The notes beneath the pieces were generated by a model that was given only the letters and a program-made list of their open reading frames with translations, was not told the DNA's origin and ran no database searches. From an archaeon (GTDB lineage: Archaea; Micrarchaeota; Micrarchaeia; Anstonellales; Bilamarchaeaceae), in assembly GCA_020052735.1 (NCBI GenBank), contig JAGVON010000051.1, forward strand, positions 1 to 33,835: a stretch of DNA of 33,835 nucleotides. The letters run 5' to 3'. How positions within the stretch are numbered: the stretch's first letter is position 1; every line of letters starts with the position of its first letter. Made by a program: the position numbers and the translations under genes. Positions 1 to 33,835 of this stretch are shown piece by piece.

Positions 1-106
1 ATTTTATTTCCTTAAGCGAAATTGTTCTGCCGTTCCTATATTCCTTTATCGCATGCTGAAGGTTCCGGATATCCTCTTCGCTCATGCGGTCACTTTCTTT
101 TTCCAT
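1..106 (-). CDS. Partial small antitoxin-like protein (RelB/ParD-like), truncated by the window edge
   Basis: Minus-strand open frame from ATG (cat at 104-106) to the window edge: MEKESDRMSEEDIRNLQHAIKEYRNGRTISLKEIK. The xxYxxGxTISLxEIK ending resembles prokaryotic RelB-type antitoxins. Not in the ORF track, probably because it is truncated. Confidence 0.45.
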   Translation of the reverse strand, partial: MEKESDRMSEEDIRNLQHAIKEYRNGRTISLKEIK

Positions 107-193
107 TTGATTGCCGGCTTTATTTGGCGGTAAATAAATTAGAATGTTTCGGGCGGGGAAACGGTTAAAACCAGAAAAGATGCAAGGGAAAAC

Positions 194-1192
194 ATGCGGC
201 ACGCTGTTGAACAGGCGAAATCCGATTCTGCGAAGGGAAGGTTCAGGCTGGCTCCGGACGCGGCGGAGAAGCTTGCGAACTCGCCGATAAAAGATTTGCA
301 GTTGGTGAAGCGGCTTCTCTCCGTGGGCTCGCTGGATTACAGGGAGCTGAGGGGCTATCTCGCGACCGGGGAGGTGAAGAAGCTGGTTGAGGCCCTCGCG
401 AAGGATGACGGGCTGTTTGGCGTTTATAGGGAGGCGCTGCGCGTTCCCGGAGTTACGAAATTAATCGCGGAATTCCTTGAGAGCAAAGAGGGAATAGACA
501 GCTTCGTGATGATGGGCCGCAACGAGAGCGGGCTGAAGCTGCTCATAAAGCTTGGGCAGGTCCCCGAAGGGCGGAAGGTCGCGAAGCACATGCTCCTGAG
601 CCCCAGGAAGGGATGGCTTGCAATATACCATATAATGAAGGGGCTGGAGCAGGCGACGCCGGAATCCGAGAACAGGGCGCCGGAGGTCCCTTCGTTTGGC
701 CTTTCGCATTGCGCAAAATCCGCGGAGCCGGCGAAAGAAATATTGCCCCTGCTCAAGGATCCGGGAAAGGCGAAGGCGGTGTTCGCCTCGCTCTCGGAAA
801 ATAGGGAGAATGCAAACCTGTGCTGCAAGGTGCTTGGGGACCGGGAGGCGAGGGGGGCCATTTTTGATCATCTGACCGGAGACCCGGTGGCCGCGGTCGG
901 AACCTTCAGGGAATTGTTTGCTTCCGAGGAACGGCGGGGCCTGATGAAGCAAATATTCAGGAGCGATGGGGGCAGGGGCCTGCTTCTGGAGCTGGCCGGG
1001 GATGCGGTGGGCAGGGCAATAATCATTTCATTGGCCACGGTCCCTGAGGCGAGAAGGATGGGGCTGGGGATTATGATAAACCCGCGCAACTGGCTGTTTG
1101 CCGGCAAATTGGCAAGCGCATATTTCAGGGAGCCGGTGACTGGCGTGGAGAAACAACCGGCAGAAGCGGAAGGCCGGGATATTCCGGCATAA
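194..1192 (+). CDS. Hypothetical alpha-helical repeat protein (HEAT/ARM-like)
   Basis: 332-aa ORF rich in A/L/E/K/R with short helix-turn periodicity; ATTAAAA-like box ~26 nt upstream of ATG. No recognised family. Confidence 0.7.
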   Translation: MRHAVEQAKSDSAKGRFRLAPDAAEKLANSPIKDLQLVKRLLSVGSLDYRELRGYLATGEVKKLVEALAKDDGLFGVYREALRVPGVTKLIAEFLESKEGIDSFVMMGRNESGLKLLIKLGQVPEGRKVAKHMLLSPRKGWLAIYHIMKGLEQATPESENRAPEVPSFGLSHCAKSAEPAKEILPLLKDPGKAKAVFASLSENRENANLCCKVLGDREARGAIFDHLTGDPVAAVGTFRELFASEERRGLMKQIFRSDGGRGLLLELAGDAVGRAIIISLATVPEARRMGLGIMINPRNWLFAGKLASAYFREPVTGVEKQPAEAEGRDIPA

Positions 1193-2383
1193 TCATAGGA
1201 GCGCGAGCACCCTGTCCGTCGCCCCCTGGACGAATTCCATCGGCTGCTGGACAAGCTCCCCTGCCAGCGCCTGCACCAGGGCTTCTGCGAGCCGGGCTTC
1301 GCCCGAAACTTCGGTGATTATCCCCTTGTCGCGCAGTATCTTCTGGAAATCATATTTCGGGTTCAGGCCGGGCAGGTAGGCGAGTGTGGCCACGCCGCAT
1401 ATCCGCGAAGTCATCAGCGTGTTGTTGAACGTCCCCACCACCAGGTCGGCGGCGCGGTAAAGCTCCATCTCGCTGTATTCGTTTTCAAGTTTTTTCCCTT
1501 CTGCTATTTTCGGGTTGTGCACCACCTTTACGAGATGCGGGGTTTCATATTCAGATGCCTCTTTCGCATCCGCATACCTCACCGGGTGGGGGCGGATAAT
1601 CAGGTTTATCTTCATCCCTGCCATTTCCGCAACCCGGTCCAGGGCTTTAAGGAAGGACCGCAGCACGCTCTTCTCGGTGAATCCCAAGTCTGGATACCCC
1701 GACGTGGTGTCGCTCATGAAGACTACGACCTTGCCGTCAGGATGGAAATTGGAAAAGACTGGCTTCCTGAGGAGCTGCGCCCGGGCATTCGGGGAAATCC
1801 TCCCGAAATCCTCCGCGACCCTCTCAAAGAACGGGTTTCCGGTGACCGCCAGCACATCTGCCGGGAAACCCAATCCAAGCATGACGCCCCTCTGGTACTC
1901 GTCCACCACAGCGATTTTGTCCGGCAGGTGGGCGAGCGGGCCCGTGACGGAAGAGCGTGGGGACGGCGCGGAAAGGTCAATGATGCTGAACCTCTGCAGC
2001 TCGTTTGCATGCGAGTCCACGACTGCGACCGCAGGTATGCCCATCTTTTTTGCGATTCCCCAGAGTATGTGCTCAAGGGGGTTTGGATAATCTATTTCCT
2101 GTACCTGTGTCCCGGTCAGGACGGCTGAAAAACCCTTCCTTTCCATGATTTCCCGGCATAATGCATGGGAGACGGGAGGGAACAGGAGTGGCTTGCCGCC
2201 AGGGCCGAGGACCTTTGAAACGCGCGGGAGGACTATCGGCTTCCGCTCAAAATCTGAAGCATTGCTGCCTGCCGCCCCGGCGAGCAGGACCGTTGCGCGC
2301 TGCTTGAGGCGGTTGGCTGCAGGGCTGATGGCCTGCGCGCCTCCGTTCATTGTGGATGCGCAGAGGATTGGTTGGCTGTTCAT
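1193..2383 (-). CDS. GT-B-fold / UDP-GlcNAc epimerase-like or glycosyltransferase-like protein
   Basis: Long ORF with GT-B-like features (VVDEYQRGVMLGLGFPADVLAVTGNPFFE; IIRPHPVRY; YRAADLVVGTFNNTLMTSRICGVATLAYLPG). Start moved to ATG at 2383, with a TATAAG box ~27 nt upstream. Confidence 0.7.
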   Translation of the reverse strand: MNSQPILCASTMNGGAQAISPAANRLKQRATVLLAGAAGSNASDFERKPIVLPRVSKVLGPGGKPLLFPPVSHALCREIMERKGFSAVLTGTQVQEIDYPNPLEHILWGIAKKMGIPAVAVVDSHANELQRFSIIDLSAPSPRSSVTGPLAHLPDKIAVVDEYQRGVMLGLGFPADVLAVTGNPFFERVAEDFGRISPNARAQLLRKPVFSNFHPDGKVVVFMSDTTSGYPDLGFTEKSVLRSFLKALDRVAEMAGMKINLIIRPHPVRYADAKEASEYETPHLVKVVHNPKIAEGKKLENEYSEMELYRAADLVVGTFNNTLMTSRICGVATLAYLPGLNPKYDFQKILRDKGIITEVSGEARLAEALVQALAGELVQQPMEFVQGATDRVLALL

Positions 2384-2418
2384 ATTCAAATAAGTGGTAA
2401 GAAATACTTATAAATGGA

Positions 2419-3480
2419 TTACTCCCACCATTGCCCGATGAAATAGACCTTGGAATCGTCCTTTGAGAAAATGGGCGAGTGGGAAAGGAAGCCGGGCGGG
2501 AAATATGCGGGGCTTATGTCTTGGTTGCCAGTCCCGTCCGCATTGATTTCATAGATGTGGTATTTTCCCTCTTCCCCTATTGCAGCAACAACGTATGCCA
2601 GTTCATTCCCGGAATGGGACCAGCTTGCGAGCCCCTGCGCGTATCCATTTTCAGTGAGGCGGGTTTCGCCGCTCCCGTCGGAATTTATTACGAAGAGGTT
2701 GTAGGAGCCGTGGGCGGTGTTCGGGTTTTCCAGGCGCTCAAAAACTATTTTTGTGCCGTCCGCATTGAGCCGCGGGTCGTAATCCCCTATGGGGAGGTTG
2801 GCGGTCCCCCATGTGCCGGCATTTTCTGGGTTGGTTATTTGGATGGGGGAAGTGCCATCCGCATTTATTACCCATATTTTGAAATCGGAAGTGAATACTA
2901 TCCTATTTCCTGCCCAATCCACGTCCGCGTCATGGGTTCCGGAATCATAAAGGAGCCCGGGGCTGGAACCGTCCGCACCCATCACATAAAGGTCAAGGTC
3001 GCTTCCCCTAAAGGAAAGGAAAACTATTTCTGTGCCATCCGGGGACCACGCGGGGTAGAGGTCCCAATAGGAATTGGTTGTGATTCTTTGGAGCCCAGAG
3101 CCATCCGCATTTACGGTGAATATCTCTAGATTTTCATCTGCATTTCCCCCGGTCTTTTTGGCGAACACAAATTTATCTCCTGCGGAATTGAGCCTCAGGG
3201 CGGATGCCTGTATTTCCTCGTCCGTGCTGTAAATCAGCTCCACATCCTGCGTCGCCAAATCCAGGGAATAGATGCCCCATTTCCCCTCGTGGGGGACGGA
3301 TTGCGCGGGCTGCGGAACCGGTGGCTGGGTGCCGGAAACTGGGGACGGGGTGCCGGATGCCGGCTGCTGTGCGCCGGAAACAGGTGGCTGTGTCCCTGGC
3401 GTGGAAGCCGGGGTTTGGCTTCCGGTGCATCCTGCGGATGCAAGCAGCGCGAACAAGAAGAACGGAATTAGATATTTCAT
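2419..3480 (-). CDS. Secreted lipoprotein with TolB-like (PD40/WD40-type) beta-propeller
   Basis: Start MKYLIPFFLFALLASAGC (signal peptide and lipobox), P/S/T/Q-rich linker, then repeated [IL]xxINADGSGxxxIT ... PAWSPDGTEIVF blades. Confidence 0.87.
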   Translation of the reverse strand: MKYLIPFFLFALLASAGCTGSQTPASTPGTQPPVSGAQQPASGTPSPVSGTQPPVPQPAQSVPHEGKWGIYSLDLATQDVELIYSTDEEIQASALRLNSAGDKFVFAKKTGGNADENLEIFTVNADGSGLQRITTNSYWDLYPAWSPDGTEIVFLSFRGSDLDLYVMGADGSSPGLLYDSGTHDADVDWAGNRIVFTSDFKIWVINADGTSPIQITNPENAGTWGTANLPIGDYDPRLNADGTKIVFERLENPNTAHGSYNLFVINSDGSGETRLTENGYAQGLASWSHSGNELAYVVAAIGEEGKYHIYEINADGTGNQDISPAYFPPGFLSHSPIFSKDDSKVYFIGQWWE

Positions 3481-3545
3481 GGGATTATTGGGACGGGCAG
3501 GAATAAAAAGCGTGGGGGGTGTTCCCGCCTTCCGGCGTGCTGAAA

Positions 3546-4865
3546 TCACACCCTTGCCAGCCGCAGGCTCTCCTCGGGGAACATGAGAAAGACCGAGAGC
3601 GGAATCTTGTTCTTCCCCAACTCGTCCTTGGTAAGATAAACCACCCCGTCTTCCTCCTTCTTTACCTTCCCGAACTTGCACTCCAGCTTAACGACCCTCT
3701 TCCCATAATTCACGATGAAGTCTATCTCGCCGCTTCTCGTTTTCTCAAAGTGCGCATGGCGCCGGATGTCGAAATCGTTTTCGCCGGTTTTCCGGTCCAT
3801 GTGCTGGACTATTGCGGAATAGGCGCTCATCTCCGCCAACCGCCCCATGGTGGTGGAATCCAGGCCCGCAAGCCCGATGGAATTGATTTTCCTGCTTTTG
3901 AAAAGCGCAACCCAGTAGATGAACGGATCGGTGAAGTAGATTTTCTTGTTTCTGGGCGCGCCTGCACCCGCCCTTTTGTGCTTCTCAAGGTAATCCAGCA
4001 CGAACATGCTCCTAAGCAGCTCAACATATTCGGAAACAGTTACGTGGTTTACTCCCTTAGCAAGGGAACTCCACGAAACTTCATTGGTGAGAGCATCGGC
4101 AACCCCGTCCATAACGAGGGTTGAGGTTTCGGGGGAGCGCTTCTCCTTCGCGAGCTCGCCGTCTATCCATGCGGAATAGACGGAAAAAAGCTCCTCCCCG
4201 AGAGAGCCTTTGGAATGGAGGGCGTTTATTGCCCTCACGAAGCCGCCGTGCAGGAAATAGCGGTGCAGGACAGGATTCAGCTTATCCATCTGTGCGACCG
4301 CATCCTCTGGTTTTTTTGCATTTATCCCGTAAAGGAAGGCAACCTCCCTGAAACTCAGGGGATAATAGCGAAATTTGTACTGTCCTTCGGCCATCCTGCC
4401 CGGAAGCCTCTCGGCTTTCTTCATTATGTTTATGGAACTGGAGCCAGTGAGCACGGCGGACTTGCCTTCGAAAAATCCTTCGTCCGAAAGCGCCTTTATT
4501 GCCCTTTCCCAATCATCCACCGCGCTTATTTCATCTATGAAGATGTGTGCCGGGTTATACAGGCCGTTCACCAGCTTTGCGGTCTCATAAAGCTCAAACC
4601 TGTCCTTCACCATCTCTGCATTGAGGTAAAAAACGCTTTCCGGCTTCCCTTTCTCCAGAAGCTTTGAAATTCCCTGCTTTATCCAGGTTGTTTTTCCGAC
4701 CTGCCTCGGCCCGTAGACAACTACAGAGCCCTTTTTCCCGGGAAAGTATCCGGTCCTTTCGTATACGTAAGTGTATTTCGCAAGCTGCTTAAGGTGCTTG
4801 TCCTGCTTCTCCCAACCGGGATTCCTCCACCAGGGGTTCTGCGCCGCGATATCCTCAATTCTCAT
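3546..4865 (-). CDS. AAA ATPase with DUF4143-type C-terminal domain
   Basis: Walker A VVYGPRQVGKTTWIKQG, Walker B AHIFIDEISAVDDWERAIKAL, C-terminal VVKLECKFGK nuclease-like core typical of this family. Confidence 0.9.
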   Translation of the reverse strand: MRIEDIAAQNPWWRNPGWEKQDKHLKQLAKYTYVYERTGYFPGKKGSVVVYGPRQVGKTTWIKQGISKLLEKGKPESVFYLNAEMVKDRFELYETAKLVNGLYNPAHIFIDEISAVDDWERAIKALSDEGFFEGKSAVLTGSSSINIMKKAERLPGRMAEGQYKFRYYPLSFREVAFLYGINAKKPEDAVAQMDKLNPVLHRYFLHGGFVRAINALHSKGSLGEELFSVYSAWIDGELAKEKRSPETSTLVMDGVADALTNEVSWSSLAKGVNHVTVSEYVELLRSMFVLDYLEKHKRAGAGAPRNKKIYFTDPFIYWVALFKSRKINSIGLAGLDSTTMGRLAEMSAYSAIVQHMDRKTGENDFDIRRHAHFEKTRSGEIDFIVNYGKRVVKLECKFGKVKKEEDGVVYLTKDELGKNKIPLSVFLMFPEESLRLARV

Positions 4866-4903
4866 GATGATATATGAAAAGTAGCATTTTTATTGCTTGC
4901 TAT

Positions 4904-4957
4904 TATTGAAACTCTGATTTCATTAATTACGTATTTATTGAAGTTGTGATTTCAATA
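4904..4957. promoter_or_regulatory. Tandem 22-nt imperfect direct repeats, each containing an inverted repeat, upstream of the AAA ATPase
   Basis: TATTGAAACTCTGATTTCATTA (4904-4925) and TATTGAAGTTGTGATTTCAATA (4936-4957): 18/22 identical, 32 nt apart. The second has perfect 7-bp arms TATTGAA/TTCAATA. Confidence 0.6.
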
Positions 4958-5072
4958 GGTAAATCTTGCCGTCGAAACAATATTATTAAGTTTGTCATCA
5001 AATAATAGTTAACGATACCTGATAATAGTCGCTTGTCCTCGTCTTCAGGAGTACGCAGATTATTCCTTGCCA

Positions 5073-5240
5073 TCCGCCCGGGCGGAATGGTGAAGAGATA
5101 TGTCAGGCTGCAAAAAGTTCCGGGCCCAAAACCCAAGATATTTGAATTCAAAAAAATTTGACTATAAGAATAGAAAATCTCCGGCGTCCGGAAACCGGAT
5201 GGCAGAAGTGGGAACTTCTGCCAGTTATCGCGAAGCGATA
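5073..5240. other. Cluster of perfect inverted repeats/hairpins downstream of tRNA-Ile
   Basis: TCCGCCC|GGGCGGA (5073-5086); TCCGG-AAA-CCGGA (5187-5199); GGCAGAAGT-GGGA-ACTTCTGCC (5201-5222); TATCGC-GAA-GCGATA (5226-5240). Confidence 0.6.
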
Positions 5241-5267
5241 CGGAAACCCGAGACGGAAAACTCCCGA

Positions 5268-5342
5268 TGGGCCCACGGAGATTTGAACTCCGGACCTTTC
5301 GATTATCAGTCGAACGCTCCAACCTGGCTGAGCTATGGGCCC
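5268..5342 (-). tRNA. tRNA-Ile (GAT)
   Basis: Reverse complement GGGCCCATAGCTCAGCCAGGTTGGAGCGTTCGACTGATAATCGAAAGGTCCGGAGTTCAAATCTCCGTGGGCCCA: full cloverleaf, anticodon loop CTGATAA, no intron, CCA not encoded. TATAAATTT box upstream on the minus strand. Confidence 0.96.
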
Positions 5343-5441
5343 TATTGATGAGAAATTTATATGGGTATGAAATGTTTTAAAAGGGATTTACACGCGGGGA
5401 GGAAAAGCTTAAGAACTGAATGTGGTATTAAATAACCTTAT

Positions 5442-6230
5442 ATGGATGCTGGAATCCTTACCCAGATTGAGCAGGTACTGCCCTGGCTGAGAGTGATGGT
5501 TTCGGAAGCCCTTGGGCTTAAGGCCGGCTCCCCCGAATGGCACGCCGCGGTTGAGAGGGTGCAAAGCTGGCTGGACAGGATTGGCCAGCACCTGCTCCGC
5601 GAAATCACAAAATGCGAGAAGGACCCGGTTGTGAGGGGCGAGGCCGCCCTCGGGCTGATCCGCCACGCGGACAAGGACGACAAGCTTGGGATTGATGAGA
5701 AAATCCTTACCATGAGGTGGCTCTCCCAGGACAAAAGCTTCCATTCGCTCGTGAACGGGTATGCTGCTGAGGTGCTGGGGCGCCTGGAAGCCAGGCACAG
5801 GCCCTGGGAAAGGGTGTTCCGCGACAAGGATGCGCCGTACGCGGACAAGGTGGATGCGGGCATGGATTGCATCGCGCATGCATACCACACCAAGAAAGTG
5901 AAGGTGCTCTACAGGATTGCGTTGGATTTTTCCATGCCCATGGAGGCCAGGGTTGAGGCGGCAAGGAAGTTCCAGTTGCTGGTCGCGGCCGGCAATAACG
6001 GAGGCGAGGACCCGCTGGAGATTGGGAGGATGGCGGCAAACCCGAACCTGCCGGGCGGTGCGGGCATAAGGCAGATAACCCTGAGGATGGACGTTGGCGG
6101 AATCGGCACGCCTGCCGGCTGCCGCGAGTTCGTGAAAATGATTGCGGACCGTAGGCGCGCGGACGAGGAGGCCGGCAGGACCAGCAAATTCGTGGTTCCT
6201 GATATTCGGAGGAAGCAGAATGGAAAGTGA
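5442..6230 (+). CDS. Orphan helical-repeat protein, family member 1
   Basis: 262 aa, contains VLYRIALDFSMPMEARVEAARKFQLLV and C-terminal AGCREFVKMIA; shares motifs with the next two ORFs. Confidence 0.78.
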   Translation: MDAGILTQIEQVLPWLRVMVSEALGLKAGSPEWHAAVERVQSWLDRIGQHLLREITKCEKDPVVRGEAALGLIRHADKDDKLGIDEKILTMRWLSQDKSFHSLVNGYAAEVLGRLEARHRPWERVFRDKDAPYADKVDAGMDCIAHAYHTKKVKVLYRIALDFSMPMEARVEAARKFQLLVAAGNNGGEDPLEIGRMAANPNLPGGAGIRQITLRMDVGGIGTPAGCREFVKMIADRRRADEEAGRTSKFVVPDIRRKQNGK

Positions 6231-6988
6231 TGAGGGGAACCTTGTCGGCCGCCTGCGGCTGTTCTCCATGGCCGCCTCAAGCCCCCGCCTTGACTGGGGC
6301 TTCACCATGATGGCACACCAGCATATCACAAAACAGCTCCGGGGCCTGCCCCTCCCTGTGCTTGAGCGGCTCGCGCTGGACGAGCCGGACCGGGGCCTGA
6401 GGGGCTCTGCGGGGTTCATATACGCATGCAAGCTTGCTTCAGATGCCACGCTGGGCAGGCAGGTGAAGGCGGAAAAACTGGATGCGCTGGTTTCAAATGC
6501 GGGCACGCGCCCGGACGTCGCCGGGTACGTGAAGAGATTCCTCTCCGGCTATCTTGGATGGCCGGTGGGCAGATGGGAAATCCTGGTGGATGGGAACAGG
6601 CCAGAGGCGGAGAGAATCGGGGCATCGCAGGATATCATACTCTATTGCCGCGAGAAGGGGTACAGGGGAGTGCTGCACAGGATTGCCGGCGATTCCGGAA
6701 TGCCCATGAAGGCGAGGGAGATGGCCACATGCGCCATGGTGGAGCTGCGGATTGGCTGGATGGAGCCTTCGGAGAAGGGCAAGGTTGATGTGCAGGCGGT
6801 TGCGAGGCAAATGCTGGAGGGGGGGGTGCGGGCCGGACGTGCCGGTGGACATCGGGATTGCATGCAGCGAATTCGTAAAGAGGGCCGGGGTGAAGGGCAA
6901 GGTTGAGCTTTCCTGGGCAGGGGCGAAGATGCCCGTTCCGTTGCCTGAGGACGGGAAAAGGATGCTGCGGGCAAAGCTTTTTAAATAG
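6220..6988 (+). CDS. Orphan helical-repeat protein, family member 2, apparently frameshifted at a G8 tract
   Basis: ATG 6220 (MESDEGNLVGRL...) overlaps the previous stop by 11 nt. The frame ends at 6906 as given, but removing one G from G8 (6819-6826) joins it to the frame ending at 6988, giving ...VARQMLEGGCGPDVPVDIGIACSEFVKRAGVKGKVELSWAGAKMPVPLPEDGKRMLRAKLFK, whose CxEFVK matches member 1. Confidence 0.65.
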
Positions 6989-7007
6989 TGTTAGGAGATA
7001 TATTATT

Positions 7008-7859
7008 ATGGTAGATGAAACTTTAACCCAGAGGCTTGATGCACTGCTTGAGCAGTCAAAAGATTCAGCTGCAGCAGGGCGGGAGTTGCACAGGATGCTT
7101 CATGACAGCGGGCTGCAGGGCAACCCTGAAGTGGAGCGCTGGTTCACAAGAGAAATGGCAAAGCAGGAATTCGTCAAACTTAGGCTCGCTGCGCTCAATG
7201 CCCCAAATGATATGCACAAGAAGTGTGCCGGGCTCGCGCTCGTGAAGAAGGTGCAGGCAACGGAAGGGCTCACGCAGCACGAGAGGGTGGAGGAGCTCAC
7301 GAAGATTGTCAGGGCCCCCGGCTTGCATGCGGATGCGAGGGTGGAGGCGGTCAAGGCGCTTGACCACGAGCTTGCCAGCACAACCGGCGGCATGGAGAGG
7401 CTGCGCATCATAAAGGTCCTGCTGCTGGAGCTGGGCGGCGCGCCGCAGCCGTTGAAGGAAGCGGTGGCAGAGGCGTTCGCGGAGTGCGCATTAGCCGTTG
7501 GGGGGAATCCCTATACGGTCAAGAGAATAATCCTTTCCGGGCAATACGGGGAAGCCATGTGCGAAAGAATCGGCAGGAAGCTCATAGACATGTATGTGGG
7601 GAAGGGGAATGCGGGCGATGTGGAACTTATCGCGGACGACCCGAAGACTCCATATAAGGTTGTGGCTTATGCGTGCGCGAAGCTCGGGCGCCCGGTTCCA
7701 GAGCCGCCTGCCATGAAGGCGGACGATGATACGATGATGGGGCCGCTTGCCAGATGGCTGGATAGAACCAAGGGGGCGGAAAGGGCAAAGGCCGCAAACG
7801 GGGCCCCCGATGGCGGAACGCCTAACGGCGGGAAACCCAAGGTTCCGATTAGGCGCTGA
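7008..7859 (+). CDS. Orphan helical-repeat protein, family member 3
   Basis: ATG at 7008 (MVDETLTQRLDALLEQSK...), TTTTTAAATAG box upstream; repeats such as KIVRAPGLHADARVEAVKALDHEL and ELIADDPKTPYKVVAYACAKLGRPVPE. Confidence 0.8.
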   Translation: MVDETLTQRLDALLEQSKDSAAAGRELHRMLHDSGLQGNPEVERWFTREMAKQEFVKLRLAALNAPNDMHKKCAGLALVKKVQATEGLTQHERVEELTKIVRAPGLHADARVEAVKALDHELASTTGGMERLRIIKVLLLELGGAPQPLKEAVAEAFAECALAVGGNPYTVKRIILSGQYGEAMCERIGRKLIDMYVGKGNAGDVELIADDPKTPYKVVAYACAKLGRPVPEPPAMKADDDTMMGPLARWLDRTKGAERAKAANGAPDGGTPNGGKPKVPIRR

Positions 7860-7871
7860 AAGCATTGGCCT

Positions 7872-7946
7872 TCATTTCGTAAGCAGATATGTGAGGATTA
7901 GCACAAGCGCTATCAGGCTCGTGAAGAAGAGTATTTCCTCAATCAT
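7872..7946 (-). CDS. Putative 24-aa single-TM micropeptide
   Basis: ATG to TGA on minus: MIEEILFFTSLIALVLILTYLLTK; TATAAAAAT box (minus) ~26 nt upstream of ATG. Below the ORF-track length cut-off. Confidence 0.45.
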   Translation of the reverse strand: MIEEILFFTSLIALVLILTYLLTK

Positions 7947-7965
7947 GGGTAATGGTTATCCTTGC

Positions 7966-7978
7966 TTATTTTTATACT
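7966..7978. promoter_or_regulatory. Candidate shared divergent TATA element (micropeptide / carbamate kinase)
   Basis: TTATTTTTATACT; centre ~25-26 nt from both the minus ATG (7946) and the plus ATG (7998). Confidence 0.5.
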
Positions 7979-7997
7979 TTGCGCGGGAGATGGAAGC

Positions 7998-8882
7998 ATG
8001 AAAATCGTGATTGCGCTGGGGGGGAACGCGCTAATCCTTCCGGGGCAGAAGGGCACTGCTTCCGAACAGATAAAGAACGTGCAGAAGACTTGCAGGCAGC
8101 TGCGCATCCTTGAGGAGGAGCATGAAATAGTTGTTACGCACGGGAACGGGCCCCAGGTCGGGAATTTGCTGATCCAGCAGAAGGAGGCGAACGGAAAAGT
8201 GGCGGAGATGCCCCTGGACGTTTGCGGGGCGATGACACAGGGCCAGCTGGGGTATTGGATGCAGCAGGAGATGAGGAATGAGGGGCTGCATGCCACGACC
8301 ATTGTGACGCAGACGCTTGTGGATGCGAAGGACCCCGCATTTAAGCATCCGACCAAGCCGGTTGGGCCTTTCTATAAAGAAAAACATGAAGGGATGGTGC
8401 AGGATGCAGGGCGAGGATATAGAAAAGTGGTCGCTTCGCCCATTCCCGTTGAGATTGTGGAGATAGATGCGATAAAGGCGATGATTGCAAAGGGGCTTGT
8501 GGTGATTGCTTCCGGAGGAGGGGGGATTCCGGTCATTAGAAAAGGGGGAAAACTGGTCGGGGTGGAGGCGGTGATTGATAAGGACCGCGCGGCGCAGGTT
8601 TTGGCGAATGAGATTTTTGCGGATGTGCTGATGATTCCCACCGCGGTGGATTCCGTGAAGATTAATTTTGGAAAAAAGAATGAGAAGGAGATATGGGAAC
8701 TGAGCGTTGATGATGCGGAGAAGCATCTTGCAAATAATGAGTTCGCGGAGGGGAGCATGAAGCCGAAGATTGAGGCGTGCGTCGCTTTCGTGAGGAAGGG
8801 CGGAAAGAAAGCGGTAATCTGCTCAATAGAGAATATAGAGAAGGCGCTGGATGGAAGGGCCGGGACTACGATTCATGCCTGA
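7998..8882 (+). CDS. arcC: Carbamate kinase
   Basis: MKIVIALGGNALI, VVTHGNGPQVGNLLIQ, VIASGGGGIPV, DKDRAAQVLANEIFADVLMIPTAVDSV: diagnostic carbamate kinase motifs. Confidence 0.95.
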   Translation: MKIVIALGGNALILPGQKGTASEQIKNVQKTCRQLRILEEEHEIVVTHGNGPQVGNLLIQQKEANGKVAEMPLDVCGAMTQGQLGYWMQQEMRNEGLHATTIVTQTLVDAKDPAFKHPTKPVGPFYKEKHEGMVQDAGRGYRKVVASPIPVEIVEIDAIKAMIAKGLVVIASGGGGIPVIRKGGKLVGVEAVIDKDRAAQVLANEIFADVLMIPTAVDSVKINFGKKNEKEIWELSVDDAEKHLANNEFAEGSMKPKIEACVAFVRKGGKKAVICSIENIEKALDGRAGTTIHA

Positions 8883-9439
8883 GTCGCTTCCAGTATTTCC
8901 GCCAGCCTGTCCGCGTCGAAAGTGACCACTTCCTCCGTGAATTCCACCCCGTCTGCCTTGGATGTGGTGGGGAGCTTGCAGTCTGCCAGCGTCCTTAGTA
9001 TTTCATCAGGATGTTTTTCCGATATGAAAGCCAAAGCTCCAAACTCGTCCGCGGTAAGGCTCCTTTTCGGCTTTCTATAAACCAGTTCAGTGGCCATGTT
9101 CAGTATCCTGGCTCCTGCCGCCGCCTTCGCATCCGCATCCTTGGAGCGTGTTGCGACCGCCATGATTGCTCCGGTGTCTGTAAGGACGTCGAGTATGCCT
9201 GAGAGCATCTCAACCGCCTTTTCCCCAACTTTCGGGTCACCGTTCTTTGCGACGTAGGCAAGTGCCCTTTGGTTGTCGCCTATTTTCCCGAGCGTTGAAA
9301 GCGCGAGTTGCAAATCCTGTCCGCAAATCAGCCTTGCGAGCCCCCTATTGTTTTCCGAAGGCGCTGCTTTTCTGTCCGCGCCCTTCCCACCTGCCACACC
9401 TAGAGCGGAAACGGTGCCTGTCTCTTGTGCTAATGCCAT
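8873..9439 (-). CDS. Hypothetical alpha-helical (HEAT/ARM-like) protein
   Basis: MALAQETGTVSALG...; helical-repeat composition; convergent with arcC with a 10-nt 3' overlap. Confidence 0.72.
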   Translation of the reverse strand: MALAQETGTVSALGVAGGKGADRKAAPSENNRGLARLICGQDLQLALSTLGKIGDNQRALAYVAKNGDPKVGEKAVEMLSGILDVLTDTGAIMAVATRSKDADAKAAAGARILNMATELVYRKPKRSLTADEFGALAFISEKHPDEILRTLADCKLPTTSKADGVEFTEEVVTFDADRLAEILEATQA

Positions 9440-9494
9440 GACACTAATATGTGTGGAGAAACATTTAAGTATGTAAGCCACAGAGAATATGGTT

Positions 9495-10007
9495 ATGACT
9501 GACCACACTTATCGCAGGCCAAGGTTTTTCCCGGAACACATGGACCCCAAACGGGCGGAAAGGATGAAAGCCGTGGGCATGGCGAGACTGTTCGAAAAGT
9601 ATGGCGGACCGCAGACTGAAATGGTTGCGCCACAGCCCGTGGTGTGCGAGCCGAGGGTGAAGAAAAGAAGCTTCTGGAACCCAAAGCAGGTAAGGGAGAT
9701 GGGCGATTCGGAGCTGAGAGCCAGGGCAAGCCGGCTGGAGAGGACGGATAATATTATATCCTCTATAGGAATTGCGGCTATATTTGCAGACGCCATTGCA
9801 TGGACGGGCCGCATAGCCTACGAAGCGGTGGTGAATGGGCTGGAGGCAGTCAGGGGCAAGGGATTTGACATGTTTGACAAAGCCGCGCTTGCGGGAGCGG
9901 GCACAGTAATACTCGTGCTGCTCCTTTCAAGAGTTAACCTGGCAGATGGGAAGGGCGAATGCTACAAGGAACTGTTGAAGAGGGCGGACGCAAAGAAACC
10001 GGAGTAA
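9495..10007 (+). CDS. Orphan small membrane protein (two predicted TM segments)
   Basis: Basic N-terminus with QPVVCEPRVKKR, hydrophobic segments IISSIGIAAIFADAIAW and AALAGAGTVILVLLLS. Start could be 9489. Confidence 0.7.
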   Translation: MTDHTYRRPRFFPEHMDPKRAERMKAVGMARLFEKYGGPQTEMVAPQPVVCEPRVKKRSFWNPKQVREMGDSELRARASRLERTDNIISSIGIAAIFADAIAWTGRIAYEAVVNGLEAVRGKGFDMFDKAALAGAGTVILVLLLSRVNLADGKGECYKELLKRADAKKPE

Positions 10008-10012
10008 TCTTT

Positions 10013-10441
10013 ATGTACAGGACACTAACACCTGCCGGAACCCGTGATTTGGCCAGAATGGACCGGGTGCGAGTTGCCGCTAAGGCGGCATTCGGCAGGC
10101 GGATGAAAGACGATTTGCTTGTGGAGAGGGAAGTGCCGCCGGTGGTGTATGAACCTAAGGAGACGCCGAAAGAAAAAGCACGATGGCGCATAAGAGCCAA
10201 AAGGGCAAAAATAGCTACTTTTGTAGGTTCAGTGATTACTTCGGCAATGGCCGCAGGTTCATACTGTGATTTCCTTGGGGGCGGGCGTGGCTTGTATTCC
10301 CGCATTTTCGGCAACCTGGACAGCCCGGCGGTTGCATATATTTTCGGAGCTGCAACCCTGGCACTTGGAGTTACCCATTTTGTGCTGTACGTCAGAACTT
10401 ACCGAATGGAGATCCAGGCAGCAAACGGGCAGGCGAAATAG
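10013..10441 (+). CDS. Orphan small membrane protein (two predicted TM segments)
   Basis: ATG 10013 with GGAG upstream; contains PPVVYEPKETPKEK and two hydrophobic segments. Confidence 0.7.
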   Translation: MYRTLTPAGTRDLARMDRVRVAAKAAFGRRMKDDLLVEREVPPVVYEPKETPKEKARWRIRAKRAKIATFVGSVITSAMAAGSYCDFLGGGRGLYSRIFGNLDSPAVAYIFGAATLALGVTHFVLYVRTYRMEIQAANGQAK

Positions 10442-10471
10442 TTTTAATCTCTCTTTGCTAATTCTGTGCAT

Positions 10472-10882
10472 ATGGCTGAAATAAGGCAGCTGCACGAGAA
10501 GCCTGTTTTTAGGGAAAGGTTCAAAGCTTGGAGATTCAGGACTTACGAAAGATTGCACCTGCGCAGTAAGCCGCGTGAAGTAACAGAGCAGGTACCGGTG
10601 CAAATGCCCCAGCAGAAAATGCAGGCGGCCGAAGAAAGGGTACTTGCCTCCGGGTTCCGTAAGCGCATGTTTGCCATTGTGATGACGGAACTGGGCAAAG
10701 CGGCTGCTTTCATAGGAGGTTTTTATTGTGTGTTTCAGCCCAATAGGATTATCGCGGCACTTGGGTTAGTTGGCGTACTCTCTGTGATATGGCTGGAGAA
10801 AGCAGGGGAAACCATAGATGAGAAAATCAGAAAGGGCATATGCGTCAAGGTTGAAGAGCTTAAAAGAACCTCAAATAGCTAG
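10472..10882 (+). CDS. Orphan small membrane protein (two predicted TM segments)
   Basis: MAEIRQLHEKPVFRERF...; basic N-terminus followed by LGKAAAFIGGFYCVF and IIAALGLVGVLSVIWL. Confidence 0.7.
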   Translation: MAEIRQLHEKPVFRERFKAWRFRTYERLHLRSKPREVTEQVPVQMPQQKMQAAEERVLASGFRKRMFAIVMTELGKAAAFIGGFYCVFQPNRIIAALGLVGVLSVIWLEKAGETIDEKIRKGICVKVEELKRTSNS

Positions 10883-10931
10883 GGCGCTGGGATTTCGCAA
10901 GGGTTTTAACTTCTTTTTGTGAATTGGAAGC

Positions 10932-12008
10932 GTGAACGTTTTCAGAGGGCTTGAAGGGATACGCGGAAAGGGCGTGTTCCGCAACGAGGACGCATTCAAT
11001 CCGGAATTCCTTCCGGACCAGGTTATCGGCAGGGAGAAAGAGGTCCGCGAAATCGCCTTCAACCTTAAGCCCGTGGGGGAGAAGAGGAGGCCCACTTCCA
11101 TGGTTTTGTACGGCCCTCCGGGAACCGGAAAGACCTGCTGCACCCGTCATGTGCTGAAGGAGCTTACTGAATATACGCAGAGGGCGGAGCCGATTTACAT
11201 TAATTGCTGGAGGCACTCCACGCGCACTGCTGTTCTCTCCGTAATATTGGAAAAGTTTGATGCAATCATGCCGCGGAGGGGCATAAGCTCCGAGGAACTG
11301 TTGCAGAGGACCGTGGAATTGATGAAGAAGAGCGGCAAAATCCCCATCATCGTATTGGATGAGGCGGATGCGCTCATAGACGAGGAGGAGGGCGGCTTAT
11401 TCTACGATTTGTTGCGCATGGGGGAGACGGAGAAACTGAATGTGGGCGTGATTGCGATTACGAACAGGGAGGATATTCTCGCTTTATTGGATAGGAGGAT
11501 TAGAAGCTCATTGATGCAGGCGGAAGTTGAGTTTAAGCGGTATGCCCCGGGAGAACTAAAAGAAATCCTAAAGGAGAGGGCAAAGGCCGGGCTGGTTCCC
11601 GGTTCGTGGGACGAGGAGGCGCTCGGGGTGTGTGCAGCCTTCGCTGGGAAGAATGGCGGGGATGCTCGCATAGGGATTACGCTCCTTTGGTTGGCGGGAA
11701 GGAGGGCGGAAGCTGGAAGCGGGCACATTACGGTTAAGGAAGTGGAGGAATCCAAGAATAAAGTATTGCAGGAAATAAAGGAAAAGAAGGCGGAACTGCT
11801 TGACGAGAACGACAAGGAACTGCTGGAATTCATAAAGAAGAAGGGGAGGGCGACAAGCGGAGACATCTATTCCGCATTCAAGGGGGTGAGCGAGAGGACA
11901 ATACGGGAGCACCTGGGAAAATTGGGGAGCATGGGGCTGCTTGAGATGGAAACGCTCACGGAGGAAGGGAAGAAGGGAAGGACGCGATTGTTCAGGGCGA
12001 AAATATAG
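10932..12008 (+). CDS. Orc1/Cdc6-type replication initiator (AAA+ with C-terminal winged helix)
   Basis: GTG start; Walker A VLYGPPGTGKTCCTRHVL, Walker B IIVLDEADALID, sensor VIAITNREDILALLDRRIRSSL, C-terminal wHTH. Confidence 0.93.
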   Translation: MNVFRGLEGIRGKGVFRNEDAFNPEFLPDQVIGREKEVREIAFNLKPVGEKRRPTSMVLYGPPGTGKTCCTRHVLKELTEYTQRAEPIYINCWRHSTRTAVLSVILEKFDAIMPRRGISSEELLQRTVELMKKSGKIPIIVLDEADALIDEEEGGLFYDLLRMGETEKLNVGVIAITNREDILALLDRRIRSSLMQAEVEFKRYAPGELKEILKERAKAGLVPGSWDEEALGVCAAFAGKNGGDARIGITLLWLAGRRAEAGSGHITVKEVEESKNKVLQEIKEKKAELLDENDKELLEFIKKKGRATSGDIYSAFKGVSERTIREHLGKLGSMGLLEMETLTEEGKKGRTRLFRAKI

Positions 12009-12020
12009 TGGAATGGGCAC

Positions 12021-12070
12021 GTTTAGCTGAACTAAACGATATGTTTAAAAATATTAAACAACTTGTTTAA
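12021..12070. promoter_or_regulatory. Operator-like array: five alternating half-sites at 11-nt spacing
   Basis: GTTTAG(12021) CTGAA CTAAAC(12032) GATAT GTTTAA(12043) AAATA TTAAAC(12054) AACTT GTTTAA(12065), immediately before the ATG at 12074. Confidence 0.75.
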
Positions 12071-12073
12071 TCC

Positions 12074-12610
12074 ATGAAAACACTTATCTCGACCAGAGGC
12101 AGGAAGAAAATCCTGAAAGAAATACTCTCAAACCCGGGGAAAGCATATGGGGTAAGGGAACTCGCAACAGCTGTGGGGGTTTCCCCGGGTGCGGTCTCCA
12201 TATTCCTGAGGGCCCTTGAAAAGGACGGAATAATAAAGAAGGGGATGCCTGACCTTTCAAACCCTGAAGTTAGGGCGCTGAAGGTTCTTTTCAACGTGGA
12301 AACGGTGCGTGCGATTTACGGAAAATTAGTGAAGAAATTCAAAATAGGCGGAATGGGCATCTATGGAAGTTGGGCAAAGGGAGAGAATACCGAAGAGAGC
12401 GACCTGGACGTGTGGATCAGGGTGAGGAAGGAACCGCCGCCGCTGGAAACTGCGGAGATCAGGAGGATTGTGAAGGGAGGGGCGGGGGTTGCTAACGCAA
12501 GCATATTATTTGTTACCCCGGAAAGCCTTAGGGGGATGCGGGAGAAGGACAGCGTGTTCTATTCCACGCTCTTCCATTCCTTAGTGATTGGAGGTGAGGG
12601 GATTGCTTAA
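12074..12610 (+). CDS. HTH-fused minimal nucleotidyltransferase (MNT), MntA-like antitoxin
   Basis: N-terminal wHTH (YGVRELATAVGVSPGAVSIFLRALEKDGII) followed by MGIYGSWAKGENTEESDLDVWIRV (GSx10DxD NTase motif). Confidence 0.9.
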   Translation: MKTLISTRGRKKILKEILSNPGKAYGVRELATAVGVSPGAVSIFLRALEKDGIIKKGMPDLSNPEVRALKVLFNVETVRAIYGKLVKKFKIGGMGIYGSWAKGENTEESDLDVWIRVRKEPPPLETAEIRRIVKGGAGVANASILFVTPESLRGMREKDSVFYSTLFHSLVIGGEGIA

Positions 12611-13028
12611 ATTTGAAGGATGCGTCAAGGCGGGGATGCTGCGAACGATGCCGCCTTCCCCGGAACAGGCGCTGCTGAGCATGGAGAAGGCCGAGGAGAT
12701 TCTTGAGGATGCGAAGGCGAACCTTGAGGAGGGAAGGTATAACGCAGCCGCGATGCTCGCCTACGTTTCCATGCTGAATGCCGCGCGAGCGGTGCTCTTC
12801 AAGGATGGCTGGAGGGAGAAGAGCCATTATTGCATAACACGCTACCTTGAGGCAAAGCACGGGGATGTGATCGGGAAGGAAATGGTTGTTTTATTGGATG
12901 ATTACCGGGATACGAGGCACGACGTGCAATATTCCGCCGGGTATAATGCGAGCCCCGAGAAGGCGTCGGGCATGGTATCTTTTGCGGGAAAGTTTCTGGA
13001 GAAGGTCGGGGGCATATTGGAAAAGTAG
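12594..13028 (+). CDS. HEPN-domain protein, HepT-like toxin partner of the MNT
   Basis: Overlaps the MNT stop; ALLSMEKAEEILEDAKANLEEGRYNAAAMLAYVSMLNAARAVLF ... YRDTRHDVQY, HEPN-like. Exact start (12588/12594) uncertain. Confidence 0.85.
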   Translation: MRGLLKFEGCVKAGMLRTMPPSPEQALLSMEKAEEILEDAKANLEEGRYNAAAMLAYVSMLNAARAVLFKDGWREKSHYCITRYLEAKHGDVIGKEMVVLLDDYRDTRHDVQYSAGYNASPEKASGMVSFAGKFLEKVGGILEK

Positions 13029-13049
13029 GCGGTAGGGTCTGAAAATTGG

Positions 13050-13107
13050 TTATACCAGATGGTTTTAAACCAAAAGGTATAATTTTTATAAATAACATAT
13101 GTTATTT
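13050..13107. repeat. Two consecutive palindromic elements
   Basis: Nested TTATACC-AGA-TGGTTT-T-AAACCA-AAA-GGTATAA (13050-13082), then 18-bp perfect palindrome AAATAACATATGTTATTT (13090-13107). Confidence 0.7.
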
Positions 13108-13125
13108 TAAAATAACGAAGGAGCT

Positions 13126-13167
13126 GGGAAAAAAGGAAGGGCGAGGGTGTTCAGGGCGAAATTATGA
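13126..13167 (+). repeat. Imperfect copy of the 3' end of orc1/cdc6
   Basis: In-frame reading GKKGRARVFRAKL* versus orc1/cdc6 end GKKGRTRLFRAKI* (11967-12008); contains an identical 14-nt block TGTTCAGGGCGAAA. Confidence 0.65.
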
Positions 13168-13670
13168 AAATCAACAAGAAAAGCGAAACGAGGATGGAAC
13201 TGAGGGATTACAACTGGACCTTTTTGCTTTTAGGGGGTTTCGGCCTGCTTTTTTTCATTGCAAATGTCCTGCTTTATCTCGCAGGCTATGGAGGGTTATC
13301 ACTTCTGTACCTCGGCTTATCTGCAATAATCGGGCTGGTGAGCCTTTTCTTGTTGGCGGTGGCAAGCAGGCTTGAGGTTAATCTGGATAAGGAAGGGAAT
13401 GAGTTTTCATTTTCGCAAAAGAAGCTGCTTGGCTCATGGGCGAAGAATTATCGGCTGGATGAGATAACTGGGCTGAAGCTGGAGAAAACCAGGTCCGGCT
13501 CCTCAATCTGGAGGGCGCACACCCTCAGATTCTCATTCAAAAAAGGGGCGGAATTGCCCATTACACTTGCATTTATGCGGGATAGCAGAAAGATGGATAC
13601 GCAGATTAAGGCGCAGGCGGAAAAGATAGCGGAATTCTTAGGAATTAAGCTGGAGATTGCCGGTTATTAG
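13164..13670 (+). CDS. Membrane protein, two TM segments plus C-terminal PH-like/beta-rich domain
   Basis: WTFLLLGGFGLLFFIANVLLYL and SLLYLGLSAIIGLVSLFLLAVA, then LEVNLDKEGNEFSFSQKKLLGSWAKNYRLDEITGLKLEK. Confidence 0.75.
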   Translation: MKINKKSETRMELRDYNWTFLLLGGFGLLFFIANVLLYLAGYGGLSLLYLGLSAIIGLVSLFLLAVASRLEVNLDKEGNEFSFSQKKLLGSWAKNYRLDEITGLKLEKTRSGSSIWRAHTLRFSFKKGAELPITLAFMRDSRKMDTQIKAQAEKIAEFLGIKLEIAGY

Positions 13671-13782
13671 TGGTCTTTTGCGTCATCCCGCGTATTTTTA
13701 AACGGTTCCGCACATATATATCCAATAGAGAGAAATCTCGCGCGAAGGCACCCATTTAAACCTTTGCGGAAGAAACCAACAT

Positions 13783-14208
13783 ATGGGTTCGGAAATCAAA
13801 GTAGGAGACGTAATGTCAAAAAATGTCATCTCCGTGACCAGGGACGCCAGCATCATGGAAGTCGCTAAGCTGATGGAAAAATACAATGTCGGCTCCATAG
13901 TGGTCGCGGACAAGAAAAAGGCCGAAGGGATAATCACCGAACGGGACATCGTTAGAAAGCTCGTCGGTAAGGGAAAGGACGTGTCCGAGGCGAAGGCCTC
14001 GGACGCTATGAGCTCCCCATTGAAAGTGATAACGGCTGAGGCGAGCCTTGAAACCGCCGCAAAGGCGATGAAGGAATACAGGATAAAGAGGCTCCCTGTC
14101 ATAAGCGAAAAGAACGAGCTCGTGGGGCTCGTGAGCGAGGGGGACATCATGAAGGTGTTCCCTGCGGTCGTGGACCTTTTGGAAGAAAGGGCCGCGGCTG
14201 AACGTTGA
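13783..14208 (+). CDS. CBS-domain pair protein
   Basis: VGDVMSKNVISVTRDASIMEVAKLMEKYNVGSIVV ... GIITERDIVRKL ... MSSPLKVITAEASLETAAKAM ... RLPVISEKNELVGLVSEGDIMK. Confidence 0.93.
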   Translation: MGSEIKVGDVMSKNVISVTRDASIMEVAKLMEKYNVGSIVVADKKKAEGIITERDIVRKLVGKGKDVSEAKASDAMSSPLKVITAEASLETAAKAMKEYRIKRLPVISEKNELVGLVSEGDIMKVFPAVVDLLEERAAAER

Positions 14209-14276
14209 CATTAACCGGCTGCGCATAGGATGGCGGCGGGAGCACAGCAATGACTTGCCCGTCAACAATGCGCAGC
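14204..14276 (+). other. Candidate structured leader with interleaved complementary segments
   Basis: GTTGAC(14204)...GCTGCGCAT(14218)...GGCGGG(14235)...CCC(14258)GTCAAC(14261)...ATGCGCAGC(14268): perfect 9-bp and 6-bp complements in interleaved order. Confidence 0.4.
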
Positions 14277-14311
14277 TTCCTACTAATCTTCGGAACCCGT
14301 GGAGAGAAGAG

Positions 14312-14566
14312 ATGCTGCTGAACGTGAAAGTGGTTCCCAATTCGCGGGAATTCAGGATAGAGAACAAGGGCGGGGAATGGAAGATTTCCCTGACCGAACC
14401 CGCGGACAGGAACAAGGCGAACATGGAACTGATAAAGAAATTGGAACGGGCAACCGGCAGGCGGGTGAGAATCCTGCGCGGGGGCACGGGAAAAAGAAAG
14501 GTGTTGGAAATTGAAGGCGAAGAAACGGAAATCCTTGGATTACTCGAAAATGCATCGGGAGCGTAA
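14312..14566 (+). CDS. DUF167 (YggU-like) protein
   Basis: MLLNVKVVPNSREFRIENKGGEWKISLTEPADRNKANMELIKKLERATGRRVRILRGGTGKRKVLEI; GGAGAGAAGAG upstream of the ATG. Confidence 0.85.
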   Translation: MLLNVKVVPNSREFRIENKGGEWKISLTEPADRNKANMELIKKLERATGRRVRILRGGTGKRKVLEIEGEETEILGLLENASGA

Positions 14567-14915
14567 GGTGCTCCAGAACCTCATGGAGGACATGGGCGGC
14601 TGCATTGCGATGGTTGAAGGAAAAAAGGATGCCGAAGCGCTCCAGAGGTACGTGGAGAGCGTGATAGAGGTGTCCGGAAGGAACAGGAACGCCTGCGAAA
14701 GGGCCGCAAGGGAAGGGGCGAAGGAAATCGCGGTGCTCACCAACCTGGACGACAGGGGGAACGAGCTGGCTGAAGAGCTTAGCGGCGAGCTGCGCTCATG
14801 CGGCATAAAGCCGAACACATTCCTGCGGAGGAAAATAGGGAGGGTGCTCGGGATTTCGCAGATGGAGAACTTTGAGAGGAAGTTCAAGCAGAGATTGAAT
14901 GAGACAAAACCTTAG
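14550..14915 (+). CDS. Small TOPRIM-domain protein (archaeal UPF0292-like)
   Basis: IAMVEGKKDAEALQRY ... EIAVLTNLDDRGNELAEEL (TOPRIM-like E and DxD motifs). TTG start at 14511 is an alternative. Confidence 0.8.
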   Translation: MHRERKVLQNLMEDMGGCIAMVEGKKDAEALQRYVESVIEVSGRNRNACERAAREGAKEIAVLTNLDDRGNELAEELSGELRSCGIKPNTFLRRKIGRVLGISQMENFERKFKQRLNETKP

Positions 14916-14935
14916 ATGAAAACTAGGTGAGACAT

Positions 14936-16483
14936 ATGGCAAAAACATACATTGACACGGTAAAATACCTGATATATGCTGACGTTGAAGTGGATGGGAT
15001 GGTGGACAAGCCCGACGTGGTCGGCGCAATCTTCGGGCAGACGGAAGGCCTGCTCGGAGAAGAATTGGACCTCAGGGACCTCCAGAAGAACGGCAGGATA
15101 GGAAGGATAGAAGTGGACATGCACAGCCGGAGCGGCAGGACGCAGGGGCAGATTAAGGTGCCCAGCTCCCTTGACATGGTGGAGACCTGCATCATAGCGG
15201 CCGCGGTTGAGACCGTGGAGCGCGTGGGCCCGTGCGAGGCGCGGATAAAGATAAGCAAGGTTGAGGACACCAGGAGCATAAAGAGGGAGCGGCTCGTGGA
15301 GAGGTCCAAGGCGATACTCAGGACCCTCGTGCACACCGAAATCCCGGAGAGCCAGGAGATAACCGACATGGTCAGGGAAGAGGTGAAGGCGGGCGAGATA
15401 CACGAATGGGGGCCGGAGAAGCTATCCGCTGGCCCGCACATAGAGAAGTACGAGGCGATAATCATAGTGGAGGGGAGGGCGGATGTGATAAACCTCCTCA
15501 AGAAGGACCTCCCGAACGTGATTGCGATAGGGGGGGCGAAGGTGCCCCAGAGCCTGCTGAAGCTCTCCCGAGAGAGGGAGGCGACCGCATTCCTGGACGG
15601 GGACCGCGGCGGGGACATAATCCTCCGCGAACTCGTGAACGGCGGCGTGGATCTGGACTTCGTGGCGAGGGCGCCCACAGGGAAAGAGGTTGAGGAGCTC
15701 ACGCGCAAGGAAGTGATGAAGTGCCTCAAGACAAAGGTTCCGTTTGAGCAGGAGAAGGAGGCGACGCGCGCAATCGTGAGGGACAAAATAACCCCTTACC
15801 AGTCGCGTGAGGACCGGACGAAAATCGCTATGAGGAAGGCGGAGATGGACGCGCAGTATGCGCGCGAGAGGTCCTCGCCGACCATACGCGAAGTGGCGAG
15901 GGAGGTGGAGTCCGGGAGGCAGGAGCCGGCCGCATTTGAGAAGAGGGTGGAAGACGCGCCCGCGCTCGGCGAGATAAGGGGCATGGGGAGCGACCAGCCG
16001 GAGCCGAGGGAGGTTCAGGAGAATGCTCCGAAGCAATCTGCACCCCCGTCCAGCGGGTTCATAGGCAGGCACACGCCCGGCCCGCAGCAGGGCTATGGCA
16101 GCCCGCGCCCGGCATATAACGCACCGCAGCCGGCATCCGGCGGAACGCACAGGGAACCGGAAACCGGGGAGTCCGGGCCGGCACCTTCAAGCAAGGCAAT
16201 CAACAGGGAGGACCTGATTGAGGAGCTGAGGGGGCTGAAGGGCACGATGAAGGCGCGGCTTTATGCGGAGGACTATTCCCTTATGAAGGAGCTCCCTGTG
16301 CGCGAAGTGATAAAGAGCATAGAGGAGGCGTCCAGCATCCACGCCATTGTCTTTGACGGCATAATAACGCAGCGGCTCGTGGACCTCGCGCAGAGCAAGG
16401 GCGCGAAGGTGCTGGTGGGCGAACGGCTCGGCAACGTCAACAAGAGGCCCGAGGGCATTGAGCTGATTACGAGGGGCAAGTGA
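14936..16483 (+). CDS. dnaG: Archaeal DnaG-type primase
   Basis: MAKTYIDTVKYLIYADVEVDGMVDKPDVVGAIFGQTEGLLGEELDLRDLQ...; TOPRIM AIIIVEGRADVINLLK and TAFLDGDRGGDII. Confidence 0.95.
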   Translation: MAKTYIDTVKYLIYADVEVDGMVDKPDVVGAIFGQTEGLLGEELDLRDLQKNGRIGRIEVDMHSRSGRTQGQIKVPSSLDMVETCIIAAAVETVERVGPCEARIKISKVEDTRSIKRERLVERSKAILRTLVHTEIPESQEITDMVREEVKAGEIHEWGPEKLSAGPHIEKYEAIIIVEGRADVINLLKKDLPNVIAIGGAKVPQSLLKLSREREATAFLDGDRGGDIILRELVNGGVDLDFVARAPTGKEVEELTRKEVMKCLKTKVPFEQEKEATRAIVRDKITPYQSREDRTKIAMRKAEMDAQYARERSSPTIREVAREVESGRQEPAAFEKRVEDAPALGEIRGMGSDQPEPREVQENAPKQSAPPSSGFIGRHTPGPQQGYGSPRPAYNAPQPASGGTHREPETGESGPAPSSKAINREDLIEELRGLKGTMKARLYAEDYSLMKELPVREVIKSIEEASSIHAIVFDGIITQRLVDLAQSKGAKVLVGERLGNVNKRPEGIELITRGK

Positions 16484-16490
16484 AGCGGCC

Positions 16491-17789
16491 ATGAAAGTTT
16501 ACCTGGAAACTTACGGATGCACCCTCAACCAGGCGGATTCCGACATAATGGGGGGCATCCTAAGGCATGCCGGCTTTAAGGTGGTGAAGAAAGCCGGGGA
16601 TGCGGATGTTGCCGTGCTCAACACGTGCACGGTGAAGGGCAGGACCGAGAACAGGATTATTTCTCGGATAGAGAAGCTGCACTGGGAGAAGAAAAGGATT
16701 GTTGTGGCCGGGTGCCTCTCCATTAACAGGAAGAGGGTGAGGGACGCCTGCCCGGGGGCCGTGCTAGTGCATCCGGGGGCCGTTTCTTTCATTGCCGAGG
16801 CGGTGAGGTGCGCCGCTGATGGGAAGGCGGGCGAATTCAGGGAGAACGCGGCAAAGGAGGGTTTGCCGCGCGTATTCACGAAGCCCATACTGCGCGTTCC
16901 CATACAGGAAGGGTGCGTGGGCAACTGCCATTTCTGCCAAACCAAGCTGGCGAGGCCTTACCTTATGAGCTATAGCCCGGGATGGATAAGGAGCTGGGTT
17001 GAGGAGGGGGTGAGGAAGGGCGCGAAGGAGGTGCAGCTCACGGGGATGGATTCCGGGGCTTATGGAATGGACATGGGCACGGATCTGGTTTCGCTCCTTA
17101 AGGAAGTGGCAGAGATGGAGGGCGAATTCAGGGTGCGCCTCGGGATGATTAACCCCGGGCATGCGAAGAAGATGCTTTCCGGGCTGCTGGATACATTTGA
17201 AGATAAGAAATTCTACAAATTCTTCCACCTTCCGGTGCAGACCGGAAGCGAGAAGGTGAGGGAGGAAATGAACCGGGCGCACTCGGTCGCGGATTTCAGG
17301 AAGGTTGTGCGGGGGATAGGGGAAAGGTTCCCGGATGCGTGCATTTCCACGGACATCATAGTGGGATATCCCACGGAAACGGAAGAGGATTTTGCGAAGA
17401 CGATGGAGCTTGTGCAGGAAATCAGGCCGGACATTGTGAATGTATCCAAATTCGCCTCGCGGAGGGGTACGAAGGCGGCGGAGCTGGGGGAAATCCCCAC
17501 GGACGAGGTTAAGAGGCGGAGCACGGAGCTTTCGGCGCTGGTGCGCAGGATTGGGGCGGAGAAGAACAGGGAATATGGGGGAAGAGGGGTGGAAGTTCTG
17601 GTTTTGGAGAAGGGGAAGGCTGGAAAGGGGGAATACGGAACTGGGAAAGGGGGGCGGGGCGAGAACTGGAAGGGAAGAACAAACAATTACAAGCAGGTGT
17701 GCATCCTGGGAAAAGCGAAAATAGGGGAAAGGATGCGCGCAAGGATAACCGGCTCAAACCACGGCTCTTTGTTCGGGAAAAGGATATAG
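16491..17789 (+). CDS. tRNA (t6A37) methylthiotransferase, radical SAM (CDKAL1/e-MtaB-like)
   Basis: ETYGCTLNQADSD, NTCTVKGRTENR, radical SAM GCVGNCHFCQTKLAR, LPVQTGSEKVREEMNR, DIIVGYPTETEEDF, C-terminal TRAM-like region. Confidence 0.94.
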   Translation: MKVYLETYGCTLNQADSDIMGGILRHAGFKVVKKAGDADVAVLNTCTVKGRTENRIISRIEKLHWEKKRIVVAGCLSINRKRVRDACPGAVLVHPGAVSFIAEAVRCAADGKAGEFRENAAKEGLPRVFTKPILRVPIQEGCVGNCHFCQTKLARPYLMSYSPGWIRSWVEEGVRKGAKEVQLTGMDSGAYGMDMGTDLVSLLKEVAEMEGEFRVRLGMINPGHAKKMLSGLLDTFEDKKFYKFFHLPVQTGSEKVREEMNRAHSVADFRKVVRGIGERFPDACISTDIIVGYPTETEEDFAKTMELVQEIRPDIVNVSKFASRRGTKAAELGEIPTDEVKRRSTELSALVRRIGAEKNREYGGRGVEVLVLEKGKAGKGEYGTGKGGRGENWKGRTNNYKQVCILGKAKIGERMRARITGSNHGSLFGKRI

Positions 17790-17854
17790 AAGAATTACTG
17801 GATGCCGGCCGCCGTGTGCGCCATGCAAACGGGAGACTGGAAACTGGATGGCGG

Positions 17855-18355
17855 CTACTGCCTCGGCTGCTCATACACGATGATGTCAAAGTAGCCCAGC
17901 GAGGTTTTTCCGTCCTCCTTCATGTAGGATACGGCCCTGCGCATCCGGTATGCGCTCTGGGAATCTATTTCATCCTCGGGCGTACCCCAGGTGCAGACGC
18001 GCGTTACGCCGCCCCTGTTGTTCACCTCGTCAAAATAGACGGACACCAGGTAGCCGGAGCCGAACGCATCCGCAGGGCCGGCGCCATCAAGCCCATCAAG
18101 CAGCAGGCTGCAATCATCATCAACCAGCGAATAGTTTACGTGCGCATCCCTCCAGCCGGCGGTAATCCCGGGGGGCACGGGGGTGAGCATGGTTTCGGAT
18201 ATGCGGAACGCCTCCCTCGCGAGCATGTCGTGCGCCTGGTCAAAGGAGCCGTTTATGCCGTTCCAATAGGAGAAAAGGGCTATGGCGGTGAGTATGAAGA
18301 TGGTGCCCCCGACAATCGCATCAAAGCTGAAATACTGCCCTTTGAGGAAGCTCAT
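17855..18355 (-). CDS. Pilin-like secreted protein, operon gene 5
   Basis: MSFLKGQYFSFDAIVGGTIFILTAIALFSYW N-terminus; 4-nt overlap with the upstream gene. Confidence 0.78.
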   Translation of the reverse strand: MSFLKGQYFSFDAIVGGTIFILTAIALFSYWNGINGSFDQAHDMLAREAFRISETMLTPVPPGITAGWRDAHVNYSLVDDDCSLLLDGLDGAGPADAFGSGYLVSVYFDEVNNRGGVTRVCTWGTPEDEIDSQSAYRMRRAVSYMKEDGKTSLGYFDIIVYEQPRQ

Positions 18356-18867
18356 TCTTCAACCACCCCGCAATCCACCCTTATGGTTGGAGTGCTTTCA
18401 TCAACCATGTTCGTGAACAGGAGATGGCCTCCGGCCTCCCCCACGTCTATGCTGACCGAGCCGCCTGGGGAGGGCTTGAAGCAGCCCCCGCTGCCCTGCT
18501 CATATTTTGCATATGGAATGGTATATAAGTAGGCGAACTCCGAGGTGGTGCCGTTCCACACCGTCTTTACGGTGGAGACGCCAGTATCCCCGTTCGTCTG
18601 GAAAATGAGGCTGTACGGCTTCCCGTCAACGTTCTGCGGGAAATAAAGGTCGTAGGTGAAGCCCTCCCCGCCCCGGTATGCAACAATCGCGGCGTACTGG
18701 AACTTGTACCCGAACTCGCGGAACATCTGGGATTCGCGGAGGGAAACCTCGCCCCTCTGCGTGAAGTATGTGAGCGTGTATGCCATGACTGCGATGAGCA
18801 GGAATACGCCTGCGTACACGAGGAACTCAAGCGCGACTTGCCCTTTACTGCTTCCCTTCATAATCAA
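18352..18867 (-). CDS. Class III signal peptide pilin-like protein, operon gene 4
   Basis: SSKGQVALEFLVYAGVFLLIAVMAYTL: KGQxxxE class III signal peptide pattern (DUF361-like). Confidence 0.83.
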   Translation of the reverse strand: MIMKGSSKGQVALEFLVYAGVFLLIAVMAYTLTYFTQRGEVSLRESQMFREFGYKFQYAAIVAYRGGEGFTYDLYFPQNVDGKPYSLIFQTNGDTGVSTVKTVWNGTTSEFAYLYTIPYAKYEQGSGGCFKPSPGGSVSIDVGEAGGHLLFTNMVDESTPTIRVDCGVVEE

Positions 18868-19303
18868 ACCTCACTACGCCCCCGTCGTTGTAGAAGCGGA
18901 TGGCCATGAGCCCCCTCTTGTCCGTAATCTTCTCATCCTGGTCGTCATCCGCGAGCTTGCCGAAATACGGATAGGTGACCTGCGTCTGCGCGCCGCCGGA
19001 CCGCAGGGTGAGCACGACTTCGTTGCCCGTGAAAGAAATCTCCTCCAGGCTGGACGGGAGATTTACAACAGCGACCTTGGAGGAGCCCTGCCCCTCAACC
19101 CAGACCTCGTTTATGGAATCCGACATGACACGCGCGGACGCGCTCGCCTGCACGCTGGCGAGGTCCTCAAAGCGCACCTGCGCCCCCACAAGGAGCAATA
19201 TGAGTATGGGCACGAGCAGCAGCATCACTAGCCCTACGGTTGCGAGCATCTCCACAGATGCCTGCCCTTTCAGGAATCTATTCTTCGCATGCTGCCCTTC
19301 CAT
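18845..19303 (-). CDS. Class III signal peptide pilin-like protein, operon gene 3
   Basis: RFLKGQASVEMLATVGLVMLLLVPILILLL: classic KGQxSxE class III signal. Confidence 0.85.
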   Translation of the reverse strand: MEGQHAKNRFLKGQASVEMLATVGLVMLLLVPILILLLVGAQVRFEDLASVQASASARVMSDSINEVWVEGQGSSKVAVVNLPSSLEEISFTGNEVVLTLRSGGAQTQVTYPYFGKLADDDQDEKITDKRGLMAIRFYNDGGVVRFDYEGKQ

Positions 19304-20936
19304 CGTTGCACCCTATGTTATCTTCGTCGTCGCTGTCCGTGACGCCGAGGTAATATTCCATCGCTTCGTCCGAGAGGGCGAAATGGCCCAGGTCGGAATT
19401 GGGGTTGCCGCACATCTGCGGGTCCTTGCATCCGGGCATGCCCCTTATCTTCTCCCCGGAAACATCATTGAAGAAATCCGTGTCCACGCGGCTGAGCCCG
19501 TCCAGCCCGGGGTTGTAGATGCCGCCCGCGTATTTCCCTATGAGGAATGTCTCTATCCCGTTCGCGCTGCTGTATTTGTATCCGTCCTTGAACATCCGCT
19601 GGAGGAAGGACGGCGCGGCCGGATTAACCATGTAATAGGAGCACCTGGCGAAGTCGCGGAGATTCTCCATGTCAAAGACCTCCACGTTGTCCCGCTTGTT
19701 GTCCGGGTCGTTGAGCACGTCCTCCGCGGAGTATTGGGCGATGAAGAGCATGCGCACTTCGTTGGGGGGGGCGCCGGGCTCGTGGTACCTGTACTTCCCG
19801 AGCATCTCATCATAGGCCTCATCTTCAAAATCTTCATATACCATGAATGGATGGGTTGTGTAGTCCGAGCCTCCCTCGTCTATGGACTCATCGCAGCCGC
19901 CTCCAGCCCGGGTTTCGCGCTGGACGGGGTTCAGGGTGTTGGACTCGTCCCCGCAGCTCCCGGGGTCTTCAGGCGCATCCAATAGGATGTAAGCCCCGAA
20001 GTTCTCCCAGCTGTCCACAAATTTTATGTCGGTATAATTGCCAACGAGTATCGTGCGCGGCGCATCCAGGGACGAAACACCGTCCGCGTCCTCCGTGAAT
20101 ACGGCGGGGCCGTAGAACCAGCCCTGCCCTTCGGAGCCGGTGCCTATGTTGTCCGGGTAAAGCTCCTCATGCACCTCGGCATAGAACTCGTGCAGCTCCT
20201 CTGGGGACATCTCCTCGTAGCCGCCAATTTCGGCCACGGGCGGATAAAGATAAACCCCTTTGTAGATGGTGAGGTTCTCCCTGCTTGCTGTGCCCCTCAG
20301 GCCCAGGCTCTCCCTCGCCACGAGCGGGTCCACCATCCCTTCCGCATCCACAATCCTGTTGAACTGGTATGTGCGGACTATCGCGGTGTCGGTCTGCAGG
20401 TCCTTCACATGCAGCTCAAGAGTGGCGTTGAAGGCGAAGCGGAGCGGGTGCCCCGTCTCGTTGAACGAAAGGTTGGAGAGCTCAAAGGACTGGACCTCAA
20501 AGCCCTGCGTTGCCATGGAATTGTTGAGCTGGTTGAGGAAGCCCTTGAAGCAATAGGTGCGGGATTCCTCCTCCGTGTATGCGAGCGGGAAGCCGTCCTC
20601 GTAATCCACTGGAAGCGAGGTGCAGTTCGCGATGAGGGAAAGGTACGCGGAGCGTATGTGCGAGAACTGGTCCGGGGATTCGCCCGCCTTCATGGGGAAG
20701 CGGATGGAATTGTTTGAGAGCCGGTAAAGGGAATAATGGGAGATTATGTCCGCATACCTGCCCATCCTTTCGGCGCTCACCTGGTCGGTGAGGGTGTTCA
20801 GCGTGGAGGCGCGGAACGCATCAGAATAAGTGAGCTCCGAGGCCTCTATGGCGCGCACCCACATGGTCGTGGACACGAGTATGTATGATAGGAGGATGAA
20901 GGAAATGAGCACGAAGAAGAATCCCTTTCTGCTCAT
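19278..20936 (-). CDS. Large secreted/anchored pilin-operon protein (possible tip or adhesin subunit), operon gene 2
   Basis: 552 aa with short N-terminal TM (MSRKGFFFVLISFILLSYILVSTTMW) and a large Cys-containing ectodomain. Confidence 0.8.
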   Translation of the reverse strand: MSRKGFFFVLISFILLSYILVSTTMWVRAIEASELTYSDAFRASTLNTLTDQVSAERMGRYADIISHYSLYRLSNNSIRFPMKAGESPDQFSHIRSAYLSLIANCTSLPVDYEDGFPLAYTEEESRTYCFKGFLNQLNNSMATQGFEVQSFELSNLSFNETGHPLRFAFNATLELHVKDLQTDTAIVRTYQFNRIVDAEGMVDPLVARESLGLRGTASRENLTIYKGVYLYPPVAEIGGYEEMSPEELHEFYAEVHEELYPDNIGTGSEGQGWFYGPAVFTEDADGVSSLDAPRTILVGNYTDIKFVDSWENFGAYILLDAPEDPGSCGDESNTLNPVQRETRAGGGCDESIDEGGSDYTTHPFMVYEDFEDEAYDEMLGKYRYHEPGAPPNEVRMLFIAQYSAEDVLNDPDNKRDNVEVFDMENLRDFARCSYYMVNPAAPSFLQRMFKDGYKYSSANGIETFLIGKYAGGIYNPGLDGLSRVDTDFFNDVSGEKIRGMPGCKDPQMCGNPNSDLGHFALSDEAMEYYLGVTDSDDEDNIGCNDGRAACEE

Positions 20937-21514
20937 GTGAACACCGTCAATCTGACCAGCTTGAGCGCGTAGTCCCCCGCTTCGTATTCATATGGGAGCG
21001 GAAGGTCGCATACCGTTGAGTCGCCGTAGCACGTTATGTATCCGTAGGGGCTTTCCCCGATGTTTCTTTCATTTGTCGCAGCAAGGTAAAGGGCCTGGGC
21101 GGTGGCCTTGAGCTTGTGGTATTCCCTCTTGTGCTTGTTTTGCTGCGTGTCCGTATCCGTGGCGGTGCTATAAACCTCGGCCCATTCCGGCTCCCCGCCG
21201 GCGACGTAATCCGCCGTCTCCAGCTTGTAGCCGAACTGCTCCGGGACCATGCTGCCGGAATACTTGCGCGCGGCGTCCGGGCTGCCCTCTATGATGAGGT
21301 CAAGGTAGGTCTGCCCGGATGAGCCCTCCCCGTCGTACGTGGTGGTCATCAGCGCGACCAGCGTGTCCTTCGCAAGGTAATTCGCCTGCGTGAGCGTGGA
21401 ATAGTATGCGGAAGGGACCGTTGAGAAGAAAACGAGCGTGTAGAGGGCTGCGACCACTAGCGTAAATGCGACGAATGAGTCAAGCGAGAACACAAACGCC
21501 TTCCGGTACCTCAT
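20933..21514 (-). CDS. Pilin-like secreted protein, operon gene 1
   Basis: MRYRKAFVFSLDSFVAFTLVVAALYTLVFF N-terminus; start codon corrected to 21514. Confidence 0.78.
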   Translation of the reverse strand: MRYRKAFVFSLDSFVAFTLVVAALYTLVFFSTVPSAYYSTLTQANYLAKDTLVALMTTTYDGEGSSGQTYLDLIIEGSPDAARKYSGSMVPEQFGYKLETADYVAGGEPEWAEVYSTATDTDTQQNKHKREYHKLKATAQALYLAATNERNIGESPYGYITCYGDSTVCDLPLPYEYEAGDYALKLVRLTVFT

Positions 21515-21611
21515 CAATCTAGACTTGAGATAATAGTGTTTATAAATATGATGACGGGCTGCAGAAGAGAGCAAAAACACGGGCAAAGGAATAAAAAAAT
21601 GAGGCGCGCAG

Positions 21612-21638
21612 ATATCCACATTCCCCTGGTGTGGATAT
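21612..21638. promoter_or_regulatory. Perfect 9-bp inverted repeat overlapping the PGK start codon
   Basis: ATATCCACA-TTCCCCTGG-TGTGGATAT; AATAAAAAAA box ~20 nt upstream. Confidence 0.6.
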
Positions 21639-22815
21639 GCGCGAAGTTGAGCATTTTGAAGTGAGCGGGAAGCGGGTCGTGAAAAGGGTGGACATAAACT
21701 CGCCCATAGAGGACGGGGAGCCGGTCATGAACCCGCGCATCCGCAGGCATGCGAAGAGCATAAAGGAGCTCAGCGACCGCGGCGCAAAAGTGATAGTGAC
21801 CGCCCACCAGGGGAGGAAGGGCGACGATGACTTCACGTCGCTGGAGAGGCACGCCGAAATGATTGCGCAGCTCACGGGCAAGGGCGTGAGGTTCGTCCCT
21901 GGGACGGACGCCGCGAAGGTGGAGAAGGAGATAGCCGCGATGAAGCCCGGGGACATACTCGTGCTGGAGAACACGCGCATGTGGGCGAACGAGGAGAAGG
22001 ACATAGGCGAGAACCCCCTCACGAAGGTGCTTGCGAAGAATTCCGACATCTATCTTCTGGACGCGATGAGCGTCGCGCACAGGGAGCACGCATCCGTTGT
22101 AGGGCTAACCAAATACGTGAAGAGCGGGGTTGGCTTCGTGCTCAGGAGCGAGATTAACGCCCTGCAGAAGATGGAGGGCGGGCAGGTCCTTTTGATAATA
22201 GGCGGGGGGAAGGTGAAGGACTCCCTCAGGATAATGAAGGCGTGGCTGGGCAGCGGGAAGGCGAGCAGGGTGCTCCTCGGGGGCGCGGTCGCCGTATTCT
22301 TCTTATACGTGGACGGGTACAGGAACGAATCGTCCAAAAAATACATGGAGGGGGAGGGGCTCATGGAGCTGGCGCCTGAGGGGAAGGAGCTCCTGGAGAA
22401 ATACCGGGACAAGATTTTCGTCCCCGAGGACGTCGCGGTGAATATGAACGGCGACAGGGTGGAGTGCGGGAAGGGCGAGCTTTGCGAGGGGCCCATCGCG
22501 GACATCGGCTCCGGCACGATGGAGAAGTTCTCCGAGGAGATATTCAGCACGAAGAAGATACTCATAAACGGGCCGATGGGGATGTACGAGCTGCCCAACT
22601 TTGACACCGGGACAAGGAAGGTGCTGGAGGCGGTCGCGGGCAGCGAGGCCTTTTCGCTGGTGGGCGGCGGGCACACCATCTCCGCGATAGAGAAATTCGG
22701 GATTCCTGAGGAGAAGTTCGGCTATGTCAGCCTTTCGGGCAAGGCGCTCATTGAATACCTGAGCGGCAAGGAGCTGCCCGCCCTAAAAGCTATTAAAGAG
22801 AGCAGTTCCAAGTAA
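21637..22815 (+). CDS. pgk: Phosphoglycerate kinase (archaeal type)
   Basis: VKRVDINSPIEDG, VIVTAHQGRKGDDDF, DAMSVAHREHASVVG, INGPMGMYE, LVGGGHTISAIEKFG. Confidence 0.93.
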   Translation: MREVEHFEVSGKRVVKRVDINSPIEDGEPVMNPRIRRHAKSIKELSDRGAKVIVTAHQGRKGDDDFTSLERHAEMIAQLTGKGVRFVPGTDAAKVEKEIAAMKPGDILVLENTRMWANEEKDIGENPLTKVLAKNSDIYLLDAMSVAHREHASVVGLTKYVKSGVGFVLRSEINALQKMEGGQVLLIIGGGKVKDSLRIMKAWLGSGKASRVLLGGAVAVFFLYVDGYRNESSKKYMEGEGLMELAPEGKELLEKYRDKIFVPEDVAVNMNGDRVECGKGELCEGPIADIGSGTMEKFSEEIFSTKKILINGPMGMYELPNFDTGTRKVLEAVAGSEAFSLVGGGHTISAIEKFGIPEEKFGYVSLSGKALIEYLSGKELPALKAIKESSSK

Positions 22816-22848
22816 GAGGGCAGGCCGTCAGCGCGCGGAGGCGTGGCT

Positions 22849-23922
22849 ATGGATAGGAAGCCGGAGAACGGGGAAAGCATCGCGGACGCGAAGGCGTTCT
22901 GCTCGTCCCTGCTGCGCGACGGGACCACGATAAAGCAGGTCGGGCGCAGGCCAACTGATTTTGCCAAATTGATTGCATGGTCCTCCGTGTCCTGGGCGGA
23001 CTTCGTGGTTGAGGACCTGGAGAAGGAGGCGGGGGACATCGCCCGCTCGCTTGAATTTTCGCGTTCGTTGGTCGCAAACCTCATGAACGGCAGGATTTCC
23101 GCGTACGAGGATTACGACGACGAGATGGGGCTGCTGATGCCCGCGGTCACGGTGGAGGGCTTCAACGTGACGCCCAATCCGCTCATCATACTCATAAAAA
23201 GCAACCTCGTTGTGACCATACACAGCGGGAAGGTCGTCAGGTTTGAGCGGCTGAGGAGGTACGCGGAGACGATGATGAGGAAAATCCCGGTGGACGCCTC
23301 CCAGCAGGACAAGGTCACGCACGCGCTCATAAGGATAATAGACGAGAACAACGGCAGGAACTTTGACCACCTGCGCGAGATAGAGGCGCAGGGCGACAAG
23401 CTGAGCCAGACGCTTATAGACGTGAATGCGCCCAGGGAGCTCATAGGGCCGGAGATATACCACATGAAGCACGCCCTGCTCACCTACCTGAATGCGCTGT
23501 GGGCGACCGTGGACGTGATAAACGCGCTGCGGTACGGGGATGCGGAGCTGCTCACGGACGACCCCCGCCTCCTCGGGAGGGTGGGCGCCCTGGCCGCGGA
23601 CGTGAACAACCAGATTTCGCTCGCGGAGCACCTGAGCGAGGTGCTCGCCTCGGGGCTTGAGGTGCTGCAGAGCATCTACAACAACCAACTGCAGATCCTG
23701 AACAACAAGATGGCCATGGTCACGGCTTACCTGGCGGTCATTGGGACGGCGGTGCTGGTGCCTAACACCCTGGCTACAATCCTGTCCAACCCCGCGTTTG
23801 CGATGGGGCCGCAGGACGCGGGATGGTATGCCGCGGTGCTCGTGGCATCTACCGTGGTAGCAACGCTAATCTCGTTCTGGTGGGTGCAGAAGAAGGGCTG
23901 GCTGCCGAAGAGTTCGCACTAG
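22849..23922 (+). CDS. CorA-like divalent cation transporter family protein lacking GMN
   Basis: CorA-like long helical region and QLQILNNKMAMVTAYLAVIGTAVLVPNTLATIL ... ATLISFWWVQKKGWL; no GMN after TM1. Confidence 0.82.
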   Translation: MDRKPENGESIADAKAFCSSLLRDGTTIKQVGRRPTDFAKLIAWSSVSWADFVVEDLEKEAGDIARSLEFSRSLVANLMNGRISAYEDYDDEMGLLMPAVTVEGFNVTPNPLIILIKSNLVVTIHSGKVVRFERLRRYAETMMRKIPVDASQQDKVTHALIRIIDENNGRNFDHLREIEAQGDKLSQTLIDVNAPRELIGPEIYHMKHALLTYLNALWATVDVINALRYGDAELLTDDPRLLGRVGALAADVNNQISLAEHLSEVLASGLEVLQSIYNNQLQILNNKMAMVTAYLAVIGTAVLVPNTLATILSNPAFAMGPQDAGWYAAVLVASTVVATLISFWWVQKKGWLPKSSH

Positions 23923-23937
23923 CCGCGAAGGGAAGGT

Positions 23938-23990
23938 TCAGCACTCAAGATTTTCATCATCTTATTTCAGCCCATCTAAGTGCTCATCAC
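23938..23990 (-). ncRNA. C/D-box guide sRNA
   Basis: Minus strand: C GTGATGA (23990-23984), guide GCACTTAGATGGG, D' CTGA (23970-23967), AATAAG, C' ATGATGA (23960-23954), guide AAATCTTGAGTG, D CTGA (23941-23938); GGTT/AACC flanks can form the terminal stem. Confidence 0.88.
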
Positions 23991-24021
23991 AGTAACCGTC
24001 TTGTAGGATGAGGATAAAAAC

Positions 24022-24951
24022 CTAGTATATCTGGAAGACGAAATCAAACAGTTTGTAGTCCCACGCGGGCCAGTCCGTGAGGTCCATCGCCATCGTGTCG
24101 TACATCTCGCCGTAGGGGTTGCCCTCGGAGCGCGCCCACTGCACGCCGTAGCTGTCCGTGGTGTCCATCCTTGCGACAATCCAGTATTTGCCCGCCGGGA
24201 GCGTGAGGTTCTGGAACTGCGCGAAATGCCAGCCCGGCTCGTGCCCGACCTCTGCGCCGTTTATGGAAGAGGAGGAGATTACTTCTCCGGGCTGGCCCCC
24301 GTTGTCCCGGGTTATCTCCACTATGACGGGTGCGCCGCAGGGGGCCTCCGTCGCGGAACGGAGGTAAAGCCCAATCCTGCGGATTGTGAAGGGGCGCGTC
24401 ATGTTGATTGACTGCGCCTGCCTCATGGAGTAGCTCACCGCGTCGTAGTAAAGGTGCATGCAATCGTAGCAGGCGCCGTAATAGCCGAGGGGCTGGGGAT
24501 GCACGGTGCGCTGGAGGAAGTTGTTCTCCAGGGAAAGGGGCGGCTCGGAATGGAGGAGGTCCGCGCTCTCCACGTACGCGCGGATGTTGTGGGGCGCGTC
24601 GTCCGCGTCCGTGTAATTGAAGGAGAATGTTTCCATGAGCCCGGGCTTGCTCACTATCCCGTCATAGAGCGCCCGGTCCGAATCAAAGATGCGGAGGCGG
24701 TACGCGGTAGGGGTGTACATCCCGTACCTCTGCACATGCACCATCACGGTGTAATTATCCCCTATGTATACGTTCTGCGGAAGGGTGGAGACGTCCTTTA
24801 TGAGCAGGTCATAGGAATAGTCCGGGGGCGCGGGCTGGGGCGGGGTTCCGCCCGCCTGTTGCGCGCATCCGGAAACGGAAATGAAGAGGAGCACAAGGAG
24901 AATGCAGGGAACTGAGAACTGGCAACTGGGAACCTGAATGGCGCGCCTCAT
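24022..24951 (-). CDS. Secreted lipoprotein with beta-sandwich domains (CARDB-like plus choice-of-anchor-like)
   Basis: CILLVLLFISVSGCAQQ lipobox; YSYDLLIKDVSTLPQNVYIGDNYTVMVHV; C-terminal FQNLTLPAGKYWIVARMD. Confidence 0.75.
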   Translation of the reverse strand: MRRAIQVPSCQFSVPCILLVLLFISVSGCAQQAGGTPPQPAPPDYSYDLLIKDVSTLPQNVYIGDNYTVMVHVQRYGMYTPTAYRLRIFDSDRALYDGIVSKPGLMETFSFNYTDADDAPHNIRAYVESADLLHSEPPLSLENNFLQRTVHPQPLGYYGACYDCMHLYYDAVSYSMRQAQSINMTRPFTIRRIGLYLRSATEAPCGAPVIVEITRDNGGQPGEVISSSSINGAEVGHEPGWHFAQFQNLTLPAGKYWIVARMDTTDSYGVQWARSEGNPYGEMYDTMAMDLTDWPAWDYKLFDFVFQIY

Positions 24952-24993
24952 GCTAGGGGAAGGGAAATAAGGTTAAAAAAGGGAGAAGGAAGC

Positions 24994-25905
24994 TCAGAGG
25001 TTTATCTTCAGCCCCAGTTCTTTTTTCAGTTCGCGGTAGCGGTTCCGGATTGTGACCTCGGTCACGCCGGCGACGTCCGCCACTTCCTTCTGCGTGCGCT
25101 TCTCGCCCGTCATCGCGGATGCGATGTAGAGGGCCGCGGCTGCGACGCCGGTCGGGCCCCTGCCCGAGATGAGGCCGCGCTTCACCGCCTTGCGGATGAG
25201 CTGGACCGCCTTCTTCTGCGAATCCCCGCTCAGCCTCAGCGCCGTGGCGAACTTCTGCACGTAATAGGACGGGTCCGTGAGCGGGACGTCCAAATCCAGC
25301 TCCGCCTTCAGGAACCTGTATGCCCTGCCTATTTCTTTTTTCTCTATGGCAGAGGCCTTGGATATCTCGTCCAGGGTCCTCGGGATGCCGTGCATCCTGC
25401 AGATGGCGTATATTACCGCGGCGACTATGCTCTCAATTATCCTTCCGCGGATGAGCTCGGCCTTCACCGCCTTCCTGTACAAAAGGGCTGCGGCCTCCTT
25501 TATGTCGTCCGGCAGGCCCAGGTAGGATGCGACACGGTCCAGCTCGGCGAGGGCAATCGTGAGGTTCCTCTCCATTGAAGTTGCGATGGAGACCCTCTTG
25601 TGCCACTTCCTCATCCTGTAGAACTGCGCCTGCTTGCGCGTGGATATCTTGACTCCGCGTATGTCGCGGTTGTACTGGTCTATTTCTGTGACGAGGCCCT
25701 TGTTCGGGCGCATGTACTTTATCGGCGCGCCTCCCCGGGCCCTCTTCTCCTTCTGCTCGGCGTCAAAAGCCCTCCATTCGGGGCCCGCGTCCTGTATGTT
25801 CTCGGTGATGACGAGGCCGCATGAGCCGCAGATGAGCTCCCCCTTCTCGTAGTCCTTTATCAGCTTCGCGGAGCCGCACTCCGGGCAGGTTCTTGTTTTT
25901 TGCAT
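24994..25905 (-). CDS. tfb: Transcription initiation factor B (TFB)
   Basis: Zn ribbon CPECGSAKLIKDYEKGELICGSCGLVI, B-reader/linker DAGPEWRAFDAEQKEKRARGGAP, two cyclin folds, EVTIRNRYREL. Confidence 0.96.
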   Translation of the reverse strand: MQKTRTCPECGSAKLIKDYEKGELICGSCGLVITENIQDAGPEWRAFDAEQKEKRARGGAPIKYMRPNKGLVTEIDQYNRDIRGVKISTRKQAQFYRMRKWHKRVSIATSMERNLTIALAELDRVASYLGLPDDIKEAAALLYRKAVKAELIRGRIIESIVAAVIYAICRMHGIPRTLDEISKASAIEKKEIGRAYRFLKAELDLDVPLTDPSYYVQKFATALRLSGDSQKKAVQLIRKAVKRGLISGRGPTGVAAAALYIASAMTGEKRTQKEVADVAGVTEVTIRNRYRELKKELGLKINL

Positions 25906-26005
25906 ATGATTTCCCCCGTAAAATCCTGGAAGGAACGAAAAAGAGTTTTTATCCGTTTCCAAGAAGTATTTATATATTTATGCGTAGAAATATTTAAAAA
26001 CTTTT

Positions 26006-26788
26006 CTACAATTTCCTTGCCACGCAGCCCTGGAGCAGCGCGCTCGCCCTTAGGACTTCCCAGCCGGATCCGGCGAGGCGCCTCCTTATCTCCACGGAGA
26101 TGCCCCTCCGCCCTATCCCGAGGGAGCCGAAGTAATGGAAGAGGAGGGCCCCTTCCCTGGAAACCGAGGCGAGGCGGCGGTAGAACTCCGCGGAATAGAG
26201 GTTGCCGGCGCGCGAGAAGCGGGGGGGGTCGTGGATTATCTTCGTGAAGATTGGTTTTAGGCGGGGCACCTCCTCATAGGAATCGCCCCTTATCATAGTG
26301 ATATTATTGGAATGGAAAAGCTCCATGCTCCACGGGTTCCATTCCGCGAGCGAGAGCGCGGCGCGGCTCTTCTCTATCGTGGTTACTTTTTTCGCATAGC
26401 GGGAGGCGGCGATGGCTGTGTAGCCCAGCCCGGTGCAGGTGTCCAGCACGGTGTCGCCCTTCCCTATTTGCAGGAGGCGGCATATTTCCTTGGAATAATC
26501 AAAAACGTCATTGAAATCCTTCACAAGGTTCATCCTGAGCCCGTCTATTTCCAGGATTGGCTTTCCTGCCAACATCCTTAGCCGGTATAAGTGCTCGTCA
26601 AAAACAGCGAGCTTGTAGAGTTCCTTGCCGTCCCATGCGTATAGGAAATCCCCTTTTATTTCTTCTAATGGGATTCCATCCAAATCAGAGAGGGAGGCGT
26701 TGCGGAATGTGCGGCCGAAATCCAGGGAAACATTTGCAGTGCCTTCTGCGCGGAGCTTGCTTACTACCTCACGGCTCAGATAAATCAT
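26006..26788 (-). CDS. Archaeal SAM-dependent methyltransferase (COG2521-like)
   Basis: GDTVLDTCTGLGYTAIAASRYAKKVTTIEKS (motif I/II) and IIHDPPRFSRAGNLYSAEFYRRL. Confidence 0.87.
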   Translation of the reverse strand: MIYLSREVVSKLRAEGTANVSLDFGRTFRNASLSDLDGIPLEEIKGDFLYAWDGKELYKLAVFDEHLYRLRMLAGKPILEIDGLRMNLVKDFNDVFDYSKEICRLLQIGKGDTVLDTCTGLGYTAIAASRYAKKVTTIEKSRAALSLAEWNPWSMELFHSNNITMIRGDSYEEVPRLKPIFTKIIHDPPRFSRAGNLYSAEFYRRLASVSREGALLFHYFGSLGIGRRGISVEIRRRLAGSGWEVLRASALLQGCVARKL

Positions 26789-28047
26789 TTGGTATCAATC
26801 CAGTCCGTGCCCATGTGCGGCTGGAGCGCCTTCGGGATTTTTATCCCGCCGCTCTCCTGGTGGTTCTCAACCACGGCGATGAGCGCCCTTCCCACGGCGA
26901 CGCCGCTCCCGTTCAGGGTGTGGGCGAATTCCATTCCCGCCTTCCTGCGCACGCGGATATTGGCGCGCCGTGCCTGGAATGCCTCGCAGTTTGAGCAGGA
27001 GCTGATTTCCCTATACGTGTCCTGGGAGGGTATCCACACCTCCAAATCATAGGTTTTCGCTGAGGCGAAGCCCATGTCCCCTGTGCATAATTCTATTACC
27101 TTATATGGGAGATCCAATTGCTTCAGGACGGTTTCAGCGTCCTGCACCATCCCTTCCAATTCCTTATACGAGTTTTCCTGCAATGCAAACTTCACCAATT
27201 CCACCTTGTCAAACTGGTGCTGGCGGATGAGCCCCTTTATGTCCTTGCCATAGGCGCCCGCCTCCCGCCTGAAGCAGGGGGTGAATGCACAATATTTGAA
27301 CGGGAGCTGGGATTCCTCCAATACTTCTTCCCGGTGGAGGTTGGTGAGGGGGACTTCCGCCGTTGGGATTAGCCATAAGTTATCCGTTGCCTGGTAGAGT
27401 TCTTCTGCAAACTTCGGGAGCTGGCCCGTCCCTTCCAAGATTTCCGTCTTAACCAAATAGGGAACATAAAATTCCTTGTATCCCCGCGAAGTATGCAATG
27501 CGAGCATGAACGAGGTGAGGGCGCGCTCCAACCTCACCGCCCATCCGCTCATCACGGTGAAGCGGTGGCCCCCGAGCTTTACTCCGCGCTCAAAATCTAT
27601 TACTCCGAGGCGCGTGCCCAAATCGTGGTGGGATTCCACATCCGAGCTCTTCTTTTTGGGGACGCCCCATTTCCTTACCTCGGGGTTGTCGCGGCTGTCC
27701 TTTCCCACCGGGACGGATGAGTGAGGGATGTTGGGGATGCGCATCATCACCTGCTTCCTTTCCTCCTCAAACTTCTGCTCTTTTTCGCCTGCCTTTTCCA
27801 GTTTTTTGGCTATTTCCTCGCCCTTCTTCTTCAATTTGGAGATGTCCTTCTTCTCCTTTGCGGCTGCGGCTATCTCCAAACCCAGCTTGTTCCGGTCCGC
27901 GCGGAGGGCGTCCCCTTCCCCTTTCAGTTCGCGCCATTTCGCGTCCAGCTTCTCTATTTCTGAAAGTATGGATAAATCCGCGCCGCGGTCCTGGAGCGCC
28001 TTCTTGAGGAGCTCCGGATTGTTGCGTATAATGTCCTTGTCAAGCAT
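26785..28047 (-). CDS. serS: Seryl-tRNA synthetase (class IIa)
   Basis: N-terminal coiled coil MLDKDIIRNNPELLKKAL..., motif 2 CFRREAGAYGKDIKGLIRQHQFDKVELV, EISSCSNCEAFQARRANIRVR, motif 3 NGSGVAVGRALIAVVEN. Overlaps the downstream MTase start by 4 nt. Confidence 0.96.
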   Translation of the reverse strand: MLDKDIIRNNPELLKKALQDRGADLSILSEIEKLDAKWRELKGEGDALRADRNKLGLEIAAAAKEKKDISKLKKKGEEIAKKLEKAGEKEQKFEEERKQVMMRIPNIPHSSVPVGKDSRDNPEVRKWGVPKKKSSDVESHHDLGTRLGVIDFERGVKLGGHRFTVMSGWAVRLERALTSFMLALHTSRGYKEFYVPYLVKTEILEGTGQLPKFAEELYQATDNLWLIPTAEVPLTNLHREEVLEESQLPFKYCAFTPCFRREAGAYGKDIKGLIRQHQFDKVELVKFALQENSYKELEGMVQDAETVLKQLDLPYKVIELCTGDMGFASAKTYDLEVWIPSQDTYREISSCSNCEAFQARRANIRVRRKAGMEFAHTLNGSGVAVGRALIAVVENHQESGGIKIPKALQPHMGTDWIDTK

Positions 28048-28095
28048 GGGAATCGGGAAGAATATGAAAATAATAGATTATAACTATTGCTATGC

Positions 28096-28127
28096 GCAGG
28101 CATGGTTGCTGGACGAGGGATGCCTGC
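28096..28127. repeat. Perfect 8-bp inverted repeat between serS and the ABC permease gene
   Basis: GCAGGCAT-16 nt-ATGCCTGC; just past the permease stop and upstream of the serS promoter on the minus strand. Confidence 0.5.
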
Positions 28128-28140
28128 TGCCTTGTGCCGC

Positions 28141-29997
28141 CTACCCTCTTCCTTTAGTTGCGTATAAGGCGCCCGCCGCCAGCACCGCCAGCACCATATC
28201 GTATATTATGAGCGTTCCGAAAACTGCGTAGTTGGGCGTAGCATAGAGGATGGCGCTCTGCATCGCCGTGATTGCGGGCGTGAGGGGCGTCGCCTGCCCG
28301 AGGAGCATGATGGGCGCGGGCATGAACTCAAACGGGAATAAGATTCCGCTCAGGAAGAGGAGGGGCAGCCCTATTACGAGCGAGGCGAGGAATGCGGTCG
28401 CCTCGGATTCCGAGAACGCCGCAATCACTATTCCTAATGCATTGAACGCGAATAGAAGAAGGACCAGCGCCGACGCAAGGAAAAGGAGCATGTCCGTGTC
28501 CGAGAGCGGGAACGCCCCGTACGCGACGGAAGCGGTGGCCAGGAGCAGGAGCACCTCCGGGAAAAGCACTACGGTGTAGCTCACTATTTTGGTGAGCGCG
28601 TATTCCCAGAGCGGGACCTGCGCCACATATACACGCTCAAGCGTCATTGAGTTCTTCTCGCGCACAAGGGATGTGGAGGCGAGGAACAGTGAAACGAACA
28701 TGAGTATGAGCGGAATCAGGCTGGGGAGCAGGAAATCAAAGAAGGTGCGCGAGGAGAATATGTTCTGCGAGGAGAAAAGGATGGGCGCGACCACGGAAAG
28801 GGCGTCCCTTGAGGTTATCTCGTTTATCTGCGCCTTGCTCCCGCGTATGAGGGACTCCAGCTCGCCGCTCTTGGTTACGAGCTGCGCCGCGGAGGAGTTT
28901 ATCTCGCGCATGGTGCGGAGGGATTCCTCCCTGCTCTCCTCAAGGGAGGATGCGAATTCATACATGTTGGAGATGCGGGCGCGCACATTCTCTGTTTCGG
29001 AAAGGGAGGCGCCTATGTTCAGCTTGAATTCCTCCATGGTGGAGTTAATGTTGCGCAGGTCTTCCCTTGCCCCGTCTATCTTGGAGATGCGCGAATCCAC
29101 CTCAAAGAGCGCGGATGCGACCGTGCCGTTCATTGAGTGGAGGGAGGCGCAGTACGCGAGGAATATCGGGTCCGAGCAGTTGGTGCCCGCGCCCGCGCTG
29201 GAGATGGAATCCGAAACATTCTGGAGCATCTCCCGCACGCGGAGGAGGTCCGCTTCCGTGGAATCCAGTTCCTCGTCGTAGAAGGCGAGCTTGCCCTGCA
29301 TGAGGGTGAGGTTGGACTGCGCCGAGCGCAGCTCTGATGCCGCGCCGTCCAGCGTGGAGTTGGCCGCGTCCAGCTGCTCCGTGAGCGTGGAAAAATCAAT
29401 GGCGGAGAGCGAGGAGTGCGTCTCCCCTATCCTATCCTGTATCTCAAGCGCCTTTGCGCGGGAAGCATTCACATCAACTAGGAGGCTGTCCAGCTGCGCG
29501 CTCGCGTTGTCAAGCCGCGCCCACACGCTCAGGATGAAGCTGGAGCTGATCTGCTGCCCCGTCCCCTGCGCCGCCGCGCTGAGGAACGCCTCCAGAGAGG
29601 GGCTCACCTGCACGCGCGAGTTGTCAAGGAAGACGGTCACATTTTGGGATTCTCCGGCGGTTATCCCCTGCTGGAAGCCCTTTGGGATTATGATTGCGGC
29701 CGAGAGCCGCCCCTGCGAGACCTGAGAACGGACAACATCCGCGCACGAGCTCCGCTCCGAATAATCAATTATGTTTGAATGGCTGGACACGGATTCAACG
29801 AAAAGGGACGATGCCTCGCTTGCGTCCAGGTCGCAGAGCCCTATGGAGACGGGCAGCGCCTTCTCGGTTGTTTCCTTCCCAAAGACGCCGGCGAGCACGA
29901 GGAGGACTATGAGCGGGGCTGCAACCAGGAGGATGAGCGTCCTCCTTTCGCGCAGGAATGCCTTCCCGTCCTTGCTAATTTCCGCCAGCAGCTTCAT
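28141..29997 (-). CDS. ABC-2 type permease with a large extracytoplasmic coiled-coil domain
   Basis: MKLLAEISKDGKAFLRERRTLILLVAAPLIVLLVLAGVFG; C-terminal 5-TM ABC-2 core; ~300-aa heptad-rich insert between. Confidence 0.9.
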   Translation of the reverse strand: MKLLAEISKDGKAFLRERRTLILLVAAPLIVLLVLAGVFGKETTEKALPVSIGLCDLDASEASSLFVESVSSHSNIIDYSERSSCADVVRSQVSQGRLSAAIIIPKGFQQGITAGESQNVTVFLDNSRVQVSPSLEAFLSAAAQGTGQQISSSFILSVWARLDNASAQLDSLLVDVNASRAKALEIQDRIGETHSSLSAIDFSTLTEQLDAANSTLDGAASELRSAQSNLTLMQGKLAFYDEELDSTEADLLRVREMLQNVSDSISSAGAGTNCSDPIFLAYCASLHSMNGTVASALFEVDSRISKIDGAREDLRNINSTMEEFKLNIGASLSETENVRARISNMYEFASSLEESREESLRTMREINSSAAQLVTKSGELESLIRGSKAQINEITSRDALSVVAPILFSSQNIFSSRTFFDFLLPSLIPLILMFVSLFLASTSLVREKNSMTLERVYVAQVPLWEYALTKIVSYTVVLFPEVLLLLATASVAYGAFPLSDTDMLLFLASALVLLLFAFNALGIVIAAFSESEATAFLASLVIGLPLLFLSGILFPFEFMPAPIMLLGQATPLTPAITAMQSAILYATPNYAVFGTLIIYDMVLAVLAAGALYATKGRG

Positions 29998-31117
29998 TCT
30001 TGGTTGCCTCCTTGAGCTGTGCGCCCGTGAGCTTGAGGAAAACGTCCTCCAGCGAGGGGCGCGAGACCGACAATTCAACTATCCTTTCCGAATTCTCCGC
30101 GAATATGCTGGTGATTGCGGACACGAGGGATTCCGCGTCGTCCGCCTCCACAACTATTCCGTGCTCCGTGACCGTGGTGCCCTCAGCCCCGGGGAGGTTC
30201 CTTATGAGCGGCTCCATCCTGGAGTACTCGCCCGGGACGCTGCGCAGCTTGAGCACCTCCCTTCCCGCCAGGCGCTTCAGTTCCCTGGGGGAGCCGTATG
30301 CGGCAATCTGCCCCTTGTTCACAAACGCTATTTTCCCGCAGAGGGCCTCGGCCTCCTCCATGTAATGGGTGGTGAGGATTACGGTTGCGCCGGTTTCCGA
30401 GGCGAGCCTTGTGACGGTTTCCCAGAGCTGCCTCCTCGTGGAGGGGTCAAGCCCCGTGGTCGGCTCGTCCAGGATTATGAGCTTGGGGCTGTGCATCAGT
30501 GCGCACGCGAGGTTCAGCCGCCTCTTCATGCCCCCGCTGAGGAATGACGCCTGCACATCCTTCTTTTCCGCGAACCCGAGCTGGCTTATGAGCCCCTGCG
30601 CGCGCTCCCTCGCCTTCTTCCCGGTTATGCCGTACAATGCGCCGTAATAGAGCAGGTTCTCGGTGCAGGTGAGGAGAGGGTGGAAGCTGTTCTCCTGCGG
30701 TGCGAGCCCTATCAATTTCCTTGCGGATGGGGAGGGCTTCTGCCCGAATATGAGCAGGGTGCCGCTGTCCTCCTTCTCAAGCCCGGTGAGGATGCGGATG
30801 AAGGTGGATTTCCCAGCGCCGTTCGGGCCGAGGAGCCCGAATATTCCCCCTTCCGGGATTTCCACGGAAAAATTGAAGAGCGTGACTTTTCCGGGATATA
30901 CTTTTGAAATGTCCGATGCCTGCACGGCGAAGGAAGCTGGCGGAGAGGGAGCGTGGATGGTGGAATCCCGCTGGATTCTGCCAGTCATCTCCGCAGAGAT
31001 ATGGAATCCATCCGAATTGCGGCTCTCGCCTATTGCGTCCTGCATGGGGGCGGGCAACGCCTGGGCTGGCTGTGCAACCGGAACCCCGACTGCGCGTGCC
31101 TTCTTCCTTCTCGCCAT
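29975..31117 (-). CDS. ABC transporter ATP-binding protein
   Basis: Walker A GLLGPNGAGKSTFIRIL, signature SFLSGGMKRRLNLACAL, Walker B LIILDEPTTGLDP. Start MARRKK at 31117, TATAAA ~26 nt upstream. Confidence 0.95.
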   Translation of the reverse strand: MARRKKARAVGVPVAQPAQALPAPMQDAIGESRNSDGFHISAEMTGRIQRDSTIHAPSPPASFAVQASDISKVYPGKVTLFNFSVEIPEGGIFGLLGPNGAGKSTFIRILTGLEKEDSGTLLIFGQKPSPSARKLIGLAPQENSFHPLLTCTENLLYYGALYGITGKKARERAQGLISQLGFAEKKDVQASFLSGGMKRRLNLACALMHSPKLIILDEPTTGLDPSTRRQLWETVTRLASETGATVILTTHYMEEAEALCGKIAFVNKGQIAAYGSPRELKRLAGREVLKLRSVPGEYSRMEPLIRNLPGAEGTTVTEHGIVVEADDAESLVSAITSIFAENSERIVELSVSRPSLEDVFLKLTGAQLKEATKNEAAGGN

Positions 31118-31157
31118 CGTGGATAGTAATAATCCGCCCTTTATATACATTATCTCT

Positions 31158-32258
31158 TCAGCCCAAAACATTCCGGGTGTAATGGACGTATGCCGCGACC
31201 AGCGCCGCGGAGAGGAGGAAGAGGGAGACGCTGCCGAACGCGGCTAGGATGAAGCCGCCCGCGGCCAGCACCGCGAATTCGCCCAGCCGGGCCGGAACGT
31301 GCAGTATGGAGACGTCCGTTGAGGGGTATTCGCTCCCCTCCGCAACCTTCACTATCACTTCCTCCTGCATCGCGAAGGAGACGCCCAGCCCGAAGCCCAC
31401 CATCATGAGCATGGGCGCAAGGTAGCCGGGCACCAGCGGCATCAGCGCAATCATGGGTATGGTGATGTCCTGGAAGAAGAGCAGGCGCTTCTCGCTCATC
31501 CCGAACTCTATGGCCGCATAGCTGCCCACGGCGACGCAGATGTAGAAAAGCATCATGAGCGCGCCTATTGATTCGTAGGGCATGTGGAGCTCCTGGTCCA
31601 TGTAGATGGGCAGGAGGAACGCGAACAGGATTGCGAACGCGGAGAGCAGGAAAAAGAGGGAGAGGGACGCGTCCCGGAATTTCTTCCCCTTCTTCTGCGT
31701 GAGCATCTTCAGCGGCTCAACCCTGGGGGCCTTCCCCTTCCCCTTCCAGAAAAACAAGGAGGCGGCGAGGCTCACCATGCCCGCGAGCATGAGGAGCTGG
31801 AAGAACGAATCAAATGAATAGGAGATGAGGATGCCGGCTGCGCCTATCCCCACCGTTGCCGCGACCATCCTCACCGAGAGGAGCTGGGCCAGGCTGGTGT
31901 CCTTGGACTGCTCGTGCTCTATCACCTTTGTGCGGTTGACCGCCCAGAAGAAGGAATATGCGGAGCCCTCAAACATCTTCCCCAGCCCGAACAGGGGCGC
32001 GGAGGAGGCGACGGAGAAGGCGAAGGCGGAAAGGGATTCGGAGAGGGAGGTTGCGATGAAGAATATCCTAGTTCCCAATACCTCCGCGAACAATGCGGCG
32101 GCTATGCGCACCACCATGAACACCAATGGGGACACCGCGAGGATTAGCCCTATCTCCTCCACGTCTATGCCCCGGCTGAGGAGGTAGAGGGGGAGCGCCA
32201 TCGCGAGGGATGCGGAAAAGAAGGCTTCTATGAAATTCACGAACGCGAGCTTCCGCAT
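31158..32258 (-). CDS. Major facilitator superfamily transporter
   Basis: About 10-12 hydrophobic segments, MFS-like loop LPLYLLSRGIDVEEIGLILAVSPLVFMVVRI. Confidence 0.85.
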   Translation of the reverse strand: MRKLAFVNFIEAFFSASLAMALPLYLLSRGIDVEEIGLILAVSPLVFMVVRIAAALFAEVLGTRIFFIATSLSESLSAFAFSVASSAPLFGLGKMFEGSAYSFFWAVNRTKVIEHEQSKDTSLAQLLSVRMVAATVGIGAAGILISYSFDSFFQLLMLAGMVSLAASLFFWKGKGKAPRVEPLKMLTQKKGKKFRDASLSLFFLLSAFAILFAFLLPIYMDQELHMPYESIGALMMLFYICVAVGSYAAIEFGMSEKRLLFFQDITIPMIALMPLVPGYLAPMLMMVGFGLGVSFAMQEEVIVKVAEGSEYPSTDVSILHVPARLGEFAVLAAGGFILAAFGSVSLFLLSAALVAAYVHYTRNVLG

Positions 32259-32318
32259 AAGGCGTGGATTGGCTATGCTATGTTTTTATATTTATCAGTC
32301 AAAAGGGAAGCTGGTGAA

Positions 32319-33110
32319 ATGATGGGAGTAGCAGAAACAGGAGTGGCATTGATGATGGTGTTCCTTCTCGCCAGCTGTTCCACGCTTGACACGGGGAACG
32401 GCGCAACGGTGAGCGGCATAACGGACAGGAACGGGGTCACGGTCCTGAGCGGCGGGACCACGGACCAGAGGGTGCAGACCATAGCTGGCAGGGTTATGAA
32501 CCCTTCCGGCGCGGATGCGGCCGATTTCGGGGGCAAGGTCTTCATAGTGCATAATGGCGACAGGCAACAGGTTACGCCTGCCACGTGCTATGAGTCGGAC
32601 TGCCAGCCCGGCGAATGGTCCTATTCCGGGGACACGGTGCTCACGAGCGGCAGCAACACGATACAGACCGTGGTTGAGGACGCGACCGGGAACCAGGTGT
32701 ATTCCAGCTCCACCTTCACGGTGAACGCGGACATACCTCCCCGTGACATTACCGTCACATTGACATGGGAGACGGACGGCAACGACGTGGACATGCACAT
32801 ATACGACCCGCAGGGGAACCACGCGTGGTATTCCGACCTTCAGGGCATACCCGGCGGCTTCCTTGACCTGGACGACACGGACGGCTTCGGGCCCGAAACC
32901 TTCACCATGGAGCAGGCGACGCCCGGGACATATACCGTGAAAGTCAGGTATTACTCCACGCACGGGGTTGAGGCGAGCGTGCCGGTGACGGTCAGGGTTT
33001 CGCTGAACGAGGGGACGCCGATGGTGTATACGCACACCTTCATATCCTCCCAGGCGAACTACGACGACGAGACGAACGACTGGACGGTCACGACCTTTAC
33101 GGTGCAGTGA
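32319..33110 (+). CDS. Lipoprotein with C-terminal DUF2135/YfaP-like domain
   Basis: MMVFLLASCSTLD lipobox; VTLTWETDGNDVDMHIYDPQGNHAWYSD ... LDLDDTDGFGPETFTMEQATPGTYTVKVRYYS. Confidence 0.85.
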   Translation: MMGVAETGVALMMVFLLASCSTLDTGNGATVSGITDRNGVTVLSGGTTDQRVQTIAGRVMNPSGADAADFGGKVFIVHNGDRQQVTPATCYESDCQPGEWSYSGDTVLTSGSNTIQTVVEDATGNQVYSSSTFTVNADIPPRDITVTLTWETDGNDVDMHIYDPQGNHAWYSDLQGIPGGFLDLDDTDGFGPETFTMEQATPGTYTVKVRYYSTHGVEASVPVTVRVSLNEGTPMVYTHTFISSQANYDDETNDWTVTTFTVQ

Positions 33111-33123
33111 GGGGTGCTTCCTT

Positions 33124-33438
33124 TTGAGGCATCTTCTCTTCTTTTTTATTCTTCTTTCCTTTTCCTTTGCGCAGATGGACTGCGCTGATTTCGGTTCCCT
33201 TTGCAGGGAGAACGCATGCGTGGATTCCGGCGGGGAATATGTTGATGGATGCGTGCATGCGGCGGACGGGGGGTTTGATTTCGCATATTATGGGAATGCC
33301 ACGGCTGAGTGTGGGATTGCGGAGCAGAGGTGCGTGGATACGGGCGGGATGATGCCCCGGGACTCCGCCTGCTGCTGGCCCGTGTTTGTTCTTCTTCTCG
33401 TGGCTGGTTTCGCCTTCCGGTCAAGAAGCTTTAAATAG
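33124..33438 (+). CDS. Small secreted/anchored cysteine-rich protein
   Basis: TTG start; signal peptide LLFFFILLSFSFAQ, eight cysteines (DCADFGSLCRENAC...CCW) and a C-terminal TM with basic tail. Confidence 0.65.
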   Translation: MRHLLFFFILLSFSFAQMDCADFGSLCRENACVDSGGEYVDGCVHAADGGFDFAYYGNATAECGIAEQRCVDTGGMMPRDSACCWPVFVLLLVAGFAFRSRSFK

Positions 33439-33481
33439 TGTTTAGGGCGAATTATTCCACCGGCGCTTAGAAAGCGTTTTA

Positions 33482-33556
33482 GCTCCCGTAGTCTAGCCCG
33501 GTTAAGGATAGCGGACTCTCACTCCGTTGACCCGGGTTCGAATCCCGGCGGGAGCA
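33482..33556 (+). tRNA. tRNA-Glu (CTC)
   Basis: GCTCCCGTAGTCTAGCCCGGTTAAGGATAGCGGACTCTCACTCCGTTGACCCGGGTTCGAATCCCGGCGGGAGCA: cloverleaf, anticodon loop CTCTCAC, no intron, CCA not encoded. Confidence 0.96.
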
Positions 33557-33571
33557 ATCATATTCCGAATT

Positions 33572-33835
33572 TCATACAGTTTCGCTGCCCTTCTTGCTCC
33601 TTACCCCGAAGTCCGCCATCCCTGCGCTCCATGGGTTCTCGTATTTGTCTTCCAATTGCTCCTCCGCGGACTTGGCGAATTGCACTGCGGCGCGAACGTG
33701 CGCCTTTTCAATCAGTTCTGCCTTCTCGGACTTTGCCAAATCCCCTGCGAGGCGAATCAGGCCCGAAAGGTTGCGGAAACGCAATGTAAGCCCTTTCTTC
33801 CCATCCGCCGCCCTGCATATCCTTCTGGATTCTTC
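33572..33835 (-). CDS. C-terminal fragment of a LonB-like archaeal Lon protease (truncated by the window)
   Basis: Open to the window edge: EESRRICRAADGKKGLTLRFRNLSGLIRLAGDLAKSEKAELIEKAHVRAAVQFAKSAEEQLEDKYENPW..., matching the LonB-type LTLRxRDLGGLxRxAGDxA...HV...A..SxExQL pattern. Confidence 0.72.
   Translation of the reverse strand, partial: EESRRICRAADGKKGLTLRFRNLSGLIRLAGDLAKSEKAELIEKAHVRAAVQFAKSAEEQLEDKYENPWSAGMADFGVRSKKGSETV

Follow-up and report, generated by a model that had tools for sequence, protein, structure and literature searches.

The window, by which we refer to the whole analyzed stretch of 33,835 nucleotides, belongs to a Candidatus Micrarchaeota MAG with a genome of 1.09 Mb; the closest named relative was isolate Sv319 (84% identical). 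It contained a gene for an HTH-MNT protein, followed by a gene for a HEPN protein that overlaps with it at positions 12588 to 12610 (Table 1). The AlphaFold2 model of the HTH-MNT protein was confident (pLDDT 93.9) and consisted of a winged HTH at about residues 8 to 58, with the recognition helix at residues 38 to 50, a linker helix of 25 residues (64 to 88), and the nucleotidyltransferase domain; the nearest solved folds were MNT antitoxins. Alignments placed the GSX10DXD motif of the MNT domain at G98-S99 and D110-x-D112. An Orc1/Cdc6-type gene was located upstream of the pair both here and in a sister genome, and the other homologous loci showed different-looking upstream genes.

Table 1. 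Coordinates of the genes and operator half-sites in the window
Feature	Coordinates	Strand	Description
Orc1/Cdc6-type AAA+ protein	10932..12008		Directly upstream; Cdc6 lid, C-terminal winged HTH
Half-site 1, GTTTAG	12021..12026	+	Forward; sequence, plus register and conservation in homologues
Half-site 2, CTAAAC	12032..12037	-	Reverse, GTTTAG on the - strand; sequence and homologues
Half-site 3, GTTTAA	12043..12048	+	Sequence and homologues; doubles as TATA-like box TTTAAAAA (12044-12051)
Half-site 4, TTAAAC	12054..12059	-	Reverse; sequence and homologues
Half-site 5, GTTTAA	12065..12070	+	Forward; sequence and homologues
Half-site 6, GAAAAC (ATGAAAAC)	12076..12081	-	Reverse; overlaps start codon and codons 2-3; based on dyad 12065-12081
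HTH-MNT protein	12074..12610	+	178 aa, putative antitoxin/autorepressor; Pfam HTH_24 and NTP_transf_2
HEPN partner	12588..13028	+	146 aa, predicted toxin; PF05168, motif RDTRHDVQY
Palindrome-rich stretch	13046..13166		Beyond the HEPN gene

The gene pair belongs to the class II HEPN/MNT modules (PF05168/PF01909). As in the modules of this class described in a previous study (PMC7641770), the gene for a PF05168 HEPN protein is located downstream of the gene for a PF01909 MNT protein with GSX10DXD in one operon, the 2 genes overlap, and a conserved tyrosine follows the histidine in the HEPN protein, here in an RxxRHxxxY motif that is present in the intact HEPN proteins and does not contain RX4H. 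According to that study, class II modules are more prevalent than class I modules in archaea, and the toxins tested in its accessible part were from class I pairs only. The first-pass annotation had referred to MNT-HEPN (MntA/HepT) pairs as a known AMPylation-based class. This detail needs correction, as the HEPN protein carries RDTRHDVQY in a PF05168 domain instead of the RX4HXY motif of class I (PF01934 or PF08780); the NCBIfam MntA model scored only 20 bits, with a cut-off of 60. AMPylation of the HEPN protein by the MNT protein is plausible from the sequence, since the MNT domain has retained GSX10DXD.

Five half-sites of strictly alternating orientation, spaced 11/11/11/11 nt and starting at positions 12021, 12032, 12043, 12054, and 12065, were found as described in the first-pass annotation. 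They were said to end 4 bases before the start codon, which is right if counted to the A, with 3 bases (TCC) between position 12070 and the ATG at 12074. The number of half-sites was set too low, however: all 5 are present, but a sixth, GAAAAC, had been missed exactly 11 nt beyond the fifth, within codons 1 to 3 of the HTH-MNT gene. The complete array at positions 12021 to 12081 thus forms 3 inward-facing dyads (12021 to 12037, 12043 to 12059, and 12065 to 12081). The five-part pattern, with 25 fixed bases, had 1 perfect match in the window and was not found with up to 3 mismatches in any of 100 dinucleotide shuffles of the window. No second copy was identified in the 1.09-Mb genome, in which a run of 3 half-sites, with 2 mismatches at most allowed, turned up in just 2 other places, both of them weak. 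We also searched the same genome for additional targets of the array and found none; the lack of other copies suggests that the operator is self-directed.

To identify homologous loci, we performed profile searches of 301 Micrarchaeota genomes and defined the 21 proteins with E-values below 1e-48 as close homologues; a wide gap separated these from the more remote HTH-NTases, for which the best E-value was 3e-28. A single-protein search of the genome collection had yielded only 1 relative, the rest being obtained from the Micrarchaeota genomes. Relatives were not found on the viral contigs searched, and the plasmid search gave a single weak haloarchaeal match, and nothing thus pointed to a location on a phage or plasmid. 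The HEPN gene was located downstream of the HTH-MNT gene in 19 of the 21 loci, being absent from L010 and truncated in L012. The alternating 11-nt array was present in 18 of the 21 loci, where a period of 11 clearly outscored the other periods from 8 to 14, and the array score was reached by none of 300 shuffles in each of the 18. The half-site phase is thereby kept in 18 of the close homologues; a lack of such conservation in orthologous loci is what the first-pass annotation had named as refuting its proposal. Relative to the ATG, the array started at -53 or -55 in 17 of the 18 loci; that of L011 was displaced by 2 half-sites further upstream in unchanged register. The arrays in L034 and L035 were weaker, with half-sites further from the ATG; it was also noted that Q replaces H of the RxxRH motif in the HEPN protein of L034. 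No recognizable array was seen in L010, which is an orphan HTH-MNT gene with no HEPN gene nearby and the only member in which the first Asp of DxD has changed (ExD), enzyme, partner, and operator having decayed together. A scan of the 301 genomes with a generic array pattern of the right phase gave 35 matches, 22 of which were at 15 HTH-MNT loci, and the remaining 13 were all within long open frames. A control pattern of the wrong phase, with a gap of N7 in place of N9, gave 14 matches and none at HTH-MNT loci, which is about the same rate as for the 13 off-locus matches to the right phase.

The array is superimposed on the putative promoter and on the start of the gene. The TATA-like box in half-site 3 is centered about 26 nt upstream of the ATG at 12074, which is the spacing that archaeal promoters of leaderless mRNAs are expected to have; a sigma-70 promoter scan is irrelevant here, as the scan is bacterial and the host archaeal. 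Among 15 non-redundant loci, positions 2 to 4 of half-site 3 were T in all 15, even where other half-sites have C, and the positions thereafter were A or T (GTTTAA, GTTTTT, GTTTAT, ATTTAT). Half-site 3 still tracked the word of its own locus (P = 5e-5), despite its role as a TATA box. In all 17 loci with standard placement, half-site 6 overlapped the start codon, in the variants ATGAAC, ATGAAT, ATGGAC, GAGAAC, GAGAAT, GCGAAC, GCAAAC, and GAAAAC. Its fit to the word used at the same locus exceeded its fit to the words used elsewhere (P = 5e-5), and the result was the same when the shuffling was limited to loci of the same ATG phase. The extension of the operator into the coding sequence means that residues 2 to 3 of the protein are constrained (MN, MD, MRT, MKT, MQT).

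The geometry was constant among the 18 loci and the half-site words varied. The word was GTTTAA/G in the window and L007 (recognition helix PGAVSIF), GTTTGG/GTTTAG in L008 and L009 (PASASVL), GTTTAC in L030 (AGFVSVF), GTTCTC/T in L002, L011, and L014 (PSFVSNL/PSFVSIF/KSVVSGL), RTTCAC/T in L012, L013, L015, L016, L028, L029, and L038 (P[GA]QVHKY and relatives), GTCCAC in L031 and L032 (RS[HQ]AHKY), and GTTCAA in L033 (PSQVSVT). In partial Mantel tests with the MNT domain controlled for, the word distance was correlated with the HTH distance in the 18 loci (r = 0.54, P = 2e-4), and the value for the 15 non-redundant loci was r = 0.47. With the HTH controlled for, there was no correlation with the MNT distance (r = -0.18, P = 0.98). 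These P values are inexact because of the shared descent of the homologues. GTCCAC in place of GTTCAC puts a G on the opposite strand, a change that coincides with an Arg at position 38, as would be predicted by a direct Arg38-G contact, an inference from 2 sequences.

A natural chimera, L012, pointed in the same direction. Its HTH was 77% identical to that of L016 and 33% identical to that of L009, whereas the corresponding values for its MNT domain were 62% and 90%. Similarity at the nucleotide level to L016 started 65 nt upstream of the ATG, and similarity to L009 started only at about nucleotide 258 of the gene. The operator was of the L016 type, and the HEPN gene was truncated after about 33 codons. 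L012 thus combines the HTH and operator of one lineage with the MNT domain of another, the operator going with the HTH and not with the MNT domain. Mere relatedness as the cause of the covariation is disfavored both by this chimera and by the control for the MNT domain in the Mantel tests. The proposal of the first-pass annotation that the fused HTH reads the array has thus gained from the comparison, in that the word covaries with the HTH and not with the MNT domain.

We consider it likely, with a probability of roughly 0.85, that positions 12021 to 12081 constitute the autoregulatory operator of a class II HEPN/MNT toxin-antitoxin operon, read by the fused HTH. The comparison of loci supports the existence and phase of the array, the way it overlaps the TATA box and start codon, and the covariation of its words with the HTH; it also gives good support to the predicted specific recognition of the array by the fused HTH. 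The winged HTH on the MNT antitoxin would bind every half-site, with adjacent half-sites facing alternately toward and away from each other one helical turn apart, an arrangement that would align the protein units along some 60 bp on approximately the same face of the DNA. Protein on half-sites 1 and 2 would cover the DNA preceding the TATA box, protein on half-sites 3 and 4 the TATA box itself, and protein on half-sites 5 and 6 the first codons and the predicted transcription start, which is assumed from the TATA spacing to be near position 12074, with an mRNA that would be leaderless or nearly so. We propose that protein bound over the TATA box and start would block TBP/TFB and RNA polymerase; this placement suggests repression by the HTH-MNT protein, alone or with the HEPN protein, which would itself be a toxin held in check by the MNT protein. 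Loss of free antitoxin, or a changed ratio to the HEPN protein, may then relieve the repression. Binding along the array may be cooperative, a property that cannot be read from the DNA, as AbiE antitoxins with several inverted repeats show cooperativity of either sign: positive for AbiEi of Streptococcus agalactiae at its repeats, and negative for Rv2827c of M. tuberculosis at 4 repeats (PMC7319586).

The half-sites are AT-rich and one of them doubles as a TATA box, as would also be seen if AT-rich words had clustered near the TATA box by chance. This explanation is refuted by the shuffles of the window (0 of 100) and by the 18 of 21 homologues in phase, and we assign it a negligible probability. 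We regard it as very improbable that the functional element is a secondary structure in RNA or DNA, such as a hairpin, terminator, or cruciform. The first dyad could form a terminator-like stem at positions 12020 to 12038 (7 pairs, 3 of them G-C), but chance alone would give about 1 stem of this kind there, and most of the array is located upstream of the predicted transcription start. Furthermore, the words covary with a DNA-binding domain, and both inward-facing and outward-facing pairs are kept, for which a single hairpin has no need. Only slightly more credit can be given to a site for another regulator, either a global archaeal repressor or the upstream Orc1/Cdc6-type protein. The upstream AAA+ protein has an HTH of its own, and words of this type are generic for HTH proteins. 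However, the array stays with the HTH-MNT genes whatever the upstream gene, it has no further copies in the genome, and its word tracks the fused HTH, not the MNT domain, in the L012 chimera as well.

A variant of the autoregulatory reading is that the array is read by a complex of the HTH-MNT and HEPN proteins, in which HEPN oligomers would bridge the units and conditional cooperativity would let the repression report the toxin:antitoxin ratio. MNT and HEPN proteins form stable multimers in pairs studied previously, a hetero-octamer in one report (PMC7641770) and a 1:4 complex in another (PMC11586414). The regular 11-bp tiling would suit a multivalent complex, and L010, which has no HEPN gene, has lost the array. 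On the other hand, the array is retained in L012 despite the truncated HEPN gene, and repression by AbiEi, functionally the nearest analogue, is not enhanced by its toxin (PMC7319586). We regard the variant as possible but less likely than not. More tentatively still, and rather unlikely in our view, the HTH-MNT protein (with HEPN) in a row on one DNA face would act as an occupancy sensor of the toxin:antitoxin ratio, the HTH and operator would form an exchangeable cassette, and the MNT enzyme, which in its best-studied relatives has no recognized DNA-binding domain, would here serve specifically as a transcription factor whose protein-DNA code can be read, exemplified by Arg38 with GTCCAC instead of GTTCAC. 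If the cassette part is true, a dozen paralogous HTH-NTase modules would hold private operator words without cross-regulation.

Autoregulated toxin-antitoxin operons are already known as a kind. AbiEi and Rv2827c are two-domain antitoxins with an N-terminal winged HTH that repress their own operons via inverted repeats overlapping the promoter (PMC7319586), as predicted here. Their second domain is not an MNT domain, their toxin is a DUF1814 nucleotidyltransferase, their promoter is bacterial instead of containing a TATA box, and their 23-bp repeats are separated by 3, 4, or 13 bp, in contrast to the 6-bp half-sites at a constant 11 bp in the window. Membership of the AbiE family was rejected, as the partner is a PF05168 HEPN protein and not DUF1814/AbiEii. 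The class I module MntA/HepT of Shewanella oneidensis resembles the pair in that the MNT gene with GSX10DXD is located upstream of the HEPN gene (PMC4621449, PMC7641770), and its antitoxin reportedly binds its own promoter and represses it (PMC4621449). However, that MNT protein has no recognized DNA-binding domain and its 2 palindromes are dissimilar (PMC4621449), as opposed to the winged HTH and regular array described here, and its HepT protein has RX4HXY, which is missing from the HEPN protein in the window. The class II MNT proteins also differ, in that the accessible part of the study mentions no operator for them (PMC7641770) and the MNT protein here bears a winged HTH. Among defense candidates, the PADLOC pair PDC-M05A/B similarly consists of an HTH-NTase and a HEPN-like protein, with profile matches of 2.2e-10 and 7.9e-7. 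The latter match covered HEPN residues 9 to 140, whereas the best stretch for PDC-M05A was confined to residues 4 to 56 of the HTH-MNT protein, that is the HTH part only, and another protein in the same genome matched far better (8.5e-43); the defense function is a candidate label only.

In 2009, the MNT-HEPN modules were set apart from other toxin-antitoxin systems for their seeming lack of a transcription regulator, and the antitoxin was judged unlikely to be one (Makarova et al. 2009, PMC2701414). Binding of a bacterial MNT protein to its own promoter was reported in 2015 and then called the first such case (PMC4621449). The loci described here would represent an archaeal MNT-HEPN branch with autoregulation built in, visible from the sequence. 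We found no experimental work on toxin-antitoxin regulation in Micrarchaeota in the literature searched, and no description of an array of this type in the same literature, with most subscription journals and preprints outside its coverage. Since the words differ across the 18 loci and the geometry is fixed, these loci provide a ready-made series for studying DNA recognition by a small winged HTH and the insulation of paralogous toxin-antitoxin modules from one another.

The first-pass annotation had considered the HTH fusion together with the tiled operator to be the unusual part. The fusion is common, with about a dozen HTH-NTase genes in this 1.09-Mb genome; the equal-phase six-part array, built into the TATA box and start codon, is the unusual feature. 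At least 8 further HTH-NTase genes were observed on other contigs of the genome (L149 to L156 on C84, C64, C6, C19, C48, C45, C103, and C100), most of them with a palindromic word of their own around the TATA box and start codon (GTTAT/ATAAC, GAACC/GGTTC, TATCAA/TTGATA), possibly a set of insulated self-regulators. We also examined the array geometry of 40 more distant HTH-NTases across the phylum. Many had palindromic words by the ATG, mostly at unequal spacing and not 11/11, with best scores at 8 or 10 and an alternation of about 8/12. Words of the type GAAC/GTTC were often seen at L109 to L148, alternating at about 8/12 and frequently entering the start codon (GAACATG, ATGTTC). Judged by eye and without statistics, self-operators look like a frequent habit of HTH-NTase genes, and the equal 11-nt six-part form is a trait of this HTH-MNT branch.

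A second set of palindromes was noted beyond the HEPN gene. This stretch contained TTATACC..GGTTTTAAACC..GGTATAA and then AAATAACATATGTTATTTTAAAATAAC, followed by a short piece (TGTTCAGGGCGAAA) similar to the 3' end of the Orc1/Cdc6 gene located upstream, and the stretch was conserved in the sister genome (L006). It might represent an operator plus the tail of a deleted HTH gene.
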